This document shows positions 1 through 64,000 of a stretch of 64,000 bases of DNA, one piece after another. Below the pieces are notes generated by a model. The model saw only the letters and a list, made by a program, of their open reading frames with translations, did no database searches and was not told the DNA's origin. This stretch comes from Citrus sinensis (lineage: Eukaryota > Streptophyta > Magnoliopsida > Sapindales > Rutaceae). Both the position numbers and the translations under genes were made by a program. The stretch lies in contig NC_068561.1 in NCBI RefSeq assembly GCF_022201045.2, forward strand, positions 13,169,001 to 13,233,000, given 5' to 3'. The first letter of the stretch is position 1. Each line of letters starts with the position of its first letter.

Positions 1-677
1 ATTTAGCTATAAGGGAAATTTTTTTCTCTCAACTACAAATGGAAACATTAGAGAGAATAGAAAAGAATGGTTTGTTAAATTTTTATTAAAAGTATATTTT
101 TAATCATTCTTTGGTTGAATAGTAGATTTCTACTTATTTCATAATTGAAATTAAAGATTTTAAAATCTTTGTGTATTATAAGAGTACGTTTTCTCTTTCT
201 ATTAAGAATTGATTTAAAAATGACATTTTGAACTAGCCTTTAACTATATTACATCAAGGTAAAATTCTCGAATTGATCTCGGACTAGACTATAGTTTATC
301 GAGACATCTCTTAACAAATTTCTCATTCATCTATAAATTGAGTTTTGTAATCGATAATTAATTAATTAATTAAAACATCACACACAATAAAAAGAAGACT
401 ATTGATCTCAACCAAAGGCACTATCAAAACAAAATATAGAAGTGCATGCATATCTTTTCACCCAATATTTGTTTCATCACCATATTACCTCAAAAAAATA
501 TGTAAAAAATAAAAATATTAATAAAAATCATTAGATTAGATTAGATGGCCCGTCTAAAATTGTGGATGAATTAGGAGGCTTAACAAAACAGAATCTCTAA
601 AATAAATAAGCACAGATCACACTCCATTAGTACCGCCACCACTAATGAGAAGAAATGAAGAGTCAAAGATTAGCAAC
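1..677. other. AT-rich intergenic DNA, no gene seen
   Basis: No open frame with recognisable protein similarity and no obvious repeat structure apart from short GATTA-type simple sequence near 531-545. It ends at the target-site duplication of the hAT-like element that begins at 686. Confidence 0.6.
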
Positions 678-685
678 GGCAGACC

Positions 686-1034
686 TAGGGATGGTAATTT
701 TTTCCGATGGGATGGGATCCTGCGGGATCCCATCCTATTTGAGATGGGATTGAGACATATTTTTGTCCCATAAAAAAATTTAGGACGGAATTGAGACATT
801 TTTTTATCTCAATTACATATGCGGGACGAGAGTCTGATTGACAAATTCCGTTACATCCCGTCTCATTACCGATTAAAAATGAAAAATTTTCTAATTGGGA
901 TGGGATCCCGCAGGATCCCATCTCTTTTGGGACGGGATTGGGACATATTTTTGTCCAAAAAAAATATAAAGACGGGATTGGGAAATTTTTTCATTCCATT
1001 TGCATATATAGGATGGGACTGGGATTGGACCCTA
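686..1034. mobile_element. hAT-like non-autonomous element (349 bp)
   Basis: The element is flanked by an exact 8-bp direct repeat, GGCAGACC, at 678-685 and 1035-1042, the target-site duplication length of hAT transposons. It starts TAGGGATGG and ends GGACCCTA, so the inverted termini are short and partly decayed; TAGGGATG resembles Ac-type hAT ends. Inside are two copies of a GGGATCC-centred palindrome (about 709-736 and 900-925) and several GACGGGATTG-like units. It has no coding capacity. It lies about 100 bp upstream of the TATA box of the 5-phosphatase gene, so it is now part of that promoter region. Confidence 0.8.
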
Positions 1035-1132
1035 GGCAGACCCAATTTCCTAAAGTGACTAAAATACCCCCAGGTAAAAATCGTTTGACTTCAACACCCT
1101 CCCCCTTTCTCCGCTCTCTACTCCGACACTCG

Positions 1133-1140
1133 TATATAAA
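1133..1140 (+). promoter_or_regulatory. TATA box of the inositol 5-phosphatase gene
   Basis: TATATAAA preceded by a pyrimidine-rich stretch with CT repeats. It sits about 720 bp upstream of the inferred start codon, a distance taken up by a leader that appears to contain an intron. Transcription would be expected to start about 30 bp downstream. Confidence 0.55.
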
Positions 1141-1164
1141 TTTGAGAGCCACAGCTCCTTTTTG

Positions 1165-1853
1165 GTTTTACGAGGAACGCCCCCAAATCTTGTTCTCTCA
1201 TTCCCCCACTTCTCTTTCTCCTCGGTCAACCAAAAGCGCGCAAAACACAGTCGTTTCATTCAATCACTCACCGTGACCACCCACCAAACCAAAAAAGAAA
1301 TTTGTAAGTTTTTCGATAACTTAAGCATCTTGTTTATTTATCTCCAATTTAGCTAGCAATGTCTTCACAAATCATCATCAAGATCTCACTACTCAGCTGC
1401 TTCATCTTTCCAATTCAAATCTCCTGTTCCAAGTGCAGCCTCTTTTAATTTTCTTTATCTAAAAAGAAAACTTTTGAATCTTCGACGAAGATCTAAAAAA
1501 GTTCAAATCTTTTCATTTGTTTATAATACATGAACTTCTCTTCTCTGTAAAGTCTCACGAAGAATGAACCTGGCGTCTTCTTTATAATATTCAAATTTAA
1601 ACGTATTACTTCTTCGCTGTCTCCATTTCCCCTGCAACTAGTTGTTTTATAATACTCTTTGTACACGCCATTTTAACGTCCGTTTTGTTTTTTTTGACGA
1701 GGACTTTCAATTATTATTAAATCATTAAAATATACAAATATCCTCACAAATTGAACTAAACTATATATTCCGTTAAGAGATTCTAATTGGCTCTGCCGTC
1801 TTTTAATTGCCTTGATTCGCAGTGATCTTCGCTCTGGAAGATCGATAGCAAAT
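1165..1853 (+). other. 5' leader with intron, inositol 5-phosphatase gene
   Basis: Inferred leader. A first untranslated exon could end at 1303, before a GTAAGT donor at 1304. The intron would end at the AG at 1821-1822, and the second leader exon (1823-1856) ends with the start codon. These are sequence-based splice predictions without transcript support. Confidence 0.45.
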
Positions 1854-4684
1854 ATGGTACGTTAATGTTATTAACTCTTGCCCGGCATCTCGGCTGTTTA
1901 TCGGTTTCTTGTATTTCAAAGTATCAAGTCCCATTTTTTTTTTTTTTTTTTGGGTTTTTCAGTCTTCGTGGCCAAAAGTAGTGGCGAGAAAATGGCTCAA
2001 TATACAAAGCGGAGCAGACGAGTTCGACTCCGATTACGCAGTTAAAGGTAAAAAATTTAATTTCTTACGTATATCTCGGGTTTTAATTGTGCCATTATAT
2101 CGTTTGCGATATCGGATAATTACTGGGAGATCTTGTTTTTAATTTCTCTCTCTCTGACACTCAACAGGTAAAACTTGTGAGAGAAGAAACAGTTGCTCAG
2201 ACGACGATTACTACGTCCTCGTACGGGAAGGTTTCTCAGGTATTTCTATTTATTTATTTATATATCGATCCGAAACGACACTGTTTTGATTTCACTGTTT
2301 ATAATTGCGGTTCTCTCCGGTTACTGGGGGCCGGGGGACATCTCACAGCCGTGTGATTAGACGGCTTTGAGTTAACGATGGGACTTGTAAGAGTAAAACG
2401 TGAATGACCCAGCAGTGAATTCCTGGTTGGGTCCCGTTAGGATAGATTATTTGATTGCCACGTGGACGCCGGGAGACACGGGTACATCAAAACTAGGTTG
2501 ATGTTTTCCGTAGCATATAGGCATGTAGCCTTTTCATTGGCTTGCGAGTTTTTTATTATATTTTATATTTACTTTTTTTTTTTACCTAATTGGGAGTTTT
2601 ATTTCTTTTTCACTAAAGGCTGGTTGAAGGAAGCTGATGCGATTAGACAGTCAGCCATCGTCCCGGAGTCACCACCTGTCACCGATACCGTCAACCTCAA
2701 GTAAGTATTGGCGACTCCGTTTGTTGCACCCTTGAATTATTATTTATTATTATCTTTCTTGCTTAAAAGACACTTATACCCTTGTTAATTACAAATTACA
2801 TTTTGTTTATTATTATTTTTTTAAAATTTTCTATTATCATAATCATTTTTTAATCGCTCTTTTATTTAGTTTTAATGGAAAATTAAGTGTAACTATACTT
2901 AATAAATGCCTAAAAGTATTCTCAAAAGTAACGTCTTTTTCTCAATTTTTGATCTCAAATAATGCATACTGCATTCCCTATAAAGATTGGGTTGGTTTAA
3001 TTTGGATACTTGTAAATTAATTTTGTAGATAAAGAAAGAAAAAAAAAAGAGATTTGTTAAAACTAATTAAAGCAATTGGTTTCTTATGATTTGGGGTAAG
3101 GAGAAATAAAAAAATAACAATAATTGGGTTCTGTTTTGGACTTTACAGAACGTTCGTGGGGACATGGAATGTCGGAGGCAAGTCACCCCAGGAGGATTTG
3201 AACTTAAGAGATTGGCTAAAGTCAACTGCTCCGGCTGACATTTATGTTCTTGGGTAGGCGTTGCTTACATTACAAATTAGACCAATTTGCTTGATCTTCT
3301 TGTTTTGTATTGACAATTGATGGAATTTTCAAAGTAATGAGTGGTTTGGAGCCCTACTCTATCAATTTGTCAAACATCTGCTGTTCAAAAATTGGAATGA
3401 AAATGATCGGACGCACCGTTTTTTGTGCCACCTTATCATGCTTCCACAGCTCAACAATAATTTCCCCACCAGCACTCCACTTGCCCACCATTTGTTTTTC
3501 TTCATTTTTACCCCATCTTCATTCAATTCTTTTGGAAGTTTCATTATATATTATAATACTGTAATCCCTTCTATGCTGATTGATTTTGATAGTTTTACTT
3601 AATGTGTTATTTTTCGCATTAGGTTCCAAGAAATTGTCCCTCTAAATGCTGGCAACGTACTAGGGGCAGAGGACAATGGGCCGGCTGCCAAGTGGCTCTG
3701 TCTTATTCGTCAAGCTTTGAACGGCAATAAGACTGACCAAGAACTTTCTCAATATTACAACAATGCCACTTCACCACAGACTGACCAGGACCAGCAAGCT
3801 AGCTTGAAGCCCAGAATTAGCTTCTCTGACTTGCTATCATTGGAAGATGAACTTGGCCAAGAAGATTTTGAAAGATTGTTAAGTTTGCAATCAAGTTCAA
3901 ACTCTTCTGAAGAAGGCTCGCCTAGCTCAACATGCAAATCCGGCAGCCCTATGCGGCGTCGTTACTGCCTAGCAGCAAGCAAGCAAATGGTGGGGATTTT
4001 CTTGTGTATATGGGTTAGAGCAGATCTTTATAAACATATTAGCAACTTGAAGGTCTCATCTGTTGGCCGTGGCATTATGGGTTATCTTGGAAACAAGGTG
4101 AGTCCGTTGTTCTTCTGCTTGGTCATATAAAAATATCAGTGATAAAAAAATCATTCTTACAGATATTTTTGTTAACAGGGTTCAATATCAATTAGCATGA
4201 CATTGCACAACACAACTTTCTGCTTCGTCGGTACGCACTTGGCCTCCGGAGAGAAAGAAGGTGATGAGATCAGAAGGAATTCAGACGTTGCACAAATATT
4301 AAAGAGAACAAGGTTTTCTCATTCATATATAGATCCCGCACAGCCACTCCCCCCTGAAACCATATTGGAACATGAGTGAGTATACTTTTTTTCTTTTTAT
4401 TTGTTTCTCTATTAAATAATATTTTCATTTCCTTCTTTCGGCTAAAGACTATTTTCTTTTATCCTTTTTCCTTTTCAATTTAGTGTAATTTTTTGGCTCG
4501 GGGATTTGAATTATCGGCTTGCAAATGGCTATGGTGACACACATGAACAGCTAAAGAGAAATGACTGGCAGGCACTTCTAGAGAAAGATCAGGTAAGAGA
4601 CTAAATATGTGAATTAGCAAGTTATCACATTTTAATTGATTTTTGTTATGTTGTTGTATGATATTGCCCCAAGCAGTGTTGTGG

Positions 4685-4715
<31 letters not shown>

Positions 4716-5956
4716 GTTACACTTGAAAGGTCTAATGTTTATGTGTATTTTGTTTCTTGACAGTTACGGTTAGAGCAAAGAGCTGGTCGAGTATTTGAAG
4801 GCTGGGAGGAAGGGGATATATATTTTCCCCCAACATACAAATACATCACCAATTCTGACCATTATGTTGTTCAAACGTCTAAATCTAAAGAAAAACGACG
4901 CACTCCTGCCTGGTAAGATTTCAAATTTATCTGCTTCATCCTATCCAGCATCAATTTCAATTAATTAAATGGAGAATCGGAACTAATTTAATTCCAAGTT
5001 GGCGGAATCTAGAGGTTTATTAAGTCAGAAGCAAGATTTAAGCTGCCTTCATCATCTATTCTCTTTAAATAAATGTTTTACTTATTGTCTCTGCAACTTG
5101 TTAGTTGTCGGAAACTAACAATAAACTAATCTGTGTAATTTGTTCATTACTTGAACATGAACCTCTGATTGATAAGAAAATGTAAATTAAGGAAACCGTC
5201 ATTAATATAGTTTTATCATCTTCTAAGTCGTTGTGCTGGGGACACTGGGTATCAAATCAAAACAGTGGGAGCTGACTTGTGAATGGGATCACACAGTGTT
5301 TGCAAGACTTTCAAATGTTTTTTTAATGCCTCTTGTTTTCCATTTTTCAATGCCAAATTGATCAGCCACAATTATTGTCATAAAAGTAATCAATAATCAT
5401 GTGAATACTTTGTCTTAGTGACCATTTCCGACGGAGACCATGTGAAAAATATTATTAGGCAAACATCATCCATCAAGGTTTCACATTAATATAATTTCCT
5501 TAGTTGATTTATTTAAGTCGGCAAGTAAATGGATTTCCTTTCCTCCCACTAAAATATTATCTATTGCAACATGCACAAACCGACCATGTTTATTGTATAT
5601 GACTACACTTTGAATATGTGATTGCTTACAAAGATTTACAAGCTAATCTGCAACAACTTTTTGGACGCAATTGCAGGTGTGATCGAATACTGTGGAAAGG
5701 CGAAGGCCTTAAACAATTGTGTTATGTAAGAGGAGAATCAAGATTCTCAGACCACAGACCAGTTTATTCTTTCTTTTCCGTACAAGTAAACTCAGCAAAC
5801 AAGCCTAAGCCTCGCACCATTAACTCCAAATCCTGCCCGTTGAAAGTTTCAACAAACAGTGCCTTATCATCCTCATGCGTGGCCAAAGTCCAAGCAGAGG
5901 AACTCCTGATATTTCCCAGGCCACAAAGCTACATGGACAAAACACACAGTTTCTGA
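1854..5956 (+). CDS. type I inositol polyphosphate 5-phosphatase
   Basis: Ten exons join into a 518-residue protein: 1854-1856, 1963-2047, 2168-2239, 2619-2700, 3149-3253, 3623-4097, 4179-4375, 4484-4592, 4764-4912, 5677-5956. All introns are GT-AG and the frame stays open. The family removes the 5-phosphate from soluble inositol phosphates and phosphoinositides, ending IP3/PI(4,5)P2 signals. Family motifs are visible: TWNVGG (residues 86-91), [20 protein letters not shown] after it, WLGDLNYR (344-351), PAWCDRILW (424-432) and SDHRPV (450-455), with the metal-binding and catalytic Asn, Asp and His residues present. The tail VQAEELL is typical of plant members. The serine/acid-rich linker (about residues 130-200) is shorter than in the longest plant paralogues. 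The start codon is the last three bases of its exon; [14 protein letters not shown] matches the usual basic N-terminus. Which paralogue it is (CVP2-like or another) is unresolved. Confidence 0.93.
4688..4715. repeat. (TAA)n microsatellite in intron 8
   Basis: About nine tandem ATA/TAA units in the intron between exons 8 and 9 of the 5-phosphatase gene. Confidence 0.85.
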
Positions 5957-7132
5957 CGAGAGAATCCTCACAGTGCAATAGTGAAATTACAGCTGTGAGA
6001 TAGTCTGGTAACTCGGCACAAGCACCGAGATAAGCATTGTCCCTGCCTTTTTTTAGCTGTTTGGGACGGCATGTCTGGTGGGTAATGATTTTCATATTGG
6101 AAACATGTAGAGGCCTATTAGCTCAAGGCAATACTGTGATAGATCAGAAGGAGAGATATAATTAAACTTAAATGTGGGACTGGGGTGCATGCTTGCTCGT
6201 GGCACGCATGATGAAGATTGGGGTTGCTGTAAATATATGGGAAGTTAAGAGCATGATGATTGGATGAGTTGGTAATGGAGCAGGGGAGTGATTTATAAGC
6301 CAAAAAAGGACATTAAAGAAAGGAATGAATATAGAAGCGGCTGGATCACTGGGCACAGGTGTCACACGCATTTGCATTTTGGAACTAATCAAGTGTTGCT
6401 CAGTTCTGGTTAAGTGTAAGAGAATGTGATCCAGCTTTTTGCAGAGTTATTTTACTTTTTTTTCTTCCTTTTTTAACTTATTTTGTTTTTGGGTAGAGAA
6501 TTAGACAGAGACTTGATTGAAGGGGGGGAAGTGTAAAAATCAAAAAGGAGGATGGCTTTTATGTAAGAAAAGTTCTGTTGCAGAAAGAACTGGGATACAA
6601 AAGAGGGTGTCTAGAGGGAGCATAGATGTGAGTTGATGGAGCATTTGTTCCCTAAAGACTTGCCTCGTTTGTCAGTTTTGTTTGCTATTTCTGTATCTCA
6701 TCCATCATTGAAAAATTTTGCAATTTTCAAGTTTTCTCAGCGTGTTTGTCAATATATATCATTCAATTTGTCTTATTTTAAAAGCATAATAAATGAGTTA
6801 TCATGCATTAGACTTAATCAATAATGATACGTTCATAACAAGTAACACAAAAAATAGCATATACTCACTCGAATATAAAAAATAAGTTCATAACAATTTG
6901 TCTTATGTATTTTTGTATTAAATTTTATGTTTTTTTTTTTTTTGTAAATATAGCATTATTCGGACTTAATTTTATGTACACAAACTATAATAGCTAACCA
7001 CTAAATGTACACCATTCCCATAATGAATCCCTCAAATTCCTTCTGATTAGAATTCTCGCATGATCTGAATTTTTTCTGAATAAAATTCAATCAAGTAATA
7101 AATGGTTAATATATTAAAAAGAAAAAGATAGT
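5957..7132. other. 3' UTR of 5-phosphatase gene and intergenic DNA
   Basis: The first several hundred bases after the stop are less AT-rich and probably include the 3' UTR; an AATAAA-like signal occurs near 6789. Beyond about 6800 the sequence is AT-rich with no gene recognised. Confidence 0.5.
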
Positions 7133-7141
7133 TAAATTTTA

Positions 7142-7922
7142 GGAAAATTATCAGCCACATATCTTTAAATGACACTCGTATCAAACGTGTGTGAACACTT
7201 TTCAAGTATATCACTCGTATATCCTAAGTTGACAAAACACTTCGGCCGTCCACCAATCCATTAACTTCTGTTAGAAAGTTAACAGAATTATGGCAAATTG
7301 ACTATTTTGCTCTTGAAACTCAAAATGAGGTAAAAAGATAAATTTACCCAAAAAATTAACGTAAATTTTCAATACACAATTTTTTTATTTTTTTATTAAT
7401 AATACATTTTTTATTAAAAATGAATTATTAATGGTACATAATATTAACAATTATCTATAAAAAATATCCACATTATACCATAAAAAATTATTAACAACAT
7501 ATTATTTACAATTATACATATTATACCATAAAAATTTCCAGTTGGAGCTTGGAGAAGTAGATTTTCAAAAATTTAGGTTAAATTTTGGAGGAGTAGATTC
7601 GGTTGTAAAGTAGTTTTTTTTAGCAATTATTAACAATTATCTGATAAATGGGATGACATGTCATTTTTATTAATATCTATCATATGACATGTCATTTTTT
7701 AATAAGTAAATGGGATGACATGTCGTTTTTGTTAATCAAAATTTCGTTCATCTTAAAAGACTAGATTACCCTTATGATGTTAGCGTTTGCAAACGGAAGT
7801 TAACGGATTAGTGGACGACAAAAGTGTTTTGTCAACTTAGGGTAAACGAGTGATACACTTGAAAAGTGTTCATACACGTTTGATACGGGTGTCATTTAAG
7901 GATATATGACTGATAATTTCCC
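7142..7922. mobile_element. MULE-like non-autonomous element with long inverted repeats
   Basis: About 130 bp at each end are inverted copies: left begins GGAAAATTATCAG, and the reverse complement of the right end begins GGGAAATTATCAG, with good matching to about 7275 and 7790. Exact 9-bp direct repeats TAAATTTTA flank it (7133-7141 and 7923-7931). A 9-bp target duplication and long terminal inverted repeats are typical of Mutator-like elements. The interior is AT-rich and non-coding, with three copies of a GATGACATGTCATTTTT-like unit (about 7650-7730). Confidence 0.85.
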
Positions 7923-7931
7923 TAAATTTTA

Positions 7932-9165
7932 ATTATACACGCGCACTAAAGAACAAATAGCACAAGATATTTAAAAGCTCAAAAGTTATCTTAATCCAAT
8001 TCGTAAGCTCTAGTGGCTCGTTTACTTCTCCATAGGGCATGAATTGGAATAAGGTGAAATTAGAATAAATTGGAATCGGAATGAGAAATGAAAATCAAAA
8101 TAAATTATTCAATTGAGTTATAGAAATTAGAATCGGAATATGTTGTATTATCATAATGTGCTTACTTTATCTTAAAATCAAAATTGACCATTGCAAATCA
8201 TTAGAATATCCTTAATTGCAATTATGTATTTGTTCATTCACAAAATAAATAATAACTATTTTTAATATAGTTATTACCATTGTTATTACTGTTACAAATT
8301 ATTATATTAGTAAAATAATGACAATTATAATTATTATATTAATTATAATAATTATTACTATGATTATAATAATTATTACTATAATTATAATTATAAAGTA
8401 ATAGTAGTAATAATAATAATTGTTATTATTGTTGTTGTTGCTATCATCATCATCATCACGTTGTTATTATTATTATTTATTTATTTAAATGAAGTAAAAA
8501 AATTTAATTTTATTTAATGGTAAAAATGTCGATTCATTCTCCCTTCTTATTCTTCTATTTTTATTCTCACATCATAAAAAAATGAGTCTCATTCCTCATT
8601 TCATTTTTTTGGGCCCCACCCAAAATTTATTCCCATTCTTTCATGTTTTTTGGTAAGTTAACGATATTTATGAGTATGGAAATCATTTACATTCACTAAT
8701 CCAAAAGCAAAAGGTGAACACATCATAAATTTCATGTGAGGAGATATTCAGTTATTGCGCCTTAACCAAGGGGTATTTTTGGAGGGATCATCAGGTGCTA
8801 TTAGCGTCACACCTTAATTTGAAGCCCATGGTTAATATCTCTCTAAAGCCCATCATTTGTTTAACATCCATGAAGAGCGGCTGGTTATCTTTCCACCCCA
8901 CTTACCTTCTAATCAAACCCACTAATTAATACGTAATTTACAGTTAAGTTCGTATTGTTTGTCTAAATCAAATATGATATTCGTAGTTTGCAAAAGCAAT
9001 CGAAAAAATCCCCTCTAATTTCTCTTTTACAACTAAGGTCCATTGACTGTCAAGGCTGCCTTGAAGAAAACATTCAAATTATTTTGATATGAAATTAAGT
9101 TGACTATTTTATTCTTCTAATATACAAAGACATATAAAAAAATAAAGGTTAAATATTTTTTCTAG
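7932..9165. other. AT-rich intergenic DNA with possible degenerate MITE
   Basis: No gene seen. A stretch of about 8013-8665 has loosely inverted ends (CTCGTTTACTT near 8014; the complement of its far end reads TCGTTAACTTACC) and GGAATGAGAA-type motifs common in plant MITEs. No target duplication was found. Its centre, 8280-8480, is simple ATT/ATC/ATG-type repeat. Confidence 0.35.
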
Positions 9166-9430
9166 AGTCTTGTTTAATGTTGAGGTGTGGTAAATTTTAA
9201 ACTACAGTTACCATAGAAAAAAACTGAACCATAAATAAAATTAAGGTATTTGTGTAAATATAATTCTTAAACAGTAATTTTGATAAAATTAGTAAAGATA
9301 TAATAAATTTTCATCATACAAATGTAAAATCAAATCAACTTAATTACTAAACTACAACAGTTAATGTTTACCATATACTTTCTTACTGTAACTTCTAAAT
9401 TGTAGTTGTCTAATTTCATAAAAACACTAT
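9166..9430. mobile_element. Tourist-like MITE copy (family T1)
   Basis: Same organisation as the well-defined element at 28369-28640: a start resembling TTGTTTAATGTTGAGGTG, 'aaactacagttacc', an AT-rich middle with 'gtaaaatcaaatcaactt', then 'aaactacaacagttaatgtttacca' and 'ttgtagttgtctaattt'. The ends are too decayed to show a target duplication. Confidence 0.6.
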
Positions 9431-11038
9431 AGAAAATGGCCACAACATGAAGCTTTTGATAAGTTTTGAATCATAGTTTCAAATAAGCCTTGGCATTGTT
9501 TTGAAATTATGAAAATTATTCATTTGAGTTTTAAAATAGTTAGAATACCTCAGTTAATTTAAAAAGTTTTAATTTTCCCCTAATTTAAAAATTCAATTAT
9601 CTACAATTTATTAACCGTTTTGATTTCATAAAAGAGGATTAGTAATACCAAATGAATAACATAAATAAACAATATATATTTTTGGCTATAAATACAATAA
9701 AATAGGGGGAAATGACTAAAATTACAAATGATCTTCAATTTTTGGTTTTTCATAAAAAACATTTGGGCAATTATCCACCAATCATTCTTTTTTTCGCACA
9801 TTTTAAAAAAAATATATATATTTTTATACAACTCCATGTGAAGTTGTCATTATTTTTACTCGTCCATTGCCGTCTAAACTTTGTTAGAAATTTACTAACG
9901 TTAGAAGGTTAAAATTGTCATTTAATTTTAACAAATAAAAAAGACCCTAGATCAAATAAAAAAATTCAACACCACAAATTATCAAAATGAAAATCCTTTA
10001 ATTCAATTGAAAGAAAAATGCTCGACCTTAACCCTAACTCAAGAGCCACACACTACCAAAATCAAAATTAAATTTTATTTAATTTATAATCAAATAATAA
10101 TAAAAAGGTGCATGATTGGTGAACAATAAACAGTGGCAGTAACTTGGTGTGGTGAGGCACGATGGAGTGAATAATAGGAGTGCTGGATCTGATTGACCCC
10201 AGCATCTGATGGTGTGGTTTAATTCTAATTTTATTTTTTTATAAATAGTAATGAATAAATAATAAAATCTAAATTATAAAAAATTAAATATTAGTATAAA
10301 TAACAAATATTAAAATATTTATACAAATATACTATGAAATTTTCAAGCTCAACTAACAAATTGGAGTCCTAAATTACTATTTAATTAGGTTTTATTCAAA
10401 AGGGCTTGGCCCAAAATTTTTTATATTTATCTAATAAAACAAAAACTAAAGCAAAAGCTAAAGTTATAACATCCAAACTTTACTAGGATATCTTATCAAA
10501 TTTTACTTTTATTTAAATTTTTTATTTTAATAGATTAAATCAAATTTAGAAACTAAAAATGTATTAGTTATTTAGAAATTTTTCGAGGATTGGGGACCTT
10601 AGGGATTCATTTTTATTATTCGGAGAGAGAACGAAGATTCCTTTAAGAAATTCTTATGAGGATGGGGATATCAGTCCCCTCCCCTACCCTCCCCATTGCC
10701 ATCCCTAGTGGCGGGGTGCAATGTTGGCAGATTGTGATTGAAAAATCTTAAGAAGAGAAGAGGTTGCAATTTTTATTTGACTGAAAAGAGAAAATTTTTT
10801 CGAAAAGAAGAGATGAGACTACAATTTCTGTTGGAGAAAAAGAAGAGGCTAACCATCAAAAAGGAAAAAAAGAAGAAGAGGCTGAATTTGGTGTGGGCAA
10901 GCAAGAAAATTGGTTTTGTTTTGAATGAGATTGAAGATTATTAGCTTTGTGTCTTGTTGCTACTGATGCTTTTACTTTTTTTTTTTCCCTAGTGCTTTGC
11001 TTGAATTCTTTTAATTCTTTGGTTTAGTGTTTGGTTTT
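9431..11038. other. AT-rich intergenic DNA with an hAT-like terminus
   Basis: No gene recognised. A terminus-like sequence CCATTGCCATCCCTA ends at 10709, preceded by GGGGA/TCCCC-rich sequence from about 10560. It resembles the far end of an hAT-like element related to the one at 686-1034, but no partner terminus or duplication was found. Confidence 0.4.
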
Positions 11039-11046
11039 ATTTTGGT

Positions 11047-11803
11047 TAGGGGTGGACAAAAAAACCGTGGTCTTAAAAATACTGAACCGAACTGGCGGTT
11101 TTTTCTAATTCGGATTGGTTTTTATTTAAAAAAAAACCGAAATATCGGTTCGGTATTCGGTTCACTCAGCTGAACCGAAAAACCGAACCGAAAAATCGAA
11201 TTAATTTTAGATTTTATTCAAATCGACATGTGTTAAATTTTTTTTTATAGATCCAAATATTGAGTTGGAAAATGCCTAAAGTTGATGTTGATATTGATGA
11301 AGATGAAAGAATGTTGTTGGCGTTTGTTTTTAAATTTTCTTTTTATTTTGTGTTGTAAGTTGTAATTATTGTTATTTTTATTTGTCTTTACAACATTATG
11401 ATTATATTTTTGTAGATGGAGTATTGGAGTTTGGTTATGTATTTTGAAATTTTAATATTTCATATTTTGTGAGTACCTTATTAGTAGTTAGTAAGATATT
11501 AGTGATAAAATGTGTTTTGAATACTTTGTATTTATTGTTAATATTTTGTAATGAAATTAGGATGAACTAATTGTTGAAAAAAATTATTACATTCATGAGG
11601 CCCAATGAGCTAAAAATTTGAAATTTCAAAATAGACTTAATAGGCCCAGAACTGAAAAAACCGAACCGAACCGAACCGATCCGAAAAGATCTGTTTAAGT
11701 TCAGCTTTTATTGAGTTCGGTTTTTATTCAGTTCTTTTATAAAATAACCGATTTAAATCGGTTCTACTTAATTTTGATCCGAACCGAACCGTGCCCACCC
11801 CTA
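11047..11803. mobile_element. hAT-like non-autonomous element (757 bp)
   Basis: It starts TAGGGGTGGACAAA and ends GTGCCCACCCCTA, which are inverted termini. An exact 8-bp target duplication, ATTTTGGT, is present at 11039-11046 and 11804-11811. Subterminal regions are packed with direct and inverted copies of ACCGAACCG/CGGTTCGGT (11085-11190 and 11655-11790), as in transposase-binding arrays of plant hAT elements. The interior is non-coding. Confidence 0.85.
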
Positions 11804-11811
11804 ATTTTGGT

Positions 11812-12253
11812 TATTAGATTGAGTTTGGGATTAGGTTTGGGTTTTAATTCTTTTAATTATTTTTTGTTTTAATTTTGGTTATTTTGTTTCATTTTTTATT
11901 TAATAGCTAAATTGCAAAGAATAACCAAAGTCATCTAATTTTTTGGCTATTCAGTTAGGGTGAAATAGTAATTTTACATTAAAATGGTAAAATAATCATT
12001 CTATTGATACTCTGATAAATTCTCTCACGTAGTTTAGATGATAGTGAAATAATGATATATTTATAAGATTTGGATGACATTTTGCAAAGAAAAAAAACTG
12101 TTTATTTTTTAAGAAGCCGAAAAAAAAAAAGAGGTGCTTAGTGGATAATTGAATTTAATTTGGTGGCTTTCCCTTTTTGCCTTGTAACAATTGGAATAAA
12201 AAATCTTAGTGGATAATTGCTTTTTCTTTTTTCAAATTTCATCACTAAATTAA
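11812..12253. other. Intergenic spacer
   Basis: AT-rich DNA without a recognised gene between the hAT-like element and the foldback element. Confidence 0.5.
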
Positions 12254-12261
12254 TTATATAA

Positions 12262-13168
12262 GACTTACCTTGGGTGACACATATTTTGACAAATTTAAAA
12301 AAAAATGACATATTTTTTAAAAATACTCGAGCAAGTGACAATCCATTAACTTTGCCTTTAACTTCTATAGGAATAGTAAATTAATTATAAAATGATACTT
12401 TTGCTCCTAAATTAATTATAAAATAATGTTTATGCTCCTGTAATAGTTACAAAATTACATTTCTATCCCTACAATTAGTTATAAACTATGTTTTTACCCC
12501 TAGTCATTTTTTTTAATTTTCTAAATAGAAAAAAATAAAAAAAATTACACCTAAGTATGAGTAACATTTTTTTTGGTTAAATCAAACAAATCTTTAAAAA
12601 AAAATTCTTGTTATATCAAACTTTGCCGTTAAAATTAATAAGAAAATTTTATTTGATTCAACAAGAATTTTTTTTTAAAAATTGTATGATTTAACAAAAA
12701 AACCTGTCAATTACACTTAGATGCAATTTTTTTTATAATTTCTTCTATTCAAAAAATAAATATAATTTAATAAGGACAAAAATATATTTTAAAACTAATT
12801 ATAGGGATAAAAATATTATTTTGTAACTATTACAAGTCAAAAGTATCATTTTATAATTAATTCTAGGGGCAAAAGTGTTATCTTATAATTAATTTATTAT
12901 TTCCATAAAAGTTAATAATAAAGTTAACGAAATATCATCTATTTGAGCATTTTTAAATAGTTTTAGGGTTTGGATATCTTGAATCAGCTCTAAGGTAAAC
13001 CATCCACCACAACCATTGGATGCACTCTGTCACAATTATTTTAAGTTTAAGTATATGCATCCAATAGCCGTGATGGATGGTCTATCTTAGAACTAATCTA
13101 AGGTAGCCACTGCCTTTTTTAAATAATATATCACTTTTTTAAAATTGATCAAAAACATGTGTCACCCG
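12262..13168. mobile_element. Large foldback (long inverted repeat) element
   Basis: The left arm from GGGTGACACATATTTTGAC (12272) is the near-complement of the right arm ending GTGTCACCC (13167). Complementarity continues inward to a centre near 12630, for example 'ggaatagtaaattaattataaaatgatac' against the right-arm strand around 12845-12920. Arms are about 330 bp after discounting a nested insertion at 12960-13115. TTATATAA occurs on both sides (12254-12261, 13169-13176) and may be the target duplication. No coding capacity. Confidence 0.75.
12960..13115. mobile_element. Hairpin MITE nested in the foldback element
   Basis: An exact 10-bp direct repeat TTTTTAAATA flanks the insert (12950-12959, 13116-13125), suggesting a MULE-type 9-10-bp duplication. 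Removing the insert restores pairing between the two foldback arms. The insert is a hairpin: CTCTAAGGTAAACCATCCACCACAACCATTGGATGCA pairs with the strand around 13050-13100. It is related by its CCATTGGATGCA core to the hairpin at 60304-60447. Confidence 0.75.
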
Positions 13169-13199
13169 TTATATAATCATGCCTGGACGACACCGCATA

Positions 13200-14156
13200 G
13201 AAGTGCAATTTCCACCCAGTCATTAAGTACAAACGCATCCTTGACTCGACGATGGGAACTCATTGGCTCGCCCACGGGGGCCATGACGCATCCACATCAC
13301 TTTCAAGTTTCAAACTGGCGTAAAGCCAGACAGTGAACGGACAAGATCGCACTGTCCAATTTCCACGTGTACGGCAGTGATCATGCTCTACGGGTCCTGA
13401 ATCGCGATCGTGCAGGGCACCACCGTCTATATCATCAGCTCACTCCTCTTCAAACACACCAAAAACCTTAAATATCTCAATCCGATAATAAATTAATAAA
13501 AGCATTTTCTTCTTCTTCTTCTTCTTCTTCTTCTCTTTGTCCCACTTCTTAGATCTCGCCGGAGATCCTCGTCCGTACGATCCCCGGCTGTCTTTCCGTC
13601 GGAAACTTCCTCATTTCCGATCATAGATCATACGGCCATTGAGTGTATCTATTTACAGGTACTTCGAATGAGTATCTCTCTCCATCTCCGTTTTCATTTT
13701 CAAAAGCCTTAGGGTTTAGGGTATTATAATCTTTGTAGATAAATAAAGGATTGTCTTTTTCGATTTAAATGTTCATCTCCACTGAGTGTCACACTTGTAC
13801 GGTGTTTAGCATATAAACATTTTGATTTTAAACATTTTTTGACATATATATATATAATTTACAGTTACTTACTACTCACTGAACAGTGTGTGTTGATTTT
13901 TTCAATACAGTTTTTGTTGATAATATTACTGCATTTGGCAGATAATTTCAGTCTATCTAGTGGCGTTCTAAATTTTCGAAGATTGATTGTGTTTTTTGCA
14001 GTCAGTTATTTGGTATTTGACGTCGAACAATCAATGGCCTCAATGGCATGGTATACATTTTGAAGGGTGTGAATATATATAGCTGTTGAATCTAACAGTG
14101 AAACGAGGAGGAGCTTAAAAGTAACTTGAAAGGAAGTTTGACAGAAAAGTGGCAAA
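13200..14156 (+). promoter_or_regulatory. Promoter and 5' leader of the TDBD-type gene
   Basis: Base composition changes to GC-rich, CpG-containing sequence from about 13190. CACGTG lies at about 13363-13368 (G-box). A pyrimidine-rich (CTT)n leader at 13507-13535 is followed by a probable donor CAG/GTACTT at about 13660. TTTAGGG telobox-like motifs occur at about 13707-13720. Transcription start and leader intron limits are inferred only. Confidence 0.5.
13507..13535. repeat. (CTT)n microsatellite in leader
   Basis: About ten CTT units in the presumed 5' UTR of the downstream gene, a common leader feature in plants. Confidence 0.85.
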
Positions 14157-14800
14157 ATGGTATGTTACGCTTCTTTCTGATGACATTTTGATTTGAAGTT
14201 AAAGTTTGAGTGCATATTTCAGTAATCTGAGAATTGTGATGTTACTATTTATGGATATTTTTCAGTCTTTACACTGATTGCATTCCCTAATTGCATAGTT
14301 GACATGGTTAGATTACCAACACTTACTTGATTTGTATAATCACTTGCTCTGGGAGGACAAGGTAGTGGGAGTTAACATTTTTATGGTCTAGGTTGTTTTC
14401 ACCCTGCTTATCAATTCATGTAGAGGGTAAGTATGTCTCTAACAATCTTGAAGGACCATGGGTGTTGAATTTATTATTGATAGTTATCTTTGAAGTTAAT
14501 TCCGGTATCTCTTACTCTTTGCATAGTGGTAAAAGAATTTTGATGTAACCATTTTTTTTTCTTTTTTTTTTTGAGCACGCACTTTTAAGTGACTCCTAGT
14601 TATTGGTTTTGACTTTGGCTGGCAACAGAAGTAGTTTAGAACTAAAGCCATGAGTGGGAAGATGGAGAAACAGTATGGTATAACACTGCAGGTTAACTTT
14701 CTAACCATGAATTTTTCTTTGTTTTCTTTGGTCAGCTTTTATCAGTAAGTATTAGAACTAAAACAGTTGTACCGATTGGATAAGGAGCGAGAGAGCTTTG

Positions 14801-16902
14801 ATGGTATGTTTGTCATAGTTTAGTTCATATTATATTTTAATGATGTGTGTTGAGTGCTTCCATTGTTTTCTTTCATAATAATCATATCATGGAACCTTCT
14901 TCTTTAAGTAATTATAGGGTTACTTTCCTCACAGAATCAAGGCTTTTGGATGGCAAAGGGTGCTGAGTGTTTGAATGATGGTGAGATGGCCTATGATAAT
15001 TCCTCTAAACTTGATCCAAAGCGTTCTCATCAGTGGTTCATGGAAGGTCCTGAGGCCGAGCTTTTCCCCAACAAGAAACAGGCAATAGGAGTTCCAAGCA
15101 GCAACCTTTTTTCAGGATTGTTAAACTCGAATGTTCCAGCATGGGGTCATACTTCCAGTTTCCACTCCATCTCTGGCCCTTTTGGTGAACGTTTATTTGA
15201 TTCTCCAACAACCAGAGCTGTCAATCTTGATGATCGAAATGTTACTTCAGTTACTGCAGAAAAACTTGATCCTGGAAGAAAGGATTTATTTGGTAATGAT
15301 TCTTCCTTTGGTCTATCTATGTCACAAGCACAGGAAGATCATAGGGGAGGTCTTAGTTATGGGATTAGAAAAGTAAAGGTCAGCCAGGTTAAAGACTCGG
15401 AAAATGTTATGGCAGTATCAATGGGACATGGCTATGATACAGTAGATAACAATACCATATCAATGGCCCATGCTTACAACAAGGCTGACGACAGTTCTAT
15501 ATCAATGGGTCTTGCTTATAACAAAGGTGATGCTAATATTATGTCTATGGGTGATACCTTTGCTAGGGAGAATAACATTTTCATATCAATGGCCCAACCC
15601 CATAACAAGGCGAATGATAACCTATCGATTGGTCAGACATACAAAGAGAATAATGATAGCCTGCCAATGTCTCATTCTTTCGGCAAGGAGGACAATGGTA
15701 TGATCTCTATGGGTCAAACCTACAACAAGGTAGAGGAGAATGCTATATCAGCAGGTCACATTTATAACAAAGGAGATGACAGTACCATATCAATGGTTAA
15801 CACTTATAATAAGGATACAAGTAGTTTATCAGTTGGACAGTCATATAATAAGGGAGAGAGTACTATCATTTCCTTTGGGGGGTATGATGATGATGATGCA
15901 AATCCCTCGGGGACGCTGTTATCTACTTATGGGGTGATGATTGGCCAATCTTCTGTCAATACATCAGAAGCATTAAATCAGAAAGCGTTTGTTAAATCAA
16001 ATGCTGATACACTCATGTCTAGTCAACATGTAACCATCTCTGGTGCTGAAAATAAATCAAGAAAGAAAGAAGACCTAAAACCATCTAAGAAGGTCACTTC
16101 AAACAACTTTCCTTCAAATGTCAGAAGTTTGCTATCGACTGGTATGCTGGATGGAGTTCCTGTTAAGTATATCGCCTGGTCACGTGAGGTAAGTATTTAG
16201 TGCTTAATGTTCATCTTCTAGATTAGCTTATTGCGATAAGTATTTAGTGCTTATTGATCATCTTCTAGATTAGCTTATTGTTTGGTGACATGCTGCTTTT
16301 CTTATGCTTGGTAGAAGGAGCTCCGTGGTGTTATTAAAGGTTCTGGGTATCAGTGTAGCTGTCAGTCCTGTAATTACTCAAAGGTAGTTTATTCATTAGC
16401 TTTTCTATGAAGGGCAGTTTGGAGCTTGAATCTTGGCTGACCAACTTTTTCTTATAGGTTATTAATGCTTATGAATTTGAGCGTCATGCTGGTTGCAAAA
16501 CGAAACACCCAAACAATCACATTTATTTTGAAAATGGGAAGACTATATATGGGATTGTCCAAGAGCTAAGGAGCACACCTCAGAATATGTTGTTTGAAGT
16601 TATTCAGACAATTACTGGCTCCCCAATCAACCAGAAGTCCTTCCGTCTATGGAAAGGTAATGCGAGCTATCTAATACAATTGTATTTCTTTTGCCATTTT
16701 GATATTACAAATTTCCACTGTTTTCTGATGGAAACAGAAGAAGAAGAAAAGAAAAGCCTTATTTGTATTTCAAAGATATTTCTGTTGATTCACCATATTA
16801 CCTTACATTTGCTATTCCTGCTCTTTTTCAGAGTCCTTTCTAGCTGCAACCCGTGAGCTTCAGCGTATATATGGGAAGGAAGAAGGGAAGCAATTGTCAT
16901 AA
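14801..16902 (+). CDS. Tify/TPL-binding-domain-like protein with SMGxxY repeats
   Basis: Exons 14801-14803, 14935-16188, 16315-16383, 16458-16656 and 16832-16902 give 531 residues; junctions are GT-AG. The ATG is taken as the last codon of a leader exon, giving MNQGFWMAKG, which fits the family N-terminus; an equivalent ATG/GT occurs at 14157-14159, and ATG at 14950 is the fallback. Residues about 161-316 hold twelve units of 13-14 residues built on S-M/I/V-G-x-x-Y-N-K plus an acidic/asparagine stretch. The C-terminal region (about 391-531) has VRSLLSTGMLDGVPVKYI, a cysteine/histidine cluster (CSCQSC, FERHAGC) and a KSFRLWKESF tail. This resembles the Tify-binding-type (TDBD/Jas-like) domain also found in plant PHD-finger proteins, here without PHD or acetyltransferase domains. 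A nuclear co-regulator role is inferred; the family's function is largely unproven. Confidence 0.88.
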
Positions 16903-18346
16903 AGCAGCTTTCCCCAAATTGTAAGTTAGGATGTTTTGTTTTGTGCATAGGAGTGGCTTTTTTGGCAACACGTTGTACTTGTTAATGGTGATTGCACCAC
17001 TAATTAAAGGGCTTGAATTTTTTTTCTTACTCCTAACTTGAGGGTTAGGGATCATTGTGAAAGTAGGATATCAACCTTTGAGAAAGAATGTGACCTTCTT
17101 ATGGGTTTATTAGATCATAGCAGCTAATTTTCTGTAACTGAATCTAAGGTTAAGAATGAAATTGCAATGTTTTCACTTCTCATCAGAAAGGAAGTTTATG
17201 AATGTATTCTGCGATCTCTTATCCAACGTATATCCTTAATAGTTTCTTTTTCCATTCCAACCATGGAAATCATGTTAGAAATTGTAGGTTGTTATGACAG
17301 AGAATAACCTGAGCTCTTTAGAGTTGGTTCTGCAGAAGTCAGCATCACCAAGTCTTTTCACGGTTAATTAGTTTGACACAAGTCCTTCAATCTAGTTGGC
17401 CAAATTAGCGGCGACATTACTAATCCTTTATAGTAAAACTTTGGAAAGTATTTTAATGGTAGAAAATCATTTTGTTTTCACTTTTGTTGTCTCTGTGTTT
17501 TCCCTAGAGCAACAACATTCAAATTCACTGTGGTAAGTATGCTTTTGGTTATATTTGCTAGATTGTTCAAAGCTACGTGTATTAACTTCCAGATTATAAT
17601 TACATAGTACCATGTTACCAGGAGTAGAAGGGCAGAGGTATTTATTTGCAAGTGTCCACAATTTGCTAACAAAGTGTAAGAAATGAAATGTTGAATTTTT
17701 ATGCATCTGCGAGTATATATATCTGAAGTATAGATTATCATTCAAAATTTTCTTCTAGGTAGAATTTCTGTGTATAAAGAAATATTAGCTTGTGATTATA
17801 GTCTATTTGCATACAAAATACCTATTTTCTTTGACAGAATATATACGTTTTGCAATTGTAAAAGGTTTCAGTAGCATGCTTAGATAATTAGTGCTATAAT
17901 TAGTACTTTTATAAGCATGTCATAAGCTGTATAAAATCTAAGGATGCATCGATATTGGGGAAAAAAAAGGACTTAAATTAAGTGGTTATCAATGGGCAAA
18001 AATTCATCATGGGTTGAAATAGTGAAAATTCACTGGTTCTAAGATGCTTGTACTAGAGGGCACAAATTTATTGCAACCCAAACTATTTTAGTAATGAAAA
18101 TTTTCTTGGTTGGACTTGGATGGCCATGTGAAAAGACAATATACAGTCAAAGGAAGATCTGGCGCATGATTGATAAAAGGTCAATTATTAGACGATTCAC
18201 TTGCATTCTAATTAAACCAAATTTTGCTGTTGCTGAATTCTGAGATACATGCAATTTGAAGCCTTGATTAAGGGGAGTTAAACTCTTGACAGTTATAGGG
18301 TCCCTTTTGCATTGTTATTGTCATTTACTTGCAGCAATTCCTCTTA
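16903..18346. other. 3' UTRs and spacer between convergent genes
   Basis: The region contains the 3' UTR of the + strand gene and, at its right end, that of the - strand transporter. No further gene or structured repeat was recognised. Confidence 0.5.
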
Positions 18347-20217
18347 TCACACATCAATTTTTGTGACCTCATGACCAAAATTTTCCTTTCCATTGCTACC
18401 TGTATTGTTTGTTTGCTCAGCTGGTGGTAGATGCTCATCAGTTGATGGTGATGGTGACTTGTGATCCTTGCTTTTACCCCAGACAACAAGATATAAGCCT
18501 CCGATTATGATAATGGCACCAATGATCCTTCAAAACATAATCTCAGTTAGTTTCTTCGTTCTTTAGGATTGTGATTATATTGGTAGTGAAAGCTTTATAT
18601 ATGTACTTACCTTCCAAGGTACATTTGCTCTGCCAAAATGATGGTGCTCATAATAGCCACAATGACCATGCATAGAGGACTAAAAGCTGCTACAAAAACA
18701 GGGCCTCTGTCTTTCATTACTATTCCTTGAATGTAGTAAGTTAGTCCTGAGCATATTATCCCCTGCAGGTACACGTCTCTTAATGTCAGAGTCGCAATTC
18801 TTACCTTCAGTAACCAGGAATTTTTTTAATCTATTGAGACCATCTCCATTTTGGATGAAAGAGATCAAAGAGGTAAGATTTGAGATTGAAATAAGAAGAT
18901 GGTCCTGAGAGCTCTGGTTTTAGGATTAGCTCTCTCATGTTACCAGTTAGATGTTGAAATCGCCTTGTTTGCCATAAGGAGTAGTTACACCGAGTCTTAT
19001 ATAACTACTGTTGGACGACAGATCTTTCTATTATATCTAAATTGCTTTAAGATTCTTACACTGTAGACAGAAGCCACTAATTTAGTGTCCCAGTGTATGG
19101 CCCAGATGCTAGCTTTTCCTCTTTCCATTATTAGCGCGGCTAAAGTGCCCTCAACTGTGCCAAAGAAGCATATCCAAGCTGTAAGAGAGAGCTCAGCGGG
19201 GTATGCTTTCAATGTAATTGCCTAAAGAAACAAAGTGGCAAGTGTTAGTAATATTCTAAAACTCATGGGAAATTTTGAATATGTTGGATTCACTCACCTG
19301 CAGAATTATGAAAAAGGACCAGCTGAAGCAGCCAGCTGTGATCATTAGAGCACCCTTGATTGAATTGTGGGTGGTTGTCCCACTGCTCCCGTGCCCATGA
19401 TTTTCTGCTCCCTTTGTCCAGAATAATTCAAGAATTGGACCTTTTATCAGGGTCATAACCATGGCTCCTGCAACGGTTGCCAATGTCCCAATCACTTTAG
19501 CTAGGCTGCGGATGCTCTTAAGATTCACGTTCTCAAGCCTGTATATAAAAATAGATTAGTTTCAAATTTGCAGTTTATAAAAGCTGTTATTTCTTACTCA
19601 TGCTTCTGCAAAAAGTTTGTGGAGACCTGATGATCCAAGCCATTAGAAAGGTGATGGCAGGAAGAATATTGTACATAGCAGCTGCAAATGTCGCCGTTGT
19701 ATACTTCATCCCGATAAAGTACAAGTTCTGGTCTATAACTGGCCTACAAGTACGCATGATGTAGGTTAGAAAATGAGTTGAGTTAAGTGATGGTACAAAC
19801 ATGTTTCAGTTTAGAAAATTACTCTAGCAATCCCAGCAACAGTAGCTTTGTTAAGATTGCCAGTGTCATCTTTGGTCGTATCTTCCTGTTAAATAAGAAA
19901 ACAGAACATTGGCAATCAGAAAACATTCATTTTATTTCAAATTTTTATTCAGTGTTTGCAAAGAACAAGCGTGAGAAGGAAGTGTGCTACTTGTCCAGAA
20001 TGACTGCAAAAGGAGCCATGGCGATTGTTGCAGCAGCGTGTCGGTACACAACAAGGACGTAAGGGCTCATGCCCTTGTTCAATGCAGCTTTGCACAGAAC
20101 ATCCATTCCAGCAAAACCTACTTGCATGAAAATGACACCAATGAATGGCCTCGTCCTATTGAACAAACTAAGCATTTGGTTCTTCATTTGTGTCTCTTGA
20201 GCCCGCACTGAACCCAA
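18347..20217 (-). CDS. WAT1-related (MtN21/EamA-type) membrane transporter
   Basis: Seven exons on the minus strand (20217-19991, 19885-19823, 19743-19627, 19538-19298, 19221-19060, 18762-18611, 18527-18347) encode 380 residues, the usual length of this plant drug/metabolite transporter family. About ten hydrophobic segments form two EamA halves. Family signatures include PFIGVIFMQVGFAGMDVL near the N-terminus, YVLVVYRHAAATIAMAPFA at the end of exon 1, NLYFIGMKYTTATFAAAM, LPAITFLMAWIIRLENVN, and GIICSGLTYYIQGIVMKDRGPVFV in the second half. The hydrophilic tail is serine/acid rich. Relatives move auxin or amino acids across the tonoplast or plasma membrane; this paralogue's substrate cannot be read from sequence. 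Start: first ATG of the exon, upstream of the first membrane segment. Confidence 0.93.
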
Positions 20218-22640
20218 ACCATTTTTGGGAAGGCAATTTATAATGATTCCGTGTGAGGGGCAGCTTTGACATTAGCACAAGTTGCTAGCGTATTCATGAT
20301 TCCGAATATGATAACGCTTTCATACCCAGACTCCACTCATCTCTCAAAGTTCCTCCATTATGTACTAAATAATTAAAAACACTTTCATCAAACCGGAAAT
20401 TATTGCTCGTTGTTGTGATGAATCTTTTTCACACTTGGTGGAGTTACTTTTGTGTTATTTCTTTCATTGTATATTACAACATCAAAGCCCCGCCACAAAG
20501 AGATTCCTCCGTAAGTGCTCAATCCAATCCGATACTACTTGGTACGTGGAATAGAAAACTGGATTAGGCCTCGTACGTTGCAATTCCATGCACATATGCG
20601 GAGTTAGGCTTGAAGAGATAGGCCGTTTTGGCAAATGAATTAATAATACTACACTTTCTACGTAATCCCGTCTTTCTTTCTTTCTTTCTGACCAAACGGC
20701 CAATTCTATCCATAATAAAGTAGCAGTGCTGTTATCTTATTTCGAGTGAGGCGATATTCGTTGCTTTCGTTAAATTTCCGTTAGAATTCGATTCAAAGTA
20801 ATTGAGAGGTCCTTATTGGATCCAATTCAAGTCCGATTCAAAAAAATAAATCTATATTTGATGAGAACTTGTGTTAAGTTTAGATTTATGTGTGTTTTTC
20901 CTCATATTTGGAGCAAATGGACTATCTGAGGTACACCAGATGATGACTAAAATAATATGCATAGTAAATTAAGGTGGTTATATGGGAAATAATAGAAAGA
21001 GTTCAATAGAGCCCCGAATGGGTTAATATGAGGCTAATGTGTGCTTAGGAGTAGCTTAATTGTACATTAAGTTAGCTCAAACAAGCTCATACGTGAATGA
21101 TCTCATCTCAAATTAAAAATATAATAAAACAAATATAAATAAAAAGTGCACAAAATACTTATGTGGTTCGACTTTTGGCCTATGTTTTCGAGAACAAGTC
21201 ATCACCAATCCATTATCTAAATAAGAGGTGAATTGAATAAGACATTTATATAGTGGAGGCTGGTGGTGAGAAAAGTGCATAAAAATATGATTAGATATTA
21301 TCTTTAGGTTAAAAGAAGTGAATATTTTTAAGGATACGTGTCATATTTAAAGGAAAAGAACAACACTATTCCTTTTGTATTAGATTTTTTTTCCTATAAA
21401 TATCTTGAAGTGTCTAATCTTAATCATTGATTTCCAAACCCATACAATCTAGTAAATTCTTCCAAATGACATCTTTATACTGCTCTAAATATTTTATTTA
21501 TTTTCCCCACCCTTATAATCACTCATGTGTTATTCATTTATTGGTCCTAAAATATCGTTATAAATTTATCCCGAACGGTGCGTTCAAATTTACCACTTTT
21601 GAAGTCGATCATGGATCACGTACTTGTGATGAAAAAATCGAGAATTAAATCATGTAGAGTCAATATCGTATGGCAACTCGGCCCACTGATGCATGAATTA
21701 TTTGATTACGTTTCCATTATTGGAGGCTGAGCTACAACTTTACTGGACAAAATACTCAATAATGGTTCGATTATTAAAAGTAACCTTCGACTTTTCGCAG
21801 ATTGTCAAACAAACCCCTAATGGGCGAAAAAGCAGAAAATAGAAAGTAAAGGAAACGTGAAGCGTTTCCTTATAAAATCAACTCATAAAGGTCGGTCCAT
21901 GGTCAAAGTGACATTGGGCACTAAAGTCCCACAACTTAATTGGCCTTACGGTTATATCATCATTTTTGTTTTCTCATGCTTTATGTTGTTAGCACGTAGA
22001 CCCACCACACCCGACTCTCCATAAACTTAGAACTCCATTCACGTGCACCCACCGTGTGAGATAAATTGTGGGTGATTATTAACAGGGATAACGACACCAG
22101 GGTCCCTGAAGTTTTTCAATATCTCATGAAGTTAACCTCGTTTCCTATCTGTATCAAGTTTCTGCGTATCCCCTAATGAAATGACTGTAATACCCTTTGG
22201 AGTTTAGTTAAACACAAGGTCAACCTCAACGTTGTAAGGGCCTAAGGGGCACTAGTTATTTTATTAGGGTCATTGAACAATTACGTCCTTAGCTGTGAAT
22301 ACGAAAGACTCAAGAGTCAGGGACCCAATGATATTACTCCTTAAAAAAGGATGATGACATTACAGTCAGACCCAAGAAAGTAGTGCTTTCATTAATGGAA
22401 GTAACTACAAACATGGCAAATGAAGGGGCTGCAGCTCATTTTGGAGACACCATATCTTGTGTTACAATAACCGCATTTTCTCAAAAGCTCAAAATGGAAT
22501 ATCATTTTTCTGCTCCTGATGAGATATTGGGATTCATAGATGAGACGGTGGGATTCCTCGCCGTAGAAGAAAGGTGCTTGAATCATTTCAAATTTGAGAA
22601 TACAATATGCTTATCAAATATCAATACCATCTGATATAAC
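20218..22640. other. Intergenic DNA, no gene seen
   Basis: The right flank of the transporter gene and presumably its promoter (about 20218-20720; a short TTTC repeat at 20674-20688). The rest is AT-rich. 'gtggttcgac...gcctatgttttcgag' around 21163-21195 resembles sequence common in plant LTRs, but no element could be delimited. Confidence 0.5.
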
Positions 22641-23241
22641 AAATTTTGTATCACAACTAATATATGATTATATAGGTAATTTGATAATAGACATAACAAT
22701 AACCATATGACAGGAAAATCAATCAACTTAATACTTGATACGCGATAACATGATACAAACTTTATACACCAAGTTTGTTTGTAGATCTGTTGATGGTCAT
22801 GCCCACTACAATATCCATTTCCAAAATTTCTATCCAGTTCAACTTCCAGTATTCATCAGCATCAATTTTGGAACATTTCAACCCAGTAGAGGGATGAGCT
22901 TGATGTAAAGAGTTTCGTACTAGATGGACATAGCAGCAAACATAGCTTGTATGTTGTATCAGAGAAAAGAAGGCTGCTTCTATTTAATTCTCAGTATCGA
23001 AAAAGCAAAATAACAGGCATTACATGGTTTTTCAGCACAAGGAACAAAAGAAATGAAAGAAACTAATATAATATAATTAATGCCAAACACAGATGATCTA
23101 TCATTCACAAGCAAGCGTGTGGTAGTTGTAAAATAATGATAGAACAATACAAGCACCAATGATATAGTTGACAAAATTAGTTGTCCCAACCAAAATGATT
23201 GCCTTGACATATACCCATGTGATCTCACCCGCATAGATTGC
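22641..23241 (-). other. Probable 3' UTR of the RABE gene and spacer
   Basis: Sequence downstream of the RABE stop codon at 23242. No other gene recognised. The distal limit of the transcript cannot be fixed. Confidence 0.45.
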
Positions 23242-26454
<3,213 letters not shown>

Positions 26455-26780
26455 AGCAATTAACCAAAATTTATATCTCACAAGCTAGAAAAATTAAATA
26501 AATAAACTAAGTAATTAATTAATTAAACGCTAGAAAAAAAAAGTTTCTAATCAAATAAATGAATTAAAAAATGAAAAATAATTTAAATCTGCTTTTAGAA
26601 AATTAAAAAGAAAAAGAAAAAGGAGAGAAAAAATTACCAGATCAAGAGAGAGAGCGCAAATTCTGAATAAAGGAGATGATGAGAGAAATGAGGAGGGAGT
26701 GAACGAGGCGTCTCTGATACGTCAGCACTCGTCGGCCGTTGAAAAAAGATTAATTTAAATAGAGAGAGAGAGAGAGAGCA
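26455..26780 (-). other. 5' leader and promoter-proximal region of RABE gene
   Basis: On the minus strand a leader exon appears to end at 26638 (CTG/GTAATT) and to resume at 26484 after TTCTAG, giving a leader intron of about 150 bp before the ATG at 26454. An (AG)n run at 26761-26778 lies at or near the transcription start. Confidence 0.45.
26761..26778. repeat. (AG)n microsatellite
   Basis: Nine AG units, read as (CT)n on the RABE sense strand, a frequent core-promoter or leader motif in plants. Confidence 0.85.
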
Positions 26781-27109
26781 GCTGATTCGACAAATAAAAG
26801 TTATAGAGGGGCTCATATCCCAGCCGTTGGATTAAATATGAGTGGCGATCTGCGTGGATCGGACGACTGTTGTTGTTTATTTAATTCGTCAATCCCCTGA
26901 CCGGGTTAGATGAATAAATGGAACGACAGACTGAGAGAGCGACAGAGCGCGTTGATATTTCTAACAGGTTAGGGAAGCGACGCCGTTTGGTTTATTACTC
27001 ATCTTTATTGGTAAATCATCACCTTCATCAAAAATATATGGTAATCGTACAAAGTTCTTGCGCTGGGCTCGGGCATCAAACAGCGAGGACACAGCAACCT
27101 ATGACCTAG

Positions 27110-28187
27110 CGACCAGCTAGGTTAGAGACCAAAGAGCCAACAGCAAAATGTGCACGACACATGTCTCTATCATGAAAACAACATTCTTTTTGTTTTTTTT
27201 TCCCCTCAATAATTTCAGATATAATATTTTAACTGAGTTTGTAACACTGTTGATTGAAATTATCAAGTGCGAATTGTGTATATTTTAACATGTGAACTCA
27301 TAATTACAATTGTGCAACTTTGATTCCTGTTGGATATTGAGGTGCTAAAATTTTTATGGTGAAAAAAAAAAGTATAAATAAAAATTAATAATATATAATA
27401 AATATAATTTTTAATAATAATTTGATAAAAATTAATAAAGATATAATATATTTTTTATCATATAAGTGTAAAATCAAATCAATTTAACTTTTAAACTACA
27501 ATAGGTACAACACTTTAACTGTTCAATTTTAATCTCGAACAGACCCTTAATTTATAATTAGATTGTCACTAAAAAAAATTAAGGACTTTAAGTAGGTATT
27601 TTAGAATTTAACTAATACACTTTTAAACTACCTTTGTCGGATGAAGTGTTGGGAAATTTTTATTAAGCTCCAAAAGTGTTTGAAATAAATTTATGTTTTT
27701 ATGATGCAAAAAATAAAAAATAAAAAATAAAATTTATGAACATTTTTGTGAAGCTTAGGCGAAAATTTTTGTTGGGCTCTACTGGGCTAGATGAGCAGCT
27801 CGGGCATTAATTGTCGCCCAAGAAGCCCAACCCAGATTACAACAAGCGGGATTTGGTTAGCTCGTTGACGATTGAAAATCCTGTTTGATTTCTTTTTCTG
27901 ATAACGAATGAGTACGAGAAAAGAGTTAACTTCTGCTGTTGTTAGTTCCAAAATTTTAGTTAGCAAACAAAATGACGTGTTTTTGTGTTTAATAATGAAA
28001 GATAAAAAGTAAATAATAGATTTTCCATAGGATTATGAAAAAAAAAAACAGGTGTCAAAAACCTCATTGAGATTAAATTATGATAGAATCCGAATCCATT
28101 TTGAACCATTAGCTAGTACGACACAATTAAAAAAAAATGATATACACCAAAAGTTTGCATTAATATAGTTAAATCCATATTGTTTTA
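27110..28187. other. AT-rich intergenic DNA with a T1 MITE remnant
   Basis: No gene seen. About 27335-27552 is a degenerate copy of the Tourist-like family: 'ttggatattgaggtgctaaaatt' at the left, 'gtaaaatcaaatcaatttaacttttaaactacaatag' internally, and 'aacagaccctta' at the right. Confidence 0.5.
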
Positions 28188-28711
28188 GGCATTGTTTGAT
28201 ATTAAGATGTTGTAGAAAAAAAATTTTAATTATAAAATACAAAGTTAATAGTATGTAGCAAATACAATTCTTAAATAATAATTTTGTCAAAATTATTAAA
28301 AATGTAATAGACATTTCATCATACAAATGTAAAATCAAATTAATTTAGGTTTCAAGTTACAATAGTTAGGGTGCGTTTGGGATTGAGGTGTTGTATCTTT
28401 TAAGCTGTAGCTGCTGTGGAAAAAAAATTGTAATTATGAAACAAAAGTTAAAATATGTAGTAAATACAAATTTTAAATAAACATTTCGATAAAATTATTA
28501 AAAATATAATAAATTCTCTATTATATAAGTAAAAAATCATATCAACATGGCTTTTAAATTACAACAGCTAGCATTTACCAAACACTGTACTACTGTAGGT
28601 TAAAAGATACAACTGTCCAACTTCAATCCCAAATGCACCCTTAGTGTGTATTAAATATTTTAATATTGTAACTTTTAAACTACAATTGTCCAACCTCAAT
28701 TTTGGAATAAG
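28188..28711. mobile_element. Tourist-like MITE split by another copy (outer copy)
   Basis: The left part (28188-28368) and right part (28641-28711) join to make one family T1 copy when 28369-28640 is removed. 'caagttacaatagTTA' then continues as 'gtgtgtattaaat...aacttttaaactacaattgtccaacctcaat', matching the intact arrangement in the copy at 57487. Its own ends are decayed. Confidence 0.7.
28369..28640. mobile_element. Tourist-like MITE, best-preserved copy (inner copy)
   Basis: The 272-bp element starts GGGTGCGTTTGGGATTGAGG and ends CTTCAATCCCAAATGCACCC, inverted repeats with few mismatches. It is flanked by TTA on both sides (28366-28368, 28641-28643), the 3-bp duplication of PIF/Harbinger-Tourist elements. 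Subterminal GTATCTTTTAAGCTGTAG pairs with its partner near 28597-28615. AT-rich interior, no coding potential. Confidence 0.85.
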
Positions 28712-29728
28712 TTAACTTTGAATTAATTTTCTCGTTGAATGACAATTTTCAAAATATCTTCCAAATTATAATAAACTTTTTTTTTCCCAAAAGATAAGGA
28801 AAAAATGGGAGTGCATTGATGATTTCTTTTTTCACTTAACAAAAACGGGAGAAAGTCAATATTTACAATAATTTAACGATATCATGAAAATTATCAAACG
28901 AGTAATACAAAATTAATGTTTTTAGAAATTGGTAGCTAAACTTTATCTCATTATAATGGCATTCAAATTCCAAACTCTACGACCTTAATAAATTATGTCT
29001 ATTTAGATAAAGAGTAATAATACAGCTATAAATTCGTGTACAAACTTATCTTGTACAAACTGATTTAACATTAATTTATTGGTTGAATAAAAATATAAAA
29101 TAATAAAAATAAGTCATGTGGACCAAAAGATATTTAATTCAACCAATTTTATCATAGCATATCAATTTGTACAAATAAATTTATACAAGAATTTATGGAT
29201 ATATTTCACTCTTAGACAAAGAGTTATAAGCATTAATAATGTATATTAATGCTCACCAAGATCGATATACTAAAGTATTTTTATTTTCATTCAAATAAAC
29301 AAGATTTATGAACAAAAAGTGTTTGAATGTCTATTTTTGAAATAATTAGGTCTAATTGTCCAATTCTAAAATTGAAGTTTTGTCAAATAAACTACTTTTG
29401 TCAGATTTTGATTGCCAAGCACTGTTTCATAGGAGCCAAGCACAAGTTATGAAGTTTGGATTGAAGGAATCTTTTGACATGGACTTATTCGGGTTAAATA
29501 TCCTACGGTCCAAAATCCCAAGTTTGCAGAGCAGGACGGCCGGCCTTGACAAAAATCAACTGGGGTTTGAAATTTCGCAATGACAATGCCACGCGGCGTA
29601 ATAAGACACGCATCTTTACCATAGTTGACTTTGACAGGCACTCTGTTAATTAAAGTTCGTTAAGGAAACGACGATATCTGACCTGGACCAACGTTTGATA
29701 ACGACTCCGTCCACATGTAAAATTGCAA
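28712..29728. other. AT-rich intergenic DNA
   Basis: No gene or structured repeat recognised. A higher-GC stretch at about 29500-29720 has an open frame without recognisable similarity. Confidence 0.45.
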
Positions 29729-29736
29729 ATTGTTTA

Positions 29737-29900
29737 CGAAAATGCTAAATATTAAGAAAAACGAGAGAAAGACGAGAGAAAGACGAGAGAATGAAGCATG
29801 TGTTGTGAGAAGAAAGAGAGAGAAAAAGCTGACAGAAGAGACAGAAAATAGGCAATTCTCTCGTCCTTCTCTCGTTGTTTTTGATATTTAACAGCACTCA
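29737..29900. mobile_element. Short MITE with purine-rich inverted arms
   Basis: The left arm 'gctaaatattaagaaaaacgagagaaagacgagaga' is the near-complement of the right arm (29857-29893, complement 'gttaaatatcaaaaacaacgagagaaggacgagaga'). The 8-bp direct repeat ATTGTTTA lies on both sides (29729-29736, 29901-29908), consistent with an hAT-type insertion. Length 164 bp. Confidence 0.75.
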
Positions 29901-30587
29901 ATTGTTTAACAATTGAAGATCTTGGCGATGCCTAACGTGCCGGGCCGGGTCGGTTATTAAAGGAAAGCCATGCGTCTGTCTGCTCGTACCGTGTTGTATC
30001 TATTATGTATTTTGTGTCATGTCATACTATATATATTTTTTTTCTTGTTTATGTACTTTTAGCTAAATTTAATAGAATTTAAAATTTAAAATTCAAGTCC
30101 ATATTTAATAATAATAAATGACTAATAAGAAAAGAATGTAATATTAGTTATTAGGTTAGACCCTACAATATTAAAATTCTTTTTTAATACTTAACAATAA
30201 TAACAATAATAATAAAAAATTTGAGGGTTAACTTAGTTGTTATGTTGGACTTATATAGACTCATAAATTATAGTTTATAATAACATTAATACGTATTTAT
30301 AAAATCATGGTATTCATAATTTTATTTATTACAATTATGATATCAATTATTCATTTAATGATTTATAAACATAAATCAATTAGAGTATTTTTTTTAAAAA
30401 CTAAGGATTAAATGAATTTAAAAAAACTTCACTAATAAAATATGTTAAAAGATTCAATTTAAAGTTATTTGTAAAGTCATAAAATTTTAAGTTTATTTTT
30501 GCTAAAAAGTGAAACGTGCTTATTGTGGGTCTTTTTCACATGTTGTACTTTAGCTCATCTCTAATCATGTCATATTTTTAAGGCTTA

Positions 30588-30813
30588 TATATCTAAAATT
30601 CTAAGTTTGACCCGCCGCGCGTGTGTGCCTTGTCATGCCACATGCCCCATTGAAACATGCTAGTACGGTGCCACGTGCTACCCATCCCATTGGCTATCTC
30701 TATATCTAAAATTCTAAGTTTGACCCGCCGCGCGTGTGTGCCTTGTCATGCCACATGCCCCATTGAAACCTGCTAGTACGGTGCCACGTGCTACCCATCC
30801 CATTGGCCATCTC
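30588..30813. repeat. Tandem duplication of a 113-bp unit
   Basis: 30588-30700 and 30701-30813 are nearly identical; I see two differences, CATGC/CCTGC and GGCTAT/GGCCAT. Each unit contains CCACGTGC (G-box core) and the CG-rich string CCGCCGCGCGTG, out of character for the AT-rich surroundings. Confidence 0.9.
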
Positions 30814-33287
30814 TAGAATATCCAATCAAGTTCTAGTTAGCAATTCAAAAAGAGTTTACATGGAAAGGCTTTTGCTTTCGTTGTTAATGAATATAGACTT
30901 TATTTTGGTTTTTGAAAAATCAACTTTAACATTATTATGAGCCGTATTGTCAAATCAAAAGGACTCGCTTAAGTCTTGTTTAGAGGTTAGTAAACAGTAT
31001 TTTGAAAGTTACAATACTATATTATTTAAAAAATAATAAAGGCCAATTTGATAATGATGTTGCTTTAAAAATAATTATTTTTAGTTATATCGTATCAATA
31101 ATTAATTGTGAAGAACATCAGTTAAATATTTAGTAAAATTTATTTTTAAAAGTACTATGAGTTTTAAAAATAATTGTACGTATTTAATAAATCTTATTAC
31201 TATACTGTTGTGAGAATATAAATGACTACATTAGACATAATGCTAAGTAAAATTTATTTATGCATTTGTAAACATTAATATAAGATACCATATTACTATA
31301 TTGTGTTTATATAATAATTGATAACCTAAATAAATATTTTATATTATTAATTTTATTTTTTATTTTGTTATCTCAATATAGTTGGTACTAATAATAATAA
31401 TAATCCTTTTAAAGTTAATGATTTATTTTTTAATTAATAAGGATAATTTTAGATTTTTATAATATATTTGATGATATATACTTATTTTCAAAACCAAATT
31501 TTAAAAAGATATTCCTTTCCCACTTCTCAAAATATAGTGTAGGATGGGTGCTTACGCCAAAACTAATTTCCAAAAAAATTTATTAAACACCAAAATTAAT
31601 TTTTAATTTTCAAAATCACTTTTAACCCTCTTAAAAGCAATCTCATACGGACCCTAACTATTGTGGCTTGGAAACTAGTTGTTTTGATCAATCACTAATA
31701 TGATGAGAAACCTATAATTACTTTTATATTTTTTTGTCAAAATTATTATTTAAAGGTCATATTTATTATACAGTACGACACTATTAACTTCTATTATATA
31801 ATTTTTTTTCACAATATCTCAATATTAAGCAAGATCTTAGTTACGTATGAAATGAAATTTGTATACATGCAAACACTTTTACTTTTTGAAGATCATGCTT
31901 TAAATGTGATGTTTGATCAATTACGCAATTACCAGCAGAAGTTTCATAAATAATAGAAAATCTAAAGTTGAACACTTTAATCAAGTTTAGTGAGTTGTCA
32001 TTTTCAAATCACTAATGTTAATCTTCTAAAATGTGAAAAAATGATACATTAACCATGTGTTTATTAACCGAGAGCGAGAGTGAATGCAAATCAAAATTAT
32101 TCTAATGTTTACTTGAAATTTTGGAAAAGAGATTAGGAATCAAAGTGGTAGGCTATACTTAAATTTGAAAATCATTGGTGATTGGGAATTAGAATTCTAA
32201 TATTAGGATCGATTAAAATATCCTATTCAATTTTTTATATTGCCAAATTACCCTCCATTAAGTAAAAAAAATAAACAAATAAAAATTGCAAATCCATAAC
32301 TCTCACCTGCATGAATCCAGCACGTCAAATCGAACCCAAAGATCGAACTGGACAGAACTTGTCGTTGATGGGTAGCACCGTCGCTTACGTCGTCGATTGG
32401 ATAGCATCGTAGTCGCTTAGCTCGTTGTCGAAGGGAGAAACACTTCCACTTAGGCACTTAGCTCATTGTTATACCGGGTTGCTCACTAAGCTCATCGTCG
32501 CTGTTGACGATGAAGAAGAAGAATAAAATGATTGTGATGATGATGATGATGTTGAGAAGAGAGAAACATTATTTCATTTGAAAAATTTTATTTAGAGAGT
32601 GTTTTGGATATTTTAATTTAGTATTACATTATTTTTAATATCATTATTCTTGTTGAAGAGAAAGAAATGCTATAATTACTATTATTTTGATAAAAAAAAG
32701 TTTGATTAAAATAATATATAAACTTATTTTTATTAGAAGAATCTTTTAGGGGATGGCTTATTTTTTCACTTTTTAAAGAGTTAAATTAGAAGAGTCTTTT
32801 GTTGATGTTAGCCAAAGAAACAAAAAATATTTATTAAAATTACCATAAATTATCATTTTAAAATAAAATTTAAGATTAGACGACATATCATTTTAAAATA
32901 AAATTTAAAATTTACTCTTCTTATGGCATAGCTAGTTTCCAAAATCAGTGGAAAAATATTTAATTTATTTAAGAGAATTTAATTTTTCTCAAATATTTTA
33001 AAATAATTTTAGATTTAACATACTCTTTAAGTGATTCTAAAGACGAAACTATAATTTTGAACTTAATTTTTTTGTAAATTATTCAAAACGAGTGGGGATG
33101 AATAAAAAATTTTATTGGAGGCAAATATAATTTTTAGACGTAATTTAAAAAGGATTTTTTTGAAAATCTTAATACAAGGAGGTTCTTGTTAACTCTAGCT
33201 ACAAAAGAGCTAGTTAGCATATCCTATTAGAGCACAAGTCATTCTTGTACTCTACTAAGCCAACATTAATTAAGTGTTAAAAGAACA
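30814..33287. other. AT-rich intergenic DNA with MITE remnants
   Basis: No gene recognised. About 31640-31855 looks like a reversed T1 MITE copy ('ggaccctaactattgtgg' at the left, 'cacaatatctcaatattaagc' at the right). 31046-31640 is an AT-rich stretch whose end, 'aaaattaattttt', resembles another dispersed repeat also seen near 59632. A (GAT)n run lies at about 32535-32552. The Athila-type cluster starts at 33288. Confidence 0.45.
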
Positions 33288-34425
33288 CGATGTGTCCCAG
33301 AAAATGAAATTCAGAATATCATTTCATTCTGCCATGAACAAGCTTGTGGAGGCCATTTTAGTGCTAAGAAAACAACGACTAAAGTTTTACAATGTGGTTT
33401 CTATTGGCCAACTATATTTCGAGACGCTTACACTTTCTGTTCTTCATGTGATAGGTGTCAACGAATGGGGAGTATTACGCGAAGGAACATGATGCCACTA
33501 AATCCAATTTTAGTGGTTGAGATTTTTGATGTATGGGGTATCGACTTCATGGGACCCTTTCCCCCTTCTTTTGGCCATCAATACATATTGGTTGCTGCTG
33601 ACTATATATCGAAATGGGTAAAAGCAATTCCATGCAGAACCAATGATCACAAGGTGGTGATAGGATTTTTGAAAAGCAATATTGTCTCACGCTTTGAATT
33701 CCCTCGAGCAATAATCAGTGATGGTGGTGCCCACTTTTGTAACAAAGTATTCAAAGCTCTTTTGATAAAGTATTCAACCACACACAAAGTGGCGACCCCA
33801 TATCATCCACAAACCAGTGGCCAAGTTGAGATCTCAAATTGAGAAATAAAACACATATTAGAAAAAACGGTGAGGCCGGACAGAAAAGATTGGTCATTAA
33901 GACTTGATGATGCATTATGGGCATATAAAACGGCTTTCAAGACCCCAATTGGGATGTCACCCTACAGGTTAGTGTATGGAAAAGCTTGCCACCTACCTGT
34001 GGAACTCGAGCATCGTGCGTATTGGGCCATCAAGAAATTCAACTTTGACATGCAGCAAGCCAGCTCAGAAAGAAGATTACAACTGGCAGAACTTGAAGAA
34101 ATTCGCAATGACGCATACGAAAATACCAAGATTTACAAGCAACGAATGAAAGTCTTCTATGACAAGCAAATTATGAGAAAATCGTTCACCCCAGGTCAGA
34201 AAGTGCTTTTATTCAATTCTCGGTTGCACCTATTCCTAGGTAAGTTACGCTCTCGTTGGTCTGGCCCATTTATTGTACATTCCACATGGGGCAATTGAAA
34301 TTAAGGACCCAAAGAACGGTGTCACGTTTAAAGTTAATGGTCAAAGATTAAAGTCATATCTAGAGTACCAACCACATGGAGAAAACACCGAAATTAATTT
34401 GAGTGACCCACCAGATTTGAATTGA
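33288..34425 (+). pseudogene. Ty3 integrase fragment, copy A
   Basis: Similarity begins abruptly at RCVPEN, just before the zinc-binding region: His residues in [10 protein letters not shown], then CSSCDRC. The DDE core is recognisable, with Asp in WGIDFMGPF, Asp in IISDGGAHF, and Glu expected shortly after the stop at 33840. That stop is TGA where copy B has CGA. An 8-base deletion near 34278 relative to copy B shifts the frame before the C-terminal part, which ends at 34425. Upstream pol, gag and the 5' LTR are absent; the flank at 33287 is ordinary intergenic DNA. Confidence 0.9.
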
Positions 34426-34549
34426 TTTTTTTTTCTTTTCGTTGATTTGATTTTTCTTTCTTTCTTTTTATTATTCTTTTGCTAATTGAAATTATTTTTG
34501 CATAAGTGTGTTTGTTTAACTATTAAGTTTTCTCTTATAATTTTTAATC

Positions 34550-34783
34550 ATGAGTACCTTACTTAGACCGTTCCTCCTGAACATTCTTAAACCACTTCAA
34601 CATGTCAAAACTCGTCTCAAAAGACAGATTCAATTTTGTAAAACGCATCGCATTTGGGCTCTACAGCCACTAGAGTTAGTAGCCTATGTTGAGGGTTTAG
34701 AAAGCCAACTCAGAGACATTGAGAGAAATGTTTACGACATCCAGTTGGAGCTTGAGGTAAATTCAATAAGAGGACGATTTTAA
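34550..34783 (+). CDS. Retrotransposon extra ORF X, 77 aa, copy A
   Basis: This is the first of three frames between integrase and LTR. The 77-residue product starts MSTLLRPFLLNILKPLQ, is basic in its first half and helical/coiled-coil-like in its second (LESQLRDIERNVYDIQLELE). The same frame in copy B (46452-46685) has two stops but otherwise keeps length and spacing. I do not recognise a family. It could be an exon of a larger protein with the next frame, since splicing signals were not resolved. Confidence 0.55.
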   Translation: MSTLLRPFLLNILKPLQHVKTRLKRQIQFCKTHRIWALQPLELVAYVEGLESQLRDIERNVYDIQLELEVNSIRGRF

Positions 34784-34924
34784 TTTTCTTTGTGTATTTT
34801 AATTTATTTTTCTGTTTGTGTGCTTTAGTTTGTTACCCCGGTGAAGTGGCAGATAATGGTACTCCGTGATAATCAAGTCGATTACTTCAGTTTTCCATAA
34901 TAATTGATATTCTGAGGCGAAGGT

Positions 34925-35482
34925 ATGGACAGAAACAAGATTCTAGTGAAGGTTCACAAGCGATTCCCTTCACTTCCTCAGAATACCCTCCTTACAATCT
35001 ATAAAGCCCGGTCCGAACGCATGCGATTACTTATAAGGAAAAACATACCTACTGACATCCATTGGTTAATCGAGGCTTAAGTATGATCGGCAGGTGAGTT
35101 ACCTCTAAAATTTATTGCATACATGCCTGGTTGTGGTAAAGGAAATTATGCAAGAAAACGATGAGCTCGAAGAATTTCTGTTGCTTGTCATAAGTGTGCC
35201 AGAATGAGTTGCAATAAAAACCCATGTTCTTTAGGAATAGTGTCTGATAACAAGGAAGATAAGATTCAATTCATTAGGGATGGCTTGAATAAGGAGTCAT
35301 TGGATAATATCCTTTTGTCTCTTGAAACGCATCCCAGTGGATATGTGCAAGGAGCGATTCTCCAGTTATGGCCATTATTCCAGAAAGAGCATGCACGATA
35401 TAGTCTCGGGAATCTGACTATAAATGACCCTGTTTGCCAGTTTATAAGAAAACTGGATAGGAAGCCTATCCTCGACCCATAG
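34925..35482 (+). pseudogene. Extra ORF Y, basic Cys-rich protein, copy A (broken)
   Basis: Same frame as the 185-codon ORF of copy B, here interrupted by stops at 35078-35080, 35084-35086 and 35162-35164; the last two are TGA where B has CGA. The cysteine cluster CHKCARMSCNKNPC and the flanking basic run are retained. Copy A shows that the ORF continues past copy B's stop (QKEHARYSLGNLTIND onward) to the shared terminal TAG at 35480-35482. Confidence 0.7.
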
Positions 35483-35780
35483 AGGGCGTTCAAGCCGTTT
35501 CTGGATGTAAAACCGGAGAAAGATGTGAGCCACAATCGCAACTACCTGTAAATATCCTTTCACTTTACTGTTATTTTATTTCACTATTGTTTTATTGTGT
35601 GCATTATTGTCTTTAATAATTTTATTACTGTTTGCTTTTTCCTTATTACTGTTTGCTTTTTTCTTTTTATTGTTTCCTTTTTGACTCGCGAGCCATGTGC
35701 TTTACGCGTTATTTGACACTGATATGCCACCTCATACACAGTTGTGACCCACTGTCACCAAGATTTTTAAATATGACTTT

Positions 35781-36473
35781 TTGTTAAGTACTCACAAATT
35801 ATTTTTGAGAAATATTCCAATGGCAGCTACTCCAAATAGACAATTCAAGAACATTTATGTGCTTTCTGGATTTACCTATGGCAAACATAAAGAGTTCGTT
35901 GAGACAGCCATCGATCTTGGTCGAAGTATAGCAGAGAGAAAATTACACTTGGTGTATGGAGGAGGTAACCGAGGGTTATCAAAAATGGTCTCAGAAGCAG
36001 CTTTTATCAGAGGAAGTCAAGTGTTAGGCATCATCTCAAGAATCTTAAAACCATTGGGCAGTTCGTCTGACTCATCAACTGGAGAATAGTTAGTCGTCTC
36101 AGGTATGCAAGAAAGAATAACTGAAATGCTTAATCATACTGATGCTTTTATTTTCTTTCCAGGAGATCTTGCAACACTAGAGGCACTTATCACACTAGCA
36201 TCTTGGGCCCATCTGCACATCCACCAGAAACCCATCAGTTTGTTAAATGTCAATAACTTTTATGATGGCTTTATCGCATTTTTTAACCATGAAATAAAAA
36301 ACTATTTCATTCCTTCTAATGTGAAAAAACTTTTTATTTGTGCTCACACTGCTAATGAGCTACTTGATCTGTTACAAGCTTATAAACCGGAGCCAGACCC
36401 CTAGACCTTTGTGTTGGAGCGCCCAAATAATGATGGTAACAGTAGCCGCAGTAAGAAGTACAAATTAATTTAA
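35781..36473 (+). pseudogene. Extra ORF Z, LOG-like protein, copy A (broken)
   Basis: LOG-family (lysine-decarboxylase fold) sequence in one frame with two stops: TAG at 36087-36089 where copy B has GAG, and TAG at 36402-36404 where B has TGG. The product keeps KLHLVYGGGNRGLS, the Arg in GMQERITEM (equivalent to the catalytic Arg of LOG enzymes), PGDLATLEA in place of PGGYGTLEE, and HQKPISLLNV. Upstream spacing from ORF Y matches copy B. Confidence 0.85.
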
Positions 36474-38406
36474 CTCTCCGCTTGTAAATATTTTCTTCTG
36501 TGTTGCACCACCCAGGTGATGTCTTCTAAACTCTACTTCTTTCCTTTCAAACATTGAGGACAATGTTTCGTTCTGGTTGGGGGGAGGGAATAGTTGACAA
36601 TTGTGGAATTTTGGTTAAGTTTTTACTAATTTTTTGTTGTAGAAACTAACTGTTGCTAACTTTTTGTGTTGAAGATGGCTGAATATGGAGTGTAGTGACT
36701 TTAGAAACGCATCTTCATCGTTAAAAAAAAATTAAAAAAACTAAAAAACTAAAAAAAAAAAATTCAGACATTTTTTTTTCTTTATTATGTTTTGATGTTC
36801 ATTTTTCTTCTTCTTTTAATTTCTCCTTATAAATATATATTTTCAAATTTTTAAGTCAAAGATAACTGAATATGGAGCGTAGTGCCTCTAGAAACGCATC
36901 TTCTAAGTTAAAAAAAAACCATTTTCGTTTTCTATCATTTTAAGTGTAACTTTTCTAATTAGTTTTGATGCATCATTTTCACATTTCTGCATGCATATTT
37001 TTCTTTCATGTTTAGAATAGGTTGGGGGGTAGAATGTTGTTTAAAGAAAAATATTTGTGTGATTTGTTTTAACATTGGATGACATGATTAATTTAAATTT
37101 TAGTATTTGTATTATCTTTGGTCTTAAGTGATGTTACGCTATGTTTGCTACTTTACATGTTGATGTCGGAGACAAATATGAGTTGCTTGAAGGAATGAAC
37201 ATGTCATAAATAAGTGCCAAGTGAGTTTTTGAGCCTATCATTTTTCTTGGAGAGTAACCCTTTTGCCCATTCTTTATACAGCTTAGCAGTTTATTATTTT
37301 ATATACGACCTCTAGATTTCTTTTGAGTTAACTCTTAAAAAAAATTGTAAAATAAAAAAAAGAAAAAGAAAAAAATGTGTGTTGCTACATTGGGAGGCCC
37401 ATCTAACTAGTAGATATTGATGATTATTTAGAACCCTAAAAGATGATGGAAATGCCATCTTTGATCCGTTTGAGCCTTTCTAGTCATCCCTTTTATTAAA
37501 TATCCATAGTTACCTCTTTTGAGCCTTAAAAAAAAAAATATTTTCTTTGTCAACTTATCATCTTGACCCACTCCGATTTGGAGTATTACCCGATATCTTA
37601 TAAATTCCATCACTTATTTATGTTTGAGAAAATATAAATAATTATATTGTTCAGTGAAGTTATGCCAAATAAAAGCAAAAAAAAAAAAAAAACAAAACAA
37701 AACAAAAGTTGTTGTTTCAAAAGAATAAAAATAACAATAATAGGTGAAATCCACCTTGCAACTTCCAAAAAAAAAAAAATTCTCTGCATTTTTCTCAAAC
37801 ATACACTTTGTTTTCCTTATTTCCTTTCTTTGTTAGCCATATCCTTAACGTACGTTACGTCCTAATAAAAGTCCTTCTTGATTTTAGGGAACTATAGTTT
37901 GAAGTAGAAGCTAGTTATATGGGCTAAAAAAATGTAGTGGTGCATATAAAAAAATAAAAAAATAAATTGGGTTGACTAACATTTTTTATTTGACTTGAGA
38001 TTGTATTATTTCTAAGCTGAGGGCATATTTATTTCATCTTGGTGAGAGCATGTGATATCACTTCTTTATTATTTTCTCTCAATTACCATTCATTAGAGTG
38101 ACTATTTTTATTGGGTTTAATTTCTTTGTGAGGGTGTCACTACTTCCAGTGAGATTTTGGGGTTTGACATGTCATTCTTGAAAGTAGCTATAACAAAGTC
38201 TACTGGGCTGATCCATGTAGATGATTGATGTGGGTGTGATGTTGCTTTAGACTAGAGATAATGCTTATACTTTTATTTGATTGCTATAATTAATCTGATT
38301 GAATAAACACGAGTGTTTCTAAATAAAATAAAAAAAAATCATTTTGGTTTTGAATTTTGTTTTCGCTTTATTTGCTAGGGACTAGTAATAAGCTGGTTTG
38401 GGGGTG
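36474..38406 (+). other. Non-coding 3' region of copy A, with polypurine tracts
   Basis: A long untranslated region between ORF Z and the LTR, typical of Athila elements. It has 'cattgaggacaatgt' followed by GGTTGGGGGGAGGG (about 36570-36590), 'gttggggggtagaatg' (about 37021), and the LTR-adjacent tract GGTTTGGGGGTG (38395-38406), the likely primer for plus-strand synthesis. It also has two 'atggctgaatatggag...tagtg.ctctagaaacgcatcttc' units (about 36673 and 36864). Confidence 0.7.
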
Positions 38407-39764
38407 TGTTGAGTGTTAGAAAATGTATATTTATAAAGGAGAAAATTGTCATTTTACACTACAAGTTTTACTAACACCTTTACTTTTATGAATTTAACCT
38501 TCTTTTGATTTAATTCCGTGTGTTTTATTTTAATTAAGTATTTTATGTATTTTAGGGGCATCATAGTCATTTCACAATAAACGAAAAATCAGATGGCAAA
38601 ATAGACATCACTTTTGAACTCAGGACGGTCGAAAACCTTAGGAGTAGCATAAAAGGAAAAATGGCACTGTTCACATGTACGGTACTATTCACGTGTACGG
38701 TACTGTATACGTTACTGTTTACGATACTGTTCACATAGACGGACGATGACGTGGCATTGACCGATGATGTGGCATTAACTGATGAGGTGTCACGATCCTG
38801 TTGGACTAAAATTCTTATGTACTGTTGATGGTGACGTGGCAGCATATCAGTGGACCAAAAATCTCGCGTACGGTACATGCATCACACAGGATTATTTTCA
38901 ACCAAACCGCGTTACTATTCAACCCAGGTCAAACCGTGTTACTGTTCATCCATGTGGTCAAACCGCGTACTGTTGATTGATGACGTGGCGCAATCCTGAG
39001 CGTCCAAACTGTTTTTAATCTGATGGCCATGATTTGCTCCATGTATCTATAAAAAAAGGGGCCTCTCCCCCCTAATTTAATATCTCTGAATCCATTTTTG
39101 GGATCCATTTTCTGTAATTCCTTCTCTATCTTGTATTTTCTACGTATTTTAATAAATTTCTATTTTGCCCCTTGTTCAATTATGAGTGGCTAATTTTCTT
39201 TCAAGCTTGGGTTAAATGTGAAGTCTCAACATGTGTCATGGGGTTTATTTGGTAAATTTACTTTCTCTTCCCCTCTAATTTTTGTGGATGTTTTGACTTC
39301 TCGTCGACAAATAATACTAATCTTGTCTAGTACTGCCTTGGTTTCACCGGCCCCCTAGTACAAGGTTATTATTTTTTGGCACGATAAGCCCTTAGCACCA
39401 TATTAATTAGAGCGTGGTTCATGAGGTGTGGATTCCCCCCTCATGATTTAATTGACATTAATAAGTATTATTTAGCCCATGATGCATGTTGATACGGATC
39501 CAAATACCCAAGTACGTCATTTCAGTAGATTTCTCTTCAATTTATTCTCGTCATTTCAATTCCAATTTTAGAATTTATTCTCGCCATTTTAATTCCAATT
39601 TTATGATAATTTAAATCACTTCCACCACAAATCCAACCGCCCATTTACAAAATTAATTCTACATATAATTAAAATCCACCTCCTCGTAGGATCGACACTC
39701 GTCACCATTAGTCTATTCTACAATAGATTTGTGCGCTTGCGAGTACATTAAAATTTACACAACA
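38407..39764 (+). repeat. 3' LTR of copy A (1358 bp)
   Basis: It begins TGTTGAGTG after a polypurine tract and ends CACAACA, so it has TGTTG...CAACA termini. U3 carries three TGACGTGG motifs (38747, 38832, 38981). TATAAAAAAA at about 39048 marks the promoter and AATAAA at 39151 a poly(A) signal. The LTR end abuts reverse-transcriptase sequence of another copy directly. Confidence 0.88.
38747..39057 (+). promoter_or_regulatory. LTR promoter: TGACGTGG repeats and TATA box
   Basis: TGACGTGGC-type sites (bZIP/TGA-factor or G/C-box hybrid motifs) at 38747-38754, 38832-38839 and 38981-38988 precede TATAAAAAAA at 39048. Copy B's LTR keeps two of the three (50662, 50811) and the TATA box (about 50878). 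Direct copies of ACTGTTCA(C) are interspersed. Inducible transcription is inferred from motifs only. Confidence 0.5.
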
Positions 39765-40930
39765 ATAGACGTTTCATTAAAGATTTCAGCAAAGTTTCTA
39801 GACCCTTATACAATTCACTTGCTAAGGATGTACCTTTTATCTTTAATGATTCATGTCTTGTGGCTTTTGAAAAATTAAGGCATTTGTTGACATCATCACC
39901 CATCATTCAGGCCCCAAACTGGAGCTTACCATTTGAGCTCATGTGTGATACATCTGATTATGCAGTAGGAGCAATATTAGGACAGAGAGTTGATCGAATT
40001 TCTCATGTTATTTACTATGCTAGTATGACATTGAATGATGCACAGTTGAACTATTCAACTACTGAAAAAGAAATGCTAGCAGTAGTATTTGCATTAAAAA
40101 AATTTCGATCTTATCTCATTGGTTGTAAAATAATTATGTTCACAGATCATGCTGCTCTTAAATATCTTCTCACGAAAAAAGATGCAAAAGCTAGACTAAT
40201 TCGTTGGGTGTTACTTTTGTAGGAATTCGACTTGTAATTTAAAGATAAGAAAGGCACAGAGAATGTTGTAGCAGACCATCTCTCTCGTCTCCATTTTGAC
40301 ACAATTTCTGAACTTTTAACATTGAATGAGTCATTTCCAGATGAACAATTAATGAGTGTGGAAATATTACCTTGATATGCTGATATAGTTAATTATCTTG
40401 TTACAGGTCAACTTCCAGAGCATTGGACCAAGCAAGACAAGGCTAAATTCTTTGCAGAAATAAAGAATTTCTTTTGGGATGACCTTTATTTGTTCAAGTA
40501 TTGTGCAGATCAAATTGTTAGGCGATGTGTCCCAGAAAGTAAAATTCAGAATATCATTTCATTCTGTCATGAACAAGCTTGTGGAGGTCATTTCAGTGCT
40601 AAGAAAACAGCTACTAAAGTTTTACAATGTGGTTTCTAATTGCCAACTATATTTTGAGACGCTTACACTTTTTGTTCTTCATGTGATAGGTGTCAACGAA
40701 TGGGAAGTATTACGTGAAGGAACATGATGCCACTAAATCCAATTTTAGTGGTTGAGATTTTTTACGAATGGGGTATCGACTTCATGGAACCCTTTCCTTC
40801 TTCTTTTAGCCATCAATACATATTGGTTGCTGTTGACTACGTATTGAAATAGGTAGAAGCAATTCCATGCAGAACTAACGATCACAAGGTGGTGGTAGGA
40901 TTTTTGAAAAGCAATGTTGTCGTAGGTCAT
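39765..40930 (+). pseudogene. Ty3 pol fragment, copy C (RT end, RNase H, integrase start)
   Basis: It starts inside the RT thumb ([16 protein letters not shown]), continues through RNase H ([27 protein letters not shown]) and the integrase zinc region to GFLKSNVV. It carries multiple stops, for example 40220 (TAG, Q in copy B), TAA shortly after, and 40373-40375 (TGA, W in copy B). It is neither the continuation of A nor the start of B, so it is a third copy. Confidence 0.88.
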
Positions 40931-40975
40931 TATTATCTTTGTGTTTCTTGCATGCATGGTCGTAGGTCATTATTA
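40919..40975 (+). repeat. 17-bp direct repeat at the pol/gag junction
   Basis: GTCGTAGGTCATTATTA occurs at 40919-40935 and 40959-40975, exactly where integrase sequence of copy C changes to gag sequence of copy B. This marks a recombination or repair junction. Confidence 0.8.
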
Positions 40976-42718
40976 CCTAATCTTGAACCTATAGACCTTG
41001 AACTAGAAAAAACACTTCTCACATACAAGCACGTGAAAAATAAATTTGGAATGGATTTACAAGCACCATAGGAGAGGCCATTTAAGGACTATTTTAGTCA
41101 TTTAGCTAATTTGAGCACATTATGTATAAGATACCCAAATATAACTGCTAAGAGCTTTGAACTAAAACCTAGTGTGCTAAATTGTCTCCCCACATTCTAT
41201 GACTTAGAAAATGAGGACCCATATAATCATCTGAATGATTTTCATGCTATTTGTCAAATATTTAAATATGAGAATTTTTCAGACGATGATGTGAAACTCA
41301 GATTATTCTCATTTTCTTTAAAGGATAGAGCTCATTCATGGTTAAGTACTTTGCCTGCTAATAGCATTACATCATGGGAACAAATGGTAACTAAATTTTT
41401 GAATAAATATTTCCCAGTGCATAAAACCAATGTTATTCGCAGAGAAATTTCAGAGTTTACACAGAGAGAAGATGAGCAGTTTTTCGAAACATGGGAGCGA
41501 TTCAATGGGCTACTCTTGAAGTGTCCACATCATGGGTACGAGAAATGGCACCAATGCCAATATTTTTTGGAGGGATTATTGCCGAATGTGCAAGAATGGC
41601 TAATAGCAACAAGTGGAGGAGAGCTAATGTCAAAAAGTGCATCAGAAATTTAGAAATTCTTCCAGCGACAAGTAGATAATTCCCAACAACGAAGTCGATC
41701 ACTCATGAATACTAGAAGAATTAAGGGAGTAAATGATGTTCACATTGGCGAGTCAAGTTCAGAAATTAAAGAAGTCAAAGTGATAATTGAATGTCTCTCT
41801 CGACAAATAGCATCGTTATCGACTGCTAAATCAACAGAGCCACATGACCATGACTCGTACTCAGATCAAGCCAATGCCATAGGTGTAATGAGAAAACCAT
41901 CGAATTACAACCCATACTCCAACACATATAACCCTGGATGGAGAGACCACCCCAATTTTTCATGGTCTCAAGGATTACAGCAGAATGGACCAGCAGCTCC
42001 AGCTCCACTAATTCCTCAAAATCCTCAAGCCTCTCAGCCACCATTTAGACCATACAATCAAAACTAGAACTACTCTCAACTCAGACCATGGGAGGATGCA
42101 TTCCAGAATTTCAAGAATGTTACTCACTCTACGATTGAGCAACAGAACCGCACCATTGATGGACTACGAAATGAGTTGCGAGCAGGCTTTAACTCACAAG
42201 CCCAATCAGTTTCAAGCTTCGAGAAGATGGTGGGACAACTTGCTTCTTCAGTTCAGACCTTGGCAATGACTGTTGAGAAAGACAAGTTTCCAAGTCAACC
42301 AGTGCCTAATCCTAAAGGAGTACATGAAGCAAGTACCAGTTCATCACAGCAGCATGGAGAGCTCAAAGTAGTCATGACCTTGCGAAAAGGAAAAGAAGTC
42401 GACAACAAAGTGGAGATGCCGGTGACAAAAGAAAATCAAATTGTACCTGTGAATGTTGATGACTCACCATCAGAGGAGAAAGAAGAAACCAACCCGCGAG
42501 AATATGTTCATAAAGCTCCATTTCCTCAGAGGTTAGCTAAAGGAAAGAAGGGAAAATCCACAGGTGAGATTCTCGAAATCTTCAAACATGTAAGTTTAAT
42601 ATCCATTTACTTGATATTATTAAAAAAGTTCCATCTTATGCCAAGTTTCTTAAAGACCTTTGTACTAAAAAGAGAAAAATTCATGTTCAAAAGAAGGCAT
42701 TTTAACAAAAAACGTTAG
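40955..42718 (+). pseudogene. Athila-type gag, copy B (broken)
   Basis: One frame with stops at 41069, 41651 and 42065, then a frameshift near 42600. Retrotrans_gag features: FYDLENEDPYNHLNDFH, LRLFSFSLKDRAHSWLSTLP, FLNKYFPVHKT and FNGLLLKCPHHGYEKWHQCQ. A Q/P/N-rich linker follows. No CCHC knuckle is seen, which is normal for Athila gag. The sequence 'KAPFPQRL' marks the approach to protease. Confidence 0.88.
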
Positions 42719-42719
42719 T

Positions 42720-45700
42720 TCTATCCTTCAACACAAAATTTCGCTAAAATACAAAGACCCAGGATCCCCCACTATCTCATGTAGTATAGGGAACCACACA
42801 ATTGAGAATGCTTTGTTGAATTTAGGAGCTAGTGTAAATTTGTTGCATTATTCAGTATTTGTGAAACTTGGACTGGGAGAATTACACCCAACTCCAGTAG
42901 TGTTACAGCTTGCAGATCGGTCCACGAAAATACCTCGTGGTATTGTGGAGGACGTGCTTATCCAGGTAGACAAGTTTTATTTTCCTGTTGATTTCATTGT
43001 AATTGACACTCAACCAATACAGGATTCAAGGAAGCACATCCTCATTATTTTAGGCCGACCTTTCTTGGCAACTGCAGATGCTCACATTCAATGCAGGATT
43101 GGAAATATGCAGTTGTCCTTCGGCAACATGACTATGGAGCTGAACATCTTCAACATTGCCAAACAACCTCACAATGCAGATGATGGAATTGTTGATATGG
43201 ATTTAATAGAAACAATAGTTGATAACACTTTTCTTTCAAACCTTAATGATGATCCTTTACAAAAATATTTAACTCACTTTAGTTTTGATTTTGATATTGA
43301 CAGATCGGTTGATGAGGTCAACGCCTTGCTTGACTCAGCACCATCTATGGACACTAATAAATGGAAGTCAAGAGTTGAACAACTAGCACCATCAGAGAAG
43401 AAACTCATCTCATCATCAGAATCACCATTTAAACTCGAGCTCAAACCATTACCCAACACTCTGGAATATGCATTTTTGGGAGAAGAAAGTACTCTGCCGG
43501 TAATCATCTCATCATCCCTAAATGACGAACAAAAAAGTAAGTTGTTGGATGTTTTAAAAGAGCACAAAGGAGCATTAGGATGGACCATGGCAGACATAAA
43601 AGGTATAAATCCAGTAGACTGCATGCATTACATTCACCTTGATGAAAATGCTAAATCTACTAGGGAAATGCAACGTCGGTTAAATCTTAATATGAAAGAA
43701 GTTGTTAGAACAGAAGTCCTTAAGCTATTTGACGTAGGTATCATTTACCCAATTTCTGATAGTTCATGGGTCAGTCCTGTACAAGTTGTCCCCAAAAAGT
43801 CAAGAGTCACAGTAGTTACGAATGCTGATAATGAATTGATACCCACTAAAGTGACTACATGATAGCATGTATGCATTGATTATAGAAAGTTGAATTCTGT
43901 CACACGTAAAGACCATTTTCCTTTACCATTTATTGATCAAATGCTTGATAGATTAGCAGGCCATGAATTTTATTGCTTTCTAAATGGCTACTCAGGATAC
44001 AATCAGATCCCCATAGCACCAAAAGATCAAGAGAAGACCACTTTCACTTGCCCTTTTGGCACATTTACATATAGGAGAATGCCATTTGGATTATGTAATG
44101 CACCTGCTACATTTCAACGATGCATGTTAAGCATTTTTTCTGATATGGTTGAACGATTCCTAGAAGTCTTTATGGATAACTTTTCTATCTTTGGTGATTT
44201 GTTTGAACAATGTTTACATCATCTAACATTAGTTCTGCAGAGATGTATCGAGAAGAACTTGGTCTTAAATTGAGAGAAATGTCATTTTATGGTAAAACAA
44301 GGTATTGTTCTCGGTCACATCATTTCGAGCAAAGGTATTGAGGTTGATAAAGCCAAGGTGGATCTTATTTCTAATCTTCCTCCACCTAAAACAGTCAGAG
44401 AAGTAAGATCTTTCCTTGGGCATGCTGGTTTTTATAGACGTTTTATTAAAGATTTTAGCAAAGTTTCTAGACCCTTATGCAATTTACTTGCTAAGGATGT
44501 AATTTTTGTCATTGATGATTCATGTCTTGTGGCATTTGAAAAGTTAAAGCAATTGTTGGCATTATACCTATCATTCAGCCCCCAAACTGGAGCGTACCAT
44601 TCGAGCTCATGTGTGATGCATCTGATTATGCAGTAGGAGCAGTTTTAGAACAAAGAGTTGATCGAATTCCCCACGTTATTTACTATGCTAGTATGACATT
44701 AAATGATGCACAGTTGAACTATTCAACTACTGAAAAAGAAATACTAGCAGTAGTGTTTGCATTAGAGAAATTTCGATATTATCTCATTGGTTGTAAAATA
44801 ATTATATTCACAGATCATGCTGCTCTTAAATATCTTCTCACAAAGAAAGATACAAAAGCTAGACTAATTCGTTGGATGTTACTTTTGCAGAAATTTGACT
44901 TGGAATTCAAAGATAAGAAAGGGACAGAAAATGTTGTGGCTTACCACCTCTCTCGTCTCCATTTTGACACAATTACAGAGCCATTAATATTGAATGAGTC
45001 ATTTTTAGATGAACAATTAATGAGTGTGGAAGTATTACCTTGGTATGCTGATATAGTTAATTATCTTGTTACAGGTAAACTTCCAGAGCATTGGACCAAA
45101 CAAGATAAGGCTAAATTCTTTGCAGAGATAAAGAATTTCTTTTGGGATGACCCTTATTTGTTCAAGTATTGTGTAGATCAAATTGTTAGACGATGTGTCC
45201 CAGAAAATGAAATTCAGAATATCATTTCATTCTGCCATGAACAAGCTTGTGGAGGCCATTTTAGTGCTAAGAAAACAGCGACTAAAGTTTTACAATGTGG
45301 TTTCTATTGGCCAACTATATTTCGAGACGCTTACACTTTCTGTTCTTCATGTGATAGGTGTCAACGAATGGGGAGTATTACGCGAAGGAACATGATGCCA
45401 CTAAATCCAATTTTCGTGGTTGAGATTTTTGATGTATGGGGTATCGACTTCATGGGACCCTTTCCCCTTTCTTTTGGCCATCAATACATATTAGTTGCTA
45501 TTGACTATATATCGAAATGGGTAAAAGCAATTCCATGCAGAACCAATGATCACAAGGTGGTGATAAGATTTTTGAAAAGCAATATTGTCTCACGCTTTGG
45601 ATTCCCTCGAGCAATAATCAGTGATGGTGGTGCCCATTTTTGTAACAAAGCATTCAAAGCTCTTTTGACAAAGTATTCAATCACTCATAAAGTGGCGACC

Positions 45701-46327
45701 CCATATCATCCGCAAACTAGTGGCCAAGTTTAGATCTCCAATCGAGAAATAAAGCACATATTAGAAAAGATGGTGAGGCCGGACAGAAAAGATTGGTCAT
45801 TAAGACTTGATGATGCATTATGGGCATATAGAACGGCTTTCAAGACTCCGATTGGGATGTCACCCTACATGCTAGTGTATGGATACTTACCTGTGGAACT
45901 TAAGCATCGTGCATATTGGGTTATCAAGAAATTCAACTTTGACATGCAGCAAGCCAGCTTAGAAAGAAGATTACAGCTGCGAGAACTTGAAGAAATTTGT
46001 AATGATGCATACGAAAATGCCAAGATTTACAAGCAACGAATGAAAGTCTTCCATGACAAGCAAATTATGAGAAAATCGTTCACTCCAGGTCAGAAAGTGC
46101 TTTTATTCAATTCTCGCTTACACCTATTCCCAGGTAAGTTACGCTCTCGATGATCTGGTCCCTTTATTGTTCATACTGTTTTTCCACATGGGGTAATTGA
46201 AATTAAAGACCCAAATAACGGTGTCACATTTAAAGTTAATGGTCAAAGATTAAAGCCATATCTAGAGTACCAACCACATGGAGAAGACACCGAAATAAAT
46301 TTGAGTGACCCACCAGATTTGAATTGA
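42720..46327 (+). pseudogene. Ty3 pol (protease, RT, RNase H, integrase), copy B (broken)
   Basis: Protease: NLGASVNLL, with Asn where the catalytic Asp is expected. RT: PFIDQMLDRLAGHEFYCFL, FGLCNAPATFQR, and FMDNF in place of (Y/F)MDDF. RNase [25 protein letters not shown]. Integrase: H/H and CSSCDRC zinc residues, [18 protein letters not shown]. Stops at 43860-43865 and 44271 and at 46151 replace Trp/Arg codons; 45731 replaces Glu. A one-base deletion near 44559 relative to copy C changes frame. The last stop is at 46325-46327. Non-functional. Confidence 0.92.
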
Positions 46328-46451
46328 ATGTTTTTTCTTTTCGGTGGTTTGATTTTTCTTTCTTTCTTTTTATTATTCTTTTGCTAATTGAAATTATTTT
46401 TGCATAAGTGTGTTTGTTTTACCATTAAGTTTTCTCTTATCACTGTTAATC

Positions 46452-46685
46452 ATGAATACCATACTTAGACCATTCCTTCTGAACATTCTTAAACCACTTC
46501 AACGTGTTAAAACTCATCTCAAAAGGCAGATTTAATTTTGTAAAACATATCGTATTTAGGCTCTGCAACTACCAGAGTTAGTATCATGTGTAGAGGGTTG
46601 TGAAAGCCAACTCAGGGACATTGAGAGAAATGTTTACGACATTCAGTTGGAGCTTGAGGTAAATTCAATAAGAGGACGATTTTAA
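46452..46685 (+). pseudogene. Extra ORF X, copy B (two stops)
   Basis: Equivalent to 34550-34783 with the same 78-codon length. Stops replace the codon after LKRQI and the codon before ALQ. The C-terminal helix SQLRDIERNVYDIQLELE is unchanged from copy A. Confidence 0.6.
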
Positions 46686-46826
46686 TTATATTTGTGTGTT
46701 TTAATTTATTTTTCTGTTTGTGTGCTTTAGTTTGTTACCCCGGTGAAGTGGCAGATAACGGTACTCCGTGACAATTAAGTCGGTTACTTCAGTTTCTCAT
46801 AATAACCGATATTCTGAGGCGAAGGT

Positions 46827-47384
46827 ATGGATAGAAACGAGATTCTAGCGAAGGTTCACAAGCGATTCCCTTCACTTCCTCAGAATGCCGTCCTTACAAT
46901 CTATAAAGCCCGGTCCGAACGCATGCGATTGCTCGTGAGGAATAACATACCTGCTGACATTCGTTGGTTAATCGAGGCTAAAGTACGATTTACAGGTGAG
47001 TTACCTCCAAAATTTATTGCATACATGCCTGGTTGTGGTAAAGGAAATTATGCAAGAAAACGACGAGCTCGAAGAATTTTTGTTACTTGTCATAAGTGTG
47101 CCAGAATGAGTTGCAATAAAAAACCATGTTCTTTAAGAATGATGTCTGATAACAGAGAAGATAAGATTCAATTCATTAGGGATGGCTTGAATAAGGAGTC
47201 TTTGGATGATATCATTTTGTCTCTTGAAACGCATCCCAGTGGATATGTGCAAAGAGCGATTCTTCAGTTATGGCCATTATTCTAGAAAGAGCATACACGA
47301 TATAGTCTCGGGAATCTGACTATAAACGACCATGTTTGCCAGTTTATAAGAAAATTGGATGGGAAGCCTATCCTCGACCCATAG
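46827..47384 (+). pseudogene. Extra ORF Y, carlavirus NABP-like Cys-rich protein, copy B
   Basis: A 185-codon frame with one internal stop at 47283-47285 (TAG; CAG in copy A) leaves a 152-residue open N-terminal part. The N-terminal half is helical (MDRNEILAKVHKRFPS...). The middle has GKGNYARKRRARR, then the cysteine array C-x2-C-x4-C-x4-C (CHKCARMSCNKKPC), about residues 75-102. The order glycine, tyrosine-alanine, arginine-rich run, CxxC, then CxxxxC resembles the small cysteine-rich nucleic-acid-binding proteins of carlavirus-type RNA viruses, some of which suppress RNA silencing. The loop between cysteine pairs is shorter here. Homology is inferred by eye; a cellular zinc-ribbon origin is possible. 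Confidence 0.55.
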
Positions 47385-47662
47385 AGGGCCTTCAAGCCGT
47401 TTCTGGACGTAAAACCAGAGGAAGATGTGAGTCACAATCGCAAGTACCTGTAAATATCCTTTTACTTCACTGTTATTTTATTTTACTATTGTTTTATCAT
47501 TTGCATTATTGTCTTTAATAATTTTATTTTATCATTATTTTTTTCTTTTTGCTGTTTCCTTTTTGACTCACGAGCCATGTGCTTTACGCGTTATTTGACA
47601 CTGACATGCCACCTCATACACAGGTGTGATCCACTGTCACCAAGATTCTTAAATATGACTTT

Positions 47663-48370
47663 TTGTTAAGCACTCATAAATTATTTTTGAGAAATATTCC
47701 GATGGCAGCTACTCCCAATAGACAATTAAAGAACATTTGTGTGCTTTATGGATTTACCTATGGCAAACATAAAGAGTTCGTTGATGCAGCCATAGATCTT
47801 GGTCGAAGTATAGCAGAGAGAAAATTACACTTGGTGTATGGAGGAGGTAACCGAGGGTTATCAAAATTGTTCTCAGAAACTGCTTTTGTCAGAGGAAACC
47901 AAGTGTTAGGCATCATCCCAAGAGTCCTAAAACCTTTGGGCAGTTTGTCTGACTCACCGACTGGAGAAGAGTTAGTCGTCTCAGGTATGCAAGAAATAAT
48001 AACTGAAATGCTTAATCATGCTGATGCTTTTATTTTCATTCCAGGAGATCTTGCAACACTAGAGGCATTTATCACACTAGCATCTTGGGCCCATCTGCAC
48101 ATTCACCAGAAACCCATCGGTTTGTTAAATGTCAATAATTTTTATGATGGCTTTATCGCATTTCTTAACCATGCAAAAAAAAACTATTTCGTTCCTTCCA
48201 ATGCCAAAAAGCTTTTTATTTGTGCTCACACTGCTAATGAGATACTTGATCTGTTACAAGCTTATAGACCAGAGCCAGACCCCTGGACCTTTGTGTTGGA
48301 GCGTCCAAATAATGATGGTAACAGTAGCTGCAGTAAGAAGTACAAATTAGATTTAACTCTCCGCTTGTAA
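47663..48370 (+). CDS. Extra ORF Z, intact LOG-like protein in retrotransposon copy B
   Basis: An uninterrupted 235-residue frame with a TAA stop; a second Met at residue 14 (MAATPNRQ) is a plausible alternative start. LOG enzymes release active cytokinin bases from riboside monophosphates. Family landmarks: ICVLYGF (strand 1), LGRSIAERKLHLVYGGGNRGLS (usual VYGGGSVGLMG), VLGIIPRVL, EMLNHADAFIFIPGDLATLEA (usual PGGYGTLEE), and SWAHLHIHQKPIGLLNV. Oddities: the catalytic Arg of the GM-x-x-R region is Ile in this copy (Arg in copy A), and two Gly plus the last Glu of the PGGxGTxxE motif are replaced in both copies. Enzyme activity is therefore doubtful. The ORF lies between integrase and LTR, as a captured gene. 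Confidence 0.85.
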   Translation: MLSTHKLFLRNIPMAATPNRQLKNICVLYGFTYGKHKEFVDAAIDLGRSIAERKLHLVYGGGNRGLSKLFSETAFVRGNQVLGIIPRVLKPLGSLSDSPTGEELVVSGMQEIITEMLNHADAFIFIPGDLATLEAFITLASWAHLHIHQKPIGLLNVNNFYDGFIAFLNHAKKNYFVPSNAKKLFICAHTANEILDLLQAYRPEPDPWTFVLERPNNDGNSSCSKKYKLDLTLRL

Positions 48371-50236
48371 ATATTTTCTTCTGTGTTGCACCACTCAGGT
48401 GATGTCTTCTAAACTCTACTTCTTTCCTTTTAAACATTGAGGACAATGTTATGTTCTGGTTGGGGGGAGGGAATAGTTGACAATTGTGGAATCTTGGTTA
48501 AGTTTTTACTAATTTTTTGTTGTAGAAACTAACTGTTGCTAACTTTTTGTGTTGAAGATGGCTAAATATGGAGTGTAGTGACTCTAGAAACGCATCTTCA
48601 TCGTTTGAAAAAAAAATTAAAAAAAATCAAAAAAATTCAGACATTTTCTTTTTCTTTATTAAGTTTTGATGTTCATTTTTCTTCTTCTTTTTAATTTCTC
48701 CTTTATAAATGTACATTTTCAAATATTTGAGGCGAAGATGGCTGAATATGGAGAGTAGTGCCTCTAGAAATGCATCTTCTTAGTTAAAAAAAAATATTTC
48801 TTTTTCTAATAAATTTTTCTGCATCATCTTCACATTTCTGCATGCATATTTTCCTTTCATGTTTAGAATAGGCTGGGGGGTAGAATGTTGTTTAAAAAAA
48901 AATTTGTGTGATTTTTTTTAACATTGGATGACATGATTAATTTCAAATTTTAGTATTTGTATTATCTTTGGTCTTAAGCGATGTTACATTATGTTTGTTA
49001 CTCTACATGTTGATGTCGGAGACAAATATGAGTTGCTTGAAAGAATGAACATGTCATAAATAAGTGCCAAGTGAGTTTTTGAGCCTATCATTTTTCTTGG
49101 AGAGTAACATTTTTGCTCATTCTTTATACAACTTAGTGGTTTATTATTGTATACACGATCTCTAGATTTCTTTTGAGTTAACCCTTAAAAAAAATTATAA
49201 AATTAAAAAAAAATGTGTGTTGCTACATTGGGAGGCCCATCTAACTAGTAGATATGGAAGGTTATTTAAAGCCCTAAAAGACGATGGAAATGTCATTTTT
49301 GATCCGTTTGAGCATTTCTAGCCATCCCTTTTGTGAAATATCCATAGTTAACCATTTTAAGCCTTTTAAAAAAAAGAAAAATAAAGCTTTTTATTTGTTA
49401 AACTTATCATCTTGACCCACTCCGATTTAGAGTATTACTCGATGTCTTATAAGTTCCATCACCTATTTATGTTTAAGAAAAATGTAAATAATTATTTTTC
49501 TCAGTGACGTTGTGCCAAGCAAAAGTAAAAAAAAAATTGTTTCAAAAAAAAAAAGAAGAAAAAAAATAACAATAATAGGTGAAATCCACCTTGTAACTTC
49601 AAAAAAAAAAATTCCTCTGCATTTTTCTCAAATATACACTTTGTTTTTCTTATTTCCCTTCTTTGTTAACCATGTCCCTAACCTACGTTACGTCCTAATA
49701 AAAGTCCTTCTTGATTTTAAGGAACTATAGTCTGAAGTAAAAGCTAGTTATATGGGCTAAAAAGATGTAGTGATGCATAATAAAAAAAAAAGAAAAAAAG
49801 AAGATAAATAAAGTGGGTCGACTAGCATTTTTGTTTGACTTGAGATCGTATTATTTCTAAACTGATGGCATATTTATTTCATCTTGGTGAGAGCATGTGA
49901 TATCACTTCTTTATTATTTTCTCTCAATTACCATTCATTGGAGTGACTATTTTTATTGGTTTTAATTTCTTTGTGAGAGTGTCACTACTTCCAGTGAGAT
50001 TTTGGGGTTTGACATGTCATTCTTGAAGGTAACTATGACAAAGTCTACTAGGTTGATTCATGTGGATGGTTGATGTGGGTGTGATGTTGCTTTAGACTGG
50101 AGATAATACTTATACTTTTATTTAATTGCTATCATTAGTTTGATTGAATAAACAAGATTGTTTAAAAAAAAAATTGTGTTTGAATTTTGTTTTTGCTTTA
50201 TTTGCTAGGGACTAGCAATAAGCTGGTTGGGGGGTG
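48371..50236 (+). other. Non-coding 3' region of copy B, with polypurine tracts
   Basis: Collinear with 36474-38406 of copy A, including 'cattgaggacaatgt', GGTTGGGGGGAGGG (about 48456-48472), 'ggctggggggtagaatg' (about 48872) and the LTR-adjacent GGTTGGGGGGTG (50225-50236). A/T homopolymer lengths differ from copy A. Confidence 0.7.
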
Positions 50237-51561
50237 TGTTGAGTGTTAGAAAATGTATATTTATAAAGGACAAAATCGTCATTTTACACTTCAAGTTTTA
50301 CTAATACCCTTACTTTTATGTATTTAACCTTCTTTTGATTTAATTCCGTGTGTTTTATTTTAATTAAGTATTTTATGTATTTTAGGGGCATCATAGTCAT
50401 TTCACAATAAACGAGAGATCAAACGGTAAAACGGACATCACTTTTGAACTCAGGACGGTCGAAAACCTTAGGAGGAGCATAAAAAAAAAATGACACTGTT
50501 CATGTGTACGATACTATTCACGTGTACGGTAGTGTCTACGTTACTGTTCACGACACTGTTCACATAGACGGATCGATGATGTGGCATTGACCGATGATGT
50601 GGTATTGACTAATGAGGTGTCACAATCCTGTTGGACTAAAATTCTTATGTACTGTTGATGGTGACGTGGCAGCATATCACTGGACCAAAAATCTCGCGTA
50701 TGGTACATGCATCACACAGGATTATTTTCAACCAAACCACATCACTGTTCAACCCGGGTCAAACTGTGTTACTGTTCATCCGCGTGGTCAAACCACGTAC
50801 TGTTGACTGATGACGTGGCGCATTCTTGAGCGTCCAAACTGTTTTTAATCCGATGGCCATGATTTACTCCATGTATCTATAAAAAGGGGGCCTCCCCTCC
50901 CTAATTTGATAGCTCTGAATCCATTTTTTGGATCCATTTTCTGTAATTCATTCTCCATCTTGTATTTTCTACGTATTTTAATAAATTTTTATTTTGACCT
51001 TAGTTCAATTATGAGTGGCTAATTTTCTTTCAAGCTTGGGTTGAAGGTGAAGTCTCAACATGTGTCATGGGTTTTATTTGGTAAATTTACTTTCTCTTCC
51101 CCTCTAATTTTTGTGGATGTTTTGACTTCTCGTCGACAAATAATACTAATCTTGTCTAATACCACATTGGTTTCATCGGCCCCCTAGTACAAGGTTATTA
51201 TTATTTGGCATGATAAGCCCTTAGCACCATATTGATTAGAGTGTGGTTCATGAAGTGTGGATTCCCCCCTCATGATTTAATTGGTATTAATAAGGAATAT
51301 TCAGCCCATGATGCATGTTGATACGAATCCAGATACCCAAGTACGTCAATTTAATAGATTTTCACTTCAATTTATTCTTGCCATCTTAATTCGAATTTTA
51401 GGATAATCCAAATCATTTTCACCATAAATCCAACGACCCTCATAGAAAATTAATTCTACAAACAATTAAAATCCACCTCCTTGTGGGATTGACACTCATC
51501 TCTATTAATCTATTCTACAATAGATTTGTGCACTTACGAGTTCAATAAAATTTGCACAACA
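50237..51561 (+). repeat. 3' LTR of copy B (1325 bp)
   Basis: TGTTGAGTG start and CACAACA end, alignable over its full length with the LTR at 38407-39764 with scattered substitutions and small indels. TATA box at about 50878. The copies are not a 5'/3' pair of one element, so their divergence does not date a single insertion. Confidence 0.88.
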
Positions 51562-51599
51562 AAAGTTATTTATGAATGAATGATAAAAGAAAAAGGGTA

Positions 51600-52960
51600 C
51601 ATGCTTGCAGCTCACTGTTTAATAGGAAAAATCCTTCTTAATTGAGGGATACACATCGAAGGCCTGAGAATCACTATGAGACAAGTTTGGAAAAGCTTAG
51701 AGGATTGAAGATCGAGAGCATGGGGGAGAATTTCTTCATGTTTAAATTCGGCTTAGAAGAGGATGAAAAAAGGGTGTTTGTAGGTGGCCCTTGGCATTTT
51801 GATAATGCTCTAATAGTTTTTACAGAGCCAACGAGAGTTGGGGACATAAAAAAGCAATCATTCTCACACACTTCATTTTGGATACAATTTCATAATGTGC
51901 CTCTTATGTGCGTGGACAAATATGCAGTTTAAAAACTAGGGTCTTTGATAGGAAAAGTGGAAGATGTGGACACCGACGAAACAGGGGAATGCGTGGGGCC
52001 TCTTGTTCGAACAAGAATTTCAGTGGATGTCACCAGACCACTGAAAAAGATCCTTTTTATTGCAGCAAGAAGATGGAGTTAAAACCCCAATAGGAGTCCA
52101 ATATGAAAGGCTCCCCGAATTTTGTTTCTTTTGTGGGCTAGTAGGACACCAGTATAGGGAATGCTTAAAGTATAAGGGGCAACTAAAGGAAAAATTAGCC
52201 TACGGATCATGGCAAAAAGCATTGCCAGTGGCTGAATGGAACAGGAAAAATAAAGGGAGAGGAAAATGGAACAAAGAGCACCATCAACAAAATCTGGAAA
52301 TGGTGAGCATAGTAAGCCAGAATCAGGATCAAACCAGGCAAACCTAAAGCAACCCGAAAAAAGACAATGGGTCGGGTCAAAGCGAAAGTGGTCAGCCCAT
52401 AAACCCAATGGAGATGGGAAAGGTGAGAGAAGTAGCTGAAGAGCATTTAATACAAGTAGCTGTGAAGGCTATAAATATCAGAGACAACAGACTACACGAT
52501 ATTGGGGAAGCAAAACTGAGCAATGCAGCTGGAAAATGCTCTCCTAGGAAACTGGAATGCAGGGCGGGAACCAGTGGAAGGCGGGAAAGTGAAAGGCAAA
52601 ATGAAATCAAACTTGGGGCTATTCCAAATCCACAAGACATAAGTAGCCATAATATTTTGGAAGTTGAGGAGTCAGTTAATGGGCCGATTAAAGCCAATTC
52701 AAAGCCTAAAAGCCGGAAATAGAAAGCAAAAGTAAGAGCTCAAATAGAAAAAGGAAGCATTATGGGGAGACAAACAAAGACTAAAAGACCAAGCAGTACA
52801 CTTAGCGGCCAGAGCCCAAAGTCAAAGCGGGCAAAATTAAATAGCCCGAATAAAGCTCTCAACAACAAGCTTCAAATTAACGCCCCTGCAATGAAAATTC
52901 AGCTGGCATGGGAACACACAATGCTATGGCCTTGGAGGATATAGAAAACATTCCAGAAGA
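51600..52960 (+). pseudogene. LINE ORF1 (DUF4283 and CCHC zinc knuckle)
   Basis: The N-terminal DUF4283-like segment includes LKIESMGENFFMFKF and FVGGPWHFDNALIVF (about 51700-51830). Frameshifts and a stop at 51930 separate it from CFFCGLVGHQYRECLKY, a C-x2-C-x4-H-x4-C knuckle at about 52126-52172. A low-complexity basic/serine tail follows to about 52940. The usual first ~50 codons are missing or scrambled. Confidence 0.8.
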
Positions 52961-52999
52961 TATAGCGGCGGGAGCTGGTGAACAGCCCTGCCGACAACA

Positions 53000-55900
53000 A
53001 TGAAAATCATAAGTTGGAACGTTTTGGGTTTGGGGAATCCCCAGACACGCCTAGCTATGAGGAAAATTCTCCAACAAGACAGACCTCAGCTTATTTTTGT
53101 GCGCGAAACGAAGTTGGAGGCTGTAAAAATCCATGAAGAATGTAAAAAGCTTGGTTTTGATGAGTGCTTTACAGTAAGTAGAAATGGGAAAAGTGAAGGC
53201 ATAGTTATAATGTGGAAGTCTGACATTAATGTACACATTCTCTCCTACAGTAGGCATTACATTGATGTTAAAGTGCAGAGTGGCAATGGCAAAAAATGGC
53301 GATGTACTGGAGTCTACGGGCACCCGGAAGCTCAACAAAAGCAGCATACGTGGACTCTATTACGAAGGTTATCAGGTTTGTCCTCAAAACCATGGTTGTG
53401 CTTTGGTGATTTTAATGAAATATTGAGGTTGGATGAGAAAAGTGGAGGGAATGATAAAAACATTAGGATGGTTTCTGAGTTCAAAGAAGCTGTTCAAGAT
53501 AGTAAGTTGGCTGATTTGGGTTATAAAGGGTATCAATTCACGTGGTGTAACGGCATGGATGGGCAACACTTTGTTGAGGAGAGGTTGGATAGATTCTTAT
53601 GCAATGAAGAGTGGGGGAACCATTTCCAGGAGCAACCGTGCCAAAACTTAGTTAGTGTAGGTTCTGATCATTATCCAATAATGATGGAGATAAAAAAGAA
53701 AGGTCCCGGTTTGCAGTATGTGAAAAAAACCTTTCCCAGGGTGCATTACGAGGACATGTGGAGCTCGTATGATACTTGTAAAAGCATAATAAAAGCTGAA
53801 TGGGAGAATTATGGTGTTGTAAAAGGTGGAAGCCCTGTAATGCAATTCAAGGTTGTGGCAAAGTCATCGTTGGCTCATTTAAAATAGTGGAGTGAGGAGG
53901 AGTTTGGAGGTCAGGAAAGGAAGTTAAAAACGCTGATGAAAGAGCTTCAAAAGGCAAAGCAAAGCAAGATGCATTATGAAGAGGCAAATGGCATAAGGCA
54001 GATTGAAAAGCAAATCCACAATATTCTGCTGGAGGAGGAAATTTATTGGAGGCATAGAGTTAGAGCGAACTGGTTGCAAACAGGTGACAAAAACACTAAA
54101 TTTTTTCACTCAAAAGCCACAGCTAGAAAGAGGAAAAATAGAATTTGGGGTGTGGAGAAAAAAGAAGGCAGCTGGACAGAAGATGGAGAAGCTATAGAAA
54201 GAGAGTTTGATGATTATTTTCAGCAACTCTTCACATAATCCAAGCTGAGCCAAGATCAGATGAACGCAGCACTGGAGGGCTTAACACCAAAGGTTACAGC
54301 AACCATGAATGACCAGCTGAATGCCTCTTTTACAGCAGAGGAAATATCAGAAGCTTTGTTCCAAATGTGTCCCACTAAAGCACCTGGCCCGGACGGATTG
54401 AATTCAATGTTTTTTCAAAAGCATTGGCAGCATGTTGGCAAAGGAGTGACCCAAACCTGTCTACACATATTGAATAATCAAGGTAACCTCAGCCCCTTAA
54501 ATCATACATTCATTGCCTTGATTCCGAAAGTTGCCAAACCTAGGAAAGTCACCGAATACAGACCTATTAGTCTATGTAATGTGGTGTATAGAATTGTTGC
54601 AAAAGTTATAGCTAATAGGTTGAAGCAAGTTCTCCACCAAATCATTTCCCCTTATCAAAGTGCATTCGTGCCCAATAGAATTATTACGGATAATATTGTT
54701 ATTGGGTACGAATGCCTTCACAAAATAAGGCACAGTAAAGGGAGGAAAAATGAGCTGGTATCTCTCAAGTTAGATATTAGCAAAGTTTATGATAGGGTAG
54801 AATGGGGCTTTTTAGAGCACATTATGAGGAGATTAGGCTTCATAGAAAAATGGGTACAGTTAGTCATGAAATAGGGCTGCCGCAAATTTAATTCAACCTC
54901 AAATGGGGTTGTGGCAGGGGTGCCCTCTATCACCTTACTTGTTTATTTTATGTGCAGAAGGTTTCTCTAATTTACTCATGCAGGTTGAAAGGGAGAAACT
55001 GATTCCTGGACTCAAATTTGATAAATAAGTAACGGTCTCACATCTTTTGTTCGCTGATGACAGCTTTGTTTTCACCAAAGCATCTGTTGAAGATTGTCGA
55101 AACTTAAAAGCAATTTTCGATTGCTATGCAGCCGCCTCAGGACAGATTTTCAACTATGAAAAATCTTCAATGTTTTGTAGTGGGAAGCTTCCAGCAAAGC
55201 AAATCACAGCCATCAAAAACATTTTCCAATTGAAAATGGTGTCTAAATACGAAAAATATTTAGGCTTACCATCCATGATTGGAAGAAAAAAGATGAGCTT
55301 CTTTAATGAGGTGAAGCTAAAAGTTTTGAGTAAGATTTCAAAATGGCAAAATAATTTTTTTTCAAGCGGAGGCAAAGAAGTGTTGATAAAGGCGGTAGCT
55401 CAGGCTGTCCCGGCTTACGCCATGAGCGTATTTAAACTTCCATTGACATTATGTGAAGGCATTCAGAAAGCAATTGCCAAATTCTGGTAGGGAACTAACA
55501 AAGAGAAGCACGACATTCATTGGGCTAGATGGGAGAGAATGAGCCATGCTAAGCATAGAGGTGGTTTGGGTTTCAGAGACATTTCATGCTTCAATTAGGC
55601 CTTGGTAGCAAAGCAAAGCTGAAGAATTATTCAAAATCCGGAATCTCTAATGGCAAGAGTTCTCAAAGCAAGATATTTCAAGCATGATGACTTCCTCAAC
55701 ACCAAGATAGGTTCCAACCCATCCTTTATATAGAGAAGCATAATGTGGGGCAGACAAATAATTCTAAAAGGCTCAAGATGACGAATCGGTTCTAGGGAAA
55801 AGGTCAAAGTTTACAGAAGCAATTGGCTGCCGCGGCCAACAACTTTTAGGCCAATATCGCCAAGAACCCTTGCTGTAGATGCTAAAGTGGCAGAGCTGAT

Positions 55901-57075
55901 AAGCCCCGAAGGAGAGTGGAAGAGGGATATGATCCAACAGAATTTTATTAAAGAAGATGCAGAAATCATTTCAAGGATTCCCCAGCCAAGGTACACAGCA
56001 TTGGATGAGTTATGTTGGCATTATGATAAGCTCGGGAAATATTTGGTCAAAAGTGGCTACCAAATAGCTTTAAAGGAAAAATTTCCAAGTGCCCCAAGCA
56101 GCTCAAACCCAGACCCCAAATAATGGAATGCCATATGGAAGCTAGACCTCCAAGAAAAGATAAAGATATTTATATAGAGGGCTATTAAAAACCTGCTACC
56201 AACAGCCGAAAACTTGTGGAGAAGGAAGGTGGTGCCAGACCCAATTTGTCAAATATGCAAACGGGGAGTGGAAACTAGTTTTCATGCAATGGTTGAATGC
56301 AAAGCAGCAAGGAAGATTAGGCAACTTTTTCACCATGCAGTTGTGGAGATCACAGCCTCTCAATGGAGGAATATGTTTGATGTATTTCTTGATACAACAA
56401 GGCTCCTGAACAAAAAGGAGAATGAGCTGCAGGTTGCATATTGGTGGGCTACGTGGAACGCAAGAAACCATTTCCTCTTCAAAAAGGAAAAACTGGATGC
56501 TTTAATTTCAGTTGCCAAAGCTGAAGGTGTAGTAGAAGCCTATAGAAAATTCAAAAGGACCGAGCAACAGCAGTTGGAAAGCTCAAACATGGAGAAGCCT
56601 AAGCAATGGAAACCCCCGCTCGAAAACTGGTGCAAAGTAAATGTGGATGCTGCAATTGACCATCAAAGTCAAAGAGCTGGGTTGGGAGTGGTGATAAGGA
56701 ATGATAAAGGAGATGTGGTTGCTGCAGCCATTAAGCCCTCAAGTTTCAACGGAGATGTGCCTTTTGCAGAAGTTGAAGCAATTGAATGGGGAATGCAAAT
56801 GGCAAAAAGGGCAGGAATCACTACAGTCATTTTGGAATCAGATTGTCAAGCAGCCATTGATTTGGCAAACAACAAAAAGGGCAGCAAATCTGAGATTTTT
56901 TGGGTGATATCAGAAATCAACGATAGGCGAAAAGAGTTCCAGGAAGTCCGATTGCAATAGACCCTTAGGTCTTGTAATGCAAATGCCCATACCTTAGCTA
57001 AGCTAGCTGTAAAAGGTTCAAAATCCGTTGAATGGCTAGGAAATATACCAGCACAAGTCATGTGTTTATTCTCTT
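53000..57075 (+). pseudogene. LINE ORF2 (endonuclease, RT, RNase H)
   Basis: Begins MKIISWNVLGLGNPQT, the AP-endonuclease start; WLCFGDFNEIL and VSVGSDHYPIMM keep catalytic residues. RT motifs: APGPDGLNSMFFQKHW, YRPISLCNVVYRI, and the intact core FADDSFVF at about 55047. A C-terminal RNase H includes NVDAAIDHQSQRAG, AEVEAIEWG and LESDCQAA. Stops at 53885, 54236, 54872, 55488 and several later positions, plus an apparent deletion at about 54875-54900 that changes frame, make it inactive. Many stops fall on expected Trp codons. Confidence 0.9.
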
Positions 57076-57116
57076 TTCAGTAATGAAGTTTCTTTCCCTT
57101 CTCAAAAAAAAAAAAA

Positions 57117-58440
57117 GAAGAGTAAATTAATGTTTTCATTTCTGGTAAATTGAAGTTTACCCAAATTTATATTTTGCTTAACAAAACCATGAATGTAAAA
57201 TTTACTTGAATTCTCAAAATATAAGTTGCACTACTTTATTTCTTTTCATAGAGGTACGTCGCTTGTTAGGCTCAAATTTATACAATCTCGATTAACTATG
57301 TTATGGCTCAATTTCAATCATATGAAAAATGTTTACTTCCAAAATGCGTGTATTTGAAGGGAGGCTAGTATATACTGTGAATATCTAGACTTATGAACAA
57401 CAATTTTTCACTCTCAAATTCATTCAATTCAGGGGAGGGAGACCTAAGAAATTAATTTTACTCTATTCCCTCACTTAGAGAAATGTCATGTTTGGGATTG
57501 AGGCGCTGTAACTTTTAAGTTACAGTTGTTGTGGAAAATAAATTGTTACTATAAAATAAAAATTAATAATATGTAGTAAATATAAATTTTAAATAATAAT
57601 TTTGACAAAATTATTAAAGATATAATAGATTTTTTATTATATAATATAAAAAATCATATAACATAACTTTTAAACTACAGCAGTTAGTGTTTACCTAACA
57701 CTAAAAGTTACAGTTACCAAATGTCAATTCCAAACGCACCCCAAGACTAGAGAGTGGATTTAAAGTCTTACGCAATTTTACCCAACTTAGCATTTATGAA
57801 CCCATTTTAGAGTATAATTTTTCCAAATCAAAATTCGAAAATTTAGATATAATTTTCAATGATAGTAAAGAAGGAGCAATGCACCCAAGATTCCCCCTAC
57901 TAAGACATATCTATATCAAAATTTAAATAAAATCTACTCTTATTGAAGACTGATGTAGCCGTATGAGCTTGAACACTTTTGAGTCTTGACTAAGCACCCA
58001 TGAGCCAAGTCCTAGTGATTTTTTTTCCTCTTTTGGAATACTAGTGATTTAAAATTATATGAAGAAAATGTACATAGTATCATAGATTCGTAATTTGATG
58101 ATATCTATTATTTAAGCAGCGTCTAGTTGGCGGTAGTAGTGCTAATTAATAAACTCTAAGCTCAGGCTAAATGAAAAGTTTGTTTCATAACAAATTAATA
58201 ATACTGTTCTCGGGTACATTTCTCGTTCCAACACTGCAATCTACAGGGGGTCGTTAATTTATAAGAAGAACAAGAAGAACTGAAACAAAGAAGGCAAAAA
58301 CCAATTCTTTTTTTTTTTTTTTTTTTGATGATTGAGTTGACGGAAAAGGGAGAAAAAAAAATTGAGATCCCTATCATTAATTGAATGAAAATTACACTAC
58401 TCCATCCGTATCAATTAATGTCTCGTAAAAATTTTTGAAT
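57117..58440. other. AT-rich intergenic DNA with a T1 MITE
   Basis: No gene recognised. The T1 MITE at 57487-57745 is listed separately. A poly-T run of about 18 lies near 58309-58326. Confidence 0.5.
57487..57745. mobile_element. Tourist-like MITE copy (family T1)
   Basis: Left 'catgtttgggattgaggcgctgtaac' and right 'aatgtcaattccaaacgcaccc' are inverted ends of the 28369-28640 type. Internal 'aaactacagcagttagtgtttacc' supplies the uninterrupted arrangement used to recognise the nested insertion at 28369. Confidence 0.75.
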
Positions 58441-58453
58441 TACAGTATTTAAT

Positions 58454-59215
58454 AGGGATGGCAATGAACTAGGTATTATGCAGGGATGCTAATACTCAAA
58501 TTTGTACCCATTTGTTAGAGAATATCTTCATACTCATTGTGGATTTGAACGGGTACGGATCATGTATTATTTGATAAAAATTAGAAATACTCGTCTCCTT
58601 CTCATATCCCCTATATCCCCTTATATTTTTTTTAACACCTTGAATATTTAAAATACAAAAATGATATCTTAACTATTTAGCTCAATTTGAATATGCAATA
58701 TTTATTCTAAAATTTTTAAAAGAATAATTTTCAATTTTAGGTAAATATTAATTATAATTTGATGATTGTTAAGTTCAATTTTAACCAACGTATTACCAAA
58801 TATTTGGATCCAAAACAAAAGTCTCCACTTTGGTATTTTCTTATCGCTCCTTTTAACTAACCGTGATTTAAACGTTGTTTTATTGTCATTTGTTTTTTTT
58901 ATTAGGGCAAGATTTTAGATGATTAGGTAAATGTCTAGTCTGCTAAATGACTAAAATCTCCAAATAAATGTCTAGCATAACATTATATTAGACGGTTGCT
59001 CCGATTACTAAGCTGTTAAGTGCTAATGTATATGTTTTGGGAATCTTTATTTGATTTGGCTGTAAATTCTAACTTCTAAAACATTAAAAATAAGTAAATA
59101 GTCAATAGTCAAATGGGTTTAGTGAGCAGTGTAGGTGCTAGTGTTTTATACCTGTACCCATCCTGCCCAATTAAAGGATATATATCTTTACCCGATCTTT
59201 TTTATAAGACGAGGG
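58454..59215. mobile_element. Possible degenerate hAT-like element
   Basis: TAGGGATGGCAATGAA at 58453-58468 is a typical hAT-type terminus followed by 'gggtacggat' motifs. 'tacctgtacccatcctgccc' near 59148-59170 may be the complementary subterminal part. No matching right terminus or target duplication was found. Confidence 0.35.
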
Positions 59216-60303
59216 TAAAATTAAGCTCAATAATCAATATCCAACCTTAACAAAATGGGGCCCCATATGCCCCGTGCCGGTGGAGATTTTCTGCTATTCG
59301 TACTATTGAGGATATTTTATACTCAAAACTTAAGATTTTTTAAAAACTAATTTCATTTGTCTCGTGTGCATAAAATCATGAAATTATAAGTCTCTTATAC
59401 CATTGGGCGAATAATACATAGCTATATGAGTGAGATTATTTAGCACTTTTTATTTGGTGTGACTTTATGAGGGAGAATTGGTTTCTTACTTTCACCACAA
59501 GAAAAAAAAATTAATTAGGCCAATAAAATATAAAATAGTAAACATTTGTATAGATAGGATAAGAATTTTGTCTCTAGTTGAGTTTGTTTTTAGGTAGAGT
59601 TAACGGTCAAGATTATTCAATATTAGGGGCTATTTGAGATTACATTTTTAGTATTTGATAATTTTTTTTAAAATTAATTTTGGCAGAATAACCCCATATT
59701 ACAACTGATTTTTTTAAGAAAAGGAAAGAGTAGTTTTTCATAATTTGATTTTTAGAATTAATTTTATACTCAATATAATTCCATATATATCCTCATATTA
59801 TTATAAAAACACAAAATTATCCTTATTAATTAAGAAATAAGATCATTAAATTTAAAGAGATTAAAATTATTACCAATTATATTAAGATAATAAAGGATAA
59901 AATTAATAATATAAAAATATTTATTTTAGTTATCAATTATTATACATACACAATTTTTTTTTATATACATGGTGATAAATGTGTAACTAAATTTTATTTA
60001 ATATTATGTCTAATTCAATTGTTTACATTCTTATACTAGTTTAATAGTAAGACTTATTAAACACATATGTTTGCTTTTAAAATTCACAGTATTTTTTAAA
60101 ATAAAATTTATCAAACTTTTATTGATTTTTTAAGCATAATTAACAATAACTATATTAATTTCAATATTATCAATCTGACCTCGAGACTCATTTAACTTTG
60201 ACATTCATTAATACTCAGTACAAACTTAGCCAATCACTCATGTTATTTGGTTATAGTAGTTTCTTTTCTAAAAAAAAAAATAGCAATTATACATACATAT
60301 TTT
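59216..60303. other. AT-rich intergenic DNA
   Basis: No gene seen. 'ggggctatttgagattac...aaaattaattttggcag' at 59628-59686 resembles a dispersed repeat also visible around 31560-31640. Confidence 0.45.
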
Positions 60304-60447
60304 AGGAAAAACCTGTGGTACAACTGTGGTACCGTATCACAGTTGCATCCAACCATTGAATGTTAGTGAATTCCACCAATTTAAATGCATCCAACGACTG
60401 GATTTAACTGTGGTACGGTACCACAACTGTACCGTAGCCTGATCCCA
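60304..60447. mobile_element. Hairpin MITE
   Basis: 'ctgtggtacaactgtggtaccgtatcacagttgcatccaaccattg' pairs with its inverted partner ending 'ccacaactgtaccgtagcctgatcc'. The loop contains 'gaattccaccaattt'. It shares the CATCCAA/CCATTGGATG core with 12960-13115. No exact target duplication was found. Confidence 0.65.
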
Positions 60448-62074
60448 TATTATATTATGATTTTATATTATAATTGTGATTTAGGAGTAAAACTTTTGAT
60501 GTGGTGGTGTTGTGTTGTTATTTCAATATCAAAAATATCTTAGTGGGCCTTTTTGAAATATCTTCTACGAGTTTGATAAGGTATATTTTACCATCAAGTA
60601 TATACAAAACAAAATGGGAAAAAATAAGACGCGCTTTTCTGGTGCCAAATTGCCAATCTCGGTTAATAAATTATTCTATATCATAAACCCGTCGGTGGAA
60701 GCTGCAATTTTTCTCTATATAGCTCGTCCTCCGCTAAGGTGCTAAAATCGCAACGAATAATGCTTTGCGTTTGTTGCTTTTTTAACTTTTTTTTTTCGAG
60801 AAGGTTTTTTTAATTTTTTTTTCTTATATTATTATATTAAATTTTATGAAATAAATATCTAAATAAATAATTTTTATAAATAAAAAATATCTCTATTTCA
60901 CTCGTATTTCGCAAGAGATAATGACTTTAAAATATTTTAGTCTTCACAATATTTTTGTGAGAATTTAAAATTTGTGACGCTAGCTGTTCAACCACTCTCG
61001 GCCTTTGGCTGAGTGAGTAGGGTTTTTAAACTTTAAAATAGGACAAAAGCACTGGAAGAAAAAACAGCGCATAGACAAAACGGAAGCTTAAAAAATTAAG
61101 GATGAAAAAAAAAAATGGACGAATCAATAAAGTAGCCGGCCATGTTCATGAATTAAGAGACTCCAGTGATTGACTTGGTCAGGTTCTTTTCTAAAATCAA
61201 ATTGTGGTTCGACTTCGACTATGGGAACGAGAAGACTGGTAGTTGAATAAAGAAATAAATACGTACCCTACATTTTGATCGGATTTCTTCGGTGGGATCC
61301 ACTAATTTAATGTAATAGACTCATAAAAATAAAAACGTATAAATTTTATCAAAAAAAAAAAAAAAATTGGACTTGTCAAATTAAAAGTCATCATTAGACC
61401 GGTGCACCGATTAAGCATATAGAGAAGATTACGTTTCCACGCAAGGCTTTTTTTTTTTTCTCGTTAGATCAAGCAAAGGTAAGAAAGTCAAGTCGTTAGT
61501 GCGTAACGTTGAGTAACAGTTTGGCATCCCAACGGAGCAGTGACGGAGATGTGATGATGATAAGATGAGAAGAATATTTCTTGGATACGTTTTCGCTGGT
61601 TGAGGAATGAGGATGCTTCAAGGCCACCTCTTCTTTTAATTCATTGCTGGGGAGTCTTCTTATTAAAAAAAAAAAAAAAAAAAAAAGAGAAAAATCTGGA
61701 GATTCTTTATTCCCTGTGGTTTGCTGTCACTTGCATCCTTCTTTCACTAAAGACCCCTAGATGTTCGCCGCCCTAGAAAATGACATGATTTTCCTCATGA
61801 GTCATGATCGCGTTAAACGAACCCTTGTGTTTCGGAAAAGTATCCAAAAGTGGTAGATAAATATATTTATGTCATATTTAAAAAAGGGTAATGATAGATC
61901 TAAAAGTAGTATGTGATGTATTGCTTGTTAAGTGATTTAATATCTTACAAATGAATGTTATTTTATTTAAAATAAAATTTTAGAATCCATAGTAATATTC
62001 TTTATATATATATATATATAGAGAACATTAATCATATTAATCATATTCTTTATATATTCTTTACAAATTTAGAT
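60448..62074. other. Intergenic DNA, no gene seen
   Basis: AT-rich with A/T homopolymers (for example about 61664-61686). 'ctctcggcctttggctgagtgagtag' near 60997 is the only less AT-rich stretch; no RNA gene was recognised. Confidence 0.45.
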
Positions 62075-62250
62075 CGTATGTAGTATTGAGGTGCTGTAAC
62101 TTTTAAGTTATAGTCATTGTAGAAAAAAAATATATTTATAAATAAAAGTTAATATTTGTAGTAAATATTACTTTTAGATAATAATTTTGACCAAAAAATA
62201 AAAATAAAAATAAAAATAAAAATAAAAATAAAAATATCATTTACTAAATA
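62075..62250. mobile_element. Truncated Tourist-like MITE (family T1) with (AAAAT)n
   Basis: 'tagtattgaggtgctgtaacttttaagttatagtcattgtag' matches the T1 left end. The interior runs into an (AAAAT)n array at about 62195-62237, after which the right end is not recognisable. Confidence 0.55.
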
Positions 62251-62284
62251 CTTTACAAGCTCCGAACTTGGACTTTAGGAGCAA

Positions 62285-62466
62285 ATGGGATCTTGTTGTG
62301 CTTAACGTGGGAGGTGAAGTGTGTATCTCAACATGGGTTAGCTAAAATGGTTCTAGATTTGGTTGTTTTGCCGGGACATCCAATAGATTTTTTGAGTGAT
62401 GTGTAATCTTATTCCTTTTTCCTTTGAATAAAAACTTTTTTCCTTAACAAAAAAAAAAAAAAAAAT
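62285..62466 (+). mobile_element. 3' tail of a LINE (truncated)
   Basis: A short frame reading CVSQHGLAKMVLDLVVLPGH and ending FLSDV-stop resembles the C-terminal end of LINE RNase H domains (the H-x-L-A-K-x-A/V-L pattern). It is followed by a short 3' UTR and a poly(A) run at about 62449-62466. Confidence 0.5.
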
Positions 62467-62469
62467 TAA

Positions 62470-63210
62470 AAGCCATCGTAGATCATTCCTATGACTTTGT
62501 CAAACTATATTGCAATTAGGACATTTTTTTTTTTCATTTAGAATGTGCTACTAGAAGTCTAAAATTTCACCTCTTAGGTCATTGGACGGATAATACTACA
62601 CTATTCCTTCATAAATCATAATGAGGAGAATGAATCCAAGAAATTATAGACTAAAATTCTCAATAGACTGAAATAAAATGTGGAGTAAATCTCGGTTTTA
62701 TTGGCGCTAATTTTTAAACCATACATGGTAAATGTAAATTTGTAATGAACTTAAAATACAGTCTAATTTTTTTCCTGAACAACTTTTTGCTGCTGAATAA
62801 ACCATGCTAGGTCGTAAAATCGCCTATGATTATATCTTACTCATTGCCGTGTTTTCCTTTCATGATCAAATGAAAGGAGGATCCATCACCATCAGTGATT
62901 AATCCGACAAAGATTTTGCGCATCAGAAAGCGGTGTACACGTGCTCCCGCTCCCACCTTATCATTCCCCAGAATCCCCCTCGCTTTTAAAGCACTCACGA
63001 TCTACGAGCGCTCACGACCGTTAGGAATCCCGTCTCTGTCCGAGGTAGGCCCCACCTGACTCCCTTCTACCCAATCAATTCACGAAACGTATCACCTCGT
63101 TACAGCTGTGACATGAAACTTTCGTTTCACAGAATATACGGTGATTCTATTCCTAAACATTTTTTATTCCTCTGTAGCGACAGTTCAAAACGTAACAATT
63201 TTCCCTTTTT
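62470..63210. other. Intergenic DNA turning into a promoter-like region
   Basis: AT-rich to about 62900, then GC-rich with ACACGTGC at about 62937 (G-box core) and several CCCCACC/CTCACGA motifs. No coding sequence seen. Confidence 0.4.
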
Positions 63211-63216
63211 ATCCTT

Positions 63217-63735
63217 TATATATATTTTTTATAAATTATTATTATTTTTCACCGATCACCTTTAAAATGCAAAGGGAAAGAGAGCGGGAAGGGAACCAGC
63301 GTCAGTTCTCTTGCTTTCCTCTACTTAAGCGCCCGTAGAGGAACTTAACTTTAATATCTTCGCCATTACGCCTCTCTCTTTTCGAGATCGGTGCGTTTCT
63401 TTGTGGTCTTGAAGCTTCGTTCTCGTTAGGCCCTGTTTGGCTTTCAGTACTTGAACCGTTACGGGTACGTTTCCGAAATCGCTTTGTAACTCATAGATCG
63501 TCATTTCCTAGGTTTCTGGTGTTCCTGAGCCAATTTCCGTTTTTTTTTCTTCTGATTTTCTCTTTTGTTTTGTTTTTGGATCTGATTTTTATGTTGCTTA
63601 CACACTGAAGCTCACGCGTGTTGGCTTGATGGCTTTTGCTTCTGTATTTTAATATGTGAATAATATTACTGTTAAATTGATCGATTTTTTATTCGTTTTT
63701 GGATTACTAAGAAATTATTTTTTCGGTGCGAGGAA

Positions 63736-63783
<48 letters not shown>

Positions 63784-64000
63784 CTCTCTCTGTTTGTATT
63801 ATATAGGATTTTTTTTGTGTATTTTTTTCACATTTAGTATAGATTAAGCTGAACTCCTTGGTAGATCTGAGGTTGCTCTGCTTGATTTCTGTTTGCCGTA
63901 TAGAAAAGTAGAATTTGAAAACTGATTTTGATTTTTTTAATGATTTATTTCAGAGAAATTATGTTATTTAATGGAAGCATTAGATAAGAAATAAATCAAT
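63217..64000 (+). promoter_or_regulatory. TATA box and 5' leader of a gene beyond the window
   Basis: TATATATA at 63217-63224 is followed by a leader-like stretch with CTCTCTCTTTTCGAGATC and a good donor, CGG/GTACGT, at about 63462. Beyond it the T-rich sequence looks like a leader intron running off the edge, with an (AT)n array at 63742-63780. No start codon with a coherent coding frame lies in the window. Confidence 0.4.
63742..63780. repeat. (TA)n microsatellite
   Basis: About 19 TA units in the presumed leader intron of the right-edge gene. Confidence 0.9.

Follow-up and report, generated by a model that had tools for sequence, protein, structure and literature searches.

Does a reading frame that resembles the LONELY GUY (LOG) enzymes of cytokinin activation still act on cytokinin when a retrotransposon carries it, and what else might it do there? 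The frame that raises this question is open at 47630-48370 (stop at 48370) of the window, the whole 64,000-nucleotide stretch of Citrus sinensis DNA that was analysed. Position 47663 reads TTG, and in the LOG-homologous part the first ATG is at 47702, giving an ORF of 222 residues (47702..48370, forward strand), the commonest length among the database relatives in the matches listed. The LOG-family landmarks named in a sequence-only reading of this locus were present in the frame, and the homology that it proposed was confirmed by profile searches, with a PF03641 match of E 2.5e-23 (83.2 bits against the Pfam cut-off of 27) and with 2a33 (At2g37210, LOG3) as the best solved structure (E 1.3e-41). 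An AlphaFold model of the protein (mean pLDDT 75.2) gave target TM-scores of 0.92-0.94 against the Arabidopsis LOG8 and LOG3 chains, and the ORF thus combined the PF03641 domain with a LOG fold in the model. With plant type-I LOGs, such as AtLOG3 (2a33) and AtLOG8 (1ydh), the protein shares the fold, PF03641 and many conserved residues, whereas it differs from them in a replaced active site, an extra LDLTLRL tail and its carriage by an element.

The carrier element and its copies

The frame belongs to a retrotransposon copy, copy B, all parts of which lie on the forward strand. The gag of this copy was found at 41072..41653 (PF03732, 2.2e-21). The protease and the start of the reverse-transcriptase region, at 42669..43862, lie in a broken gag-pol frame; this part gave a PF13650 match below its cut-off (E 0.00021) and matched the continuous pol frame of other copies. 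RNase H and integrase followed at 44540..45733 (PF17917, 1e-37; PF00665, 9.8e-16; PF17921, 6.2e-13). The 1.3-kb 3' LTR, aligned in two pieces, was located at 50237..51562 and was 85-90% identical to the LTRs of other copies. The LOG-like frame therefore lies between integrase and 3' LTR, where the sequence-only reading had placed it. Although the gag-pol region of copy B was split across several frames, both its LOG-like frame and the NABP-like (nucleic-acid-binding protein) frame upstream were open. Another LTR (38407..39765, 91% identical to those of other copies) lies between copy B and copy A, and in copy A the LOG-like gene recurs, as had been noted. It was located at 35781..36467 and has two stops; the NABP-like gene of this copy (34925..35380) has three. 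The LTR and both genes are on the forward strand.

Single elements had the ends of a complete LTR retrotransposon: LTRs bounded by TG..CA and a 5-bp target duplication were read in five of six, and the LTR start and the duplication were unreadable in the sixth. When the LTR pairs of these six elements were compared piecewise, all pieces were identical in four and 98.8-100% identical in the other two, and movement has therefore been recent. The primer site TGGCGCCGTTGCCGGGG, complementary to the end of tRNA-Asp, was present in all seven stretches searched; the tRNA 3' pattern occurred in 14 places of the same genome, and the one fetched was a tRNA-Asp(gtc). A primer site for tRNA-Asp is typical of Athila. 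This site and the presence of extra ORFs between pol and the 3' LTR (two, both behind integrase) bear out the earlier view that the carrier is of Athila type. Judged from these features, the carrier is an LTR retrotransposon of Athila-type build that is young and present in many copies. In the 3' part of the element the repeat finder reported no tandem array.

A scan of 299.7 Mb on 11 contigs of the same genome gave 2110 first-look candidates for the LOG-like frame, from which the best 150 were scored, a choice that favours good copies. Each of the 150 places, the window included, was 88-100% identical to the frame over its full or almost full length, which excludes a chance frame, and 146 of them had no internal stop. 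These matches, spread across contigs C1-C9, also ruled out a local accidental insertion. The proposal that the ORF was part of the element before it multiplied was upheld. Among 17 fetched stretches of 9.9 kb, the gag-pol region was represented in 14 by an open frame of 1600 codons or more that extended into the cut 5' end; 16 had a 188-codon open frame (NABP-like) and 16 had a LOG frame of at least 237 codons. The named database relatives of the LOG-like protein came from Citrus x changshan-huyou (up to 91% identity), and one 90% protein-database cluster (P0003) had 705 member sequences.

Several irregular junctions were seen in and around the copies. At 39765-40914 of the window, the LTR that separates copies A and B gives way, precisely at its end, to a 1.15-kb RNase H/integrase fragment in the position that the primer site and leader occupy in other copies; this looks like a recombinant junction. 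In L011 (1681-1682) the end of an LTR joins the post-integrase part directly, a derivative with NABP-like and LOG-like genes and no gag-pol there, and in L029 (3467-3468) pol sequence joins the interior of an LTR abruptly. On contig C8, a unit of about 11.17 kb is duplicated in tandem across L009-L011, with 99.9% identity between the units; similarly spaced pairs occur elsewhere among the scored matches. Beyond copy B, frames at 52982-56960 (forward strand) read like a LINE-type element with endonuclease, reverse transcriptase and RNase H.

In a phylogenetic tree the element-borne copies made up one branch, the outcome that the sequence-only reading had named as support: the 13 element rows were grouped with a support of 100/100, apart from 23 plant LOGs. 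The stem of this branch measured 2.76 changes per column in a tree rooted by a single bacterial row that was very long itself, and LOG5- and LOG7-type proteins had not been deliberately included among the rows. With these 13 element and 23 plant rows, the tree did not resolve the LOG clade from which the capture was made. A search of the same genome with a citrus LOG gave no match above 40% identity among the 150 scored, which did not include the host LOG exons.

Active site and selection

According to the available part of a study of CgLOG (PMC4979012), the PGGxGTxxE motif binds the phosphate of AMP and contributes Glu122, one of two residues proposed to be catalytic, the other being Arg99; alanine at active-site places, S19A excepted, nearly abolished activity. 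In the window copy, the PGGxGTxxE place (48041..48067, forward strand) reads PGDLATLEA and the MHxRK place (47987..48001, forward strand) reads MQEII, with Ile for Arg. Element copies read xGDLATxEA at the former place. In all 33 genome copies read, the last two glycines of the motif were Asp and Ala, the catalytic Glu was Ala and the adenine-binding Lys was Ile; the Arg of MHxRK was retained in 30 copies, and the motif Thr and first Glu in all 33. A similar pattern was seen in 120 database clusters: 107 had Ala and 7 had Thr in place of the catalytic Glu, 116 had Asp for the first of those two glycines, and one retained the Lys. The element protein thus does not have the PGGxGTxxE motif with its catalytic Glu.

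These replacements bear directly on the cytokinin reading proposed from the sequence alone, in which the element would encode an active LOG-type or altered enzyme. The retained Arg, Thr and first Glu and a PF03641 score well over the cut-off would suit such an enzyme, and plant LOGs can differ in activity, as stated in the available text of PMC11593424. However, every one of the 33 genome copies read has other residues in place of two motif glycines, the catalytic Glu and the Lys that binds adenine, at places like those where alanine all but abolished CgLOG activity in the part of PMC4979012 available, and the window copy has lost the Arg too. We therefore regard an active enzyme as very unlikely and rejected it as the main reading. 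The claim that the element supplies active cytokinin was not supported by this comparison; the LOG-like protein is probably without cytokinin-activating enzyme function, and it may sequester or interfere with cytokinin metabolism.

Interference could take the form of a dominant-negative LOG that pairs with host LOG subunits and lowers cytokinin activation. The LOG fold is retained in the element protein, and the working form of LOGs is a dimer whose pocket holds the active site, as described in the available part of PMC4979012. The identity of the protein to a citrus LOG was 39-40%, which argues against such pairing, and we consider this explanation unlikely.

Alternatively, the captured gene could be a functionless neutral passenger of the element; host-gene transduction is possible for LTR elements (PMC7264820). 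The dN/dS of the LOG-like ORF between subfamilies was 0.16-0.26 at dS 0.45-0.95 (Nei-Gojobori method, own script), the groups compared being the main group, L042/L043, L045/L047 and L048, with one stop in L043. This indicated purifying selection and largely refuted the passenger explanation, which we regard as highly improbable. For the NABP-like ORF, dN/dS was 0.16-0.26 between the main group and the other groups, at a dS above 1 and so near saturation, and 0.28-0.54 (dS 0.15-0.44) when the other three groups were compared with one another. Closely related copies had higher ratios, reaching 0.51 for LOG and, in a single NABP pair with only 2 synonymous changes, 1.10. In the protease/reverse-transcriptase and RNase H/integrase regions, read in the main group only, dN/dS was 0.04-0.27. 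With its active site replaced and its coding sequence constrained, the LOG-like protein looks like a selected pseudoenzyme. Between L042 and L045, dS was 0.16 for NABP and 0.51 for LOG; this difference between neighbouring ORFs suggests exchange of parts between subfamilies.

The C-terminal tail and the upstream ORF

The LOG-like protein ends in LDLTLRL (48347..48367, forward strand), which reads as an EAR-type LxLxL motif. In the AlphaFold model, the last 31 residues (192-222) had pLDDT below 50, and the variable tail, which was not seen in canonical LOGs, is probably disordered. Among 8 representatives, 14 of 24 columns varied in the linker and 73 of 182 in the core, as against 2 of 8 in KLDLTLRL. 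The Leu, Asp, Leu, Thr and Leu columns were invariant in 32 of 32 copies with letters there and the final Leu in 31 of 31, synonymous changes were found in three codons of the invariant columns, and the Arg column contained one Gln and one Trp. LxLxL fell within the final 8 residues in 31 of the 33 genome copies, the other two stopping early, and in 89 of 120 database clusters; many of the 31 clusters without it are apparently gene models with other ends. In 120 canonical plant LOGs, LxLxL was never found in the last 40 residues and was found elsewhere in one. Downstream of the LOG stop, a hairpin (GAAGATGG...CATCTTC) is repeated at 48554-48599 and 48734-48779, the first having a folding energy of -16.3 kcal/mol (z -3.17); scans of five further copies gave 1, 2, 2, 0 and 2 occurrences of its pattern.

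LxLxL is an EAR consensus (PMC9956375, in the text available). In the available part of PMC7446885, the C-terminal LxLxL of the oomycete effector HaRxL21 binds TOPLESS, whereas ten other LxLxL-containing effectors tested showed no TOPLESS binding. The element protein resembles HaRxL21 in having LxLxL near its C-terminus; binding, demonstrated there, is inferred here. LDLTLRL fits an LxLxL EAR motif able to recruit TOPLESS corepressors, and we take this short motif, noticed after the fact, as a strong lead and not as a demonstration.

The retained fold and lost catalysis would also suit a protein that serves the element's own cycle, in a ligand-binding, structural or chaperone-like role or as a substitute for an envelope-like protein, with the EAR-like tail incidental or otherwise used. 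This reading leaves the conservation of the last residues behind a variable linker unexplained, and we consider it doubtful, though deserving more weight than the alternatives above.

The ORF upstream of LOG (46827..47285, forward strand) resembles virus NABP/CRP proteins and contains Cys-x2-Cys-x4-Cys-x4-Cys with a basic run. Neither this ORF nor the EAR-like tail was mentioned in the sequence-only reading. The four Cys residues were kept in 33, 33, 33 and 32 of 33 copies. The window copy itself scored below the Pfam cut-offs (PF05515, E 0.0069; PF01623, E 0.0085). At E up to 1, PF01623 matched 17 of 21 family members (best 2e-7) and PF05515 matched 13 of 21 (best 4.5e-8); the PF01623 cut-off of 20.9 bits was passed by two of the five citrus gene models scanned, P0054 and P0080 (21.9 bits). 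These profile matches point to homology between the family of the upstream ORF and the flexivirus nucleic-acid-binding/cysteine-rich proteins. With the NABP/CRPs of carla-, allexi- and mandariviruses (PF01623, PF05515), the family has in common the Pfam match and a basic run beside the Cys cluster; unlike them, the element ORF is longer and is found on chromosomal retrotransposon copies, with the window copy below cut-off. Among the 120 matches listed out of 157, most relatives were unnamed, and those named came from Citrus, Xanthoceras (a cluster of 47), Acer (15) and Striga. The model of the NABP-like protein was poor (mean pLDDT 57.9). When the family profile was searched against PDB, the best E value was 0.047; viral NABPs yielded no match in a pattern scan, and scans of IMG/VR with the NABP-like and LOG-like ORFs confirmed no relative. 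Viral counterparts have roles in nucleus and silencing: in the texts available, p12 of chrysanthemum virus B is a nuclear transcriptional activator and a cytoplasmic silencing suppressor (PMC7588395), and the mandarivirus CRPs of citrus viruses have a nuclear signal and a zinc finger, one of them suppressing local silencing (PMC12172455).

A possible role in host control and known relatives

From these results we propose, tentatively, that an Athila-type element with a captured pseudoenzyme and an NABP-like protein interferes with host control, a possibility we rate at somewhat below even. An Athila-type Ty3/gypsy retrotransposon would have captured a plant LOG coding sequence before the present subfamilies split, and the captured protein would have lost the phosphoribohydrolase active site, retained the fold and come to bear a disordered tail ending in the EAR-type motif. 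Its ORF would be the last of a two-ORF accessory module, behind that for the flexivirus-type nucleic-acid-binding protein, and both proteins would be made from full-length or spliced element RNA. The NABP-like protein might bind RNA and blunt silencing, act in the nucleus, or both. The LOG-like pseudoenzyme might recruit or titrate TOPLESS-type corepressors through its tail, or pair with host LOG. Our best reading is that the module acts on host transcription or silencing rather than on cytokinin production. In its most specific form, a host-manipulation module of two genes, one a virus-type silencing suppressor and the other a LOG-derived effector binding TOPLESS through the EAR tail, the proposal is rather unlikely. 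The LOG-like protein showed no strong nuclear signal, which counts against interference with host control. If the proposal is true, the element works against silencing by its host and changes transcription or the output of cytokinin, much as a pathogen would. The proposal predicts that the LOG-like protein has no LOG activity and binds TOPLESS through its last seven residues, and that the virus-like ORF confers RNA binding or silencing suppression.

The abstract of Steinbauerova et al. 2011 is said to report two Athila-like elements similar to LOGL4. Contrary to the sequence-only reading, which knew of no LOG-like gene at this place in a plant LTR retrotransposon, a 2022 paper described the YgdH domain of LONELY GUY proteins in Gypsy consensus sequences from two citrus species, Citrus sinensis and C. 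clementina, and, once a filter was disabled, from poplar too; its authors saw agreement with Steinbauerova et al. 2011 (PMC9289625, in the part available). Those citrus elements share host genus and element type with ours and are very likely the same family; the available text of PMC9289625 makes no mention of a lost active site, selection, an EAR-like tail or a virus-like neighbour. Among the matches listed in the literature on LOG or YgdH in retrotransposons or Athila, PMC9289625 was the only report, and none of the titles and abstract starts listed was recognised as describing an NABP carried by a retrotransposon. In that literature on LOG, YgdH or NABP in retrotransposons, which did not extend to EAR with retrotransposon, the available parts likewise contained nothing on a replaced active site, on selection, on an EAR-like tail or on an NABP partner. 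Orchid Gypsy elements with an m6A demethylase ORF have likewise retained, in an additional ORF, a domain of host type; the demethylase was active in vitro (PMC9289625, in the text available), whereas the active site of the citrus LOG-like protein is lost.

Most extra ORFs of plant retrotransposons are without known conserved domains, according to the available parts of PMC9289625 and PMC11728184. One young multicopy family here gives two such ORFs that are recognisable. The phosphoribohydrolase names given to database relatives are probably wrong as to activity, because the active-site residues are replaced; many citrus entries that bear the name cytokinin riboside 5'-monophosphate phosphoribohydrolase seem to come from the element and probably do not function as enzymes, which calls for caution by annotators. 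In three citrus gene models (P0054, P0065 and P0080), the NABP-like part is fused with the LOG-like part in a single protein, at the level of annotation only.
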